Assembly: GCF_900156675.1 (NCBI RefSeq)
Contig: NZ_FTOH01000002.1
Span: 248,001-312,000, forward strand
Direction of reading: 5' to 3'
Length of the DNA: 64,000 nucleotides
Source of the DNA: Thalassolituus maritimus
GTDB lineage: Bacteria; Pseudomonadota; Gammaproteobacteria; Pseudomonadales; Oceanobacteraceae
The translations under genes and the position numbers were made by a program. Below the pieces are notes generated by a model that had not been told where the DNA came from, did not search any database, and was given only the letters and a program-made list of their open reading frames with translations. Below, piece after piece: positions 1-64,000 of this stretch (positions are counted from its first letter, which is position 1; the number at the start of each line of letters is the position of its first letter).

Positions 1-1607
1 GCAACGGCGTCACCCTTGAGCGGCGCGACCTGTGAGTAAGTCAGACCCGGGCGCTTGAGCAGGTCATGCAGGTTATATTCGCGGGTGATGCCCGCTTCGC
101 CCATGCCTTCCAGCGCGATCGCCTCTTCTGTTTTGGGCTGAACCCAGGTGGTTTTTAAACGCTGAGCCTCGGTTTCGATGGCTTCACGCTTGGCAGTGAA
201 CGCCGCCCAGCGCTCATCATTCACAAGACCGAGATCACGGCCGATTTCGGTTAGACGCAGATCCGCATTATCTTCACGCAGCACCAGTCGATATTCAGCA
301 CGGGAGGTGAACATGCGATACGGCTCTTTGGTGCCCATGGTGATCAGGTCGTCGACCAAAACACCGATGTAAGACTGGTCACGACGCGGTACCCAGGCGT
401 CTTTCTCGAGCGCGCGCAGGGCCGCATTAGCACCGGCCAGCAAGCCTTGAGCACCGGCCTCTTCATAACCCGTGGTGCCGTTAATCTGGCCCGCAAAATA
501 GAGGTTATTCACAAACTTGGTTTCAAGGCTGTGTTTGAGATCCTGAGGGTCGAAATAATCATATTCGATGGCATAACCCGGACGGGTAATGTGCGCATTC
601 TCGAAGCCCGCCATGCTGTGGATAAGATCCAACTGCACATCAAAGGGCAATGACGTCGAAATACCGTTCGGGTACAGCTCGTTGCTGTTCAGGCCTTCGG
701 GCTCAACAAAAATCTGATGACTGGTTTTATCCGCAAAGCGCGTGACCTTATCTTCAATCGACGGGCAGTAACGCGGGCCAACGCCTTCAATCACGCCCGC
801 AAACATAGGCGAACGGTCCAGATTAGCGCGGATAATGTCGTGGGTACGCTCGTTGGTGTGGGTGATGTAGCAGCTCACCTGCTCTGGGTGTTCATCCACA
901 GAGCCCATAAAAGACATCACTGGCAGCGGTGTATCGCCCGGCTGCTCCTGCATCACAGAGAAATCCACAGAACGACGATCAATACGCGCAGGCGTGCCGG
1001 TTTTCAGGCGACCCACATTAAACGGCATTTCACGCAGACGTTTTGCCAGCGCAATCGCGGGCGGATCACCGGCACGGCCACCGGAGTGGTTTTCCATACC
1101 AATGTGGATAAGTCCGCCTAAGAAAGTACCCGCGGTCAGAACAACGCTGGTCGCATGAATACGCATATTGGTATTGGTGACCACACCCGCCACGGTAGAA
1201 CCCACACCGTCACCCTGCATAATCAGGTCGTCACAGGCGGCCTGAAAGATATCAAGGTTCGGCTGGTTTTCCACAATGTGGCGGATGGCGCTGCGATACA
1301 GTGCGCGGTCAGCCTGGGCACGAGTAGCACGCACGGCCGGGCCTTTGCGGCTGTTAAGTGTACGGAACTGAATACCGGCTTTGTCGGTAGCACGCGCCAT
1401 GGCACCGCCCAGTGCATCAATTTCTTTCACCAGGTGGCTTTTGCCGATGCCGCCAATGGCTGGGTTGCAGGACATCACGCCCACGGTGTCTGTGTTATGC
1501 GTCAGCAGCAGTGTCTTCGCGCCGGTACGGGCCGACGCCAGCGCCGCCTCGGTTCCGGCGTGTCCACCACCAACAACAATCACGTCATAACGAACGGGAT
1601 AATCCAC
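1..1607 (-). CDS. mnmG: MnmG (GidA), tRNA uridine-34 carboxymethylaminomethyl modification enzyme, 3' end outside window
   Basis: FAD-dependent partner of MnmE in making 5-carboxymethylaminomethyl-uridine at the wobble position of tRNA; cytosolic. The start is GTG at 1607 (read leftwards), preceded by a GAGGTGAG ribosome-binding site and by an in-frame stop a few bases further up, so no longer start is possible. The protein begins [18 protein letters not shown], whose GGGHAG is the Rossmann dinucleotide-binding loop of this family. About 535 codons are visible of the roughly 630 usual, so the C-terminal MnmE-binding helices lie beyond position 1. The usual partner mnmE is 12 kb away at 13629, with accessory genes between them. 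The upstream gap carries DnaA-box-like sites, as beside gidA in E. coli. Confidence 0.95.
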
Positions 1608-1719
1608 AACTCACCTCAGTTCCGGTTCATGGGCAGGCACTTAAAGACCACCCAATGTAAAAAGGGCGCGTATTGTAGCACCCGGGAACTCAACCTGATA
1701 GCCAGTGTTTGAATTTTGT

Positions 1720-1950
1720 ACAGATGGTTTATACACAACCGTTTTCAGTCATGTATAAACAGGGATAGTTTTTTCCACAAAGGTGGCACAAACGGATAGA
1801 AGCCAGAAACTACAGGGGCTCCGGATGTGGATAACCCTGTACATTAATGTGGATATTTATTGAGTGACCTATCAGCTTTTTAGGTTATCCAGAAACTTAA
1901 ACATGTTTTCCTGAAACTTTATTCAGGTTTTCTACAGAGTTATTCACAGA
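1720..1950. other. Cluster of DnaA-box-like sites upstream of mnmG (candidate origin element)
   Basis: The gap between mnmG and the next gene holds nonamers close to the DnaA box TTATCCACA: TTATACACA at 1729-1737, TTTTCCACA at 1771-1779, a perfect box on the minus strand at 1826-1834, a one-mismatch minus-strand box at 1848-1856, TTATCCAGA at 1885-1893 and TTATTCACA at 1940-1948. AT-rich sequence at about 1895-1935 contains a small inverted repeat (CCTGAA/TTCAGG). In E. coli oriC lies next to gidA/mnmG, so this is a real candidate for an origin or a DnaA-titration/regulatory site. The rpmH-dnaA gap holds a second cluster and is the more usual origin in Pseudomonas-like genomes; which one fires cannot be decided here. 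Confidence 0.55.
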
Positions 1951-1959
1951 TATTTGGAG

Positions 1960-2808
1960 CTATTCTGTCGTTTCTGCAGTCTCGTCTGTTGTTTCATCCG
2001 TCGTCGTATCTGTGGTTGTATCTGTTGTGGCCGTTGCCGAGGTGTAGCGCGCATACAGAAGCTCTTCTTCTTTGCGTATGAACAACTCCAGCTCGCCATT
2101 GGCGTTAACCGAGGCATAGCCCGGCGCGTTGGTGACGTTAAAACCGGGACAATTCTTACGCTCTGACAACTGCACGGTGTAGAGGTTGACCTCTTCATTG
2201 AGAATCCGGATCGTCCCGCGCGTCGTGCAACCGGTTGCCGGGGTCGCAACACTGACCTCACGGAATGAGAGCTCGTCGCCTACCTCGGTGAGATAAAGTT
2301 CGTACCCCGTCGACATCCACTTGCCACGCAAGGTCGCCAGCCGCGAGTTCGTATCCCAGGTACCGTCGTTGCTCAGTGTAAAGCCGCCTGGAGCCGTATC
2401 ACTGTCGTAGTCACCAACGAGCGTGTCATCGGTTGTCGTTGTCGGATAAAGCAGGCCTGAGAGGGTGAAATCTTCCGGTGCGCCCCCTGCAACAAACTGG
2501 TTCGCTGCAGTGTCACTGGTGGTGTAGGAGTAACCACTCAAGGTCATTGTCGCTGTAGCACTGTCGTTATCGAGCGCCACTGTGCCGTAAAAGGCGATGG
2601 TTTCATCAAAGCCGAACACATTGCCGTTATACATCAGCATCCTCAATGCCCCGGCCTGATCAAGCTGACCATTCCACAAACCATTCAGCCTCAATGTCGG
2701 ATCGGAGACGCTATCGCCCTGATCGTTAACAATGTCGTCCGATTCCTCTTCCTCCAGGCAGCCAGTCGCAAACAGAGGTAGCAGTATGAAAATAAGCACG
2801 CGTAACAT
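1960..2808 (-). CDS. Hypothetical lipoprotein with Thr/Asp-rich tail
   Basis: Not recognised as a named family. From ATG at 2808 (AGGA upstream) the protein begins MLRVLIFILLPLFATGC, a lipoprotein signal peptide with lipobox FATGC and acidic residues right after the Cys, so it is probably membrane-anchored and exported. A TTG 30 bases upstream is also open, but would put ten extra residues before the signal. The body of about 280 residues is rich in Thr, Asp, Gly and Tyr, as in beta-rich secreted proteins, and the C-terminus is a low-complexity run of repeated TTD/TTDE units (about the last 25 residues). It stands alone, opposite to and divergent from the TetR gene. Confidence 0.75.
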   Translation of the reverse strand: MLRVLIFILLPLFATGCLEEEESDDIVNDQGDSVSDPTLRLNGLWNGQLDQAGALRMLMYNGNVFGFDETIAFYGTVALDNDSATATMTLSGYSYTTSDTAANQFVAGGAPEDFTLSGLLYPTTTTDDTLVGDYDSDTAPGGFTLSNDGTWDTNSRLATLRGKWMSTGYELYLTEVGDELSFREVSVATPATGCTTRGTIRILNEEVNLYTVQLSERKNCPGFNVTNAPGYASVNANGELELFIRKEEELLYARYTSATATTDTTTDTTTDETTDETAETTE

Positions 2809-2893
2809 GGTCAGTCCTGATCGAGTCAATCTCACCAAAGCTTAGTTCATCTGCCGGATTTTTCCGGTAAAGAACGGGAGACAGGGAGGCACC

Positions 2894-3442
2894 ATGTCCG
2901 AGACGCGCGCCCAGCTGAAACATATCGCTATCGACCAGATTCAACAGGCGAATCTGGCCGCAGCCAGCTTTCGTGAACTGGGAAAGGCAGCGGGCATCAA
3001 GTCCAGCTCTGTGCACTACCACTTCCAGAGCCGCGAGCGACTCCTCACTGAGCTACTGCAAGATTACGACCTCAAGTTCTTCAGCGAACTGGATGCTGCC
3101 ACGGCAGGCACCCATCGACCACGTCAACGATTGGGGGCGCTGATCGATGTATTTGAGAGCTTCCATACTCATCGCCGCCAATGCATGAGCCTTGCCTATG
3201 CGGCCTCGCCCCACGAACTCAGCGATGCCAGTCTCGGCGCTGTGAATACATTCCTCGAGCACATGGAACGCTGGGTAGAAGACGCGTTGCAGAAAGCGAG
3301 CCTGTTACCCATTCCGAAAGATGAACTGGCCTGCGTCATTGTCTCTACTCTCGAAGGCTCATTACTGTTTGACCGCCTGAGCGACAATCCGCGACACCTG
3401 CACGCTGCACGCAGCTGGATTGCCTCTCTCAGCAGCTACTGA
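2894..3442 (+). CDS. TetR/AcrR family transcriptional regulator
   Basis: 182 residues, the usual length for TetR repressors. Residues about 20-55 form the N-terminal helix-turn-helix: FRELGKAAGIKSSSVHYHF matches the TetR pattern (…LA..AGVS.G..Y.HF..K..L). The remaining two thirds is helical and would bind a ligand and dimerise; the ligand cannot be told. ATG at 2894 has GGGAGG upstream. It sits about 150 bases upstream of, and in the same direction as, the two tandem PF10118 proteins, so it probably controls them, an inference from position. Such regulators often govern lipid or xenobiotic genes in marine gammaproteobacteria. Confidence 0.9.
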   Translation: MSETRAQLKHIAIDQIQQANLAAASFRELGKAAGIKSSSVHYHFQSRERLLTELLQDYDLKFFSELDAATAGTHRPRQRLGALIDVFESFHTHRRQCMSLAYAASPHELSDASLGAVNTFLEHMERWVEDALQKASLLPIPKDELACVIVSTLEGSLLFDRLSDNPRHLHAARSWIASLSSY

Positions 3443-3592
3443 CTCTTTCTGGCACTTTTCATGGCCTGAAACGACACATCTAGCAGGGCAACTTTGTCCG
3501 AACTCCACCTGTCACAAGCCTTATACAGCGACTATCGTGGTTAACAAATGCACAGAAAACCACTGAGCTAACCGCAGTAAGGCAGGTAAATC

Positions 3593-4435
3593 ATGACTAA
3601 AACAGCACGTGAAATCAGCGCTGATATTGAATTTCCCGGTCGCAAAATGGACTTTGGTTTCGACTTCGAAGACTTGCCTCGTTACTGGAACGATAACGAC
3701 GCATTCAAGACACACTTTATGAACGCACTCTCATGCCTGTTCCTCGAAGGCGAGCGTATGTTCATCGATGCCGTGCGCGACAGCCAACATCTGGTCAAAG
3801 ATGAGAAGCTTTTGTCACAGGTGAAAAGCTTCATCAAGCAAGAAGCCATTCACGGGCACGAGCACCACAAATTCAGTGAATACCTGGATTCTATGGGCTA
3901 CCCGGCGACCAAAGTAGAAGACTTTGAGCGCAAAGAGAAAAAGCTCATGCGTAAGTACATGCCAGCGAAGCGTCGTCTGGCGATTACCTGCGCCGTCGAG
4001 CACTTCACCGCCATTCTGGCGCATCAGGTGCTGACCAATCCAGAAGCCACTGAAGGCATGGACCCACGTTTCAAAGAAATGTGGACATGGCACGCCATCG
4101 AAGAAACCGAACATAAAGGCGTCTGCTACGACGTTTACGAGCAAACGGGCGGAGGCTATTGGCTGCGCGTCTTTGCCATGTTTAACGTCACCTGGATGTT
4201 CTTGTTGCGCACTGCCATAGTGCAGGGGATCTTCCTGTGGAAAGACGGTAAGCTGTTTAAACCGTCTACCTGGAAATCAGGTTTCAAGTTCTTCTGGAAA
4301 AAGCCCGGGCTGATCCCGAGCATCTGGAGCGACTACAAAGATTACTACCGCCGCGACTTCCACCCATGGGATCACGACAACCGTGAGCTGCTGGGCGAAT
4401 GGCAGGCGGGCCACGATAATTATAAGACTGTATAA
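3593..4435 (+). CDS. PF10118 'metal-dependent hydrolase' family protein with diiron signature (copy 1)
   Basis: 280 residues, close to full length for the family annotated as predicted metal-dependent hydrolase (COG3687). No reaction is established. Possible metal ligands, in order: E54 (LEGERMF), E84-A-I-H87 (followed by GHEHH), E136-H137 (VEHFTA), and E171-x-x-H174 (WHAIEETEHK). The order E, ExxH, E, ExxH and their spacing are those of ferritin-like diiron four-helix bundles. A hydrophobic stretch at about 193-215 may touch a membrane or lipid. The start has AGGCAGGT upstream. Copy 2 follows after 4 bases, and a diverged third copy lies at 28293-29144. The TetR gene upstream is the likely regulator. 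Confidence 0.85.
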   Translation: MTKTAREISADIEFPGRKMDFGFDFEDLPRYWNDNDAFKTHFMNALSCLFLEGERMFIDAVRDSQHLVKDEKLLSQVKSFIKQEAIHGHEHHKFSEYLDSMGYPATKVEDFERKEKKLMRKYMPAKRRLAITCAVEHFTAILAHQVLTNPEATEGMDPRFKEMWTWHAIEETEHKGVCYDVYEQTGGGYWLRVFAMFNVTWMFLLRTAIVQGIFLWKDGKLFKPSTWKSGFKFFWKKPGLIPSIWSDYKDYYRRDFHPWDHDNRELLGEWQAGHDNYKTV

Positions 4436-4439
4436 AACT

Positions 4440-5291
4440 ATGACTGATAAACAAGCGACCGCCCGCAATGTGAGTGCGGGCATTGAATTTCATGGCCGTA
4501 AAATGGACTTCGGATTCGAATTCGAAGACCTGCCGCGTTACTGGTACGGCAATGACGCCTTTAAAAGCACCCTGATGAACGCGCTTTCTTGCCTGTTCCT
4601 GGAGGGCGAGCGCCTGTTTATCGATGCAGTCCGTGACAACGAACACCTGGTGAAAGACGAACGCCTGCAAAAGCAGGTGAAGAATTTCATCAAACAGGAA
4701 GCGATTCACGGTCACGAGCACCATATGCTCAGCGAATACCTCGACACGCTCGGCTATCCGGCGACAAAGGTAGAGGCTCAGGAACGCGCAGTAAGACTCT
4801 TCCTCAAAAAACACGTCCCGGCGAAAGACCGTCTGGCCATTACCTGTGCGGTAGAACACTTCACCGCCATGCTGGCTCATCAGATGCTCACCAACAACGA
4901 GCTGACCGACGAAATGGACCCACGCATCCGCGAAATGTGGAAGTGGCACGCCATCGAAGAGACCGAGCACAAAGGCGTCTGCTTCGACGTGTATGAAGCC
5001 GCTGGCGGAGGCTACTGGAAGCGGGTATTCCACATGGCCACCATCACCATGACCTTCGTCATGCGACTCAGCACAGTGCAGGCGTACTTCCTGTGGAAAG
5101 ATAAGCAGCTGTTCAAATGGTCGACCTGGAAATCCGCGTTCCGCTTCTACTGGAAAACGCCTGCGCTGATCCCGACCATCTGGAAAGAATACAAAGACTA
5201 CTACCGTCGCGACTTCCACCCATGGGAGCACGACAACCGCGAACTGCTCGAAGGCTGGGAAGCCGAGCACGACAACTACAAAGCGGTATAA
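4440..5291 (+). CDS. PF10118 'metal-dependent hydrolase' family protein with diiron signature (copy 2)
   Basis: 283 residues from ATG at 4440, clearly a tandem duplicate of the preceding gene (shared blocks KMDFGFEFEDLPRYW, EAIHGHEHH, WHAIEETEHKGVC). All putative metal ligands are kept: E57, E87xxH90, the EH pair near 139, and ExxH in EETEH near 174. The gap to copy 1 is only 4 bases and no Shine-Dalgarno is visible, so translation is probably coupled. A longer reading from 4383 exists, but it would overlap copy 1 and add residues foreign to the family. Both copies are kept intact, which suggests separate substrates or a heteromer; that is inference. A hairpin follows at 5300-5323. Confidence 0.85.
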   Translation: MTDKQATARNVSAGIEFHGRKMDFGFEFEDLPRYWYGNDAFKSTLMNALSCLFLEGERLFIDAVRDNEHLVKDERLQKQVKNFIKQEAIHGHEHHMLSEYLDTLGYPATKVEAQERAVRLFLKKHVPAKDRLAITCAVEHFTAMLAHQMLTNNELTDEMDPRIREMWKWHAIEETEHKGVCFDVYEAAGGGYWKRVFHMATITMTFVMRLSTVQAYFLWKDKQLFKWSTWKSAFRFYWKTPALIPTIWKEYKDYYRRDFHPWEHDNRELLEGWEAEHDNYKAV

Positions 5292-5299
5292 CTCTATTC

Positions 5300-5323
5300 G
5301 GCGGCCACCTCAAAGTGGCCGCC
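5300..5323 (+). terminator. Hairpin after the PF10118 pair
   Basis: Perfect 9-base stem GGCGGCCAC/GTGGCCGCC with a 6-base loop, starting 9 bases after the stop codon of copy 2. There is no clean T-run behind it, so termination may be partial or Rho-assisted. Confidence 0.55.
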
Positions 5324-5424
5324 AATGTCTTACCTTATTTGCCTTTACCAGACACCCGTTTTAGACTCGCTGCAACCGGGCCAGAACCCGGCACCTCACA
5401 TGGAAGTATGGATATCCCAGCGTC

Positions 5425-6930
5425 ATGGCCGATTTCGAACTAGAAGACCTTCAGGGCAACCGTTACCGACTCCGACGCGGCTCAGGCCCCGGTCTGTACC
5501 ACCCAGAGAACCTCTGCACGGGTGGCAACTTTGATGCCGAACGTCTGCTTGGCCACTTCAGCACAAGCAATATCGACGACAGCTTTAATCACTTCTATTT
5601 CGACGTACTGTCAAAGTTGGATGACCGTCCGTCATGCCCGCGGCAAGCGCTGACCAAAGCCATTGCAGCCAACTACCTGACGCTCGAGAAAGTCGATACC
5701 GCTCGAGCAGTCGACGACGAAGTACCCGATGATCGCCCATTCCTGCGTGTGCAGATTGAAAACGCCCTGCGTCAGATCGTCGAAGGCGAACGCCGCGAAG
5801 CCGCCATGCACCAACGTCAGATGGATAAAGAATCCACCGTAATGAAAGGCCTGATCTACACAGGCGCCTTCATGACCGGCATCGGTTCATCCGCCTGGGG
5901 CCTTGCAGTACAGGTAAAAGAGCTCAGCGACGTCATCAACCCATTTAAGAAAATGGAACACCATGCCAAAGCACTTCGTGCCGCATGGGAATCGGACAAC
6001 TTCGCAGACACCTACGCCGAAACTTATCTGAGCGGCGAAAAGCGCGAACTCGTTGAAGCCATCGGCTTCGACCCGAGCCAGATCACCCAGCAGCAGATCG
6101 ACGAAGCGATTGCCATGACCGACCTGGTGCTCAACGACGAAACCCTGCGCGACATTTTATATCGCTTCGTCAAAGACTACGCCGAAGCCCAGCACGCCAT
6201 CGAAATCACCGAAGTCGCAGGCTCTGGCGCATTTGAATTGATCCTGACCATCATCGTCGCTGCCGTCACAGGTGGTGCAGGTGTGGTTGCCGCCGTTGGC
6301 AGCAAGATGCACCTGGTGCGTAAGTTCAACAAAGTCGGTGACCTGTTAGCTGACTTTGCGAAAGCAACCAAACAAATTAAGAACCGTAAAAAAGCGTTCA
6401 ATGGTAAGAACACCGGCCCAGGCAAACTGGAATCCGTCGATGGTTCGGTGAAGAAAACCGATGCGCATGGGGCTGAGACGGGAGAGGTGAGTAAGTCTGT
6501 AACTGAAAATACATGGCACACCTCAGATGCCGCTCCGAAAATTCAGGGGGTTTTAAACGGTATCGACCCCAAATATCTCAATCCAGATAGCAGGTTTGGT
6601 CCCGCGTTCTACGTAGGAGAAGAACCAACAACAACCATTGCAGAATTGGCACATCACAATGTAGATGCCAAATTCAGTATAAGATTTCAACTAAATAAAG
6701 ATGCAATGAATACCCTAGACTTAACCGATCCTGAGATTGCGAGAGAATGGGGATATTCTGGTGGACCTATATCCTCCGAAACAAAGTCGATTGGCGCAAA
6801 GGCGGCGTCATCAGGCTACAATGTGATTCGTTTCCCATCAGAGAGAGCACCTGGTGGGGTCAACAATGCGGTTCTCTCTGACTTCAATGAAATATTAAAA
6901 CCACAAAGCGTATCTCCGGTGAAATTATGA
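5425..6930 (+). CDS. Probable polymorphic (type VI-like) toxin with C-terminal ADP-ribosyltransferase/RES-like domain
   Basis: 501 residues. Residues 1-330 form a carrier region: a charged N-terminus, hydrophobic stretches at about 141-163 and 268-293 (ELILTIIVAAVTGGAGVVAA), then a basic linker (about 296-325). This layout is typical of type VI secretion effectors with a pre-toxin membrane region. Residues about 360-501 form a different domain: NPDSRFGPAFYVGEEP then TTTIAELAHH, and later GYNVIRFPSERA. The Arg390, Glu407 and Ser/Asn pattern resembles RES/ADP-ribosyltransferase folds and, from memory, Rhs-linked toxins that modify EF-Tu (TreTu). Base use turns AT-rich from about 6481, so the toxin tip was probably swapped in. 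The ATGA overlap with the next gene is typical of a toxin-immunity pair. No Shine-Dalgarno is clear at 5425, and no vgrG, hcp or PAAR gene is in the window. Confidence 0.7.
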   Translation: MADFELEDLQGNRYRLRRGSGPGLYHPENLCTGGNFDAERLLGHFSTSNIDDSFNHFYFDVLSKLDDRPSCPRQALTKAIAANYLTLEKVDTARAVDDEVPDDRPFLRVQIENALRQIVEGERREAAMHQRQMDKESTVMKGLIYTGAFMTGIGSSAWGLAVQVKELSDVINPFKKMEHHAKALRAAWESDNFADTYAETYLSGEKRELVEAIGFDPSQITQQQIDEAIAMTDLVLNDETLRDILYRFVKDYAEAQHAIEITEVAGSGAFELILTIIVAAVTGGAGVVAAVGSKMHLVRKFNKVGDLLADFAKATKQIKNRKKAFNGKNTGPGKLESVDGSVKKTDAHGAETGEVSKSVTENTWHTSDAAPKIQGVLNGIDPKYLNPDSRFGPAFYVGEEPTTTIAELAHHNVDAKFSIRFQLNKDAMNTLDLTDPEIAREWGYSGGPISSETKSIGAKAASSGYNVIRFPSERAPGGVNNAVLSDFNEILKPQSVSPVKL

Positions 6931-7379
6931 AACTATATCTATTAGAGTACACGTGTTCAGAGTGCAGCCAAAAATTTAAGTCTCCCACGCTCACAGGAAG
7001 TCCATATGGGGAATTTATTTTGCGCAGCTCCACTCCCGGAAAGATTGCATATTTGAATGCGTTAATCGATAAAACATATGATGAAGTCGATGAAATAATG
7101 AAGTCATCAGGTAGGGTATACAACATATATGATCTTTATAAGGTATATTCTTACTCTGCCTGTGATCCCGATGAAAACGGAAATTTATACGAAATAGGAA
7201 AAAATCCCACCTGCCCTAACTGTGGCTCATTAGACGTGGAGAATTGGATAGGAACATATCCAGAAGAATTCATCGATATAGATGTCCCTTACCTTAGCCA
7301 CGAGAAATGGAATATAAAAGATAAATCAGAGAAAACATCTATCATCATCGATAAAATGAATAAAATGAATTTGCTTTGA
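6927..7379 (+). CDS. Putative cognate immunity protein with zinc-ribbon-like cysteines
   Basis: 150 residues; its ATG overlaps the toxin stop (ATGA), so it is translationally coupled to the toxin and is the natural candidate for its immunity protein. It is acidic and AT-rich, both common for such genes. Two CxxC pairs, CSEC at about residues 10-13 and CPNC at about 94-97, could form a zinc ribbon. The family was not recognised. There is no signal peptide or membrane segment, so it should act in the cytoplasm, matching a toxin with a cytosolic target. The immunity role is inferred only from position. Confidence 0.65.
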   Translation: MKLYLLEYTCSECSQKFKSPTLTGSPYGEFILRSSTPGKIAYLNALIDKTYDEVDEIMKSSGRVYNIYDLYKVYSYSACDPDENGNLYEIGKNPTCPNCGSLDVENWIGTYPEEFIDIDVPYLSHEKWNIKDKSEKTSIIIDKMNKMNLL

Positions 7380-7710
7380 TAAATATCAGCCTAGGAGTTT
7401 TTAACTGAGCTTCCGATTTTCTTAAAGGTTTCTCAAGTTAGTAGTGTTGCTGTAAATGTAGTAAGGTTTCAAGGATATTTATCACAAAACTAATCTAAAT
7501 CTTAACGTCTATCTTACTTCACATGGATCAACGGTAGTTCTCCGTAAATTCGATCATTTCTGCACCTACTACTATAACTACTACGTACTTCATCGTTATC
7601 TTCTATCTAAGTCACTGAAAAATAGCAACTATAGAAGGAGTTAAGCTCTATGCTATTAAAGTGGAGCAATACTCTAATGCCTCTGTTGAGGTGGCCCTGG
7701 CGAGTAGGTT
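7380..7710. other. AT-rich gap without an intact gene
   Basis: No open frame here can be supported on either strand. Base composition stays AT-rich like the flanking immunity genes. It probably held the body of a displaced toxin module whose last part survives at 7711-7958, but only that last part is recognisable. Confidence 0.4.
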
Positions 7711-7958
7711 AATTATGCTGGCATGGATGGCAACCTAAACGAAGGTGCACGGAAGTGTATGGAGAATAAGTGGGCGGATGCTTTAAAGGAAGATCCCCGA
7801 AATAAGTTGAAGTTGAAGTTGAAGTTGAAATCAATGCATTCTACGATGCAGAAAGCAAACGCACTGAAGCATTTGAAGTAATTTATAAAATTGATGGTGA
7901 AAAAACAGAGGCCATCTTCGAGAACATACCTAGTGGTAAATATGAGCTTAACAGTTGA
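7711..7958 (+). pseudogene. C-terminal relic of a DNA/RNA non-specific endonuclease toxin
   Basis: Two adjoining frames together read like the end of an Endonuclea_NS_2 nuclease. The first (from 7723) gives MDGNLNEGARKCMENKW followed by ADALKEDPRNK; the second (ending at TGA 7956-7958) gives VEVEINAFYDAESKR, then FEVIYKIDGEK. Such nucleases end with a MD.NLN.G.(W/R)K.MEN.WA.AL block and a SKRP..F.V.Y.IDG block. The frame change lies just before a hexamer repeat (7804-7827), and the catalytic part upstream is gone. The last codons overlap the start of the YezG-like gene at 7942, the arrangement of an intact toxin-immunity pair. YezG-type proteins are known partners of this nuclease class (YeeF-YezG of Bacillus). 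Confidence 0.6.
7804..7827 (+). repeat. Hexanucleotide tandem repeat (AAGTTG)x4
   Basis: Four exact copies of AAGTTG in a row inside the nuclease relic. In one frame it reads (KL)n, in another (VE)n. Loss or gain of a unit would not shift the frame, so the frame break close by is a separate event. Confidence 0.85.
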
Positions 7959-8274
7959 TCAAATTTACGAAAAAATAGCTGATAATATAGTTAGTTCGAT
8001 AGACCAGAAGTGGGAAGCTGCATTTATTGATTTTTTGTACTTTGGAGACGCAGCGGAATATAAAGGAACCTATATACCTGAAGATGGTTCAGAAAAAACT
8101 GAATTTAAAGTCGGTTATAAAAATTATAAATTACTGAAAGAATTAAATCTCTTAACTAGTACAACACAGGAACCATGGAATCATGCTAGGTACGTTCTTT
8201 CACATAACGGAGAATTTTCAGTAACATTTGAATGGGATCAAGACCTAACCGATGAAATCGAAGCCAACTCCTAA
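7942..8274 (+). CDS. YezG-like (DUF600) immunity protein
   Basis: 110 residues from ATG at 7942; an upstream start at 7891 is open but would add residues not typical of the family. Layout fits YezG/DUF600 immunity proteins: an N-terminal helix (IYEKIADNIVSSI), a Trp (QKWEAA), a central LLKELN..L segment, and the C-terminal FSVTFEWDQDLTDEI, close to the family ending. The protein is acidic and cytosolic. It overlaps the tail of a nuclease relic, so it is probably an orphan immunity gene kept after its toxin was displaced, able to protect against incoming toxins of that class. A hairpin follows at 8280-8313. Confidence 0.7.
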   Translation: MSLTVDQIYEKIADNIVSSIDQKWEAAFIDFLYFGDAAEYKGTYIPEDGSEKTEFKVGYKNYKLLKELNLLTSTTQEPWNHARYVLSHNGEFSVTFEWDQDLTDEIEANS

Positions 8275-8279
8275 ATAAA

Positions 8280-8313
8280 GTCGGGAAAAATGTTTCATTT
8301 TTCGCTTCCCGAC
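8280..8313 (+). terminator. Hairpin after the YezG-like gene
   Basis: Inverted repeat GTCGGGAA ... TTCCCGAC with an 18-base, T-rich loop, 6 bases after the stop at 8274. No T-run follows the stem, so termination strength is uncertain. Confidence 0.45.
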
Positions 8314-8393
8314 CATCATCGTTCGAAGTTATATATCGCATAGGAACAGGCAGGCCAAATCTTACCAACTTTAAGAATCAGCCTGTAGGTTAA
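8313..8393 (+). pseudogene. Possible C-terminal relic of a second toxin module
   Basis: An open frame with no start codon ends at TAA 8391-8393 and reads PSSFEVIYRIGTGR followed by PNLTNFKNQPVG. It ends 6 bases before the ATG of the next immunity-like gene, exactly where a toxin stop would lie. The family was not recognised and only about 26 codons are open, so chance cannot be excluded. The parallel with the nuclease relic at 7711-7958 is the main argument. Confidence 0.3.
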
Positions 8394-8399
8394 ATAAGT

Positions 8400-8951
8400 A
8401 TGTCTATTGACGATGTATATCTTTCGATAGCAAAAAATATTGTCAATGCCATTCTCGATGATTGGGATGAAGCAGTTGTTGATATTGAGAGGCCTGCAGA
8501 AGATGTAATTTCATTTTCAGTGAGTTATTTTTTGAATGGTGATGAAGAGTACTTGGACTTTGACGATATAGATACTCAACAGCTAACTCCAGACGGTAAT
8601 AAAATGAGTCAGTCATATACGAAATCTAACCAGAAGTTATTTGACGGTTCAGAACAGGAATTTTTTTCAGAAAATTACAAGATGAATATTTCAGATTCAT
8701 TGATAATTTCTCCTAGTTCTCTTGCTCCTCTCTCTAGACTAGTGAAACTTAGACCTGACGATGTCACAGCGGTTGTAGGGGGCCGAGTAATGTCCTTCGA
8801 TAATGAAACACTATACAGAGGGACCAAAAAGGGTACCGATTTATATTACTTTACTCCAAATGAAGAAGAAGATTTATACATATTCTCTCTCGGAGAATTT
8901 CAGCCGAGTAGGTTTATCTGTATATATAATGGAAAAATTTTTTCCGGCTAG
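8400..8951 (+). CDS. Putative immunity protein, YezG-like N-terminus with unrelated C-terminal half
   Basis: 183 residues, acidic and AT-rich. The first 55 residues (IDDVYLSIAKNIVNAILDDW ...) resemble the start of the YezG-like protein at 7942: same helix and Trp spacing. From about residue 60 the similarity stops. A Ser/Asn-rich middle is followed by a compact C-terminal part (about 112-183: VKLRPDDVTAVVGGRVMSF ... IYNGKIFSG) that was not recognised. It may be a mosaic of two immunity genes or an immunity protein of a new kind. It lies in line with the array of orphan immunity genes, and its start directly follows a possible toxin-tail relic. Confidence 0.55.
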   Translation: MSIDDVYLSIAKNIVNAILDDWDEAVVDIERPAEDVISFSVSYFLNGDEEYLDFDDIDTQQLTPDGNKMSQSYTKSNQKLFDGSEQEFFSENYKMNISDSLIISPSSLAPLSRLVKLRPDDVTAVVGGRVMSFDNETLYRGTKKGTDLYYFTPNEEEDLYIFSLGEFQPSRFICIYNGKIFSG

Positions 8952-8983
8952 GTAACATCAATTCTATTTTGGTTTGGCTCGCT

Positions 8984-10123
8984 ATGAATAATAAAAGTAT
9001 CCAAGAATTTTCTTTAAAGATATCAAACCTCGCTAGCCAAGGCCTTTGGTTTCCCAACAGCTCAGAAAAAATGTCTGGCGTTGCTGTCGAGCCCGAAGTC
9101 ACTGAAATTCAAACTTATATTAACGCCAGAAAGGGGTTTGACCGAGGCCTAATCGATGAAAATCGTCTAAATAACCTCCCCGGCAGTTCACTTAAGCACT
9201 CTATTTCTGATCGTGCACGTGGTGCTCTGATTGGTACAGCCGTCGGGGATGCTCTCGGCACAACTATTGAATTTTCTACACCAGGTACCTTTGAACCAGT
9301 TACCGAAATTACTGGCGGAGGCCCCTTCAAATTAAAATCTGGCGAATGGACTGACGACTCCAGTATGATGCTATGTCTCGCACACAGCCTGACGCGAAAG
9401 GGTACGTTTGATCTAAAAGATCAGATTGATTTGTATGTAAAATGGTGGAAAGAAGGCGCCTTTAGCGTTACAGCCAGCTGCTTTGATATCGGCATGACGG
9501 TCCAGTCTGCGTTACAGGAATATCAACAAGCAGGTAATCCAGAAGCTGGCCCTGACGACCCCTACAGTGCAGGAAATGGTTCTCTTATGCGACTGGCTCC
9601 GATCCCCGTCTTCTTTCATAGCAACTTTGAAGAAGCTGTATATTATTCAGGAAAGAGCTCTTTAACTACCCATCGTGCTACTGAGGCGGTAGATGCCTGC
9701 CGCTACTTTGGAGGATTAATATGGGGAGCACTCAATGGTGCATCTAAAGATGAATTGCTGGATGACCTTTATACTCCTGTTCCCGGTTATTGGGATAAAA
9801 AGCCTTTGTGCGACTCCGTGGCTGATCTTATCCGCAACGAAAATTATAAATATAAATCAGCATCAGAGGTTCGCGGGTCTGGGTATGTCATGCACTCGCT
9901 TGAAGCAGTTTTATGGGCCTTTTCAACAACGGACACTTTTGAGGAAGGCCTCCTAAAAGCTGTCAACCTTGGTGAAGATGCCGATACAACAGGTGCAATC
10001 TTTGGTCAGATTGGTGGGGCATATTATGGTGAACAGGGAATACCTCAGCGCTGGGTTTCTAAAGTAAAACATAATTACTTTTTCTATAAGAAGGCTGATG
10101 AGTTAATAAAAATCAGCTCTTAG
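8984..10123 (+). CDS. ADP-ribosylglycohydrolase (DraG/ARH family)
   Basis: 379 residues from ATG at 8984 (a TTG 15 bases upstream is less likely). It removes ADP-ribose from modified proteins or nucleic acids and is cytosolic. Family signatures: ARGALIGTAVGDALG (about 78-92), the metal-binding EWTDDSSMM (about 121-129), GNGSLMRLAPIPV in the middle, and the C-terminal LGEDADTTGAIFGQIGGAYYG, which holds the second set of metal-binding Asp/Thr residues. It therefore looks catalytically complete. An N-terminal extension of about 72 residues is not part of the core fold. It closes the toxin/immunity array that begins with an ADP-ribosyltransferase-like toxin. Enzymatic immunity by an ADP-ribosylhydrolase is known (Tri1 against Tre1), so a protective role is plausible. 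Confidence 0.88.
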   Translation: MNNKSIQEFSLKISNLASQGLWFPNSSEKMSGVAVEPEVTEIQTYINARKGFDRGLIDENRLNNLPGSSLKHSISDRARGALIGTAVGDALGTTIEFSTPGTFEPVTEITGGGPFKLKSGEWTDDSSMMLCLAHSLTRKGTFDLKDQIDLYVKWWKEGAFSVTASCFDIGMTVQSALQEYQQAGNPEAGPDDPYSAGNGSLMRLAPIPVFFHSNFEEAVYYSGKSSLTTHRATEAVDACRYFGGLIWGALNGASKDELLDDLYTPVPGYWDKKPLCDSVADLIRNENYKYKSASEVRGSGYVMHSLEAVLWAFSTTDTFEEGLLKAVNLGEDADTTGAIFGQIGGAYYGEQGIPQRWVSKVKHNYFFYKKADELIKISS

Positions 10124-10250
10124 GCTACTGAGTACTTAGGCAGTGTAGAAATATATAGGCAGACGGTCATCCCTCCGAAAATACTCTAATAATGAGTGGT
10201 CCTGCTCAGGGGAAGGTTACACCATCCCTGGTTCAACTGAGTGAGTCGCG

Positions 10251-11003
10251 TTATCTGTCTTTTTTGAGCACTGCCTTAAGGGCTGAAATATTAGCATGTG
10301 CGCCTTCGGCTTCTTTTAAACGGCGGCGTTGCTGAGCAAAGAGATCAAATTCCAATTTCGCCTTCACGAAGATAGTTTTTGGCGATGGTGACATCAGTCT
10401 TTCGCACTTCATCGCCTTTATAGCTGGTTAACCCCATATCTGGTTTACTGGCATCCACACGACTAGCAATCAGCTCAGCGGCCGTCATATTTGTACAGGC
10501 ATAATGCAGTTTATTCTGAATGGTTTGGAAGAAAAGAGTGGTCTCTTTATTGGAAGGCTCGTAGTCTGCCGCCATGGTAAAGATCTCTTTAACTCGCAGA
10601 TAGACACGACGCTCACTCGCTCGATATCGCGAATGCGTTCCAGCATCTCGTCAAAGTAGTCAGGAACCGCTGAGTGGCCAACGGGGGGATTTTTGAGGCG
10701 CTCGTCATCCATGGCAAATCCCTTGATCAGATATTCTTGTAATACCTGTGTTGCCCACTGGCGGAACTGAGTACCACGCTGTGATCGTACTCGGTATCCG
10801 ACCGCTAGGATAGCTTCCAAGTTGTAATGATCGATTTGGCGATTGACCTGCCTTACCCCTTCTAATCGAACTATCCGGAATTTCCGGATGGTTGCGTTTT
10901 GAACAAGTTCTTCCTCGTTATAAATGTTTACAAGGTGCTCATTGATGGTACGGACATCTTTGTCATAAAGCTCAGCCATCGCAGCTTGTGAAACTCGCTC
11001 ATG
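10251..11003 (-). pseudogene. Broken RhuM-family gene
   Basis: Pieces of a virulence RhuM-family protein (pfam Virulence_RhuM) in three frames. From the right: SQAAMAELYDKDVRTINEHL, then TIRKFRIVRLEGVRQVNRQ, a GYRVRSQRGTQFRQWATQVL block and LKNPPV; then after a frame break near 10600, ASRVDASKPDMGLTSYKGDE and AKNYLREGE. Finally, after a second shift and an apparent internal deletion, DLFAQQRRRLKEAEGAH to a TAA at 10251-10253. The N-terminus (about 35 residues) is missing where it meets an IS-like scrap. RhuM genes often sit beside restriction or other defence genes; their role is not well defined. This copy cannot make a full-length product. Confidence 0.75.
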
Positions 11004-11091
11004 TAGTCATCCAGCTCATCCGTTACATCAACAAAACCTACTTCAAAGTCCTCGCTGTCCTGAAACTCACCGTACAGGCACGTTCGCATGT

Positions 11092-11195
11092 GCCGGGAAG
11101 CCTCAATCTTGAGCTCCGGAGTGAGTGATCTACGTTGTCTTCTTGTCATTGAACACCTCTTTGATGGTCAGGCTGCCACCTATCTGGGTGTCCGG
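11092..11195 (-). mobile_element. Probable left-end scrap of an IS3-family element
   Basis: Reading leftwards from about 11195: GGACACCCAGATAGGTGG resembles the terminal sequence of IS3-type elements. A short leader and ATG at 11149 follow, opening MTRRQRRSLTPELKIEASR, close to the start of IS3 OrfA proteins. After that the frame continues to 10928 with sequence not recognised as transposase, so the element is cut off after about 19 codons. No orfB and no second inverted repeat were seen. Likely the scar of an insertion and deletion that also damaged the neighbouring RhuM gene. Confidence 0.4.
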
Positions 11196-11208
11196 GATCA
11201 TTGAACCA

Positions 11209-13134
11209 CTACAAATCATCTATACAGGGTAATCCGCAAGATTTCAGGAACTCAAAAGTGCCGTCGTAGTATGAACTTTGGCGAGTTAAGTCTGAACTGC
11301 ACCCTTCAGGTATGTAGATGATCATTCCTTGTCTGGCACGAGTAAGAAGGACACGATAGGCGTTTTCTAGATACTTTCTCGATTGCTGTTGATGCCTGAT
11401 AGTCCACCTGCTTCCGGAAAAGTTATAGTACTCAAATCCATTTTCCGAGTATCTGAGATCTGCATCCCAGCCAACTATCGCCCAATCTAGTTCCAGTCCT
11501 TGCACTTTAAATTCGCTAACCGCTTCTTCTAAAACGTTAGAGCTTCGAATATCACTCTTGTCAGCAAGAAACCAATGTCTCTCATCAACTTGCATAGAAT
11601 TGAAGACTCCTTCAGCCCTCAATCTTTTACTTGACGAACTCGAGAGGATTCCCATTCTATCTTCACCTCTGCATTGAGCTTTTATCCATGATTTGGCAGC
11701 ACTCAATTTCCGCGTTAATACGACAGGGTATTTGTTATTTAATTTCTTATACTGAAGCTTCGCTGATTCAGAATCCGAGCCCAGGACTGCATCAATCAAT
11801 GAAGCTAAGTTTGAAGCTCTGAAAGAACGCTGAGAAGCTGATAAATGAAATTCAGGTCGCTCGTTATATTCCATCAATCGAGTTTCACAGATTTGATCCT
11901 TCAACTTCGATGAATAATAGACTTTCCAGTCCGGAAATTTTTCACGAACAGAAGATAACCAAGAAGAAACTCCAGCTTCTCCACTATTGATTTCTTGGCC
12001 TGTCCCAACGAGAGCAATAACGACACACCAGTCGGTACGCCTGTTCATACTACTCAAAAGTACATCGGGCTCTGATCCTAAGCCTTTATATTCGGGTTTA
12101 CTCTTGACGAGATGTTTCTCATCCCATGCCCTTTGAGCCTCATCGAAAATTACAACATGCTCTGCTGGAACTTCTTCACTTAATCCATAGTGTTGCCTGA
12201 AGTGATGAACATTTTGAATACTAGTTTTGACTCGAGGCTCTGCTTCGCTCTTTTTTTCTCCGCGAGACATACTGTCTTGTATTAATGCTTGCCTCAGAAC
12301 ATTAACTAACGGGCCATTTCCAGACAAATATACAGCTGTTTCTTTATCATCTTTTGTCGGACGAGTAGCTATGTTTAACCCAACAAGTGTCTTTCCGGCT
12401 CCAGGAACACCTGTAACGAAACAAATAGCTTTATTCCTATTTAAATGACACTCATGGATCACTTTCTTGATCTCTCGAGTTGTCGTAGAAAGATTTTTTA
12501 CTGTAGCATCGCATTGCGCAATATCTTCTACGGCGTTATCAGCATAGAGTGCTCTTGCTGCTTCAATAATCGTTGGCGTGGGCTTATATTTAGATCCTAG
12601 CCACGTATTCATATCGATAAGTGGTAGGTCACTTTGAACGTTAGAGAAAAAACTAACGATCTCTTTTATCGATTTACCATTTGTTTTTTGTACTACTGCT
12701 ATACTCCGATCAATGGTATTGGTTGGTTCGAAGGAGCTTTTAGCTTTTGTAGCGACTAAAACTGGGACTATTAGTCTGTTCTGACTTCCTGCATGAAAAT
12801 ACTGAAAGTCGAGTGCATAGCTTTCTACTTGGCTAATATCACTAGACTTATAACTGGTTTCGCCAACTTTAAACTCTAGAACAAACACTATTCCTTTATA
12901 CAAGAAAACTACATCGGCTCTCTTCCCCATCCTAGGAATAAGCGCTTCGAAAGCAATATGACTGTCAGCGAAACCAGCTAACTGTTCCCTTAGAATTCGT
13001 ATTTGCTCTTCCCAAGCCCTTGTCTGCTGATGAACAATTTCTTGCGAGTGTGAGGGAACTATAGATCCAATGATTTTTGCATCAGTATCATTTAAGAAAT
13101 CTTCAACAGTAGCTGAGTAATACGCTCTATTCAT
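11209..13134 (-). CDS. DUF2075 protein: PD-(D/E)XK-like nuclease fused to a P-loop helicase-like domain
   Basis: 641 residues from ATG at 13134. The N-terminal part carries a nuclease-like pattern: RADVVF (Asp74), VLEFK (Glu87, Lys89) and QVESY (Gln102, Tyr106), the D-ExK-QxxxY arrangement of the PD-(D/E)XK superfamily. The helicase-like part has Walker A GVPGAGKT (242-249), Walker B VVIFDEAQRAWD (about 336-347) and near the C-terminus AYRVLLTRARQGMIIYIPEG, a motif VI-like block with arginine finger. This is the DUF2075 layout. Its ATG lies inside the end of the XRE regulator gene (8-base overlap), so the two are coupled. It is AT-richer than the core genes. A phage- or plasmid-restriction role is likely but inferred; no substrate is known. 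Confidence 0.75.
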   Translation of the reverse strand: MNRAYYSATVEDFLNDTDAKIIGSIVPSHSQEIVHQQTRAWEEQIRILREQLAGFADSHIAFEALIPRMGKRADVVFLYKGIVFVLEFKVGETSYKSSDISQVESYALDFQYFHAGSQNRLIVPVLVATKAKSSFEPTNTIDRSIAVVQKTNGKSIKEIVSFFSNVQSDLPLIDMNTWLGSKYKPTPTIIEAARALYADNAVEDIAQCDATVKNLSTTTREIKKVIHECHLNRNKAICFVTGVPGAGKTLVGLNIATRPTKDDKETAVYLSGNGPLVNVLRQALIQDSMSRGEKKSEAEPRVKTSIQNVHHFRQHYGLSEEVPAEHVVIFDEAQRAWDEKHLVKSKPEYKGLGSEPDVLLSSMNRRTDWCVVIALVGTGQEINSGEAGVSSWLSSVREKFPDWKVYYSSKLKDQICETRLMEYNERPEFHLSASQRSFRASNLASLIDAVLGSDSESAKLQYKKLNNKYPVVLTRKLSAAKSWIKAQCRGEDRMGILSSSSSKRLRAEGVFNSMQVDERHWFLADKSDIRSSNVLEEAVSEFKVQGLELDWAIVGWDADLRYSENGFEYYNFSGSRWTIRHQQQSRKYLENAYRVLLTRARQGMIIYIPEGCSSDLTRQSSYYDGTFEFLKSCGLPCIDDL

Positions 13135-13354
13135 CGTCAACCTCGAAATCAATTAATGACGACATAGAAATATTTAGAGCTTTCGAGAGCCTTGAGATGT
13201 TAACTAAAGAAACGTTGCGTTTTCCCCGTTCAACTCCACTGACATAAGTTCGATCAAGATCGGCAAGGCTTGCCAGCTGCTCTTGGCTAAGATGCCTAGC
13301 CAAGCGCTCCGTACGCACTCTTTCCCCGAATAAGCTAAGAAGCCGATTTTCCAT
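13127..13354 (-). CDS. XRE-family HTH regulator paired with the DUF2075 gene
   Basis: 75 residues, a single Cro/C1-type helix-turn-helix domain: RVRTERLARHLSQEQLASLA, DRTYVSGVERGKRNVSL and IDFE at the end. ATG at 13354. It overlaps the downstream nuclease/helicase gene by 8 bases, and its promoter region contains two copies of GACTATAAGTC (13402-13427), good candidates for its own operators. Probably an autorepressor that sets the level of the nuclease/helicase, as in restriction-modification controller genes. Confidence 0.88.
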   Translation of the reverse strand: MENRLLSLFGERVRTERLARHLSQEQLASLADLDRTYVSGVERGKRNVSLVNISRLSKALNISMSSLIDFEVDDE

Positions 13355-13401
13355 GATTAGATCCAGCTAAGATTTCTTGACTGGAACTTCATCGTTTAGT
13401 T

Positions 13402-13427
13402 GACTATAAGTCTACGGACTATAAGTC
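13402..13427. promoter_or_regulatory. Paired operator-like repeats GACTATAAGTC
   Basis: Two exact 11-base copies of GACTATAAGTC at 13402-13412 and 13417-13427 (15-base period). Each is itself near-palindromic (GACT-ATA-AGTC). They lie between the divergent XRE gene (start 13354) and the small gene at 13445, so they could control both. XRE proteins usually bind such short dyads; binding here is inference. Confidence 0.6.
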
Positions 13428-13444
13428 ACATTGGGGGTTCTAGA

Positions 13445-13684
13445 ATGAATAATGAGAAATATTTTGCTGAGGTAGAGAGAGAACTACTCTCCCGCTTTCA
13501 CATAACTCTCGAAGATACCGGCTATGAAAAGCTCGATTGGATAGAAAGGTTTGATTGTGAAGATGCTAAGCAGGACGTAGCTATGTTTGGAATGAAATAT
13601 GACCTGACTGAGATGGAAAATCTATCACTCACTTCCCAATACAGAAGCTTCCAAAAATCTCACCCAACAAATCATCGGCAGTAA
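13445..13684 (+). CDS. Small hypothetical protein running into the mnmE 3' end
   Basis: 79 residues from ATG at 13445, preceded by a weak purine run. It begins [20 protein letters not shown] and contains an acidic, helix-forming middle ([20 protein letters not shown], then MKYDLTEM). The family was not recognised. Its last 18 codons or so overlap the 3' end of mnmE on the other strand (stop of mnmE at 13629), so its own tail is made of sequence complementary to mnmE. That suggests the gene came in with an element inserted at the mnmE end and lost its original stop. It is divergent from the XRE gene and shares its control region. Confidence 0.5.
13629..13646 (-). other. mnmE 3'-end attachment-site-like sequence
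   Basis: The last codons of mnmE read TTCTGTATTGGGAAGTGA (minus strand), encoding F-C-I-G-K-stop. The 3' end of this gene (trmE/thdF) is the attachment site of SGI1-type genomic islands, whose 18-base core has nearly this sequence. Accessory genes start exactly on the downstream side. No second copy of the core was found between 1 and 13628 and no integrase is present, so this is either a former insertion boundary or an unused site. Confidence 0.45.
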
Positions 13685-15032
13685 AGGCCCCGGTGATTTC
13701 GTTCAGTGCGTTCTGAGCCATGCGCAGGTCTTCCGCGAGTAGCTCGCCTGCTCCCATGCCTTCAAGCTGTTGGCGGCCGTAGGCAAGGGCATCTTTAGCG
13801 CGGTTAAGGGCATCAATATGGCGACGGCGGGCAAGAAAGCCGCCTTCATTCGCGGCGTTGTATCCCATCACGTCTTTGAGGTGTTCGCGCAGGGTATCTA
13901 CGCCGGCGTTCTGTTTTGCAGAGAGGGTGATGGTTGGGTAGTTGGCGTTTGAGCCTTCAGTCGTATCCAGGCCAATGTTCTCAGTCGAGAGATCGGCTTT
14001 GTTGCGGATCACGGTAACGCGTCCGCTGGCGAGCAGGTCATCTGTCTGCTGTTCGAGTCCGCGCTCATCGTAGAGGGCGTGCAGGAGCTTCTCAGGGTCG
14101 GTTTCGTCTGTGGTTGAGTCGATCATCAGCAGAATGCGATCCGCCTTGCTGATCTCGTCCCAGGCGCGCTGAATACCTATGCGTTCAACTTCGTCGGGTG
14201 CATCACGTAAACCTGCGGTGTCGATGATGTGCAGCGGCATACCATCAATGTGAATATGTTCTTTCAGTACATCGCGTGTGGTACCGGCAATGTCAGTGAC
14301 AATGGCTCGCTCCTGACCTGCCAATGCATTCAGCAGAGAAGATTTGCCGGCGTTCGGGCGCCCTGCGATCACGACGTTCATGCCTTCTCGGAGGATGGCA
14401 CCCTGATTTGCCTCTCGCAGCACCTTCTCTAACGCCTGTTCAACGTCAGTGAGCATAGCTTCGACTTTGCCATCACTGAGAAAATCGATCTCTTCCTCAG
14501 GGAAATCGATCGCGGCTTCGGTATACATCCGCAGATGTATCAGTTGATCGAGAAGCTCATGCACTTTTTTGGAGAATTCACCCTGCATGGAGCGCAACGC
14601 GCAACGTGCGGCTTGCTCAGACGCCGAGTCGATCAGGTCGGCAATGGCTTCAGCCTGGGCGAGATCCAGTTTGTCGTTCAGAAAAGCGCGCTCTGAAAAT
14701 TCGCCGGGGCGGGCCATCCGACAGCCAAGTGCCACGACTTCCTTCAAGAGCAGATCGAGTACAACCGGCCCACCATGACCCTGAAGTTCGAGCACGTCTT
14801 CGCCAGTAAACGAATTCGGATTCAGGAAGAAGAGGGCGATACCTTCATCAAGCACGGTACCATCAGCGGCCTTGAAGGGTCCGTAATGTGCGTAACGGGG
14901 TTTTGGTTCATAACCCAGAATGGCGCATGCCACATCCCTGGCCTTTTCACCTGACACACGAATAATGCCTACACCGCCGCGCCCTGGGGCAGTTGCGATG
15001 GCTGTAATGGTGTCCTGGTGTACCTGGGTCAT
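13629..15032 (-). CDS. mnmE: MnmE (TrmE), tRNA modification GTPase
   Basis: 467 residues from ATG at 15032 (AAGG upstream; a longer frame from 15083 adds residues outside the family). GTPase partner of MnmG in wobble-uridine modification. N-terminal formyl-THF-binding domain begins [22 protein letters not shown]. The G domain in the C-terminal half has [12 protein letters not shown] (G1), DIAGTTRD (G2), DTAGLRDA (G3) and NKAD (G4). The protein ends in FCIGK, with the conserved C-terminal Cys of the C-x-GK motif. It follows yidC on the same strand after a terminator-like hairpin (15128-15151). Its 3' end borders accessory genes. Confidence 0.97.
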
Positions 15033-15127
15033 GGTCTGGCCTTTTGTTTCTTGATAGTCCTTATCTCTCTCTAAGACCATCATGACATCGGAGTGTCGTG
15101 TGTGAATGCGCCCATTTTAAGGCAACA

Positions 15128-15151
15128 AAAAAGGCGCCGCAGCGCCTTTTT
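15128..15151 (-). terminator. Terminator between yidC and mnmE
   Basis: Stem AAAAAGGCGC/GCGCCTTTTT with CGCA loop, 17 bases past the yidC stop. The A-run on one side and T-run on the other allow termination from either strand; here it ends the rpmH-rnpA-yidD-yidC transcript. Confidence 0.85.
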
Positions 15152-15167
15152 AAGATTGGTCAGAGCG

Positions 15168-16835
15168 TCAGCTCTTCTCAATCTGTTTGGTAATGACGTA
15201 CTGCTGTGCAATCGAGAGTACGTTGTTCACTACCCAGTACAGTACCAGACCTGCAGGGAACCACAGGAAGAATACTGTGAAGATCACTGGCATAAGCTGC
15301 ATAACACGCGCCTGCATCGGGTCTGGCGGTGTTGGGTTCAGCTTGAACTGGATGAACATAGATGCGCCCATCAACAATGGCAGGATGAACAGCGGATCTT
15401 TGATCGACAGGTCTTCAATCCAGAGGAAGAAAGGCGCCTGACGCAGTTCTACCGATTCCATCAGCACCCAATACAGTGCGATGAATACTGGCATCTGAAC
15501 CAGAATTGGCAAACAACCACTGAGTGGATTGATCTTCTCGGTCTTGTAGAGCTTCATCATCTCCTGACCAAGTTTCTCGCGGTTATCACCGTAGCGCTCT
15601 TTGATTTCCGCCATTTTCGGTGCAACTTTGCGCATATTCGCCATTGAACGGTACGACATCGCCGACAGCTTAAAGAACACAAGTTTGATCAGAACCGTCA
15701 GCAGGATGATTGCCACACCCCAGTTACCAACGAAGTCGTGGATGTTATCCAGCAGCCAGAACAGCGGCTGCGCAACCCACCAGAGGATGCCGTAGTCAAT
15801 CACCAGGTTCAGGTTTGGCGCGATTTCTTCCAGACGGTCCTGGATCTTAGGACCAGTGTAGAGCTGAGCACCCATGGTCGCGGTTTCACCCGGAGCAACG
15901 CTGACAGAGTTGTCGTAGAAACCAAAGATGTAGTTTCCTTTCACGTAACGACCGTTGTAGGTGTGCTGCTGATCCTGTGCAGGAATCCACGCAGATACGA
16001 AGTAGTGTTGCAGAATGGCAGCCCAGCCACCTTCTTCAACGCTTTTGAATTTGCCTTCTTCGAGGTCATCAAAACTTACTTTCTGGTAACGCTCTTCACT
16101 GGTGGTCAGTGCGGCACCCAGGTACGCCTGCATGCCCATGCTGCTTGACTGAGAAGGGTCATCAGAACCGTCACGTTTCAGCTGTGCATAAAACGCACCC
16201 TGCCATGGCTCCTGCGAGATGTTGCGTACTTTGTAGCGCACATCCATCAGGTATTCACCGCGCGTGAAGGTGAAGATCTTTTCTACGTACGCTTTTTCAG
16301 ACTGGTGAGTCAGCACAACTTCAAGTGTGTCTTCGCCTTCGTTCAGCGTGTATTCAGTATTTTCCGTGCTGTACAGCGCACCGTTGTTTTTGTCGATGCC
16401 GTCACGTCCAACCAGGCCGCTTTGTGCGATAAAGAGACGAGTGTTGCTGTTTTCGAGCAAGGTAAATGGAACGTCTTTTTGTTTAATCGACTTTGAATAC
16501 TGCGGTAAACGAACCGAAACAACCTGACCGCCCTTAGGATTGATCTCTACGTTGAGAACATCGGTCTGCACTGTGATGACATCACCCGTCGGTGCGGCAA
16601 CTTCAGGCATGTCAGCTGCGCTGACCGCTGGTTGATCACTGACATCCGGTACATCTGCATCTACGGCATCGGAAGTGTCTGGGGTGTCAGAACCAAAATC
16701 TGGTGCTGATTCGTTGCTGGTTTCAGCAACTGGGGTCGTAACGTTCTCAGTTCCGTAATCCTGATTCCAGGCAAGAATCAGCATATAAGAGGAGATCGCA
16801 AGTCCTGCATAAATGACTAAACGGCGGATATCCAT
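15168..16835 (-). CDS. yidC: YidC membrane protein insertase
   Basis: 555 residues from ATG at 16835; a longer frame to 16928 is a shadow across yidD. Inserts and folds inner-membrane proteins, alone or with SecYEG. N-terminal anchor MDIRRLVIYAGLAISSYMLI, an acidic, Val/Asp-rich linker (about 35-85), a large periplasmic beta domain (about 90-345), then the five core membrane segments. These begin with VGNWGVAIILLTVLIKLVFF and include the amphipathic MANMRKVAPKM region and NPLSGCLPILVQMPVFIALY. The gene starts 2 bases after the yidD stop, and a terminator follows. Confidence 0.97.
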   Translation of the reverse strand: MDIRRLVIYAGLAISSYMLILAWNQDYGTENVTTPVAETSNESAPDFGSDTPDTSDAVDADVPDVSDQPAVSAADMPEVAAPTGDVITVQTDVLNVEINPKGGQVVSVRLPQYSKSIKQKDVPFTLLENSNTRLFIAQSGLVGRDGIDKNNGALYSTENTEYTLNEGEDTLEVVLTHQSEKAYVEKIFTFTRGEYLMDVRYKVRNISQEPWQGAFYAQLKRDGSDDPSQSSSMGMQAYLGAALTTSEERYQKVSFDDLEEGKFKSVEEGGWAAILQHYFVSAWIPAQDQQHTYNGRYVKGNYIFGFYDNSVSVAPGETATMGAQLYTGPKIQDRLEEIAPNLNLVIDYGILWWVAQPLFWLLDNIHDFVGNWGVAIILLTVLIKLVFFKLSAMSYRSMANMRKVAPKMAEIKERYGDNREKLGQEMMKLYKTEKINPLSGCLPILVQMPVFIALYWVLMESVELRQAPFFLWIEDLSIKDPLFILPLLMGASMFIQFKLNPTPPDPMQARVMQLMPVIFTVFFLWFPAGLVLYWVVNNVLSIAQQYVITKQIEKS

Positions 16836-16837
16836 GA

Positions 16838-17140
16838 TCAGGGTTTCCGTTGGCAACAATGAGTTGAATGAGTGTGTGTTTCCAGATCTGGTACCAGATC
16901 GACACCGTGACCACCCCATGGGTGACAACGGCCAATACGACGAAGTGCTAACCAGCCTCCACGAAGGATTCCGTAACGACGGATGGCTTCTTCAGCGTAT
17001 GAGGAACAAGTGGGGTAGTATCGACAGCGGCTGGGAAGCATCGGACTGATGGCATACCGATATACAGAAATCAGCGTCAGGGCTATCCTGGCTACAGGAT
17101 TAACGCCGCGGTTTGCGTTTTCTGCCTTGGTGTTTGCCAT
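16838..17140 (-). CDS. yidD: YidD, membrane protein insertion efficiency factor
   Basis: 100 residues. Small membrane-associated protein that assists YidC. Family hallmarks: [32 protein letters not shown] and [12 protein letters not shown], with the conserved Cys residues. Its ATG at 17140 lies within the end of rnpA (41-base overlap) and its stop is 2 bases before yidC, so all three are probably coupled. The C-terminal tail (about 20 residues, [12 protein letters not shown]) is unusually rich in His and Cys. Confidence 0.93.
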
Positions 17141-17489
17141 GGGGTTTCTTCAGTCTGAACCAGAGGCTGTCGATCATCTCACGAATCTGCTGATTGTCCA
17201 GCTGAACGATTCCCGAACGTGCCAAAATGACAAAGTCATGGCTGGCGAGATCATGCTGGTGCTGTCGGAAAGATTCGCGGACCAGGCGTTTAACCCGGTT
17301 GCGGTCTACCGCTAGCTTGAGCTGTTTTTTCGCCAGAACAAAACCGACACGAGGTCGGTTCAGTTCGTTGGGAGCAGCCAGTACCAGAAGGTGAGGCGTG
17401 CTACCGCGCAGAGCTGTGTTATCGAAAACACGTTTGAATTCTGCCGGTCTCAGCAGCCGTAAGTCTTTACGGAAGCAACGGTCCGGCAT
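17100..17489 (-). CDS. rnpA: RnpA, protein component of ribonuclease P
   Basis: 129 residues. Binds the catalytic RNA of RNase P and helps it mature the 5' ends of tRNAs. Signature RNR motif: [17 protein letters not shown]-terminus [17 protein letters not shown] and [13 protein letters not shown] are typical. It follows rpmH after 30 bases, the near-universal rpmH-rnpA order. The basic C-terminal tail ([13 protein letters not shown]) overlaps the start of yidD. Confidence 0.96.
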
Positions 17490-17519
17490 ACTTCTCTCTG
17501 CGCAGATAAGTTACAGCAA

Positions 17520-18199
<680 letters not shown>

Positions 18200-18205
18200 G
18201 TGCAT

Positions 18206-19744
18206 GTGACGGGTTTGTGGGAAGACTGCCTGGGGTATCTGCAGCACGAGTTACCCGCACAGCAATACAACACATGGATTCGTCCTCTGACCGCCAGCGC
18301 TGATAATGGACAGCTCGTCCTGAGTGCGCCTAACCGGTTTGTAAAAGACTGGGTAAGAGATAAGTACCTTCAGCGTATTCAGGAAATCATCTCAGATCTT
18401 AATGGCGGCTTGCTCACGCACGTTAATATAGTCGCGGGTGAGTCCCGTCCTATGTTTCAGCGTCCGACGACACCGCCGCCTCGCCCAGAGCCTCGTTCTA
18501 TAAAAGACGATACGATGAGCTTTGCCGCGCCACGAGAACCCGCATCTAAGATAGAAACCGCGCCATTGGGCGGCTCTTACAGTGCTGAACCTATGGCGTT
18601 TGCTGAAGATTCTGGCCCGTCAGCTGCTGAACTTGCGGTGGTTGATCCGGTAACTGAGCCCGCGCCGGTTGCACCGACTCCGCCACCTAAAAGAAAGGTG
18701 CAGGTAGAAGGTGGCTTGCAGCATCAGAGCTTTCTTAATCAGAACTTCACTTTCGATACCTTTGTAGAAGGTAAGTCGAACCAGTTGGCGCATGCCGCTG
18801 CGAAACAGGTGTCTGACAATCCTGGTGGCTCGTACAACCCACTCTTTATATATGGTGGTGTTGGTCTGGGTAAGACCCACTTGATGCATGCGGTTGGTAA
18901 CTACTTACAAACCAAGAACAAGAACGCCCGTGTGCTTTACGTACACTCAGAGCGTTTTGTTCAGGATATGGTGAAAGCACTCCAGCTGGGTGCGATTAAC
19001 GAATTTAAGCGTTTTTATCGTAGCCTCGATGCTCTGCTGATTGATGACATTCAGTTCTTTGCAGGCAAAGAGCGCTCGCAGGAAGAGTTCTTCCATACCT
19101 TTAATGCCTTATTAGAAGGCGGTCAGCAGATGATTCTGACCTGTGATCGGTATCCGAAAGAGATCGCGGGCTTGGAAGAACGTCTGAAGTCACGCTTCGG
19201 CTGGGGTCTGACGGTAGCAGTTGAGCCGCCAGAGCTTGAAACGCGTGTGGCAATTCTGATGAAGAAGGCCGAGCAGACAGGGATGAATCTCCCGGATGAT
19301 GCTGCTTTCTTTATTGCTCAGAAAATTCGTTCTAATGTGCGTGAGCTGGAAGGGGCGCTGAAACGTGTCGCTGCGAATGCTCAGTTCACGGGCAGTGAAA
19401 TCACTCTACCTTTTATTAAGGAGTCGCTGAAAGACTTATTAGCGCTCCAGGATAAACAGGTCAGCGTTGAAAATATTCAACGTACGGTCGCAGAGTATTA
19501 CAAAATCAAGATGTCTGATTTATTATCTAAGCGCCGTACACGCTCGATCGCGCGACCTCGTCAGGTCGCCATGGCATTGAGCAAAGAACTGACAAATCAC
19601 AGTTTGCCTGAGATAGGCGAATTGTTCGGCGGACGAGACCATACAACGGTCTTGCATGCGTGCCGCAAGATTAAAGAATTGCAGGAATCCAGTGCTGATG
19701 TGCGGGAAGATTATAAGAACCTGCTGCGCTTACTGACAACCTAA
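18206..19744 (+). CDS. dnaA: DnaA, chromosomal replication initiator
   Basis: Opens the origin and loads the helicase. About 512 residues from GTG at 18206 (AGAGG 5 bases upstream); GTG at 18200 is the alternative. Domain I ([20 protein letters not shown]) is followed by a Pro-rich linker (about 90-170), the AAA+ domain with [10 protein letters not shown] (Walker A) and LLIDDIQFF (Walker B), and domain IV with [15 protein letters not shown], which reads the DnaA box. Perfect DnaA boxes lie in the upstream gap. First gene of dnaA-dnaN-recF-gyrB. Confidence 0.98.
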
Positions 19745-19781
19745 CGCCTGTTAGCTCAGGCTCCGGACCGAGTGGAGAACC

Positions 19782-20882
19782 ATGAAATTCGTAATATCCA
19801 GGGAAGCCCTTCTGCGCCCACTGCAATTGGTAGCAGGTGTTGTAGAAAAGCGTCAGACTCTGCCAGTACTTTCAAACGTACTGCTTGAAATTGAAGGTCA
19901 GCAGCTGTCGCTCACAGGTACCGACCTTGAAGTTGAGCTGGTAGGCCGGGTCACTCTTGATGAAGTCGGCCAGGAAGGTTCGATTACGGTTCCAGCGAAA
20001 AAGCTGATGGATATCTGTCGCTCTCTGCCGGATGGCGCTCAGATTGAGATCGAGCAGGATGAAGCGCGCGTTAATGTTCGCTCAGGTCGTTCGCGCTTCA
20101 CGCTTTCTACTCTGCCAGCGACGGAATTCCCGAACGTGGATGCGATTGCCGACGAGCAGTCTTTCTCTCTGCCACAAGCCAGCCTGCGTCATATTATTGA
20201 TCGCTCAAGCTTTGCCATGGCTCAGCAGGACGTTCGCTACTACCTGAACGGTATGCTGATGGAAGTTACCGCAGACAGTCTGCGCGCTGTTGCTACCGAC
20301 GGTCACCGTCTAGCGACCTGTGTTACTGAAGTCTCTGGTCTTGCTGAAACACGTCAGATCATTCTGCCGCGTAAAGGTGTTCTGGAGATGGCGAAACTGC
20401 TGACTGATCCAGAAGCTAGCGTGAGCCTCTCTCTGAGCGCCAACCATCTGCGTGCTCAGACTGAAGAGTTTACCTTTACCTCGAAATTGGTCGACGGGAA
20501 GTTCCCGGATTACAGCCGCGTGATTCCTAAGGGCGGTAATAACGTGGTTCTGGCTGATCGTACAGATTTGCGTCAGGTATTTAACCGTACTGCGATTCTT
20601 TCTAACGAAAAGTACCGTGGTGTTCGCCTGGTACTGGGTACCGATACGCTTCAGGTATTCGCGAATAACCCAGAGCAGGAAGAAGCCGAAGAAACGACAG
20701 CGGTTGAGTATCAGGGCGATGCGCTTGAGATCGGCTTTAACGTTTCTTACCTTCAGGACGTTCTTGGCGTTATTTCAACCGAACAGGTTAAGTTCACACT
20801 GTCGGATGCAAACAGCAGCGCATTGATCGAAGAGCCAGACAGCTCTGATGCTATGTACGTTGTTATGCCGATGCGTCTGTAG
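19782..20882 (+). CDS. dnaN: DnaN, DNA polymerase III sliding clamp
   Basis: 366 residues, normal length. Three repeated clamp folds; begins MKFVISREALLRPLQLVAGV and ends with the conserved YVVMPMRL. Ring around DNA that tethers polymerase III and many repair proteins. ATG at 19782 with GGAG upstream, 37 bases after dnaA; recF follows after 19 bases. Confidence 0.98.
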   Translation: MKFVISREALLRPLQLVAGVVEKRQTLPVLSNVLLEIEGQQLSLTGTDLEVELVGRVTLDEVGQEGSITVPAKKLMDICRSLPDGAQIEIEQDEARVNVRSGRSRFTLSTLPATEFPNVDAIADEQSFSLPQASLRHIIDRSSFAMAQQDVRYYLNGMLMEVTADSLRAVATDGHRLATCVTEVSGLAETRQIILPRKGVLEMAKLLTDPEASVSLSLSANHLRAQTEEFTFTSKLVDGKFPDYSRVIPKGGNNVVLADRTDLRQVFNRTAILSNEKYRGVRLVLGTDTLQVFANNPEQEEAEETTAVEYQGDALEIGFNVSYLQDVLGVISTEQVKFTLSDANSSALIEEPDSSDAMYVVMPMRL

Positions 20883-20901
20883 TCTCAGGCGTTTCTGATT
20901 T

Positions 20902-24401
<3,500 letters not shown>

Positions 24402-24418
24402 TTCGCTCTGTCCCTTTG

Positions 24419-24434
24419 TGTTCCACGTGGAACG
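24419..24434. other. parS site 3 (downstream of gyrB)
   Basis: TGTTCCACGTGGAACG, one base away from the two perfect copies in recF, 17 bases after the gyrB stop. Confidence 0.8.
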
Positions 24435-24458
24435 CTAGGGGAGGTGATCGTTAGGTAC

Positions 24459-24501
24459 AAGCCCCGGCTGACAGACGACAAAGCTGTTTTTCGGGGCTTT
24501 T
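24459..24501 (+). terminator. Terminator after gyrB
   Basis: AAGCCCCG ... CGGGGCTT stem with a 25-base loop, followed by TTCTATTTG. Ends the dnaA-dnaN-recF-gyrB transcript. Confidence 0.65.
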
Positions 24502-24538
24502 CTATTTGTTGGTGTATTGTCGAGGCACAGGAATAAAA

Positions 24539-26068
24539 ATGAATTTTTACTGGGCGAAAGACACGACTTATTTAGATACCAGGCTTGATGCTGACCAACT
24601 AGATCGAGCAAAGTATGCGGAGTTTCTGACAAATTATTTGGAGAGCTTTTCAGGTAGCAGCCAGGTTTTTAATCTGAACGCAGAGTGGGGGGCTGGTAAG
24701 ACATATTTCTTAAAACGATGGTGCCAGAGTATCAGTGATGTGCATCCTGCAACTTATATTGATGCATGGCGGAATGACTTTTCGGATGACCCACTTTTAA
24801 CGGTCGTGGGCGAAATACTTAAAACGCTTGAGAAGTATCCAAATACTAAAGTAGAAAAAAATAGGGCTACTGCTTTGAGAACTACGGGGCGTTTCTTGAA
24901 GCAGGCGACTCCCGCGCTGATAAAAGGTGTGGTTCGTACCTACAGTGGTTTCGATACTGATGGTTTTAAACTAGAAGATTTCGATGATTTCTCTGAAAAG
25001 TTGATGTCGGCTGCTCTATCTGATCATTCAAAGAAATCGAAAGATTTAGAAGATTTTAAGAAAGTGATAAAAGCTTGGCTGAAGGAAGCAACAGCCTCGG
25101 GTCGCTCCCAACTACCGATGTTTATTTTTATTGATGAACTTGATAGGTGCCGACCGACTTATGCCATTGAGCTGTTAGAAATGGTAAAGCATTTATTCGA
25201 TATACCTGGCCTCGTTTTCGTGATCGCTACAAATACAGAGCAGTTGCAGCATTCTATAAAAGCGGTTTATGGTCAGGATTTCGATGCAAATAGGTATCTT
25301 AAACGCTTTTTTAACCGTGGCTTTACGTTAAAAAAACCCAGGTTATCTGACTATATTCGTTCGCGTCGTTCTTTCTATGCGGTGGCTTCCGGTTTTCATA
25401 CAGCTCTTATGAGAACGGGAGATGGTGCAATATGCATGCAAACAGAGGATGACATATCCGATAGTCTGGGAAGCATAGCAGAATTCTTTCAGTTTGATTT
25501 AAGAACTACAGAACAGTGGTTAACTCAGTTATATGCATCTTTCTTAGAAGAAAAGAATAAAAATAAATATTTCTGGCTATGTTTGGCAGTAATGTCGGCT
25601 ATAAAGTTGCATGACGAAAATTCTTATCAACAACTATTTCACAAGTCTTATCAACATAAATGGAATGATAAGCCCGGGCTAGAAGTAGTAAGAAGTACCT
25701 ATTCGGACTTGCAGGTGGCAGCAGGTGACTCCCTCAAAAAAATAGAATTTTCTGTTACGCCTAAGCATTTGGGTAGTCAGGAATTCGACAATGGAACTGA
25801 GTTTGATGGGACTCTAGAGTATAAATGTGAAGTTTCAGTGTTGGCATTTATCATTCAATTGGTAAGCTTTTTTGATGAACGCCAAAGCTTCAATAAGCAT
25901 TCATCAATTGCTGAGCAAGCAGCTGATGTCTATCGGCGGAACGAAGTAGATACGTGGGCACGTAAATCTTTTTGTGTGAACTTGGCGATGGATTATTTTG
26001 AATCGCAGATAGGCACCAAAAAGATTAACTACTGTTCTTTGGTTGAGCTTGCATCGGATCTAGAGTGA
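24539..26068 (+). CDS. KAP family P-loop NTPase
   Basis: 509 residues from ATG at 24539 (AGGA upstream). KAP NTPase pattern: Walker A AEWGAGKTYFLKRW (about 48-61), an AWRNDFSDDPL block, Walker B MFIFIDELDRCRPTYAIELL (about 194-213), then LVFVIATNTEQLQHSIKAVY. No clear transmembrane segment of the kind many KAP proteins carry is seen. AT-rich compared with gyrB next to it, so probably acquired. KAP ATPases recur in phage-defence loci and in membrane-linked signalling; which applies here is unknown. It converges with a Fic gene and the two stop codons overlap by 9 bases. Confidence 0.85.
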   Translation: MNFYWAKDTTYLDTRLDADQLDRAKYAEFLTNYLESFSGSSQVFNLNAEWGAGKTYFLKRWCQSISDVHPATYIDAWRNDFSDDPLLTVVGEILKTLEKYPNTKVEKNRATALRTTGRFLKQATPALIKGVVRTYSGFDTDGFKLEDFDDFSEKLMSAALSDHSKKSKDLEDFKKVIKAWLKEATASGRSQLPMFIFIDELDRCRPTYAIELLEMVKHLFDIPGLVFVIATNTEQLQHSIKAVYGQDFDANRYLKRFFNRGFTLKKPRLSDYIRSRRSFYAVASGFHTALMRTGDGAICMQTEDDISDSLGSIAEFFQFDLRTTEQWLTQLYASFLEEKNKNKYFWLCLAVMSAIKLHDENSYQQLFHKSYQHKWNDKPGLEVVRSTYSDLQVAAGDSLKKIEFSVTPKHLGSQEFDNGTEFDGTLEYKCEVSVLAFIIQLVSFFDERQSFNKHSSIAEQAADVYRRNEVDTWARKSFCVNLAMDYFESQIGTKKINYCSLVELASDLE

Positions 26069-27208
26069 TATTTCGCTGGAAGGAAGTGAGTACCTTGTAC
26101 TCCTCCCGCCTCCAGGTAACCTCTGAATGCACCCTTTTGCCACCAGGTCAGCAAGATGCCTGGTCGCTGTGGCTTTACTTACCTTGGCGACTTTCTGGTA
26201 CTGAGCCGCACTGATACCATGTTCGAATCCTTTGGGCCCGCCATCTAACAGGCGGTTCAGCACCCTACGTTGTTCGGCAGACAGTGGCATATCACGAAAA
26301 GTCTGCCAGAACCTGGCTTTGACGATTGTGCGGTCAATCTGGTTTATGGCGTTGTTGACTGAGGTCAGTAAGGTTTTGAGGAACCACTGACACCATTCGG
26401 TGATGTCTGATCCCCGTTCGTCGTCGCGGTGCCATTGAGCCGTCTCAAGAGCGTTGTAATATTCTGAGCGCATATCAAGTATTGCTACCGACATCGCGAA
26501 CAAGCGAACGCTCTGTGAATCTGACTGAGCCAAGGCCATATCGGTAATAGCGCGGGTCAGGCGGCCGTTGCCGTCGTCGAATGGGTGCAGGGTGACAAAC
26601 CAGAGGTGTGCAGTGGCAGCTCGCAGAAGCGGGTCAGTGTCCTGACAATCAGCGCCTTGGTTAAACCAGTCACAAAAGTGTTGGAGTTGTGACTCAAGGC
26701 CATCTCTGGGCGGCGCTTCGAAATGCACTTTCTGGCGATCAAGGCGGCCGCTGACAACTTGCATAGGTTCCGGGCCTCTTAGCTGTCCGACTCTGATTTT
26801 CTGAGTGATTGATAACACGGACTCAGGGAAGAGAAGTTTCTGCCAGTAACACAGACGTTCCTGCGTGAGGGGTGAATCCAGATTCGTGAGCGCATCTATT
26901 AATAGTTCAGCCAACCCTTCCGAGCGATCACTGACGGGGTAGGGCTCCGCTTCGCTGATACCAAGATGTCGTGCCAGCGAGGAACGCACGGAGCTTGCAT
27001 TCAGCTCTTCGCCCTCGATGGCAGATGATGCCAGAAGGTTCTGCAGCAGTGTGTCCAGTGCCTGGTCTTCGGAGTTACTGCTGACACTTTGTTTGCCTTG
27101 TAGCAGACCAATGCGTTTGTGGCACTCGCGCAGCAGCGGCTGAAGAACATCGTTGTCCCAGTAGAATTCGGTCCATTGGCTGTTCTGCCATATCCAGCGT
27201 TGATTCAT
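26060..27208 (-). CDS. Fic/DUF4172 protein with self-inhibitory motif and winged-helix tail
   Basis: 382 residues. Layout: DUF4172 N-terminus (WIWQNSQWTEFYWD), inhibitory motif SSAIEGEEL (Ser61, Glu65), Fic core with HPFDDGNGRLTR (His208-Arg219), and a C-terminal winged helix (about 315-380: ISAAQYQKVAKVSKATATRH). The core motif is complete, so it should transfer AMP from ATP to a protein hydroxyl when the inhibitory helix is released. Targets are unknown. The winged helix and three copies of ATTCGGCTCAT just upstream (27260-27305) suggest it controls its own transcription. It is convergent with the KAP gene. Confidence 0.9.
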   Translation of the reverse strand: MNQRWIWQNSQWTEFYWDNDVLQPLLRECHKRIGLLQGKQSVSSNSEDQALDTLLQNLLASSAIEGEELNASSVRSSLARHLGISEAEPYPVSDRSEGLAELLIDALTNLDSPLTQERLCYWQKLLFPESVLSITQKIRVGQLRGPEPMQVVSGRLDRQKVHFEAPPRDGLESQLQHFCDWFNQGADCQDTDPLLRAATAHLWFVTLHPFDDGNGRLTRAITDMALAQSDSQSVRLFAMSVAILDMRSEYYNALETAQWHRDDERGSDITEWCQWFLKTLLTSVNNAINQIDRTIVKARFWQTFRDMPLSAEQRRVLNRLLDGGPKGFEHGISAAQYQKVAKVSKATATRHLADLVAKGCIQRLPGGGRSTRYSLPSSEISL

Positions 27209-27259
27209 TGCCTGCTCACTGTTGTATCAATACTTGCCGATGAGCTGATTATATACTTT

Positions 27260-27305
27260 ATTCGGCTCATAGTATGAGCCGAATAATAGAGCCTATTCGG
27301 CTCAT
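27260..27305. promoter_or_regulatory. Triple operator-like repeat ATTCGGCTCAT upstream of the Fic gene
   Basis: Three copies of an 11-base element: ATTCGGCTCAT at 27260-27270, its inverse ATGAGCCGAAT at 27274-27284 (together a dyad with a 3-base centre), and a third direct copy at 27295-27305. They lie 50-100 bases upstream of the Fic start codon at 27208. Likely binding sites for the winged helix of the Fic protein or for another regulator. Confidence 0.65.
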
Positions 27306-27475
27306 TGTCATGCTCCGAGGTATATTCAGGAAATAAGATGAACCCACAACGTCCGCAGTGGCGCGTGAGGACATGCCTCAGCCATTGAGAAAATCGCCGT
27401 CCTCAGTAATGATGAAGGCAAGCAGGCGGGCCTGTATGGCCGCTGAACGGGTTTTTAAAGCAAAGGAGTTGTCGT

Positions 27476-28252
27476 ATGTGCATTCAGTGCAGTGTTGGCG
27501 CTGGCGGCGTAAATATGAAGTCTGATGTACGTATCGTGCAGGCGGCGTTGAATCAGGCTCTCAGCCCGGAGAATCCTTTAGTAGTTGACGGCCTGATTGG
27601 CCCGGCAACCATCAGTGTGATCGATGCTTTTCAGCGTGGGGCAGTGGGTCTTAACCGCCCTGATGGACGGGTCGACCCTAACGGTCGCACGTTACGTACT
27701 TTGAAAGGCCTGCAGCCGAAGGCGTTTTCCAGTGATTGCCTGGCAGCAGTTATGCCGACCGCACCTTTATCAAAGATCGAAACCTATTTTCCACTGATGC
27801 AGAGTGCCTCTGAACAGACAGAGAGTGTTTCTGGTGCTCGCCGTCTGGCGCACTTTCTCGCTCAGATCGGACACGAGAGTCTGTCGCTCTTTTACACAGA
27901 AGAGCTGGCTTCTGGTCAGGCTTACGAAGGGCGCTCTGATCTGGGCAATACTCAGCCGGGTGACGGTGTTCGCTTTAAGGGCCGTGGGTTAATTCAGCTG
28001 ACAGGACGTTATAACTACGAGCAGTACGCAGAGTACGCCGGCATAGATACGTCGCAGCCGGATTGGCCGGAATTACTGTCCACCCCTGAGCATGCGTTAA
28101 AGGTGAGTCTCTGGTTCTGGGAAACCCGGCACCTGCAGGAAAAAGCCGATCATGATGACCTGTTGGGTATTACCCGCAGGGTCAACGGCGGCTATAACGG
28201 TCTGTCTGATCGGCAGGCCTACCTGCAGCGGGCGAAGTTCTTTATGGAATAA
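27476..28252 (+). CDS. Endolysin-like protein: peptidoglycan-binding domain plus GH19-type lysozyme/chitinase domain
   Basis: 258 residues, ATG at 27476 with AAAGGAG upstream. Residues about 15-80 form a PG_binding_1 domain (VRIVQAALNQAL then LVVDGLIGPATISVIDAFQR); residues about 90-258 a GH19 fold (RLAHFLAQIGHESLSLFYTE with the catalytic Glu, then FKGRGLIQLTGRYNYEQYAE). It should cut cell-wall glycan. No signal peptide is visible, as in phage endolysins that need a holin or in secretion-system effectors. No holin or other phage gene is near, so this may be a leftover phage lysin or a domesticated effector. It lies beside the KAP-Fic unit. Confidence 0.88.
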   Translation: MCIQCSVGAGGVNMKSDVRIVQAALNQALSPENPLVVDGLIGPATISVIDAFQRGAVGLNRPDGRVDPNGRTLRTLKGLQPKAFSSDCLAAVMPTAPLSKIETYFPLMQSASEQTESVSGARRLAHFLAQIGHESLSLFYTEELASGQAYEGRSDLGNTQPGDGVRFKGRGLIQLTGRYNYEQYAEYAGIDTSQPDWPELLSTPEHALKVSLWFWETRHLQEKADHDDLLGITRRVNGGYNGLSDRQAYLQRAKFFME

Positions 28253-28292
28253 GCTCGGCTGTCGTCTGGCTGGAGTGACTGTTAACCCGTGT

Positions 28293-29144
28293 TTAGCCAG
28301 CCCGGTACGCTTCAATTTCGGCTTTCCACTTTTCGACCAATGCACGATTGTCGTGGTCGTCAGGGTGGAAGTCTTCCCGATAGAAGTCTTTGAATGGCGC
28401 TTTGATGCAGGTGAACATGCCGTCTTCACCAAAGAGCATGCCCCAGGCTTCCTTGATCTGAACCCAGCTGGGCATCCGTCGAGCGGCCCACAGAAGGTAG
28501 ATGGTGCGGCCAATGGTGAGGGTGGGAAACAGTACCGCAATGGCGCGCATGATACGCAGCAGTGTTTTACGCTGACCGCCGGTGGCCATGTACACATCGA
28601 AAGCGACGGACTTGTGCTCGATCTCTTCGATGGCGTGCCAGATCATCATATATTTAATGGAAGGGTGCATCCCCTCAAGCTGTTTGGGGTGAGTAAGTAC
28701 ATACTCAGCCACAATCGCGGTGATGTGTTCAAGGCAGACTGTCGCCGCCAGACGTTCCCGCTTCGAGCGCTTGGCGTTGAGTAATGCGATGGCCTTTTCG
28801 ACACGCTTTTCGATCTTCTGCGCTTTCCACCCGAGTGACTCAAGCTTCTCATTCGCGAGCTTGTGCTGATTCGTATGGTGGGCTTCCTGGCGGGTGAAGT
28901 CTTTGACGTTTTCTAAAAGCTGCGGATCAGTCACACGGTCTTTGTAGTTGCGCACAGACTCTATAAACATCTGCTCGCCCGGCGGGAAGGTACCTGAGAG
29001 TACCGCTATGAAGGCAGTAAGGATCGGATTGCCACGGTACCAGTCCATGGTGTCGACCTGATCAAAGCTGAAGTCCATGCGGCGGACTTCAATGCCATTG
29101 GTCGATTCTGTCTGGGACATGCTGATATCGGCGGTGGTACTCAT
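28293..29144 (-). CDS. PF10118 'metal-dependent hydrolase' family protein, diverged copy 3
   Basis: 283 residues, ATG at 29144 with AGGAGAAGG upstream. Same family as the tandem pair at 3593-5291 but clearly diverged; the putative metal ligands are all kept: E57 (PPGEQMF), E87-A-H-H90, E139-H140 and E174-I-E-H177 (WHAIEEIEHK). Conserved tail FYREDFHPDDHDNRALVEKW matches the pair's PWDHDNRELL block. Three copies in one 64-kb window suggests active family expansion. It stands alone, convergent with the endolysin-like gene and with no regulator gene beside it. Confidence 0.85.
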   Translation of the reverse strand: MSTTADISMSQTESTNGIEVRRMDFSFDQVDTMDWYRGNPILTAFIAVLSGTFPPGEQMFIESVRNYKDRVTDPQLLENVKDFTRQEAHHTNQHKLANEKLESLGWKAQKIEKRVEKAIALLNAKRSKRERLAATVCLEHITAIVAEYVLTHPKQLEGMHPSIKYMMIWHAIEEIEHKSVAFDVYMATGGQRKTLLRIMRAIAVLFPTLTIGRTIYLLWAARRMPSWVQIKEAWGMLFGEDGMFTCIKAPFKDFYREDFHPDDHDNRALVEKWKAEIEAYRAG

Positions 29145-29309
29145 GGCCTTCTCCTGCGCAGATAGTTAAAGTCTCGTACCAGTTATAGCCAAGATGGCAG
29201 TATTGTCACAATGACTTAATCGCCTGATATAGGCGGCATTATGGCCACTCAGGATGAACCCAGCGCAGATTTGCTGGTCGATAACTTCATAATTTTGTTG
29301 GAGAACACT

Positions 29310-30821
29310 ATGCGTTTACTGGCTGCCTGCCTGTTACTACTCTCGTCTTTGTTAGTTTGGGGTGCGCCTGCTTCTCCTGCATCATCCGGGGGCACGAGCG
29401 ATGGTCAGGCAGTTGACCGGGAGGCCGTTAAGAACCTGATTGGCACGCTGGAGAGTGAAACAGAGCGGCAGGATCTGATTCAGAAGCTGGAACTGATGTT
29501 AGAGGCAGAACCAGAGCCAGAACCCGAGCTGGCGTCAGTTTTTGGTCTGGATAGCACCGGCTCAGGCGTACTGAGTGAATTCACAGCACTGACTGATAGC
29601 TACGGGCTTCCTGAGAATATTGTTGGCGACGTACTGGCGTTCGGCGTGACTACCTTGTTGGTTCTAGTGGGTATTTTTCTGAATGGTTATCTGAGCCGGT
29701 TTCTCGATAAACGCATGAAGCGGGTACGTAAGCGTTTGCACTGGGATAAGGAGCGTTTCAGTTCATTGTTTACCATTCAGCGTGCCATCGGTTACGCGGT
29801 AGGTCTTATTCTTGTGGGATACGCAGCACTGGATGTTGCGGCTGTGTATTTTGGTGAAGAGAGCATGTCAGGGCTGGGTAGTCTGCTCGGGACCGTGCTG
29901 TCGATCTCTCTCGCTGCTCTGGTGTTTGCTTCTATCTGGGAGGGCACCAATGCCTTATTGGAGACGTTAATGTTCCGTCACGAGCGACTGAACAGCTCGC
30001 GCTTCCAGACGATTACTCCAATCATTCGTAATATTCTGCTAATCACCCTGTCGTTGCTGTCGGTGATGGTAATTCTCTCTGAGGTGGGCATCAACATTAT
30101 GCCGCTATTGGCCGGTGCGGGTGTGCTGGGTATTGCAGTGGGGTTTGGTGCTCAGACTCTGGTGAAGGATTTCCTGACCGGGCTGACAGTGGTGTTCGAG
30201 GATCTGCTGCAAATTGGTGACGTCATCAAGATCAATGATCATTTTGGTCTGGTAGAGAAGATCACGCTGCGCAAAATTCAGATGCGTGACCTGGATGGTA
30301 CCGTGCACACGATTCCATTCGGTGAAGTATCGATCATCTCCAACCTGACTAAAGATTTCAGCTATTACTTGATGGATGTGGGCGTAGCGTATCGTGAGAA
30401 CACAGACGAAGTCGTTGCGATCATGCGTGAGGTTGATGAAGACCTGCGTGCAGATAAAGATTTCGAAGATCTGATTCTTGAGCCCCTTGAGGTGCTGGGT
30501 GTCGACCAGTTTGCCGATAGTGCCGTGATGATTAAGGCACGGATCAAGACTAAACCGATCCAGCAATGGAACGTTGGTCGGGAGTTTAACCGCCGCATGA
30601 AGATCGCCTTTGATGAACGGAATATCGAGATTCCATTCCCACACCAGACTATCTACTTTGGTGAAGACAAGCAGGGCAAGGCACCAAACGCCAATGTTCG
30701 CCTGGTCGAGGAAGTGGAAAAACGTGCTGAAGAAGCTGCGGGTAAAGAGCGCGCACTTAAGGATGAAGGTGGCTCGGGCACACCAAGTGCCAGCTCCAGC
30801 TCAGACAGCGGCGATAATTAA
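29310..30821 (+). CDS. MscS-family mechanosensitive channel
   Basis: 503 residues from ATG at 29310 (TTGGAG upstream); an upstream start at 29241 would bury the signal peptide. Signal peptide MRLLAACLLLLSSLLVWGAP, acidic periplasmic linker with PEPEPEPE, then about five membrane segments and the MscS core: PLLAGAGVLGIAVGFGAQTL as pore helix, FLTGLTVVFEDLLQIGDVIK as the start of the beta domain, and a cytosolic vestibule. The longer N-terminus puts it in the enlarged MscS group (YbdG/YnaI-like size), and a low-complexity tail (about the last 40 residues) is Lys/Glu- then Ser-rich. It should open under hypo-osmotic shock. Confidence 0.9.
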   Translation: MRLLAACLLLLSSLLVWGAPASPASSGGTSDGQAVDREAVKNLIGTLESETERQDLIQKLELMLEAEPEPEPELASVFGLDSTGSGVLSEFTALTDSYGLPENIVGDVLAFGVTTLLVLVGIFLNGYLSRFLDKRMKRVRKRLHWDKERFSSLFTIQRAIGYAVGLILVGYAALDVAAVYFGEESMSGLGSLLGTVLSISLAALVFASIWEGTNALLETLMFRHERLNSSRFQTITPIIRNILLITLSLLSVMVILSEVGINIMPLLAGAGVLGIAVGFGAQTLVKDFLTGLTVVFEDLLQIGDVIKINDHFGLVEKITLRKIQMRDLDGTVHTIPFGEVSIISNLTKDFSYYLMDVGVAYRENTDEVVAIMREVDEDLRADKDFEDLILEPLEVLGVDQFADSAVMIKARIKTKPIQQWNVGREFNRRMKIAFDERNIEIPFPHQTIYFGEDKQGKAPNANVRLVEEVEKRAEEAAGKERALKDEGGSGTPSASSSSDSGDN

Positions 30822-30832
30822 GCCGCTGTCTG
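30802..30832 (+). terminator. Hairpin spanning the MscS stop codon
   Basis: Stem CAGACAGCGGC/GCCGCTGTCTG, 11 bases, with a 9-base loop that contains the end of the coding region. No T-run follows, so this may be an RNA-end stabiliser rather than a classical terminator. Confidence 0.45.
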
Positions 30833-30862
30833 TGTAAAAACCTTAACAGAACCCTGGGTTGG

Positions 30863-31054
30863 TTAGCTGACCTTGGGTTCACGAGGACCAAAGAAATACC
30901 AGGCAATCAGGCCTGCGACAGGCAGTAGCAGGATTGCTGCAATCCAGGCCGCTTTTACGCCCAATGTGGTGCGTGCCTGCACGGTGTTAAGGATGGCGTA
31001 GATATCGCCAACCAGAATCAGAATGCCAAAAATACCACCCACTTCAATCACCAT
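30863..31054 (-). CDS. Small inner-membrane protein, PLDc N-terminal-domain type
   Basis: 63 residues, two hydrophobic segments (about 5-25 and 34-54) with a short polar loop (QARTTLGVKAAW) and ending WYFFGPREPKVS. This is the pattern of the small PLDc_N (phospholipase D-nuclease N-terminal) membrane proteins, which carry no catalytic part. GGGG-rich purine run before ATG at 31054. Function unknown. Confidence 0.75.
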   Translation of the reverse strand: MVIEVGGIFGILILVGDIYAILNTVQARTTLGVKAAWIAAILLLPVAGLIAWYFFGPREPKVS

Positions 31055-31120
31055 AGTGTCCCCCCTGTGAATCCCCCGGTAATAGCGGCAATGATCATAT
31101 CATGCAGAGTGTTGCAGTTA

Positions 31121-31915
31121 TCAGAATCGTTTTCCGCTGGTGAGTTCAGTAATCACAGTACCCTGAAAAGGCGTTGCAGAAATCTCGTCGACGCGATTAT
31201 TGATCCACTCCTCACATTGCTGATGGAGAAACTTAGTTGGTAAGTCTTTACTATCTAGCGGAGCGCCGATAACGACGGTAATTGTGCCCGGGTAGCGTAT
31301 CCAGTGGTGGTTCGGCCAGAAGTCTCCGGCGTTATGGGCAACCGGAATCACGGGTGCCTTGACGCGGCTGGCGAGCATACTGCCCCCCTTAGAAAACGCT
31401 TTGCGCGCGCCTGCAGGGACACGGCTTCCTTCGGGAAATATCAGTACATGAAAGCCATTGTTCAGGCGTTTGGTTCCTTGCTTAACGAGACCTTTGAGCG
31501 CTGTCGTGCGTTGCGTCCGGTCGATCGTAATAGGCCCCATCATGGCGAGGTACCAGCCAAAGATCGGAATACGTGTCAGCTCTTTTTTGATGACCTGAAC
31601 CTGTGGCGGCAGCAGTGCGGGCAGCATAAAGGTTTCCCAACTACTTTGGTGCTTCGCGACAATTATGGACGGCCGGGAGGGGAGCTCGCCTTCGTAGATG
31701 ACTTTCCAACGCAGGCCGAGAATCAGACGTGCTGACCAGACGCATGCGATGCAGAAAGGTCGACCTATAAAACGATGTCGGGCGGGTAGATCCATCAATG
31801 GCGAAATAATCAGAGCGGGAAGGATCCAGATCAGGGTGAGGAAGGTCATCCAGACCATAAAAATGATGGTGCGGCAGGCGGCGAGTGATGTAGAGCGAGC
31901 GGTGGTCTCAGGCAA
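31121..31915 (-). CDS. 1-acyl-sn-glycerol-3-phosphate acyltransferase family (PlsC-like)
   Basis: 264 residues from TTG at 31915, chosen because AAGGAG stands 7 bases before it; GTG at 31945 is an upstream alternative with no such site. One or two N-terminal membrane segments (about 20-45), then motif I KHQSSWET (His-x4-Glu form of HX4D), RIPIFGWYLAMMGPITIDR (motif II), FPEGSRVP (motif III) and PVAHNAGDFWP (motif IV). Makes phosphatidic acid or acylates a related lipid at the inner membrane. Confidence 0.9.
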   Translation of the reverse strand: MPETTARSTSLAACRTIIFMVWMTFLTLIWILPALIISPLMDLPARHRFIGRPFCIACVWSARLILGLRWKVIYEGELPSRPSIIVAKHQSSWETFMLPALLPPQVQVIKKELTRIPIFGWYLAMMGPITIDRTQRTTALKGLVKQGTKRLNNGFHVLIFPEGSRVPAGARKAFSKGGSMLASRVKAPVIPVAHNAGDFWPNHHWIRYPGTITVVIGAPLDSKDLPTKFLHQQCEEWINNRVDEISATPFQGTVITELTSGKRF

Positions 31916-32076
31916 TCGTTTACTCCTTCGGAGTGTGACTAGCACTGTATTCAGAGTACGGCGAAAGCCGCCTTCTGAAAAGTAGCGATTTGCTATCTGG
32001 CTCTGGCTTTGTCAGGGTAATACAGGCACGCCGCGCTGAGACGGGGTGCGCTGGACCATACAAACCGGAGTGTTGA

Positions 32077-34065
32077 ATGAATCTCGAACGAAAAGGCCTT
32101 CAGGCAACGTTACTTATGCCTGTTGCTGTCCCCACCATTATTGTCGCGGCTCTGTTGATTATAGGCACGGTCAGTAATCCTGAAGCAGCGGGCAATCTGT
32201 TCAGCAGTATGCTGGGCTGGATTACCCAGACGTTTGGCTGGTTCTACATGTTAGCGGTGGCGATCTTTCTGATTTTTATTCTTGTGGTTGGCTTCAGCAG
32301 TTGGGGCAACATCCGATTGGGTTCTGATCATGCGGAACCCGAGTATTCGTTTCCGGCCTGGTTCGCAATGTTGTTCTCAGCAGGCTACGGTATCGCACTG
32401 CTGTTCTTTGGTGTGGCTGAGCCCGTACTTCATTATTCGACGCCTCCGGCCGGTGCCGCAGAGACTGTGCCCGCGGCAAAAGAAGCCATGCAGATTGCCT
32501 ATTTCCACTGGGGTCTCCACATCTGGGGGATCTACGGTCTGATGGGGTTAGTGTTGGCTTACTTTGCCTACAGGCACGGTCTTCCCTTGTCTGTGCGCTC
32601 TGCGTTGTACCCTCTCATTGGTGATCGCATTCATGGTTGGGCTGGGCATATCGTCGATACGTTCGCGGTATTGGGGACTATGTTTGGCCTGGCAACGACG
32701 CTGGGGCTGTCGGTATCTCAGATAAATGCAGGCATCAATTATCTCTGGCCAGCGATACCGGTGAGCACGACCGTTCAGGTGATCGCCATTACTGTGATTA
32801 CTCTGGCTGCGACGGCTTCAGTGGTTGCGGGTATGGACAAGGGCATTAAGAACCTGTCGATGCTGAACATGGGGCTGGCAGTTTTTCTTATGGCCGTTGT
32901 TTTCGCCGTAGGCCCGAGCGTTCATATTCTTAATACCCTGTTGCAGAATACAGGTGCTTATCTGGGTGGCGTTGTCGAGCGCACCTTTAATATGCAGGCC
33001 TACACACACAGTGACTGGATTGGTAACTGGACACTGTTTATCTTCGCCTGGACGATTGCCTGGGCGCCTTTTGTTGGTCTCTTTATCGCTAAGATCAGCC
33101 GTGGACGTACGATCCGTCAGTTTGTGTTTGGTGTCCTGGCGGTTCCGACTCTGTTTACATTTCTGTGGTTCGCCATTTTTGGCGATACGGCACTGCACCT
33201 GATTATGGAGCAGGGCAAAGAGGCGTTGATCGGCGAAGTTCAGTCCAATCATGCGGTGGCACTGTTTGAGTTTTATGATCGTCTGCCGATGTCGTTTTTC
33301 CTTTCGATTATCACCGTCTTCCTCATCATTACCTTCTTTGTTACCTCATCCGACTCGGGCTCTCTGGTGGTCGACTCACTGGCGTCGGGCGGCTTACTAG
33401 AGACGCCAGTTTGGCAACGAGTGTTCTGGGCTTTCCTTGAAGGGGGCATAGCGGCGGCCTTGCTGTTGGCTGGCGGCTTAAGTGCATTGCAGACCATGAC
33501 TATCGTGAGTGCATTACCATTCGGGATCATCATGCTGCTGGCCGTTGCCGGGCTCTGGCGGGCATTGGTGATTGAGGGTCACCGTGACACCTCTATTAGT
33601 GCGATCACTCCTGTCCGCCCGCACAGCGATGGTGGCGACTGGCGCAAGCGCCTGAATGGCATGATGAAATTCCCCGGTGCTAACAAAGTCGAGAAATACA
33701 TTGAGGGCGTTGTTACGCCCGCGCTGGAAGAAGTCAGTGAAGAATTACGTTCTCACGGTTGGGATGTGCGTGTCAGTGGTGCGACGGGGGAAGTCTCCAT
33801 GTCTCTGGTGAGAGAGGGCGTTGATGAGTTCTTTTATCAGGTCAAAGCCACCGAGCATGACGCACCGGATTATCGGCCAGCGGGTGCAAAGTCGGCGACC
33901 TTCTGGCGTGCCGATGTTCACCTGAGTCATGGTTCGCTGGGTTACGATTTGTTTGGTTGCAGCAAAGAGGAAGTCATCAGGGACCTGGTGGATCACCTTG
34001 AGCAGTACCTCAACTTTATCGAGGCTGCGCCCGGCACCTTACCGTGGGAGCCGGTGAACAATTAA
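32077..34065 (+). CDS. BCCT-family transporter (betaine/choline/carnitine type)
   Basis: 662 residues. Twelve membrane segments, with GYGIALLFFGVAEPVLHYST and WTIAWAPFVGLFIAKISRGR (the conserved Trp-rich BCCT stretch). A cytosolic C-terminal tail of about 140 residues follows the last segment, as in BetT-like members, where the tail senses osmotic strength. Likely a Na+- or H+-driven uptake system for choline or betaine, which fits a marine life; the exact substrate cannot be told. Stops of this gene and gmhB overlap by 4 bases, convergent. Confidence 0.9.
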   Translation: MNLERKGLQATLLMPVAVPTIIVAALLIIGTVSNPEAAGNLFSSMLGWITQTFGWFYMLAVAIFLIFILVVGFSSWGNIRLGSDHAEPEYSFPAWFAMLFSAGYGIALLFFGVAEPVLHYSTPPAGAAETVPAAKEAMQIAYFHWGLHIWGIYGLMGLVLAYFAYRHGLPLSVRSALYPLIGDRIHGWAGHIVDTFAVLGTMFGLATTLGLSVSQINAGINYLWPAIPVSTTVQVIAITVITLAATASVVAGMDKGIKNLSMLNMGLAVFLMAVVFAVGPSVHILNTLLQNTGAYLGGVVERTFNMQAYTHSDWIGNWTLFIFAWTIAWAPFVGLFIAKISRGRTIRQFVFGVLAVPTLFTFLWFAIFGDTALHLIMEQGKEALIGEVQSNHAVALFEFYDRLPMSFFLSIITVFLIITFFVTSSDSGSLVVDSLASGGLLETPVWQRVFWAFLEGGIAAALLLAGGLSALQTMTIVSALPFGIIMLLAVAGLWRALVIEGHRDTSISAITPVRPHSDGGDWRKRLNGMMKFPGANKVEKYIEGVVTPALEEVSEELRSHGWDVRVSGATGEVSMSLVREGVDEFFYQVKATEHDAPDYRPAGAKSATFWRADVHLSHGSLGYDLFGCSKEEVIRDLVDHLEQYLNFIEAAPGTLPWEPVNN

Positions 34066-34613
34066 GGTTGCTCGGCGATAAGCCAATCAACAAATGCGGC
34101 CAGGTCCTCAAACACGGGGGCCTGAGCCAGTGTCGGGTGAGAAGTGAGTTTGTGCTCACTTTTCTCGCCTTTGCCGGTTCTTACAAGCGCAGTTTTGCAT
34201 CCTGCTGCAACTCCAGCCTCCAGGTCGCGTATCGAGTCACCGACCATCCAGGCACCTTCTGCTGACACCTTCAGCGCATCTTCGATCTGATGAATCAAAC
34301 CGGGCAGTGGCTTGCGGCAGTCACAGCCGTCGTCCGGGCCGTGCGGACAGAACGCGATATGAGCAAACTCACCGCCTTCAGCAGCGGCGAGCCCCGTCAT
34401 CTTGTCGTGCATGGCATCAAGATCAGCCTGAGAAAAATAGCCGCGTGCCAGACCACTCTGGTTCGTTGCAACAACAACGGTGAAGCCGGCCTTGCAGAGT
34501 TTACCTACGGCTTCTGCGCTGCCTGGAATCGGCAGCCACTCATCAACGGACTTAACGTACGCATCGGAATCCTGATTCAGAACGCCATCGCGGTCGAGAA
34601 TGATGAGTTTCAT
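34062..34613 (-). CDS. gmhB: GmhB, D-glycero-beta-D-manno-heptose-1,7-bisphosphate 7-phosphatase
   Basis: 183 residues. HAD phosphatase of the ADP-heptose pathway: nucleophile motif LDRDGVLNQD (Asp8, Asp10), ATNQSGLARGYF (motif II), a zinc loop with FCPHGPDDGCDCRKP, and GDSIRDLEAG (motif IV). Supplies heptose-1-phosphate for HldE, encoded 22 kb away in this window. Stands alone here. Confidence 0.93.
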   Translation of the reverse strand: MKLIILDRDGVLNQDSDAYVKSVDEWLPIPGSAEAVGKLCKAGFTVVVATNQSGLARGYFSQADLDAMHDKMTGLAAAEGGEFAHIAFCPHGPDDGCDCRKPLPGLIHQIEDALKVSAEGAWMVGDSIRDLEAGVAAGCKTALVRTGKGEKSEHKLTSHPTLAQAPVFEDLAAFVDWLIAEQP

Positions 34614-34621
34614 AGAGGGGT

Positions 34622-34653
34622 CTCCGGGCTATAGGTAAAACAAAAGCCCGGAG
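34622..34653. terminator. Inverted repeat between two minus-strand genes
   Basis: CTCCGGGCT ... AGCCCGGAG, 9-base stem with a 14-base loop that is T-rich on the minus strand. It lies between the end of the GlyGly-CTERM gene and the start of gmhB and may end transcription of the former; no T-run after the stem. Confidence 0.4.
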
Positions 34654-34670
34654 TATAACGATCTGGGGAA

Positions 34671-36233
34671 TCAGAGAATACGGCTGGTTGGTTTTTGCCG
34701 ACGGAATAAGGTAACCCCGAGAATCGTCAGCCAGAACATTGAACCACCGCCTGATGACGAGCCAGAGTCTTCATCGGTTTCTTCGGGCTCTTCTTCTGGG
34801 GCGGAAGTCTCGGGTGCAGCAGCAACGCTGAAAGAAGCGGTTTCGTAGCTGGCATCGTCACAACGATCCAGAAGGGTTTCACACACACGATACTCGAAGG
34901 CATTGGCTCCCTCATCGTAGAAGGTAGCGAGAAAGGCGACCGTTGCAGTTGCTCCGGCTTCGAGCGTGATCTCACAATGCAGGTAGGTGTTGCCTGCGTC
35001 AAAGTCCGTGGTGTCGTCACAGTTCTTTATCGCTGCATCGGACGTTGCGTTGTAGTGTTCCGAGAAACGTCCTTCAAGCACCTCAAAGGCATTGAAAGGC
35101 AGGCGAATTTCTACAAGTGCCTGCCCGTCATCGCTACCATTGTTCGAGACTTCAAATTCGAACGTTTTTGCTACACTGGCCTGGATATCTGCGGTTGCCG
35201 GTGCCGGAAAGGAATAGCTGGTATCAAGACCTGTTGTGAAATAGTTGGGTTCTGACCAGTCAGATTTACGCTCACTGGCGCCTTCGAGCGCAGTGTATCG
35301 AACCTGAACAGCATAATCGGTGGCGGGTTCCAGCGTCAGGCCAGGATCTGGCAAAGTAACGTCTGAACCTGTCGCACTGATGTACTCTGGCCACTCATAC
35401 AAGCCCAAAGAGCCATTCTGGCCGCTACCTGTTGGGCTGATATTTCCTTCGTTATCGGGGTTAAAGATAAGGCCGAAATTACTTGCAGGTGAATCACCTC
35501 CGGTAAGAGTAGTTTTCCAGCCGGCCAGTGAATCCCCTGCAACATAAGCAGGGCCATTCCAGTCGATGGAGATGGTGCTGTCCGTACTGTTGAATAATGG
35601 CTCGCTCAGGTCGGAAGGTATAGTGAATAGACCGACACCATTTTCAGATGTAAAGGCCGCCTGTAAGACGATATCGCCTGCAACCGCGTCGGAGAGGTAG
35701 GTCCATTGAACCGCGAGCGCCACTGTCAGGTCATTTGCAGCTTCCGGAGCAACAATGAGAATTGGGGCTTTATCGTCACTTGGGCGCAGATCGCTGAGCG
35801 CCCCGGGAATCATCTCGACGGTTGCGGCGACAGAGTCGTCAGCCGAGAAAAGCTGAACGACGCCAGTATTGGTAACTTCGAGTCGGGTTGTGTACACACC
35901 ATTAAAGTTGAAGCCGTTCGGAATGTCGTAGATATAAGTCGATTCTGGAATGCTGTCGAGATTGGTGGTCTCGTCCCCGCGTGTGCCACCAGTGATTACA
36001 AAGCGTTCATTCGCGTCGGTAAGCCGCCACTCCGCACTGTCGAACACGAGATTAGCGCTGCTACCACCTTTTTCTAACATTGGGCTGCCGCTTAACTCGG
36101 GATTGAGTGGAACATCTATGGCACCGTCTGCGGGGCTGTCGATGGTCGGTGTCTCGGGGAAATAAGGGCTCACCGCAAACACGGGTGAACTGATAAAAAT
36201 CAGCGCTGCTGACCAGTTAATCTTACGGCTCAA
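34671..36233 (-). CDS. Secreted surface protein with GlyGly-CTERM (rhombosortase) tail
   Basis: About 520 residues from TTG at 36233 (GGAG 8 bases upstream; TTG at 36239 is also open). Signal peptide INWSAALIFISSPVFAVSP. The body is beta-rich and Asp/Ser/Thr-rich, with a stretch of Ig-like or fibronectin-like sequence near residues 285-340 (LEPATDYAVQVRYTALEG). The last 40 residues are an acidic linker, SGSSSGGGSMFW, a hydrophobic helix and RRQK: the GlyGly-CTERM sorting signal recognised by rhombosortase and type II secretion. No rhombosortase is in the window. Function beyond surface display unknown. Confidence 0.8.
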   Translation of the reverse strand: MSRKINWSAALIFISSPVFAVSPYFPETPTIDSPADGAIDVPLNPELSGSPMLEKGGSSANLVFDSAEWRLTDANERFVITGGTRGDETTNLDSIPESTYIYDIPNGFNFNGVYTTRLEVTNTGVVQLFSADDSVAATVEMIPGALSDLRPSDDKAPILIVAPEAANDLTVALAVQWTYLSDAVAGDIVLQAAFTSENGVGLFTIPSDLSEPLFNSTDSTISIDWNGPAYVAGDSLAGWKTTLTGGDSPASNFGLIFNPDNEGNISPTGSGQNGSLGLYEWPEYISATGSDVTLPDPGLTLEPATDYAVQVRYTALEGASERKSDWSEPNYFTTGLDTSYSFPAPATADIQASVAKTFEFEVSNNGSDDGQALVEIRLPFNAFEVLEGRFSEHYNATSDAAIKNCDDTTDFDAGNTYLHCEITLEAGATATVAFLATFYDEGANAFEYRVCETLLDRCDDASYETASFSVAAAPETSAPEEEPEETDEDSGSSSGGGSMFWLTILGVTLFRRQKPTSRIL

Positions 36234-36500
36234 GGACAAAGCTCCAGCTTATTCTTATTAGTTAACCAATGGTGACCTATCTCGCTCCCGGACGCGAGAA
36301 TTTATACCTGCCTTGCAGGGTCTTTACACGAACTCGCCACATGCTTAGACCCAAATAGCCACTATTGGGCAGCGGGCGCTTTAGTGTCGCCACTGTCATA
36401 TTCCGACATCCGACTTGCTGCGAATCCCGGTATTACCTCAGCGCCCTTCTGCTAATCTCAAGCTCCCCAACAATTCCCATCACAATTAAGGACGATGGAT

Positions 36501-38192
36501 ATGGATATAACAATGATAAAACGGCTTATGGCAGCGACCGTATGTGGCTCAGCATTGATGCTGGCAGCTTGCGGAGAATCCCCGAAAGAAGGCGTGGCAA
36601 CCACTGATTCAATTACCGATTCAACCAGGAATGGAACCTGTACGGGCACTTACCCAAGTTACTGGCAGGACCCAGCATTCCCGGATCAGTGGGTTGGCCA
36701 GAAAACCAGCAACGTTCCACCGGCTGATTGGACAGGGCCTGTGTATCAGCTGTCGGATGATTTCCCGCGCTCTCCGGTGGACGACGCGGCAAGCCAGCAA
36801 TGGCGTGACAGTAAATTCGATGCGTTATTCGAAGAGGGCACGTCTCAGGAAGAAAAAGCGAAGCTGGCATACGAATATGGCTGGCTGGTGATGGAGTATA
36901 TCCAGGAAGGCAATGTTAACCAGACTGGTATTGAAGACTGGGACGTATGTAACAACAAGGTTCGTCCCTGGTACAACATTCCATTCCAGACGTACGATGC
37001 CATGAGCGGACGCGAGTTCACACACGGCTTGACACGCGAGGCGCCGGTGACGTTCTCAACCCCCGAAGGCGATAAGCAAAGCACCATGTGGGCGGTGGGC
37101 TTCTTCAATGCCACGGCAGCTTACACTCTCGGCACTGTCTGGCAGGCCGACGGCACCGCGAAAATTCCGCAGGACGACGTCAGCTTTGACGAAGGCGCGG
37201 TGATCGGTAAGCCGCTTTTCAATACGCTCAGCCCTGATGTGTTGCCAGTGATGGAGAATCTTCCGAGCTGGAATGCGAATATCTCAGATCCAACGTTCTG
37301 TAGTTGCACACCTGCTAACGGTAAAGAATGTACGTTGATTGAAGAGAGCGAGCAGTGTCCTCGCAGTACCACCGAGTGGGGTGACGTGACCTTGCTGCAA
37401 TTCGATTTTGCTGTAAAAGACAGTCGTGCCAAAGGTACTGAATGGGTGTTTGGTACCTTCGTTGCTGACGGTCAACGCAAGGCCGATGTAGACGATCCGT
37501 GGCAGCGTATTGCTCTGCTGGGTGTTATGTGGGGTAACGACACACCACCAGAAGGCCAGCTTGCGTATAACCACCCGGTCGACGTGAAGAAAAATGGCTT
37601 TAAAGAGGAAGTTATTTTTTGGGATACCGTTGATGAGCTGAATAAATACGGTGGTAATAACGTCATGAAGCAGATGGGTCATCTGGGCTGTAATTATCGC
37701 TTAAATGGCCCTGCGGATAATGCCAACAGCTCATGTATGTCCTGTCATGGCACGGCTTCTGTGCCAGATAAAAATCTGGTGACGCCGCCACTCCTTTCGC
37801 AGTTCTCATCTCTGACCAAAGAATGTGTCACGCCAAATGCGGCTAACCCGGCTATTGGTAAAGATCGCAGTGGTGCTGATGCAACAGTGAATAACGGTAT
37901 CGGCTTTGCTGAAATAGACAGTATCTACTTCGCCAATACGCCAGCAGCTGAGCCATTTAATATGACGGTTGAAACAGGCTCTGGCCCAGTTAACGTGATG
38001 GGCGATGGCGTACCGGCTTACGATAGTGGACGCAGCAGCTGGATTTCACTGGATTATTCATTGCAGCTTTCTATTTCGCTGACGCAGTGGATGCAATGGC
38101 AGGATCACAGCGATGACCCAATTGAAGGGCGCATTCATATGAAAGAAATCCGACGTGGCTACCCCGCTGGTGTCGGCCATAAAGCGGAATAA
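36501..38192 (+). CDS. Mono-haem c-type cytochrome lipoprotein
   Basis: About 563 residues from ATG at 36501 (AAGGA 8 bases upstream; ATG at 36495 is too close to it). Signal MIKRLMAATVCGSALMLAAC with lipobox MLAAC, so exported and lipid-anchored. One haem-binding motif CMSCH at about residue 415 (SSCMSCHGTASVPDK); several other Cys (CTGT, CSCTPANGKEC, CPR) may form disulphides. The family was not recognised by name; such long mono-haem lipoproteins occur in marine gammaproteobacteria. The large N-terminal part has no recognised domain. It stands alone and ends in a strong terminator. Confidence 0.72.
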   Translation: MDITMIKRLMAATVCGSALMLAACGESPKEGVATTDSITDSTRNGTCTGTYPSYWQDPAFPDQWVGQKTSNVPPADWTGPVYQLSDDFPRSPVDDAASQQWRDSKFDALFEEGTSQEEKAKLAYEYGWLVMEYIQEGNVNQTGIEDWDVCNNKVRPWYNIPFQTYDAMSGREFTHGLTREAPVTFSTPEGDKQSTMWAVGFFNATAAYTLGTVWQADGTAKIPQDDVSFDEGAVIGKPLFNTLSPDVLPVMENLPSWNANISDPTFCSCTPANGKECTLIEESEQCPRSTTEWGDVTLLQFDFAVKDSRAKGTEWVFGTFVADGQRKADVDDPWQRIALLGVMWGNDTPPEGQLAYNHPVDVKKNGFKEEVIFWDTVDELNKYGGNNVMKQMGHLGCNYRLNGPADNANSSCMSCHGTASVPDKNLVTPPLLSQFSSLTKECVTPNAANPAIGKDRSGADATVNNGIGFAEIDSIYFANTPAAEPFNMTVETGSGPVNVMGDGVPAYDSGRSSWISLDYSLQLSISLTQWMQWQDHSDDPIEGRIHMKEIRRGYPAGVGHKAE

Positions 38193-38212
38193 TTTAAGTA
38201 CGCTTTAAACAA

Positions 38213-38248
38213 AAAAGCCCGCCAAGCAGACATGCTTGGCGGGCTTTT
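38213..38248. terminator. Bidirectional terminator between cytochrome gene and glyS
   Basis: Perfect 16-base stem AAAAGCCCGCCAAGCA/TGCTTGGCGGGCTTTT with GACA loop. A-run before and T-run after serve both convergent genes. Confidence 0.93.
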
Positions 38249-38267
38249 GGGGGTCAAGATATCAGGC

Positions 38268-40346
38268 TTACAGCACCGATATATCCGCAATACCGATAAA
38301 CAGCCCTTGAAGCTGTTTGAGCAGTGCCAGGCGATTGTTTTTCACGGCTTCGTCATCGGCCATAACCATGACATTGTCGAAGAAGGCATCAACAGATTCT
38401 CGCAGGCCAGCCAGCTCGGTCAGTGCGGCGCTGTAGTCGCCAGCGGCCATCAGCGGAGCAACGGCAGCCTGTTTAGCAGCAACCTGTTCAGCCAGTGCTT
38501 TTTCTTCAGCCTGTGCCAGCAGAGCGTTGTTTACGTCTGCAGTGACGGCATCGCCGCCGTTCTTGGCGAGGATGTTGGATACACGCTTGTTCGCAGCAGC
38601 CAGCGATTCGGCAGCATCGAGCTTGCTGAATTCGAATACGGCTTTCACACGACGGTTCACATCCAGTGCATTCGTTACGCCCAGAGCGCGCACGGCCTGG
38701 AATACGCCAGTCGGGATGTGTTCATCCGCGTACCAGGCGCTGAAGCGGTCCAGCATGTATTCGATCAGGGTGGCTTTGGTGTCGGCTTTTGGAGCCGTCT
38801 GCCAATTTCCTTCGATAGCCCAGTCGATAAGAGTACCGAGGTCGATGTTGATCTCTTTCTCAACCAAAATGCGCAGCACACCCAGAGACGCACGACGCAG
38901 TGCGAACGGGTCTTTAGAGCCCGTTGGGATCTGACCTAAGCCAAACAGGCCGACAAGGCTGTCGAGACGGTCGGCCAGTGCAATCAGAGTACCGGTCTGT
39001 GTTGCAGGCAGTTCATCGCCAGCAAACGCAGGCATGTACTGTTCAACCATGGCGGCTGCAACATCGGCGTGCTCGCCATCGTGCTCGGCGTAGTATTTAC
39101 CGGCCAGACCCTGCAGGTCGGTGAATTCGAACACCATGTTAGACACGAGGTCGTTCTTACACAGCTGCGCTGCACGCTCAACCAGTGCTTTGTCGCCACC
39201 GGTTTCGTCAGCGATGCGGGAAGCCAGTGCGCCAATACGGCGGGCTTTATCAGCAACGGAACCGAGTTTGTTCACCCAGACGACGTTTTCGAGCTTGGCG
39301 AAACGGCTTTCCAGTTTCTGTTTACGGTCGGTATCCCAGAAGAAGGCGGCATCCGCCAGACGTGGACGGATCACTTTCTCGTTACCTGAAATCACCTGCG
39401 CCGGATCTTTCGATTCGATGTTCGATACCGTGATGAAGTTAGGCAGCAGTTTGTCGCCTTTCATCACGTGGAAGTATTTCTGGTGCTCTTTCATAGAGGA
39501 CACCAGTGCTTCCGGGGGAACGCGCAAGAAGTCTTCGTCGAATGAGCCAGCCAGCGCGACAGGCCACTCGTTAAGTGCGGTAACTTCGTCGAGCAGGTCG
39601 TCGTCGATGATGGCTTCGCCACCCAGCTTCAAGCCTTCGGCAGTGACCTGTTCTTTGATCAGGGCTGAACGCTCTGCAAAGCTGGCCATCACGTAGGCGC
39701 CACGCAGGGTCTCCTGATACGCCATTGGATTGGCAATCACGATCTCGCCCGGTGCATGGAAACGGTGGCCACGGCTGGTGTTACCGGCTTTCAGGCCCAG
39801 CACTTCGCCATCGACCACGTCATCGCCGAGCAGCATAACCAGCCACTGAACCGGACGTACGAATTCGACGCGTGATGCACCCCAGCGCATGCGCTTAGGA
39901 ATTGGCAGCTTATCGAGGCTGTTCTGAATGATGCCTGCAAGAAGCTCGGTAGTCTGCTGACCTTTGATCGTGCGCTGCAGCATCAGCTTACCGGCGTTTT
40001 TGCCATGCGATTCAGGTGCTGTCTGAAGTTCAGATGCATCAGCGCCTGCCCGCGACGCAAAGCCTACTGCCGCTTTGGTTGGGTTGCCGTCGGCATCAAA
40101 GGCAATGTTCGCCGGAGGGCCGTAGAGAGTTTCTTCTTTGTCGGCCTGCTCGCACTGCAGTGCTTCAATCGTGATGGCGAGGCGACGCGGCGCAGCGTAG
40201 CTGATGACGTTTCCGTGGCTCAGGCCCGCTTCTTTCAGGCCGGCTTCAACGCCAGCAGTGAAGGCGTCAGACAGCGACTTTAATGCCGTTGGTGGCAGCT
40301 CTTCGGTACCGAGCTCTACCAGAAAATCTTTATTCGACTGGCTCAT
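38268..40346 (-). CDS. glyS: Glycyl-tRNA synthetase beta subunit
   Basis: 692 residues from ATG at 40346; the open frame runs on to 40487 inside glyQ but that part is a shadow. Begins MSQSNKDFLVELGTEELPPT, the conserved start of GlyS. Forms the alpha2beta2 glycyl-tRNA synthetase with GlyQ and binds tRNA. The ATG is 1 base after the glyQ stop, so translation is coupled. Confidence 0.97.
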   Translation of the reverse strand: MSQSNKDFLVELGTEELPPTALKSLSDAFTAGVEAGLKEAGLSHGNVISYAAPRRLAITIEALQCEQADKEETLYGPPANIAFDADGNPTKAAVGFASRAGADASELQTAPESHGKNAGKLMLQRTIKGQQTTELLAGIIQNSLDKLPIPKRMRWGASRVEFVRPVQWLVMLLGDDVVDGEVLGLKAGNTSRGHRFHAPGEIVIANPMAYQETLRGAYVMASFAERSALIKEQVTAEGLKLGGEAIIDDDLLDEVTALNEWPVALAGSFDEDFLRVPPEALVSSMKEHQKYFHVMKGDKLLPNFITVSNIESKDPAQVISGNEKVIRPRLADAAFFWDTDRKQKLESRFAKLENVVWVNKLGSVADKARRIGALASRIADETGGDKALVERAAQLCKNDLVSNMVFEFTDLQGLAGKYYAEHDGEHADVAAAMVEQYMPAFAGDELPATQTGTLIALADRLDSLVGLFGLGQIPTGSKDPFALRRASLGVLRILVEKEINIDLGTLIDWAIEGNWQTAPKADTKATLIEYMLDRFSAWYADEHIPTGVFQAVRALGVTNALDVNRRVKAVFEFSKLDAAESLAAANKRVSNILAKNGGDAVTADVNNALLAQAEEKALAEQVAAKQAAVAPLMAAGDYSAALTELAGLRESVDAFFDNVMVMADDEAVKNNRLALLKQLQGLFIGIADISVL

Positions 40347-40347
40347 C

Positions 40348-41346
40348 TTACTTCTCCTCCTGAGCGGCAGCTTTTTCTTCGCGGTCAGCTTTCTCGGCCT
40401 GATACTTGGCGAGCACATCAGCACGGTTGGCTTCTTCAGCCAGTGGGAAGCCCAGCTCTGCACGGCTGTTGAAGTACGCCTGTGCAACTGAGCGCGCCAG
40501 TGTGCGGACGCGGAGGATATAGCCCTGACGCTCCGTCACCGAAATGGCACCACGGGCATCGAGGAGATTAAAGGTATGTGATGCCTTCAGAACCTGCTCG
40601 TAGGCTGGCAGAGGCAGGCCAGCATCAATCAGGCGAGCACAGTCTTTTTCGTACTGATCAAACGCGGTGAACAGGAAGTCTACGTCCGCGTGTTCAAAGT
40701 TGTATGCCGACTGTTCGACTTCGTTCTGGTGGAATACATCGCCGTAAGTCACGGCTTTACCGTCCGGGCCGTAAGTCCAGACCAGATCGTAAACAGAATC
40801 TACTTCCTGCAGGTACATGGCGATGCGCTCAAGACCGTAGGTGATTTCGCCAGTCACCGGGAAGCATTCGAGGCCGCCCACTTGCTGGAAGTAAGTGAAC
40901 TGAGTGACTTCCATGCCGTTCAGCCAGACTTCCCAACCCAGCCCCCAGGCGCCCAGCGTTGGAGATTCCCAGTTGTCTTCTACAAAACGGATATCGTGTA
41001 CCAGAGGATCAACCCCCATCGCACGCAGCGAATCGAGGTAGAGTTCCTGAATGTTTACCGGATTAGGCTTCAGAACCACCTGGAACTGGTAGTAGTGCTG
41101 CAGACGGTTCGGGTTCTCACCATAACGGCCATCGGTCGGGCGACGGCTTGGCTGAACGTAGGCAGATGCCCAGTTCTCAGGGCCAATGGCACGAAGAAAG
41201 GTAGCGGTGTGGAAGGTACCGGCACCGACTTCCATATCGAGCGGTTGGTTGATCACACAGCCCTGTTCGGACCAGTATTCCTGCAGGGCAGCGATGAGGC
41301 CCTGGAAGGTTTTGATGTTATGGCGGCTATCGCTCACGGTGGACAT
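40348..41346 (-). CDS. glyQ: Glycyl-tRNA synthetase alpha subunit
   Basis: 332 residues. Class II synthetase core: [40 protein letters not shown] and [20 protein letters not shown]. Charges glycine to tRNA-Gly together with GlyS. The C-terminus has an Ala/Glu/Lys-rich tail (about the last 25 residues) longer than in many relatives. First gene of the glyQ-glyS pair. Confidence 0.97.
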
Positions 41347-41450
41347 TCCTGTGGTTTGCGCGAATTCAAAGACTGGCGATTATAGCAGTGGCGGCGCGGG
41401 ATAACAGGGGGCAGAAGCCCCGTCTTTATTGGGGAAAGTAAACGGGCACA

Positions 41451-41476
41451 AAAAAAGGGGCCAAAGCCCCTTTTTT
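41451..41476. terminator. Terminator downstream of tolC
   Basis: AAAAAAGGGGC, CAAA loop, GCCCC then TTTTTT: a bidirectional hairpin 31 bases past the tolC stop. Confidence 0.88.
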
Positions 41477-41506
41477 CTTGCTGATTGGTGTCTTGCTGAA
41501 AGCTGT

Positions 41507-42814
41507 TCAGCCTTGCAGCCAGCCGTTCAGCATATTGATGTCACCTTCGTTCAGCGTGCCTGCGTAGTACTTCAGGGTCAGCAGGTTGATGATGTAGTCA
41601 TAACGCGCGTTTGCGTAGTCACGCTCTGCTCCGTACAGCTGCTGCTGTGCGTCGAGCACTTCAACAATGTTACGGGTACCGACTTTGTAGCCTGTCTGGG
41701 TCGCATCCAGTGCACTGCGTGCAGAGCGGATCGACTGCTGGCGTGCCTTGATGTTCAGAACATCATTCTGGACCTGCAGGTACAGAGTACGGATATTCTG
41801 GCGAACTGTGCGTCGTTCGTTCTCAAGCAGATAGTCAGCGGCGGCGTAATTCAGAGCAGCCTGTTTGGTCTGAGCATACAGAGAACCACCGGCCAGCAGA
41901 GGTACTGATACCGTGATGCCGTAAGCGGTTCGGGTGATGCCGGCAGGATCTTCGGTGATGGTGGTCGCCTGATCGCCGTCTTCATAGTTAGCAAAGACTT
42001 CTACGGTAGGTAGATGAGCTGCACGTGCGGCGTTACGCTGCAGGCGAGCGGCTTCAAGTTGTGAATCCACCATGCGCAGGCCCGGGAATTTATCCATGCC
42101 GGAATTAACCCATGCGTTCGGATCGGCAGGCTCTGGACGATTCATATCCACTGAGCCTTTCAACGCAGCGACATCACTGATGGTCTGGCCTGTCAGCTGC
42201 TCAAGCGTTTCGTACTGAATCTGGCGGTTTGCCTGCTGGCCCAGAAGGTTGGCATAACTCAGGTCGTAAGCGGCTTGCGCCGAATGAACATCGGTAATTG
42301 CAGTCAGGCCGACGTCATAGCGCTGCTTAGTTTGCTCCAGTGAGCGTTGCACGGCTTTCAGTTCTGCATCGGCAGTCGACAGGTTGTCTTCGGCGCGCAG
42401 GACGTTGAAGTAGGCTTCCGCCGTGCGAAGCAGCAGTTGCTGTTCGGCCATTTGCAGCTCGTAAATGCCGTTGTCATTACCCGCGCGAGCTGCCTTATAG
42501 GTGTACCAGCTGTTCAGGTTGAACAGTGACATTCCGGCGGTAACCGAGAATGCGCCGAGTTCGTAATCAGTGACCAGACCGTTTACACCGTCGATTTCGA
42601 TTTCGACATTGGTGTGCGTGTAGCTGGCTTCTGCCTGCGGCAGCAGGGCGCCGCGGGCGATCATGACGTTATATGCATCTGCTTCGCGACTGGCGCGGGC
42701 AGCAGCAATTTGTGGGTCGTTGCTGGCGGCCATGTCGTATATGGTGCTGAGATCTGCAGCAATAACGGCCGATGGCAGCAGGATTGCAGATGTCAGAGTA
42801 AGCAGTTTTTTCAT
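41507..42814 (-). CDS. tolC: TolC-family outer membrane efflux channel
   Basis: 435 residues. Signal peptide MKKLLTLTSAILLPSAVIAA, then two repeated OEP domains (LSTIYDMAASNDPQIAAARA in the first, LRMVDSQLEAARLQRNAARA in the second), each with long coiled-coil helices, and the GTRNIVEVLDAQQQLYGAER block before the C-terminus. Outer-membrane exit duct for type I secretion and multidrug pumps. It lies divergently upstream of nudF, the same neighbourhood as tolC in E. coli, which supports the symbol. No pump genes are adjacent. Confidence 0.93.
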   Translation of the reverse strand: MKKLLTLTSAILLPSAVIAADLSTIYDMAASNDPQIAAARASREADAYNVMIARGALLPQAEASYTHTNVEIEIDGVNGLVTDYELGAFSVTAGMSLFNLNSWYTYKAARAGNDNGIYELQMAEQQLLLRTAEAYFNVLRAEDNLSTADAELKAVQRSLEQTKQRYDVGLTAITDVHSAQAAYDLSYANLLGQQANRQIQYETLEQLTGQTISDVAALKGSVDMNRPEPADPNAWVNSGMDKFPGLRMVDSQLEAARLQRNAARAAHLPTVEVFANYEDGDQATTITEDPAGITRTAYGITVSVPLLAGGSLYAQTKQAALNYAAADYLLENERRTVRQNIRTLYLQVQNDVLNIKARQQSIRSARSALDATQTGYKVGTRNIVEVLDAQQQLYGAERDYANARYDYIINLLTLKYYAGTLNEGDINMLNGWLQG

Positions 42815-42997
42815 AAAGGTGCCTTTCCCAGGAGAAGGTATAAAATGCTCTCAGGTGCCCCTGGAATTTCCGGAGGTGCACCAAGTCTAACAGAAATTAT
42901 CCGGCTTTCAGTTTCACCTTTGTTGCTGCTGAGCGAACAGTCAGTATTGCCGGTGTTTATTCGAATATTCTTGTTCAGGTATATAGATAGGTCAAGC

Positions 42998-43609
42998 ATG
43001 TCAGTTTTCCCTTCCCCTATGACGGTCGCCGATGTCGTTGTGGAGGCAAAAGAAGTCGCATATCAGGGGTTCTTCCGTATGGAAAAGCTCACCCTTCGCC
43101 ACAAACGCTTCAACGGCGAGTGGATGGGGCCGTTCACTCGTGAGCTTTTCGAACGCGGGCAGGCAGTCTGTGTCCTGCTGTTTGATCCCAAAAAAGATGC
43201 AGTGGTACTGCTTGAGCAGTTTCGCGTCGGGGCCCTGGAGGATGAACGTTCTCCCTGGTTGATTGAGTTGGTCGCGGGCATGGTGGAAGAGGGAGAAACA
43301 CCTGAGGACGTCGCCTTACGAGAATCCGAAGAAGAGGCCGGTACGGTGCCCACCCGTCTGATTCCTGTGTGCAATTACTGGGTGTCTCCAGGCGGTACCA
43401 GCGAAAAGGTCGCGATTTTCTGTGGACTGATCGACAGTGAAGGCATGGGCGGGCTGCACGGTCTTGATGACGAACATGAAGACATCCGTGCATTTGTGGT
43501 GCCGTTTGACGATGCCTATCGCGGTGTGGTGGATGGCACCATCAACAACGCGGCGACCATTATGGCGTTACAATGGCTGAAGATTAATCACGCCTCAGTG
43601 ACTGCTTAA
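42998..43609 (+). CDS. nudF: NudF, ADP-ribose pyrophosphatase (Nudix)
   Basis: 203 residues from ATG at 42998 (the frame extends upstream into the tolC promoter without a ribosome site). Nudix box complete: GMVEEGETPEDVALRESEEE then AG (G-x5-E-x7-RE-x2-EE-x-G). Splits ADP-ribose to AMP and ribose-5-phosphate. First of the conserved set nudF-yqiB-cpdA-yqiA-parE. It could also clear ADP-ribose freed by the DraG-like enzyme at 8984, an inference. Confidence 0.94.
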   Translation: MSVFPSPMTVADVVVEAKEVAYQGFFRMEKLTLRHKRFNGEWMGPFTRELFERGQAVCVLLFDPKKDAVVLLEQFRVGALEDERSPWLIELVAGMVEEGETPEDVALRESEEEAGTVPTRLIPVCNYWVSPGGTSEKVAIFCGLIDSEGMGGLHGLDDEHEDIRAFVVPFDDAYRGVVDGTINNAATIMALQWLKINHASVTA

Positions 43610-43752
43610 ACGCTGCATTCAGGGCGATCCCTTTGCTTTTCTAAGGGCGTCTTCAGTCATGTCTGACAGTGCCGATAATGGCGCTGATCAGGAAAATCTT
43701 CATGCGTCCTGCTAAGGTGTTGTGTCTTTGATATTTACTCTGGAGAGAACGC

Positions 43753-44208
43753 TTGCGCCGTAAACGCTACGTCCCTGACCTGCAGGAAATGGCTTCCGTT
43801 GCCGAGTCGAATTACCTGCGATTCCTGCGCTTACTGCCTGAGACCGACGAGGGCGGTGAGCGCACGTTTGCGATCACAGGGATGGGTGATCAGAGCGCCC
43901 GGGTGCGGATCAGGATCGACGAGGTGCAGCCATACACCACGATGCTGACGGTGCAGCAGGAGGGCCTGAGCCCGGAGTGGGTCACTCCTCCTTCCATGAA
44001 TGTGCGGCTGTACCACGACGCCAGCATGGCCGAGGTGCTGAGTTACCAGAACCAACATAAATTTGAGGGGCGGTATCAATACCCCAACCCACAGATGCGC
44101 CTGCCCGATGAAAAAATTCAGCTGAATAAGTTTCTTGCCGACTGGCTGGAGCACTGTCTGCAGCACGGGCATGTCGAGCAGTCTTTCAGTTTTACACCCA
44201 CCTTTTAA
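43753..44208 (+). CDS. yqiB: DUF1249 protein (YqiB)
   Basis: 151 residues from TTG at 43753 with GGAGAG upstream. Conserved pattern RYVPDLQEMASVAESNYLRF ... QYPNPQMRLPDEKIQLNKFL. Small cytosolic protein of unknown function, always between nudF and cpdA in enterics; the same order here supports the call. Confidence 0.93.
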   Translation: MRRKRYVPDLQEMASVAESNYLRFLRLLPETDEGGERTFAITGMGDQSARVRIRIDEVQPYTTMLTVQQEGLSPEWVTPPSMNVRLYHDASMAEVLSYQNQHKFEGRYQYPNPQMRLPDEKIQLNKFLADWLEHCLQHGHVEQSFSFTPTF

Positions 44209-44360
44209 ATAAGTGTGTCGAGTCGGGCCATACTGGCCCAGACTGGTACTTTCTTCGTATATTGGCCCGTATATTCCGATATGTGATGGGTTTCCGTTCG
44301 GGGCTTCGACAGACGTCTAGTATATAGTCTCAGCCCACTGAAATTCACACTGAGGCCAAC

Positions 44361-45167
44361 GTGTTCCAACTGACATCCGCCGAGACATTGCGCATCGTGC
44401 AGGTGACCGATACCCATCTCTTCGGGGATATCGGTGGTAAGCTGCTGGGCGTACCCACGTACGACAGTATGCATGCCGTTCTGTCTCAGTTGGATGCGTT
44501 TCCGTTTCAGGCCGATGCCATGCTGGTCACAGGCGACCTGTCTCAGGATGGCAGCGAACAATCGTACCGTTTGCTGGATGATGCCATGGCCCGCTTCGGT
44601 GCCCCTGTCTTCTGGCTTCCCGGAAATCATGACGAACCCCGTAATCTTGAGAAAGTCGGACGCGAGCGGGATCATCTGCATAAGGTGATCCGTAGCGAAC
44701 ACTGGCAGATTGTGATGCTCGACTCTCAGGTGGAAGGTGCCGTGTTTGGCCAGCTAAAGCAGGAAGAGCTGAATATGCTCGAACGTGCTCTGACGGAGCG
44801 GGATGACCTGCATACGCTCGTTTGTCTGCACCACCATCCGATCCCGATGAACAGCGAGTGGATGGACAACATCGGCCTGCGCAACCGTCAGGCGCTGATG
44901 GATATTCTAAGTACTCATGACAACGCCAAAGGTGTGCTCTGGGGGCACGTGCATCAGAGCTGCGATGGTTACGTGAATGGCGTGCGTCTGATGTCCACGC
45001 CCTCAACCTGTATACAGTTTGAGCCACAGACCAGCGGCTTCAGTCTTGATGAGGCTGCACCCGGTTTCCGCTGGTTAGAACTGCACAAAGATGGGCGTAT
45101 CAGCACGGGCGTTGAACGTCTGAGCCATGTATCCTTTGCGGTAGATCGTACCCAGACAGGATATTGA
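44361..45167 (+). CDS. cpdA: CpdA, 3',5'-cyclic-AMP phosphodiesterase
   Basis: 268 residues from GTG at 44361. Class III metallophosphoesterase with all metal motifs in order: DTHLFGD, GDLSQDGS, GNHDEP, CLHHHPIPM and GHVHQS. Hydrolyses cAMP and so damps CRP signalling. Lies between yqiB and yqiA; yqiA starts 1 base after its stop. Confidence 0.94.
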   Translation: MFQLTSAETLRIVQVTDTHLFGDIGGKLLGVPTYDSMHAVLSQLDAFPFQADAMLVTGDLSQDGSEQSYRLLDDAMARFGAPVFWLPGNHDEPRNLEKVGRERDHLHKVIRSEHWQIVMLDSQVEGAVFGQLKQEELNMLERALTERDDLHTLVCLHHHPIPMNSEWMDNIGLRNRQALMDILSTHDNAKGVLWGHVHQSCDGYVNGVRLMSTPSTCIQFEPQTSGFSLDEAAPGFRWLELHKDGRISTGVERLSHVSFAVDRTQTGY

Positions 45168-45168
45168 T

Positions 45169-45777
45169 ATGCTGATTCCAGCCTCTGTGCAGAACAGCGG
45201 CTGCCTTTATCTCCACGGTTTTCTCAGCTCACCCGCCTCTGAGAAGGCCCAGCAGATGACGGCTCTGTTCCGTGAACATCCCGAACTCGGCTCCATTAAC
45301 GCCCCTTTTATCCATTTCGACCCCCAGGATGCCATTGCACTGGCCGAGCAGGCCTTGGCGGAATTGCGTGAGAAGCATGACCGGGTCTGGGTTGTCGGCA
45401 GTTCGTTGGGTGGCTTTTACGCGACCTTTTTAGCCGAAAAGCACAATGTTCCCGCCGTATTGATTAACCCTGCGGTCAGGCCGTTCGAATTGTTCAGGCA
45501 TTACCTCGGCGAGCACACTCACTACCATACGGGCGAAACACTGTTGCTCGAAGAAGCGCACCTGCATCAGCTTGAAGCGCTCAATACGCCAGTTGTTCAG
45601 AATCCGCAGAATCTGCTGCTGCTATTGCAGACAGGCGATGAAACTCTCGATTACCGGCATGCTGCTGAGCTTTACCGCGAATGTCCGGGCTGGCTGGAGG
45701 GCGGCGGTGATCATAGTTTCCAGCATTTTATCGACCGGGTGCCTCAGATGCTGGGGCACTTGAGTCGCCTCTGGTAG
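45169..45777 (+). CDS. yqiA: YqiA, alpha/beta-hydrolase esterase
   Basis: 202 residues. YLHGFLSSPASEKAQQM start, nucleophile elbow VVGSSLGGFYATFLAE, NPAVRPF and the C-terminal GGDHSFQHFIDRVPQML with the catalytic His. Cytosolic esterase acting on short acyl or palmitoyl-CoA-type substrates in E. coli. Starts right behind cpdA. Confidence 0.93.
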   Translation: MLIPASVQNSGCLYLHGFLSSPASEKAQQMTALFREHPELGSINAPFIHFDPQDAIALAEQALAELREKHDRVWVVGSSLGGFYATFLAEKHNVPAVLINPAVRPFELFRHYLGEHTHYHTGETLLLEEAHLHQLEALNTPVVQNPQNLLLLLQTGDETLDYRHAAELYRECPGWLEGGGDHSFQHFIDRVPQMLGHLSRLW

Positions 45778-45843
45778 GCAGACTCCCCCACGCCCCGGTA
45801 TACTCCGGACATTACTGCAATTCATGGTTTGACAGGGGAACAG

Positions 45844-47733
45844 ATGTCAAAGCAATACACCGCCTCATCGATTGAAGTCCTGAGTGGTCTGGACCCGGTC
45901 CGAAAGCGTCCGGGCATGTACACCGAAACTACCCGCCCGAATCACCTGGCGCAGGAAGTGATTGATAACTCGGTGGACGAAGCTCTCGCAGGTCACGCCA
46001 GCAAGATTGAGGTGACGCTGCACGAAGATGGCTCAATGACCGTACTTGACGACGGTCGTGGTATGCCAACGGATATTCACCCTGAGCATGGTATTTCGGG
46101 CGTTGAGCTGATTCTCACCCAGTTACATGCTGGGGGTAAGTTCAGTAATGACAACTACCAGTTCTCCGGTGGTCTGCACGGTGTCGGTGTTTCTGTCGTC
46201 AATGCCCTGTCGCAGGTGCTCGAAGTCACTATCTGGCGAGACGGTCAGGTCCAGCGCATTGGGTTTAAAGACGGTTATAAAGCGATTGATCTTCAGGTGG
46301 TCGACACTTGCGGTAAGAAGCGTACCGGTACCAGCGTTCGTTTCTTACCGGACCCTCAATACTTTGATACCCCCAAGTTTTCTGTCGCACGACTCAAGCA
46401 CAATCTACGTGCTAAAGCGGTTCTCTGCCCGGGACTGCGTATCAAGTTTAATGCCCCGAACGCTGAAGACAGTGCTGAGTGGTATTACGAAGATGGTCTG
46501 AAAGATTACCTCAAAGTATCGACAACCGGCTGGGAAGCCATCCCCGAAGAGCCTTTCACAGGCGCAATGAGCGGTGATACTGAAGGTGTCGACTGGGCAG
46601 TACTCTGGCTGCCCGAAGGCGGAGAGCTGCTGCAGGAAAGCTACGTTAACCTGATCCCTACTGCGCAGGGCGGTACTCATGTAAATGGCTTCCGTTCTGG
46701 CTTGCTCGACGCGTTGCGTGAGTTCTGCGAATTCCGCAATCTATTGCCGCGCGGCATCAAGCTGACACCAGATGACCTCTGGGAGCGCTGCTCCTATGTT
46801 TTGTCTGCGAAATTGGCGGACCCTCAGTTTGCGGGTCAGACCAAAGAGCGACTGTCTTCTCGTGAAGCTTCAGCCTTTATCTCGGGCGTAGTGAAAGACG
46901 CCTTCGCGCTTTGGCTGAATGAAAATACCGCGGATGCCGAGCGCCTGGCCGAACTGGCGATTTCCAGTGCGCAGTCGCGTTTGCGTAAATCCAAGAAAGT
47001 TGCACGTAAGAAGATTACCCAAGGCCCAGCTCTGCCGGGTAAGCTGGCCGACTGTACCGGTCAGGACAGCGAACGCACGGAACTCTTTCTGGTGGAAGGT
47101 GACTCGGCGGGTGGTTCTGCCAAGCAGGCCCGTGATCGCGAGTTTCAGGCCATCATGCCGCTGCGCGGTAAGATTCTCAATACCTGGGAAGTGGAGTCAG
47201 GAGAAATTCTGGCATCGCAGGAAGTGCACGATATCGCCGTTGCTCTTGGGATTGACCCGGCATCAGATAACCTTGATGGCCTGCGTTACGGCAAGATCTG
47301 TATTCTCGCCGACGCAGACTCCGATGGTCTGCATATCGCGACTCTGCTGTGCGCGTTGTTTGTCCGTCACTTCCGCAAGCTGGTGGCGGATGGTCACGTT
47401 TATGTCGCGATGCCGCCTCTGTACCGGATAGACGTCGGTAAAGATGTCTACTACGCGTTAGACGAAGGTGAAAAGCAGGGCGTTCTTGAACGCATCAAAG
47501 CCGAAAATAAGCGCGGTAAAGTGAATGTTCAGCGCTTTAAAGGTCTGGGTGAAATGAACCCGATGCAGTTGCGTGAAACCACGATGGACCCTAATACCCG
47601 GCGTCTCGTCCAGCTGTCGCTGGAGCCGGGGGATGGCACCAATGAAATGATGGATATGCTGTTGGCGAAGAAGCGCTCCTCTGACCGTAAGGAATGGTTA
47701 GAGACGCACGGCAACGAGGTTGAGATTCTCTGA
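45844..47733 (+). CDS. parE: ParE, topoisomerase IV subunit B
   Basis: 629 residues from ATG at 45844 (GGGGAACAG upstream). GHKL ATPase domain ([54 protein letters not shown]), TOPRIM domain with [20 protein letters not shown] and DADSDGLHIATLLCALF. Lacks the insert of GyrB, which tells the two apart. With ParC it unlinks daughter chromosomes. A signalling gene follows in coupled arrangement, then parC. Confidence 0.97.
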   Translation: MSKQYTASSIEVLSGLDPVRKRPGMYTETTRPNHLAQEVIDNSVDEALAGHASKIEVTLHEDGSMTVLDDGRGMPTDIHPEHGISGVELILTQLHAGGKFSNDNYQFSGGLHGVGVSVVNALSQVLEVTIWRDGQVQRIGFKDGYKAIDLQVVDTCGKKRTGTSVRFLPDPQYFDTPKFSVARLKHNLRAKAVLCPGLRIKFNAPNAEDSAEWYYEDGLKDYLKVSTTGWEAIPEEPFTGAMSGDTEGVDWAVLWLPEGGELLQESYVNLIPTAQGGTHVNGFRSGLLDALREFCEFRNLLPRGIKLTPDDLWERCSYVLSAKLADPQFAGQTKERLSSREASAFISGVVKDAFALWLNENTADAERLAELAISSAQSRLRKSKKVARKKITQGPALPGKLADCTGQDSERTELFLVEGDSAGGSAKQARDREFQAIMPLRGKILNTWEVESGEILASQEVHDIAVALGIDPASDNLDGLRYGKICILADADSDGLHIATLLCALFVRHFRKLVADGHVYVAMPPLYRIDVGKDVYYALDEGEKQGVLERIKAENKRGKVNVQRFKGLGEMNPMQLRETTMDPNTRRLVQLSLEPGDGTNEMMDMLLAKKRSSDRKEWLETHGNEVEIL

Positions 47734-47798
47734 TTTTTCACCGCTCCACTGTTTTCAGAACAATAGCCGGCAGTGCGCTGCTGGCGCCCTTACCAGCC

Positions 47799-49586
47799 AT
47801 GGCTGATGGGATTGCTGCTGAGCCGTTTGACCTGATTCTGGCCGTATTACTGCTGGCCATGATTTCAGTATTCACTGTGCTGCTGTTGCTTCAGCAGCGT
47901 CAGCTTCGCGCGCGCAGTGATCGTCAGCTGGGTGCGCATACTGCCTTGCTCGGCAATATTTTCGGGGCACTGCCCGAGATGGTGTTCTACAAAGACCGGC
48001 GCGGCGTCTATCGTCTGTGTAATGGACCGGGTAGTCGTTTTCTCGGTCGCCCGGCTGATGAAATTAAAGGTCAGCGTGATACCGACTTCTTCGATGTTCA
48101 GAGTGCTGAGCGGATGCGCCAGCGCGATGTTGAAGCCATTGAACGACGCAGTGCGATACGCTCAGAAGAGTGGTTGCCCGGGCCAGATGGTGAACAGGTA
48201 CTGCTGGAGATAAATCGCCAGCCATTGTTCAGTGACACTCAGGAGTGTGTCGGTGTGCTTCTCACGTGCCGGGACATAACTGAAACCCGTGAAAAGCAGA
48301 AGAAGCTTGAGTATCAGGCGCGCCACGACATTCTGACCGGGCTTGCTAATCGAGCCTTGCTGCATGAAAAACTGACCTTTGCGCTGCAGATGGCGAAGCG
48401 TAATGATGAGTCGCTGGCGGTGATCTTCATCGACCTTGACCGCTTTCGTGAAGTGAACGATGCGTTGGGCCATACCGTCGGTGATCTGCTGCTACGTGAC
48501 GTCGCCCATCGCTTGAGCAGTAATCTGCGTGATAGCGATATCTGCGCCCGCTTGAGTGGCGATGAATTTGTCGTCGTACTGACGCAGGCGGATAAAGCCT
48601 ACGTTGAGAGCAAGTGCACGCAGCTCCTCGAAGCTTTGGCACGTGCTTACCAGTTGCAGGGCCATTTGCTCAGTATCAATGCCAGCGCCGGGATTGCACT
48701 GGCCCCTGAGCATGGGGACAACAGTGATATCCTGCTTGTACATGCGGATGCCGCACTGCATCACGCAAAAGCGCTCGGGCGCAATCGCAGCTGCATCTAT
48801 TCACAGGAACTGTCAGCCCATAAGAGCAGTCAGTTGTCGCTGGAACAGGACTTGAGAGATGCGGTCGAGAATGAAGAGTTCAGCCTCGAGTTTCAGGGGC
48901 AGTTCCGGCCGGGTGAGCGAATCCCTCGTCGGGTCGAAACACTGATCCGCTGGCCTCATGAATTACGCGGCCAGGTTTCTCCGCATGAATTTATTCCATT
49001 GGCAGAAAGCAGTGGCCTGATCCGGGAACTCGGTTTCTGGGTGCTGCGACGCGCCTGTGCTGAGTTCATGAGTTGGCGTCAGCAGGGAATGAAACTGGAA
49101 AAGATAGCCGTCAATGTGTCGGCCATGCAGATCAACAGCCGCTTCGCCGAAACGGTTGAAACCATCATGAAAGAAACCGGTTTCGAGCCCGCCTGGCTTG
49201 AGCTAGAGGTGACCGAATCGTTAATGATGTCGGGCATGACCGAGGTGAACAACCAGATTCACCAGCTTCGGGCGCTGGGTGTCGAGTTTTCAATTGATGA
49301 TTTTGGTACCGGATACTCTTCGTTGAGCAAGCTGAAAGAGATGCCCGTCAGTGTGTTGAAAATCGACCGGTCGTTCGTGCGTAACATTCATGATCAGGAA
49401 AACGATTACGAGATCGCCCGTGCGATAGTGGCCATGGCTGATAGCCTGAACATTGAAGTGGTGGCTGAGGGCGTTGAAAATGAAGAGCAGGGTGAGACCC
49501 TGAGACACCTTGGCTGCGAATGGTTGCAAGGATACCTGTACGGCCGGCCTATGGCGGCGGACGATTTCCTCAGGCACTATTCCTAA
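47799..49586 (+). CDS. PAS-GGDEF-EAL cyclic-di-GMP signalling protein
   Basis: 595 residues from the first ATG (47799). Domains: hydrophobic anchor (about 11-31), PAS (about 48-165, LPEMVFYKDRRGVYRLCNGP), GGDEF domain with SGDEF at 253-257, EAL domain from about 350 with ETL at 380-382 in place of EAL and the catalytic set in KIAVNVSAMQ, LELEVTESLMM, DDFGTGYSSL, VLKIDRSFV and AEGVENEEQ. So c-di-GMP breakdown looks intact; synthesis by SGDEF is uncertain. The frame is open upstream of 47799 to about 47724 and encodes a good signal peptide (TIAGSALLAPLPAMADG) that would need a rare CTG or ATT start at 47730/47733, overlapping the parE stop. It sits between parE and parC. Confidence 0.88.
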   Translation: MADGIAAEPFDLILAVLLLAMISVFTVLLLLQQRQLRARSDRQLGAHTALLGNIFGALPEMVFYKDRRGVYRLCNGPGSRFLGRPADEIKGQRDTDFFDVQSAERMRQRDVEAIERRSAIRSEEWLPGPDGEQVLLEINRQPLFSDTQECVGVLLTCRDITETREKQKKLEYQARHDILTGLANRALLHEKLTFALQMAKRNDESLAVIFIDLDRFREVNDALGHTVGDLLLRDVAHRLSSNLRDSDICARLSGDEFVVVLTQADKAYVESKCTQLLEALARAYQLQGHLLSINASAGIALAPEHGDNSDILLVHADAALHHAKALGRNRSCIYSQELSAHKSSQLSLEQDLRDAVENEEFSLEFQGQFRPGERIPRRVETLIRWPHELRGQVSPHEFIPLAESSGLIRELGFWVLRRACAEFMSWRQQGMKLEKIAVNVSAMQINSRFAETVETIMKETGFEPAWLELEVTESLMMSGMTEVNNQIHQLRALGVEFSIDDFGTGYSSLSKLKEMPVSVLKIDRSFVRNIHDQENDYEIARAIVAMADSLNIEVVAEGVENEEQGETLRHLGCEWLQGYLYGRPMAADDFLRHYS

Positions 49587-49678
49587 ATTCAGTCCGAAAC
49601 GCAGTTTAGTCGTTAAGTCAGAAGCAGAAAATTTTAAACATGGCCCTGCGACGGGCCTCGAGCAGACAACCGGATACT

Positions 49679-51937
49679 ATGACGGATCAGATCAGTTATA
49701 CCGATGATGGCGTTGAACGCCAGTCACTCAAACAATACACCGAGAATGCGTACCTGAATTACTCCATGTACGTCATTCTTGATCGCGCACTGCCTCATGT
49801 GGGCGATGGTATGAAGCCGGTACAGCGCCGGATCATTTATGCCATGAGCGAACTTGGCCTGAAGTCTACGGCTAAGTACAAAAAATCGGCCCGTACTGTC
49901 GGTGACGTGTTGGGTAAGTATCACCCACATGGCGACAGCGCCTGTTATGAAGCCATGGTGCTGATGGCTCAGCCGTTCTCATACCGTTATCCGCTGGTCG
50001 ATGGTCAGGGTAACTGGGGTGCGCCGGACGATCCTAAGTCCTTTGCCGCGATGCGTTATACCGAAGCTAAGTTGTCACCTTTTGCTGATGTGCTTCTGAG
50101 TGAGCTGGGTCAGGGTACGGTCGAGTGGCAGCCGAACTTTGACGGTACCATGGACGAACCTGCGACACTGCCAGCACGCCTGCCGACGGTGATGTTGAAC
50201 GGTACGACCGGTATTGCGGTGGGTATGGCGACGGATATTCCGCCGCACAATGTCCGTGAAGTAACCTCGGCATGTATCCGCCTGCTGGATGAACCGAAAG
50301 CCGATATCGATGCTCTGTGTGAGCATGTCATGGCGCCGGACTTTCCGACAGAAGCCGAGATCATCACACCTCGCGAAGATCTCAAGAAGATGTACCGCAC
50401 GGGTAAAGGCAGCGTCAAAATGCGCGCGGTCTACACTCTTGAAGACGGTGATATCGTCATTACGGCGCTGCCGCATCAGGTGTCTGGCGCCAAAATTCTT
50501 GAGCAGATCGCAGCGCAGATGCAGGCTAAGAAGTTGCCTCTCGTAACGGATTTACGTGACGAGTCAGACCACGAGAATCCAACCCGCCTGGTAATTGTGC
50601 CTAAGTCCAACCGGGTTGATACAGCCGCAGTGATGGCGCACCTGTTTGCGACTACTGACCTCGAGAAGAACTATCGCGTCAACATGAACGTGATCGGACT
50701 TGATGGTCGCCCACAGGTCAAAGATCTTAAGACCATGCTCAGTGAGTGGCTGGAATACCGTACCGGTACGGTGCGTCGTCGCTTGCAGCATCGCCTGGAT
50801 AAAGTACTGGCGCGTTTGCATATCCTTGAAGGTTTGTTGGTTGCCTTCCTGAACATCGACGAAGTGATCGATATTATCCGCACCGAAGACAAACCAAAGC
50901 CGGTGCTGATGGAGCGCTTTGGTATTTCCGATATTCAGGCCGAAGCCATTCTTGAGTTAAAGCTTCGTCATCTGGCCAAGCTCGAAGAAATGAAGATTCG
51001 TGGCGAACAGGATGAGCTGGAGAAAGAGCGCGATATGCTCGAGAAGACTCTGGGTTCTGAACGTCGTATGAAAACTCTGATTAAGAAAGAACTCACTGCC
51101 GATGCGGAGCAGTACGGCGATGAACGTCGTTCTCCGGTCGTTACCCGTGCCGAGGCGAGAGCCTTCAGCGAGACCGAACTGGTATCCGCTGACCCGGTTA
51201 CGGTGGTGCTGTCGCAGAAAGGCTGGGTTCGGGCCGCCAAGGGCCATGACGTTGATGGTGCGAACCTGAGCTACAAAGCCGGTGATGCCTTCCTCACGGC
51301 GGCCAAAGGTAAATCGAATCAGAGTGTGATCTTCCTTGATAACACTGGCCGATCGTACAGTTTGCAGGCGCATACACTCCCTTCAGCACGGGGGCAGGGT
51401 GAGCCGCTAACTGGCAAGCTGAATCCTCCTGCAGGAAGCCTGTTCACGAATGCGCTGATGGGTAAAGACGATGACCGCTACCTGCTAAGTACCGACGCGG
51501 GCTATGGCTTTATCGGTACGCTCGCCGACATGCAGAGCAAGAACAAAGCCGGTAAGACACTGGTTACTGTGCCGACTAACGCAAAAGTGCTGCCCCCTAC
51601 GCTCATCGACGAACCGGATAAGAGTTGGATTGCCGCGGTGAGTAATGAAGGTCGGATGCTGGTCTTCCCAGCGGCTGACCTCCCACAGATGGCGCGCGGT
51701 AAAGGCAACAAGATGATCAACATCAACGGCACCCGCGCGGCCGCCAGAGAAGAGCTGATGGTTGCCACGCTTGCTTTCAAAGAAGGGGATACCCTGCTGG
51801 TTCATGCCGGTAAGCGTCACCTGAAACTCAAGTTCTCTGATCTTGAACACTATCAGGGCGAGCGCGGGCGCCGTGGTAACAAGTTACCGCGTGGCTTCCA
51901 GAATGTAGATTCGATGGAGGTTCAGGGGGCTGACTAA
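49679..51937 (+). CDS. parC: ParC, topoisomerase IV subunit A
   Basis: 752 residues from ATG at 49679 (an upstream start at 49640 adds residues not in the family). Breakage-reunion domain: [32 protein letters not shown] and [15 protein letters not shown] with the active-site Tyr. C-terminal beta-pinwheel repeats follow. Cuts and rejoins DNA with ParE to unlink chromosomes. The end [15 protein letters not shown] is typical. Confidence 0.97.
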
Positions 51938-51938
51938 A

Positions 51939-52643
51939 TCAGCGCCCACCTTCTGAAGCAACGAAAAGGTCGGGTTGCCGCTCCGGCCTTAACAGATCTG
52001 CAACGGCCTGGGATGTTGGTTTTGCTCTGATCGTGCCATCTGTCGTCACGCTTGCGATGCCGGTGCAAGTTGCCCCCAGAGGGACAGTCGCTGCCGAGCG
52101 GTTTGCCTCGCCACTGAGTATTGCATCAATCTCAGCCTGACTGAGTGCTTCCAGGGTCTCCGCCGCGGTGACCTTATGTCCTTCGAAATAGGCTGTTTGT
52201 TCACTGTCCCACGAGCCATCAAAATTTCTGTCGAAGTGCTTGTATTGTCCGTGCATCATGCCTTCATCCAGAGTGATGCTCAAAGAGCCCGATTCGCTGT
52301 AAGGTGAAGTCGCAGTCTTATCGGTCAGTGAATAGGCGCCGCGCAACTGTGAAGCCTGTTGGTTGAGTGTCATTGGCGTGAAATTAGCGGTGCAGTCGTG
52401 TAGCCGGAATTCTCCGTGGCCAGTCTCTTCCAGTACGACAAGCTGTCGTCCGGACATTTGGGTGCGGATATCACTTCCTGAGTCATTGATGCTATCGCTC
52501 ATTGTTGTCTGAACATACCATACCCCCGCTGGGGAGCTGTCTGTTCGCGAGCTGTCTGCGTTTGAATTATCGCTCATGCATCCACTGATGCAGGTAAGTG
52601 AGGCAAGGATCATCGTTGATAGAACTGAGCGCCTGGTCTTCAT
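51939..52643 (-). CDS. Hypothetical lipoprotein
   Basis: 234 residues, ATG at 52643 with AAGGAG upstream. Signal MKTRRSVLSTMILASLTCIS and lipobox ISGCM, then a Ser/Asp/Asn-rich spacer (about 24-45) and a compact beta-rich body (VWYVQTTMSDSINDSGSDIR onward). The family was not recognised. It ends one base after the parC stop on the other strand (tail-to-tail) and stands alone otherwise. Confidence 0.72.
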   Translation of the reverse strand: MKTRRSVLSTMILASLTCISGCMSDNSNADSSRTDSSPAGVWYVQTTMSDSINDSGSDIRTQMSGRQLVVLEETGHGEFRLHDCTANFTPMTLNQQASQLRGAYSLTDKTATSPYSESGSLSITLDEGMMHGQYKHFDRNFDGSWDSEQTAYFEGHKVTAAETLEALSQAEIDAILSGEANRSAATVPLGATCTGIASVTTDGTIRAKPTSQAVADLLRPERQPDLFVASEGGR

Positions 52644-52807
52644 AACAACTCCTTGCCTGGGTATTTATTGAATCGGCTAACTACCATAGCAACCCGTCAA
52701 GGGATGAAAACGGGCCCTTAATGACAATACTGTTAATTTGAGGAAGGAGTCACAAATACAGCGTTTTCCGGTACGCTTTCTGTCAAATTTGTCACAGATA
52801 TCAAGAA

Positions 52808-53248
52808 ATGGAAGGCGATTACCTGTTTGTCTACGGCAGCTTAAGGCCGGCTGCGCGCTTTACCGGTTCCATCGTGGGCGCCGATAAGGCAAGAGCACTC
52901 CTGACGCAAGACCGCCATGAAGCGGCTGCGACTGTTCCCGGTCACTTGCTTTCTTTGGGGCTTTATCCTGGGTGGGTCGCGCCCGGAAGCTTGCCGGTTA
53001 TTTCGTCATATTCACATATTCAGGGAGACATTTATCGCGTTAATGACCGCATTCTTGCCTGCCTTGATGTGTATGAGGGTTGCTCCGCCTCTTGCCCGCC
53101 GCCTCATGAATACGAGCGGCGTAAGGTGATAGCGGTTACCGCAGAGGGTTCTGAAATCGAGGTTTGGGTGTATGAGTACATCGGCCATTTAACCGGAATG
53201 ATCCGGCGGATAGAGCTGATTCCATCAAACGACTGGCTAGAAATGTAA
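52808..53248 (+). CDS. Gamma-glutamylcyclotransferase-like (GGCT/AIG2) protein
   Basis: 146 residues. LFVYGSLRP carries the family's YGSL substrate loop; GHLLSLGLYPG and DVYEGC follow as expected, with WVYEYIG in the last third. Family members release 5-oxoproline from gamma-glutamyl compounds, but many of this length have unknown substrates. Preceded by an AAGGAG further up (about 60 bases) but by only GAAATGGAAG at the start. Confidence 0.8.
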   Translation: MEGDYLFVYGSLRPAARFTGSIVGADKARALLTQDRHEAAATVPGHLLSLGLYPGWVAPGSLPVISSYSHIQGDIYRVNDRILACLDVYEGCSASCPPPHEYERRKVIAVTAEGSEIEVWVYEYIGHLTGMIRRIELIPSNDWLEM

Positions 53249-53362
53249 CAATACGGGCCGCCGAATTCGTAATCCGGCCGGAAAAGATATGGGCGGCATG
53301 ATTATCAGACCTTACTATGTTGCCTGCTTATAAGTGAATGAACGACTCATAGAGGAGTAATA

Positions 53363-54301
53363 ATGAAAATAGTTAAAGCGATAGCCGCGCTGGTTGTGGT
53401 AGTGGTCATTGGTATCACAGGTACCATCATGGTTGCCCCAGAGGAGACCGCAACGTTTCTGGTTGATGTGAAACGCGGTCTTGGAGATCTTGAACAGAAA
53501 GAGATTACTCTGCCGAGTGGTCTGACCTACGTTTACCTTGAGTCAGAAAATACCGAAGCAGACACACTGGTTCTGCTGCATGGCTTTGGTGCTGATAAAG
53601 ATAACTTTACCGAATCAGCCCCGTACCTGAAAGACTTCCACCTGATCGTGCCTGATCATATTGGCTTTGGTGAGTCGTCGAAACCTAACCCGGCTGACTA
53701 CACACCAACTGCTCAGGCTAAACGTTTACACGAGTTGTTCAGCGAGTTGAATCTTGATCGTAAGATTCATATGGGCGGCAGCTCCATGGGTGGTCATATT
53801 GCTATGACCTATGCTGCCCTGTATCCAGCTGAGGTAAAGAGCCTCTGGTTGCTTGATCCGGGCGGTGTCTGGTCTGCGCCGAAATCTGAAGTGATGACTA
53901 TCGTTGAAGAAACGGGCAAGAACCCACTGACAGCGAAAACCGAAGATGAATTCCGCGATGTGTTCGATATCGTAATGAGCGAACCACCGTTTGTGCCTGG
54001 GTTCGTGCTGGACCAGATGGCCAAAAAACGCATCGACAATTTTGAGCTGGAACAGGATATTTTCGCTCAGATCAAATCGGACAGTGTTGAAGAGCGTGTG
54101 ACTGGCCTTGAGACCCCGACGCTTCTGGTTTGGGGTGTCGAAGACCGTGTACTTAACGTCGGTGCTACGGATGTTCTCGAACAGCTGATGCAGAATGTCA
54201 CTACTATCAAGATGGAAGGTATCGGCCATCTTCCTCAGCTGGAAGCGCCAAAGCAGACCGCTGAAGACCTGAAAGCCTTTATTGCTGGGCTTGAGCAGTA
54301 A
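53363..54301 (+). CDS. Alpha/beta-hydrolase with N-terminal membrane anchor
   Basis: 312 residues, ATG at 53363 with GAGGAG upstream. N-terminal hydrophobic segment (KAIAALVVVVVIGITGTIMV) anchors or exports it. Hydrolase core: LVLLHGFGADKDNF, DHIGFGESSKP, nucleophile elbow GGSSMGGHIAMTYAA, LLDPGG, a cap, then LVWGVEDRVLN (Asp) and GIGHLPQLE (His). Likely a lipase or esterase of the periplasm. Ends in a strong hairpin. Confidence 0.87.
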   Translation: MKIVKAIAALVVVVVIGITGTIMVAPEETATFLVDVKRGLGDLEQKEITLPSGLTYVYLESENTEADTLVLLHGFGADKDNFTESAPYLKDFHLIVPDHIGFGESSKPNPADYTPTAQAKRLHELFSELNLDRKIHMGGSSMGGHIAMTYAALYPAEVKSLWLLDPGGVWSAPKSEVMTIVEETGKNPLTAKTEDEFRDVFDIVMSEPPFVPGFVLDQMAKKRIDNFELEQDIFAQIKSDSVEERVTGLETPTLLVWGVEDRVLNVGATDVLEQLMQNVTTIKMEGIGHLPQLEAPKQTAEDLKAFIAGLEQ

Positions 54302-54324
54302 TCGCTTACTGTGTTTAACCAAAG

Positions 54325-54350
54325 AAAAGGCCAGCAATTGCTGGCCTTTT
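54325..54350 (+). terminator. Terminator after the alpha/beta-hydrolase
   Basis: 26-base perfect palindrome, AAAAGGCCAGCAA followed by its inverse, then TTGTTTG. Confidence 0.88.
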
Positions 54351-54439
54351 TGTTTGCCCTACGATTACTTCACCATAGTCCTGATTTGCTATGGCAGCTA
54401 TAATCCGGCGCTTTACTCACTCCCATCTGGAATCCGCCC

Positions 54440-55294
54440 ATGACTGAGAAAACTTTCGTCCGCGAGCGTCTGTACGACGACTACGCCCAGTCCTTCACTG
54501 TCAGTGAACTGCTGTTTGAAGTAAAAACCGAACACCAGCATCTGGAGATCTTCGAAACCCCATTTCTTGGTCGTGTGATGCTGCTTGATGGCGTGGTGCA
54601 GACCACCGAGAAAGATGAGTTTATCTATCACGAGATGATGGTGCACGTGCCTATGCTGGCGCACCCGAATCCAAAGCGTGTGCTGATCATTGGTGGTGGC
54701 GACGGCGGTATCCTGCGTGAAGTGCTGCGTCATAAGAACGTAGAGCACGTCACTCAGGTCGAGATCGATCAGAGCGTCATCGATATGTGCAAAGAGTACT
54801 TCCCGAAGCACTCTGACGGTGCCTACGACGACCCGAAAGCCAATATCGTGATCGCCGACGGCAAAGATTTTGTCGCCAACTGCACTGACAAATTTGATGT
54901 GATTATCTCTGACTCGACTGACCCTATTGGTCCGGGCGAAGTGCTGTTCACTTCTGACTTCTACGCCGATGAGAAGAAGTGCCTGAACGAAGGCGGCATT
55001 ATGGTAGCTCAGAATGGCGTGCCATTTATGCAGGGCGATGAAGTGACCAACACTTTCCAGCGTCTGAGCAAGATTTATAACGAAGCCAGCTTCTATGTGA
55101 TGCCAGTGCCAACCTACGCGGGCGGTTTTATGACTCTGGCATGGGCAACCGATGATGAGTCACTGCGTAAGCAAACCGTTGAGCAAATCCAGGCGCGTTA
55201 CGATATTGCTGGAATTGAAACTCGCTACTACAACCCGGAAGTACACGTCGCCAGCTTCGCGCTCCCGAATTACGTGAAAGTGCTGATGAAGTAA
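54440..55294 (+). CDS. speE: SpeE, polyamine (spermidine) aminopropyltransferase
   Basis: 284 residues. LGRVMLLDGVVQTTEKDEFI, YHEMMVHVPM, and the cofactor loop VLIIGGGDGGILREVLRH; ISDSTDPIGPGE marks the catalytic Asp region. Moves the aminopropyl group of decarboxylated AdoMet to putrescine. Monocistronic: terminators on both sides. Confidence 0.95.
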   Translation: MTEKTFVRERLYDDYAQSFTVSELLFEVKTEHQHLEIFETPFLGRVMLLDGVVQTTEKDEFIYHEMMVHVPMLAHPNPKRVLIIGGGDGGILREVLRHKNVEHVTQVEIDQSVIDMCKEYFPKHSDGAYDDPKANIVIADGKDFVANCTDKFDVIISDSTDPIGPGEVLFTSDFYADEKKCLNEGGIMVAQNGVPFMQGDEVTNTFQRLSKIYNEASFYVMPVPTYAGGFMTLAWATDDESLRKQTVEQIQARYDIAGIETRYYNPEVHVASFALPNYVKVLMK

Positions 55295-55322
55295 GTCGTC
55301 TGCCTGAAGTATGCCAAAAACA

Positions 55323-55360
55323 AAAACGCCCGCGCTGACTGGTATCAGCGCGGGCGTTTT
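55323..55360. terminator. Terminator between speE and waaA
   Basis: AAAACGCCCGCGCTGA/TCAGCGCGGGCGTTTT, 16-base perfect stem with 6-base loop, between two convergent genes. Confidence 0.92.
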
Positions 55361-55374
55361 CATTGGAGGAGCTT

Positions 55375-56646
55375 TTAATTCTTGCGTAGTTTTTCTGTGA
55401 TCAGCTCAAGCAGCTGCGACACCGCTCCACGATTCGTCTCCACGACTCCCAGTCCTTTCTGGCCCATCGCCTCGCGGGCAGTGCTGTCCTTCAGCAAGCG
55501 AATTGCCTCTTCCTGCAATGCCGGCAGACTCTCGCAAACGGCCATAGCACCGGCGTCGGTCAGTTCAGTGACGATGCTGGTGAAGTTTATGTGATCAGCG
55601 CCAATCAGGGTGGCTTTTCCTAGTGCTGCCGGCTCAATCGGGTTGTGACCGCCGCCGCCAGAATAAAGGCTTCCGCCCATGACGACGACGTCGGCAGCGG
55701 CAAGCATATTCAGCATCTCGCCCATGGTGTCTGCAACGTAGATCTGAGTGTCGTTTGAAGCGGGGCCATTAGTTCGACGATGGACACGCAGGTGACGACT
55801 GCGGGCAGCATTGGTTACCGGTTCAAAACGTTCTGGGTGGCGTGGAATCAGTAGCAGTAAAAGACCGGGGACGGCTTCTTCTAACGCAGGATAGATATCG
55901 AGTAACTGCTCGTCTTCGGTCGGATGACTTGAAGCCAGCGCCAGTACGGGACGACTCACACCCCATTGCTCGCGTAGGTCGGTACCGTTCTGGTGGCAAC
56001 CCTCTGGCAGGGTGACATCAAATTTTACGCTGCCCGTAACCTTGAGGCGTCCGGTTGGAAGGCCCAGTTCGATAAAACGTTGGCCGTCAGTGGGGTTTTG
56101 TACGGCAACGATATTCAGGCTGTGCAGCATTGGCCGGGTCAAAGCGGGTACTTTTCCATAACCACGGGCGGATCGTTCTGACATGCGGGCATTAGCAAGT
56201 ACGACTGGCAGATCATGCTGATCACAGCACGCCAGAAGATTGGGCCAAAGCTCGGTTTCTACGATGACCAAAGCGCCGGGGCGAATGCTCTTGATAAAAC
56301 GATTGATAAAGGACGGCAGGTCATAGGGCAGGTACATGTGAAAGACCCGCTCGCCGAAGATGCGTTTGACCTGCTCCGAGCCTGTAGGGGTAGTACTGGT
56401 GATGATCACCGGAGTATCGGGGTTCTGTACCATGAACTGTTTGACAAACTGAGCCGCTGCGAGCGTTTCACCAACGGATACAGCATGCACCCAAAGGCCG
56501 CCCGGACGTGGCCTGTGTGGCAGAAACCCAAAGCGTTCAGCGACACGCTGGCGGTATCCCGGGTTCGCGCGTCCACGCCACCACAGTCGGGCGACGATGA
56601 TGGGTAAAAACAGGCTGTAGATCAGGGTGTAAAGATGTCGTGCCAC
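55375..56646 (-). CDS. waaA: WaaA (KdtA), Kdo transferase
   Basis: 423 residues. N-terminal anchor MARHLYTLIYSLFLPIIVAR; GLWVHAVSVGETLAA (with catalytic Glu), YLPYDLPSFINRFIKSIRPG, ETELWPNLL and the C-terminal MGGSLYSGGGGHNPIEPAAL. Adds Kdo to lipid A precursor at the inner membrane. Divergent from the heptose gene hldE. Confidence 0.96.
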   Translation of the reverse strand: MARHLYTLIYSLFLPIIVARLWWRGRANPGYRQRVAERFGFLPHRPRPGGLWVHAVSVGETLAAAQFVKQFMVQNPDTPVIITSTTPTGSEQVKRIFGERVFHMYLPYDLPSFINRFIKSIRPGALVIVETELWPNLLACCDQHDLPVVLANARMSERSARGYGKVPALTRPMLHSLNIVAVQNPTDGQRFIELGLPTGRLKVTGSVKFDVTLPEGCHQNGTDLREQWGVSRPVLALASSHPTEDEQLLDIYPALEEAVPGLLLLLIPRHPERFEPVTNAARSRHLRVHRRTNGPASNDTQIYVADTMGEMLNMLAAADVVVMGGSLYSGGGGHNPIEPAALGKATLIGADHINFTSIVTELTDAGAMAVCESLPALQEEAIRLLKDSTAREAMGQKGLGVVETNRGAVSQLLELITEKLRKN

Positions 56647-56745
56647 AGTGCGTCCGGGTACTGAATGTCGGGCCCGGATAGTAGCACAAATCAGAGGTCG
56701 CCTATGTTAAACTGCGCGCTTTCTGATCTACCGGCGACTCCCCTG

Positions 56746-58176
56746 ATGGATGTAACTATCCCTGATTTTCACAAAGCCCGGGTTCTGGTATTCGGCGACA
56801 TTATGCTCGACCGCTACTGGGGTGGCCCGACGTCACGCATTTCTCCCGAGGCACCTGTGCCCGTGGTGAAAATTCAGGACACAGAAAACCGTGCTGGTGG
56901 TGCGGGCAACGTTGCGTTGAACATCGCAGTTTTGGGCGGACAGGTTGACCTCCTTGGGATAACCGGAGAAGACGACAACGCCCAGCTACTTGAAGGTCTG
57001 TTACAGGATGCCGGCGTTACTTGTGATTTCCAAAGGCACGACACCCATCCGACCATCACCAAGTTGCGGATTATCAGCCGTCAGCAGCAGCTGATTCGTC
57101 TCGATTTTGAAGATGCCTTTCATGCGGTGGATATCTCCGCATCGAAAGCGTCGTTTGAAGCTCGCTTAAAAAATACGGGTGTAGTCATCTTGTCGGATTA
57201 CGGCAAAGGCTCTCTGGCAGATCCTCAGCCTCTGATTAAAGCCGCGAAAGCGCAGAATGTTCCGGTTCTGGTCGACCCGAAAGGTGCGGACTTCGAGAAA
57301 TATCGGGGCGCGACCCTGATTACCCCAAATCTCAGCGAGTTTGAGGCCGTGGTTGGCCCGGCTCCGTCGGATGAGGAGCTGGTTACAAAAGCCCGTGCGC
57401 TAGTCGAAGAGTTTGATCTCGAAGGCGTACTGGTGACCCGCAGTGAAAAGGGCATGACCCTGGTACGTCGCGACGCTGAGCCTTTCCATCTGCCGACCCG
57501 CGCCCGCGAGGTGTACGATGTGACCGGTGCCGGTGATACCGTGATTTCTGTTCTGGCAGCGTCTTTGGCCGCCGGTGCGGGTTTTGAAGAGGCTACTTTG
57601 TTGGCAAATACTGCTGCTGGCATTGTGGTCGGCAAGCTGGGAACCGCAACGGCCTCAACCGAAGAGTTGCGCCGTGAGCTGCGTCAGGACAGCCAGCAGG
57701 GTGCTGGCCTGTTTGATGAAGACTCGCTGATGGTACTGGTCGAGGAGGCCCGTGAACGTGGTGAAACTCTGGTCATGACCAATGGCTGTTTCGACATCAT
57801 TCATCCCGGTCATGTGCAGTATCTTAAAGAAGCGAAAGCGTTGGGCGACCGCTTATTAGTCGCGGTGAACTCTGACGAATCTGTGTCTCGCCTGAAGGGC
57901 CCGGCACGTCCGATTAACCCACTCGACCACCGAATGGCTGTGTTATCTGGCCTTGAAAGCGTGGATTGGGTGGTGCCTTTTACCGAAGATACCCCGGAGC
58001 GCCTGATCTGTCGGGTGCTGCCGGATATTCTGGTGAAGGGTGGTGACTACCGCATAGAAGAAATCGCCGGTGGTCAGTGTGTACAGCAAAACGGTGGTGA
58101 CGTGATCATCCTGAGCTTTAAAGACAACTGCTCAACCACGGCCATTGTTAAACGCATTCAGGAGACAGAAGCATGA
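56746..58176 (+). CDS. hldE: HldE (RfaE), bifunctional heptose-7-phosphate kinase/heptose-1-phosphate adenylyltransferase
   Basis: 476 residues from ATG at 56746, the start that matches the family (E. coli about 477). ATG at 56704 has a better ribosome site (AGAGG) and would add 14 residues. N-terminal PfkB/ribokinase domain: [20 protein letters not shown], and [12 protein letters not shown] near 260. C-terminal nucleotidyltransferase: [20 protein letters not shown]. Makes ADP-heptose with GmhB; the epimerase hldD follows with an ATGA overlap. Confidence 0.95.
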
Positions 58177-59144
58177 TTATCGTAACAGGCGGTGCCGGTT
58201 TTATTGGCAGCAACATCGTTAAAGCCCTGAACGCGATGGGGCGCACCGACATCATCGTGGTGGACGACCTGAGCGACGGTCGCCAGTTCTATAACATCAG
58301 CGATTGCGATATTGCCGACTATCTGGATAAGGATGACTTTATCCAGCGCGTACAGATTGATGATGGCCTGCTGGACGATGTTGAAGCTATCTTCCACGAA
58401 GGTGCCTGCTCATCCACTACCGAGTGGGATGGCAAGTTTATGATGGAGAACAACTACGAGTACTCCAAGATTCTGCTGCACGCTTGCCTCGAACAGGGTA
58501 TTCCATACCTGTATGCCTCCAGCGCATCGGTTTATGGCGGTAGTGACGTCTTCAAAGAAGAGCGCGCTCACGAGAAGCCTCTGAACGTGTACGGCTACTC
58601 TAAGTGGCAGTTCGACCAATACGTTCGTCAGTTGCAGGCCACTTATCCGAATAATCGTTTCCCAAGTCAGGTTGTGGGCTTCCGTTACTTTAATGTGTAT
58701 GGCCCGCGCGAGCAGCACAAAGGTTCTATGTCGTCGGTGGCGTTCCACTTCAATAACCAGATTAAAGACGCTGGCGTCTGCAAATTGTTTGGCGAGACCG
58801 AAGGCTGGGGGGCTGGTGAGCAGCGCCGTGACTTTGTCTATGTAGGCGACGTTGTGAAAGTAAACCTCTGGTTCTGGCAGCAGAAAGCGGCATCGGGGAT
58901 CTACAATCTGGGCACGGGCAAGTGTCAGAGCTTTAACGACGTTGCAGATGCCGTCGTGGCATGGCACGGTGCGAAAGGCACGGATGGCAAGAAAGAGTAC
59001 ATCCCGTTCCCGGACCATCTGAAAGGTGCTTATCAGAGCTTCACCGAAGCGGATATTTCAAATCTGCGTGCGGCTGGCTACACCGATGAATTCTTCACCG
59101 TTGAACAGGGCGTTAACGCGTATCTGGACTGGCTGAATGGCTGA
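58173..59144 (+). CDS. hldD: HldD, ADP-L-glycero-D-manno-heptose 6-epimerase
   Basis: 323 residues. Rossmann [24 protein letters not shown] and the YGYSK catalytic motif. Last step of ADP-heptose synthesis. Overlaps hldE by 4 bases and the next gene by 8 bases, so the three are one translationally coupled unit. Confidence 0.96.
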
Positions 59145-60084
59145 AGTATCTCAAGGCGGCGCGGAGCAGCTTAAAGCTCCGATCCACCCTAAGCACTGGC
59201 CCATCTGGTTGGGCATAGGACTGCTCGCACTTCTGACGCGGTTGCCTTTTTCATGGCAGTTGGGAATCGGCAAAGGCATTGGCTTGCTGCTCCACAAGGT
59301 CGCCGGGAGTCGTCGCAGAATTGCCGAAGTTAATATGGAAATCTGCTTCCCGGAGAAAACCCCTGCGGAGCGTGATGCCCTGGTGCGTCAGATCTTTATC
59401 GACAACGGCATCGGTCTGATGGAAACCTTTATGGGCTGGTTCCGTGATCCTCAGTGGTTGGCCGCCCGTACGGATTTTGTAGGTTTCGATAAGGTGCGAG
59501 AGGCACAGAATAACGGCCAGGGTGTGATGCTGCTCGGTGCTCATTACTCCATGCTGGATCTCGCTGGCAGCCTGGTCAGTACAGTGCAACGCGTGAGCGT
59601 AAGCTATCGCCCGCAGGATAACCCGGTGATGAATTATGTAATGGAGCGGAACCGCGCCCGTTTGTACGATGAATGCCTGACGCGCAAAGACATCCGTGGA
59701 TTTATCCGTACGTTACGTCAGGGCAACGTGCTCTGGTACGCCCAGGATCAGGATTTCGGCCGTAAGAACAGCATCTTCGTAAACTTCTTTGGCCACCCGG
59801 CGGCGACGATTACAGCGACTTCCCGTATCGCGAAAGCGGGTAAGGCGCTGGTGATGCCGATCACTTACTTCCGTAAAGATGATAACTCGGGCTATACCGT
59901 CACGGTGCATGATCCTTTACCGATTCCGAGCGGCGATGACGCAGCCGACGCCCAAATGGCGAATGACTTTATCGAAACACAGTTACGGGAGCACCCCTCT
60001 CAGTATCTGTGGCTACACAAGCGCTTTAAGACAACGGTTGACCCTGAAATGAAAAAGGGCAGCATTTACCGCAAGAAAAAATAA
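59137..60084 (+). CDS. LpxL/LpxM-type lipid A acyltransferase
   Basis: 315 residues. One N-terminal membrane segment ([20 protein letters not shown]) and the LpxL/HtrB signatures: [11 protein letters not shown] (HX4D motif), [13 protein letters not shown], and [19 protein letters not shown]. Adds a secondary fatty acid to Kdo2-lipid A. Overlaps hldD; fits the envelope cluster with waaA opposite. Whether it is the lauroyl- (L) or myristoyl- (M) enzyme cannot be told. Confidence 0.92.
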
Positions 60085-60109
60085 CAACAACTTACGGGGT
60101 TTTATCATC

Positions 60110-60931
60110 ATGCAAAAAGTACTGATTACAGGTGCGGCCAGCGGTCTTGGCCGTGAACTGGCCTTACGCTTCGCTAAAGAAGGTGCCGATATCTGTATCG
60201 CAGATATTAACAGCGAGGGCTCGGCTGAAACTCTGGAGTTGGTAGAGAAAGCCGGTGGTAAAGGCTGGACGGCTTATCTGGATGTCACCTCTGAAGATCA
60301 GTGGAATGCATTGCGTGCTGATGTCGAAGGGCGCTGGGGTGGCCTTGATGTCTTGATTAACAATGCCGGTGTTGCCACTGGCGACCGCATTGACGCGGGC
60401 GAGTGGGCCTGGTGGGAATGGATCATCGATATCAACCTGAAAGGCGTCGCTCTGGGTTGTCGTACCTTTACCCCTGTGATGAAAAAGCAGAACAGCGGTT
60501 ACATTATGAATACTGCTTCGCTTGCCGGTCTGATGATTCTGCCGTCGATGGCTTCCTACAATGTGACTAAGGCGGGTGTGATCGCACTCTCTGAGACCAT
60601 GTACTACGAGCTGCACGCGTATAACATCAAGGTCACGGCGCTGTGCCCGGGCTTCTTCCGTACCAATCTGAACAAGACAATGAAGACATCCGATCCTTCG
60701 ATGCTGAAGTTCGTCGACAAGGTGTTCGAGAAGTCAGAGCTGGATGCCAGTGAGGTGGCTGATCGCGCATACAAATCGCTGATGAAAGGCGAGATGATCT
60801 GTAACCCGCATCCGATTGGCCGCAAGGCGGTATTTATTAAGCGTTGGCTGGGTGGTCTGTTCCGCTGGAAAGTGAAGCAGGCATCATTCGATTTGCGGCG
60901 TCGTGAAGAGTCACTGCAAAAGCAGAGCTGA
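60110..60931 (+). CDS. Short-chain dehydrogenase/reductase
   Basis: 273 residues. NAD(P) loop TGAASGLGRE, NNAGVAT, and catalytic SLAGLMILPSMASYNVTKAG (Ser, Tyr-x3-Lys as YNVTK). C-terminal basic helix region (about 235-273, KAVFIKRWLGGLFRWKVKQA) may touch membrane. The substrate is unknown. It follows the acyltransferase after 25 bases and may share its transcript. Confidence 0.9.
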   Translation: MQKVLITGAASGLGRELALRFAKEGADICIADINSEGSAETLELVEKAGGKGWTAYLDVTSEDQWNALRADVEGRWGGLDVLINNAGVATGDRIDAGEWAWWEWIIDINLKGVALGCRTFTPVMKKQNSGYIMNTASLAGLMILPSMASYNVTKAGVIALSETMYYELHAYNIKVTALCPGFFRTNLNKTMKTSDPSMLKFVDKVFEKSELDASEVADRAYKSLMKGEMICNPHPIGRKAVFIKRWLGGLFRWKVKQASFDLRRREESLQKQS

Positions 60932-60969
60932 TGTTGTTCAGTTAGCTTAACCATCGAAACACACGCATT

Positions 60970-60997
60970 AAAAAGGGTCGCATTCGCGACCCTTTTT
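60970..60997. terminator. Bidirectional terminator between SDR and subtilase genes
   Basis: AAAAAGGGTCGC, ATTC loop, GCGACCCTTTTT, between convergent genes. Confidence 0.93.
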
Positions 60998-61020
60998 AAT
61001 TGAACGGAATTGAGAGTGTT

Positions 61021-63819
61021 TTAACGACCTACTGAACGGACTGGCTTGCTGTCGCTCTCGTCTTCCGTGCTACTACCCGCTGGTTCAGATTCTATGAGGT
61101 CAGATTCTTCGGGGGCAGCTGACGGATTGGCACGTAGAATCCCGAGTCCGCCGTCATCACTGACATCAATGCCACTGATCAGGCTGACAACAAAGTCGAT
61201 GTCGGTTACGTCACCGTTAACCTCGATGACTTCTTCAGTCACTGAGTCAGGATAGCCGCCGCAGGTTTCCCCGTTCTGGCAGATGAAAAGATCAACGTCG
61301 ATATCTGAACCTGCGACAACCCGATAGCTGCCGGTAGGCACATCCGTGACCGCGTAGCTGCCATCTGGATTTACGAGGGTCTCTGCAACGATTTCGGCGG
61401 TTTCAGAATCTTCCAGCAGTACATATTGAGGTGCCGAATCTGTAATGGCGATGATGTCACCGACTCGCATAGTTACCGTCACATCCAGGCTGTTGCCCGT
61501 ATCTGGTGTAAAGCGGACCAGACCTTCGTAAATACCATCGACAAGGTCGGCGCGATCGACAGTCACTGTGTATTCGCCGAAGCCATTACTGTCGACATCA
61601 GTCGGGCTGACCGTGAGCCAGTCTTCGCTGACGTCTGTTGTGATGACAGGGTCATCAGCTTCATCATTAACGTTGTCCAGAGTAAGGGTCAGTGAAGAAC
61701 CTGATCCGAACTGAAGTTTGTCAGGGTCGCTTTCAAGAACCGGAACCTGAGGAACACTGCCGCCTCCAGCAAGGTTGTTTGCTTCCTGAACCGCCTTCAG
61801 CGCATTTATAAGACCGTGCCCGAACTCATTGTCACGACCGGCAGCGCCGATGTCGTCGGTAATCAGGCCGCTACTCAGCAGGGAATCTACTTCGCTGGGT
61901 GTCAGTGTTGGGTCGACGGCCTTCATCAGCGCAAGCACACCAGCGACGTGCGGTGTCGCCATCGACGTGCCTTGCTGAAGTGTGTAAGCGCTTTGACGGG
62001 TGCCGGAGGAGTCATCAACTGAGGTACTGAGAACACCATCCGCTTGCCCGTCAGAGTTTGTGTCGTTACGTAGGTCTCCGCCCGGAGCGGCAACGTCTAT
62101 TTTACTGCCAAAGTTTGAATAGTAGGCCAGGCTGTCATCAGGAGCGGTGGCACTCACAGAAATCACACCGTCGTAAGACGCTGGGTAGAAAAGTTCATCG
62201 GTGGAGCTGTTTCCTGCTGCGGCGACGATAATCACGCCGGCATTACGGGCAGCGGTAAATGCATCCTGTTCCGCCGAGCTGCGGAAGCTCGAGCCGAGGC
62301 TCAGGTTTATGATGTCCGCCCGGGATGACGGCAAGGTACCGCTGTCATTACTCAGGCGTGCGGCGTAGCGAACCGCCTGTAGCACATCGTAGGTAGAACC
62401 TTCACCGTTAAGGCCAAGCACCCTGAGAGGCATAACCCGGGTATTCCAGCCGGCTCCTGCGGTCCCTTGTTGGTTGTCTGTCGCTGCGGCAATTGTTCCG
62501 GTGACGTGAGTACCATGCCACGAGCTGGCTCCGCGCTGATTGCTGTCGCCAGGATCATCAGGATTTGAGTCAATGCCATCACCATCGCGGCTTACCGAGG
62601 AGTCACTGATAAAGTCGTAACCCGACACCAGTTTGCCGGCCAGGTCATCATGGTTGAGGAATACTCCGCTATCAATTACGGCAACGGTCACGGAAGAAGA
62701 GCCTGTCGAGAGGTCCCAGGCTTGCGGCAAGCGGATATCCGCATAGTGAAACTGAAGGCGATACAAGCCATCATCTGGTGTGGCTGTGGCATAACGGATG
62801 TAGTTAGGTTCGGCGTACTCAACGTCATCGCGTTGATTCAGTGCCTTAATAGCTGAGAGAGTGTCGCGGCCAGCGTTAAAAGCACTCAGATCCTGACCAG
62901 TACTGGCCGATAGGCGCTGAACCGATGCCGGTTTCCTAAGGTTGAGTTTGACCGGGCGATCGGTCGCAGTGCTCATCGCTTGTGCACGATGGTCCCGCAC
63001 ATTGAAGGCAGTAATAGCGGAGGTATCCGCAGTGTCTTTCCATTGCACGATGGCCTCACCCGGCTTGAACGATGGCCGGGTAGGTTGTGACTCAGATGCG
63101 GTTGGCAACAGGCTATTACTTGCCGGGAGGATCTGTAAAACATACTTAGAGATACCACTGTAGGCGAACACCTCAAGAATGTAGTCACCATCGGCCGGCA
63201 CTGAAAATTCTTCGCGGTTGGTCTCTGACTGTGAACTGCGGATGGGGTCGCCGCCGGTATTCAAATACAGATACATGTCCAGATCACCCGCGTATGCGCT
63301 ATCCGGATTGTTATTGCCGTAGTAGTCAACGACATTCATCACGATTCGCTGCCCGGCCTGAAGTGAGACAGCAAAGTAGTCACTTTCATCCGCTACGTTA
63401 GCGAAGCGTTCAAACTCTGGATCGCCTGTCGCTGTGGCGTTTGTTGGCGTGTTCGAAGCAAAGCCTTGCACTGTGACCACGTTTGGCAAGGGCTGGCCAT
63501 TGAATGGATCGTCATTGGTCAGAGAACCGCTATAGACGTCATTGATGTCGTAATCGATGACCGTCTGTCCGGCTGTAAATAATGTGCCACTGACGGTATG
63601 TCCGGAATCTGAGTCTCCGTCTGAACAGCCAGCCAGCATGGCTGTGCTCAGCAGGGCGGCCGCGAAACTTGCGACTGTCGAAGTAGCATTACGAGTGTTA
63701 CATTCATCATCGATTAAAATGTCAGGAGTCATGGTTTCATCTTCTTCGCTACTGGTGGCGCCTCCACATCCTGCCAGGATCAGGCTCAGCGCAATACATA
63801 TGGGAGAGAGCCGGTTCAC
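61021..63819 (-). CDS. S8 (subtilisin-like) serine protease, lipoprotein
   Basis: 932 residues from GTG at 63819 (AAGGGA upstream). Layout: lipoprotein signal with lipobox LAGC (Cys18); a second hydrophobic stretch and lipobox AGC (Cys65); a PPC-like beta domain (about 135-232: DESDYFAVSLQAGQRIV); a propeptide-like part with YAEPNY (about 335); the S8 domain with catalytic Asp383 (VAVIDSG), His435 (WHGTHVTG), oxyanion Asn537 (AAAGNSS) and Ser619 (GTSMATPHVAG); then an Ig-like and a carboxypeptidase-regulatory-like domain to an acidic tail. Catalytic residues are complete, so it should be an active exported protease. Confidence 0.92.
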   Translation of the reverse strand: MNRLSPICIALSLILAGCGGATSSEEDETMTPDILIDDECNTRNATSTVASFAAALLSTAMLAGCSDGDSDSGHTVSGTLFTAGQTVIDYDINDVYSGSLTNDDPFNGQPLPNVVTVQGFASNTPTNATATGDPEFERFANVADESDYFAVSLQAGQRIVMNVVDYYGNNNPDSAYAGDLDMYLYLNTGGDPIRSSQSETNREEFSVPADGDYILEVFAYSGISKYVLQILPASNSLLPTASESQPTRPSFKPGEAIVQWKDTADTSAITAFNVRDHRAQAMSTATDRPVKLNLRKPASVQRLSASTGQDLSAFNAGRDTLSAIKALNQRDDVEYAEPNYIRYATATPDDGLYRLQFHYADIRLPQAWDLSTGSSSVTVAVIDSGVFLNHDDLAGKLVSGYDFISDSSVSRDGDGIDSNPDDPGDSNQRGASSWHGTHVTGTIAAATDNQQGTAGAGWNTRVMPLRVLGLNGEGSTYDVLQAVRYAARLSNDSGTLPSSRADIINLSLGSSFRSSAEQDAFTAARNAGVIIVAAAGNSSTDELFYPASYDGVISVSATAPDDSLAYYSNFGSKIDVAAPGGDLRNDTNSDGQADGVLSTSVDDSSGTRQSAYTLQQGTSMATPHVAGVLALMKAVDPTLTPSEVDSLLSSGLITDDIGAAGRDNEFGHGLINALKAVQEANNLAGGGSVPQVPVLESDPDKLQFGSGSSLTLTLDNVNDEADDPVITTDVSEDWLTVSPTDVDSNGFGEYTVTVDRADLVDGIYEGLVRFTPDTGNSLDVTVTMRVGDIIAITDSAPQYVLLEDSETAEIVAETLVNPDGSYAVTDVPTGSYRVVAGSDIDVDLFICQNGETCGGYPDSVTEEVIEVNGDVTDIDFVVSLISGIDVSDDGGLGILRANPSAAPEESDLIESEPAGSSTEDESDSKPVRSVGR

Positions 63820-64000
63820 AATACGTTCCCTTCAAACAGTATTCTGTTGTCCGTGCCCCGCTAGTTCTTCGGCCTTGAAAGGTAGATACGACTTAGCCGG
63901 GGCTTCAGATGTAAAGGATACGTGACTGGCAGTTATGGTGTCAGTCTTTCTTCGTATGGTCGTCACTCAGGCACTTCTATAGTCTAGCTGGATACAGCGG
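63820..64000. other. Upstream region of the subtilase gene
   Basis: No further gene is supported here. The promoter of the minus-strand subtilase presumably lies in this stretch; no clear -35/-10 pair was picked out. Confidence 0.4.

Follow-up and report, generated by a model that had tools for sequence, protein, structure and literature searches.

Probable ferritin-like dimetal oxidases of the PF10118 family encoded by a tandem gene pair in Thalassolituus maritimus

Genes at the locus

The window, i.e. the whole stretch of 64,000 nucleotides that was analysed, contains a tandem pair of genes from the PF10118 (Metal_hydrol) family and a third, more distant paralogue (Table 1). Both proteins of the pair match the Pfam profile at positions 3-247 of 247, with 301.8 bits (E-value 5.5e-90) for protein 1 and 283.3 bits (2.5e-84) for protein 2 against the gathering cut-off of 33.2. 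The two proteins are 72% identical and their genes are separated by 4 nt; the GTG start listed for protein 2 at position 4383 would make the genes overlap. Protein 1 has 99% identity to a protein from an Oleibacter marinus MAG. In total, the 3.86-Mb genome holds eight PF10118 copies: three in the window, a tandem triplet and a single copy in C7, and a single copy in C18. The triplet (C7:269869-272981, or L245:7247-10584) is flanked by a glyA-like gene on one side and by an nrdR/ribD-like run on the other, the names being assigned by eye. The family was found in 44 of the 299 sampled genomes of the phylum, with up to eight copies per genome.

Table 1. Features of the PF10118 genes and proteins. 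Positions are those of the window, except for the last line, where they refer to the contigs named.
Feature	Position	Strand	Remarks
TetR-family regulator	2894..3442	+	150 nt upstream of the pair, same strand; weak NCBIfam TetR matches
PF10118 protein 1	3593..4435	+	280 aa; probable ferritin-like dimetal oxidase
E54	3752..3754	+	helix A (37-67); first Glu of the AurF-type set, predicted ligand; invariant, 156/156
Q83-E84-x-x-H87	3839..3853	+	helix B (71-100); predicted ligands E84 and H87
E136	3998..4000	+	helix C (125-148); predicted ligand, equivalent of AurF E196; invariant
H167-x-x-E170-E171-x-x-H174	4091..4114	+	helix D (158-184); third His, putative second-shell acid, ExxH; all four invariant
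PF10118 protein 2	4440..5291	+	283 aa; tandem copy, ATG at 4440
Third PF10118 paralogue of the window	28293..29144	-	283 aa; 36% identical; same ligand set
PF10118 gene and ACP gene directly after it, metagenomic phage contigs	L095:6004-7041, L255:5001-6015, L254:2033-3060, L259:5001-6010

The tandem pair is also present in L009 and L010. Relatives of the TetR gene are located near the same place in these two loci as well as in L011 and L015, the relative in L015 matching PF00440/PF21993, and the gene is a probable local regulator. A promoter scan of the tandem pair yielded nothing above chance. The pair is directly followed by the gene of a RES-domain protein (PF08808, window positions 5425-6930), and an ADP-ribosylglycohydrolase-like gene, judged by eye, lies further downstream (8969-10123). 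Near relatives differ from the window in the region after the pair.

Conserved residues

The initial annotation had claimed that the acidic and His residues of the three window paralogues follow the order E, ExxH, E, ExxH. This is confirmed: the pattern is formed by E54, E84xxH87, E136 and E171xxH174 in protein 1, and by E57, E87xxH90, E139 and E174xxH177 in the third copy, while in protein 2 the residues of protein 1 are shifted by +3 (E57, E87, H90, E139, H170, E174, H177). The distance from the first Glu to the first ExxH equals 30 residues, and that from the third Glu to the second ExxH equals 35 residues, in all three copies.

For the analysis of conservation, 151 PF10118 members from genomes and viral contigs were aligned together with five phage members. 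The resulting 156 proteins come from Proteobacteria, Myxococcota and phages; the numbering follows protein 1. Exactly eight columns are invariant in all 156 sequences, namely E54, E84, H87, E136, H167, E170, E171 and H174, and the conserved words of the family are QExxH and HxxEExxH. Two of these residues had not been noticed initially: H167, a third His four positions before E171, and E170. Q83 is retained in 151 and F80 in 152 of the proteins. H91 and H137 come close to invariance, yet their absence from a few members makes them unlikely metal ligands. The pattern is not due to chance, given the eight paralogues of the genome and the fact that it is made of the only residues strictly invariant in 156 proteins.

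Relation to AurF and other diiron families

The diiron motif of AurF, CmlI and DnfA comprises three His and four carboxylates (PMC9478400). In DnfA the ligands are E88, E123, H126, E182, H209, E213 and H216, i.e. E, ExxH, E, HxxxExxH (PMC9478400), and the AurF sequence from the PDB (3chh) reads H223-LR-D226-E227-TA-H230. Comparison of the 151-sequence PF10118 profile with a set of 18 AurF sequences by hhalign gave a probability of 87 (E-value 3.9e-6) with the ligand columns aligned. As controls, R2, citrate synthase and reversed AurF were compared with PF10118, yielding 16.8, 0.5 and 0.2, respectively; the yardstick pair, AurF and R2, scored 95. With a smaller set of six AurF sequences the probability was 11 (E-value 0.0028).

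A Pfam scan of 83 PF10118 members showed matches to the AurF family (PF11583) in 22 (best E-value 2.9e-5), to rubrerythrin in four, and to any other family in at most two; class I ribonucleotide reductase (RNR) R2 (PF00268) is absent from the matched families, and proteins 1 and 2 themselves have no Pfam match to AurF. A search of whole genomes with the AurF profile recovers PF10118 genes, including the C18 copy of the studied genome (E-value 3.5e-4) and genes in three other genomes. The best member scores 25.5 bits with PF11583, under the cut-off of 29.6. Because all PF10118 scores lie below this cut-off, the sequence comparisons support kinship with AurF and not membership in its family.

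Predicted structure

The AlphaFold2 model of protein 1, built with 83 family members, is a helical bundle with mean pLDDT of 93.3 and pTM of 0.90. At the level of helix assignment, the predicted ligands do not appear scattered over the fold: the model places them on four separate long helices carrying E54, E84 with H87, E136, and H167 with E171 and H174, respectively. The helix placement and the fold matches suggest that these residues converge in space.

In the Foldseek search against the PDB, 45 of the 50 top matches of protein 1 are ferritin-like dimetal proteins, mostly R2lox, with probabilities of up to 0.99 for R2lox, 0.96 for AurF and 0.90 for CmlI. Other matches include R2, methane monooxygenase and aldehyde deformylating oxygenase; the single top match is a TENA/THI-4 protein. 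TM-scores reach 0.50 for R2lox and 0.46 for R2, being about 0.5 at most. The E-values are weak (at least 0.08 for protein 1 and at least 0.05 across protein 1 and a phage member), and therefore the resemblance is at the level of the fold. Search against the viral library yielded mainly RNR R2 proteins. The phage member was folded separately (pLDDT 95.1, pTM 0.91); its ligand helices are alike, and 46 of its 50 top PDB matches are ferritin-like. Sequence searches of the PDB with the PF10118 alignments produced chance matches only, hence no close relative of the family has a solved structure. A role of the hydrophobic helix 189-217 as a membrane anchor is not supported: the mean maximum 19-residue hydropathy is 1.36, with values of at least 1.6 in 35% of members.

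Cellular gene neighbourhoods

The neighbour counts cover the 98 loci in which a PF10118 gene was called; they are approximate, since gene calling relied on a simple rule based on composition. The commonest partner is an AraC regulator with the PF12625 domain, found in 32 copies with 29 adjacencies to PF10118, 26 of these adjacencies being divergent. An alpha/beta-hydrolase gene adjoins PF10118 in 10 of 10 cases, mostly in Pseudomonas loci, and a DegV-family gene directly follows it in all 13 Marinobacter loci holding one (L028-L062). Only these three families are significantly enriched as direct neighbours, with p-values that are optimistic since the genomes are related. Genes for short-chain dehydrogenases, FMO-like monooxygenases, acyl-CoA ligases and acyl-CoA dehydrogenases occur a few genes away from PF10118, with no significant enrichment as direct neighbours in the 98 loci. 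In the studied genome, the single C7 copy adjoins an acyl-CoA ligase gene, with FMO-like and AraC genes nearby, and the C18 copy adjoins a divergent AraC gene. No ACP gene was found beside PF10118 among the cellular loci examined, and the PF10118 neighbourhoods showed no dedicated reductase gene and no recognisable amine or natural-product genes. In L126, L127 and L130, which carry a divergent clade of short PF10118 proteins, genes for an ABC ATPase, a permease and a third conserved protein lie upstream in conserved order.

Phage genes

PF10118 proteins from viral contigs, the longest of which has 331 kb, form a single clade (SH-aLRT 100) and retain all eight invariant residues. An ACP gene comes next after the PF10118 gene, within a few nucleotides, in L253 (322 kb), L254, L255 and the near-identical L258 and L259; three to four phage lineages have the gene pair. 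None of the paired contigs, even the 322-kb one, has a PP-binding match other than this ACP, and the tested flanking genes are phage-type. No ACP gene was found in L256, L257 and L260 of the same clade, and no phosphopantetheinyl transferase in the phage contigs. Although circumstantial, this pair is the best clue to an ACP-bound acyl chain as the substrate.

In L260 (L260:3-905), a gene for a PLP-dependent aminotransferase of class I/II lies about 4 kb from the PF10118 gene. A separate PF10118 gene on a long branch (L262:5001-5750, the same as L092-L094) is accompanied by terminase and tail tube genes; no ACP was found there. Several candidates were rejected as phage genes. For the match in a Pseudomonas phage GenBank record, a position past attR points to probable host DNA; the Acinetobacter phage MD-2021a records contain several PF10118 genes and their contigs look like bacterial chromosome; in L090 and L091 the gene is at the contig edge beside prophage-type genes, probably in host DNA.

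Interpretation and alternatives

We consider PF10118 proteins to be ferritin-like dimetal, most likely diiron, oxidases with an AurF/CmlI-type site, probably acting on acyl chains carried by ACP or CoA; we assign this reading a probability of roughly 0.8. Its parts differ in strength. The ferritin-like fold and the seven-ligand set are very likely, being supported by the conservation of the ligands, the repeated though sub-threshold AurF and rubrerythrin matches, the profile alignment with its controls, and the confident model with its ferritin-like fold neighbours. The use of iron, O2 and an outside reductase is probable by analogy with related families. For an acyl-thioester substrate, suggested by the gene neighbourhoods, we would give slightly less than even odds. 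Two metals would be held in the four-helix bundle by E54, E84, H87, E136, H167, E171 and H174 (3-His/4-carboxylate), with E170 and Q83 as possible second-shell partners. The enzyme may activate O2 with two electrons coming from a separate reductase, and would then hydroxylate, desaturate or similarly oxidise its probable fatty-acyl substrate. No functional study of PF10118 was found in the literature searched.

These results bear out the initial suggestion of a diiron oxidase or oxygenase pattern with respect to conservation, profile comparison and predicted fold, the metal content being attributed by family. The proposed direction towards lipids is supported circumstantially by the lipid-oxidation neighbours and the phage ACP pair, whereas its alkane-specific part is not borne out.

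A non-catalytic or protective role of the ferritin-like site, such as metal storage or rubrerythrin-like peroxide scavenging, is improbable. It would agree with the rubrerythrin matches in four of 83 members and with the fact that no dedicated reductase gene was seen nearby; however, seven ligands that include a third His are reported to occur mainly within one group of diiron oxygenases, the N-oxygenase subfamily (PMC12101540), and the multiple paralogues per genome (eight in the studied one), the varied lipid-gene contexts and the ACP partner in phages point to enzymes with specific substrates. We also regard as unlikely an N-oxygenase acting on an amine, like AurF, CmlI or DnfA: the ligand set is the same and AurF is the nearest family by sequence, but the neighbourhoods hold lipid genes and ACP, and the AurF-like three-His site of CylC/NocO can act on an acyl carbon (PMC12101540).

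CylC and NocO, dimetal enzymes containing QExxH and HxxDExxH, chlorinate acyl chains tethered to ACP, a dodecanoyl chain in the case of NocO (PMC12101540). The shared QExxH and the phage ACP partner would fit a halogenase of this type, which is nevertheless quite improbable, as the motifs diagnostic of CylC-type halogenases are ExxQExxH and HxxDExxH (PMC12871659), while position 80 of PF10118 is mostly Phe and HxxEExxH is universal. Moreover, E136 is invariant, whereas the corresponding residue of CylC is predicted to be released from the metal (PMC12101540). By these measures PF10118 is neither AurF proper, given the scores, nor CylC, given the motif. Least credible is a metal-dependent hydrolase in which Zn or Mn, held by the Glu/His cluster, would activate water to act on an ester or amide, as this reading has in its favour the inherited Pfam name and the adjoining alpha/beta-hydrolase gene, which encodes a different protein, and against it the Pfam and NCBIfam scans, which show no metal-dependent hydrolase family except PF10118 itself, the next-best Pfam families (AurF and rubrerythrin) and the oxidases among the fold neighbours. 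The name "hydrolase", already suspected in the initial annotation, finds no support in these analyses and appears to be wrong.

Returning to the dimetal oxidase, a wider and more speculative proposal, which is less likely than not, is that PF10118 is an unrecognised class of enzymes modifying acyl chains on ACP or CoA, with specialised paralogues in bacteria and a two-gene module of oxidase and ACP in large phages. If so, infecting phages would use the module to modify lipids of the host or a component of the virion. Should the family consist of dimetal oxidases that activate O2 at this rare seven-ligand site, AurF, CmlI and CylC would gain a large neighbouring group. With the phage pairs, a partner protein is at hand for the substrate search, and the ligand set provides concrete targets for mutation.

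Comparison with known systems

Acyl-ACP desaturase (PF03405) belongs to the ferritin-like diiron enzymes and has acyl chains bound to ACP as its substrates; no PF03405 match is among the families listed for the 83 PF10118 members at E-value 0.05. R2lox and class I RNR R2 are the closest solved folds and share the ExxH pairs. In R2, the position four before the Glu of the second ExxH is never His in 26 aligned sequences (Ile, Leu, Met, Phe and similar residues are found), and the profile score with PF10118 is weak.

CylC and NocO resemble PF10118 in QExxH, the three His, the AurF-like fold and the ACP-bound acyl substrate, which for PF10118 is suggested by the phage gene pairs. The differences are FxxQExxH instead of ExxQExxH, HxxEExxH (156/156) instead of HxxDExxH, and the absence of a recognised halogenated natural-product cluster around PF10118 in the loci examined.

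Compared with AurF, PF10118 has Gln in place of D135 and Glu in place of D226, its neighbourhoods are of lipid type, and it always has the third His, which a good part of the PF11583 members lack. With AurF, CmlI and DnfA it shares the seven ligands in the same register, all invariant in PF10118, the acid just before the second ExxH, the predicted ferritin-like fold and significant profile similarity.
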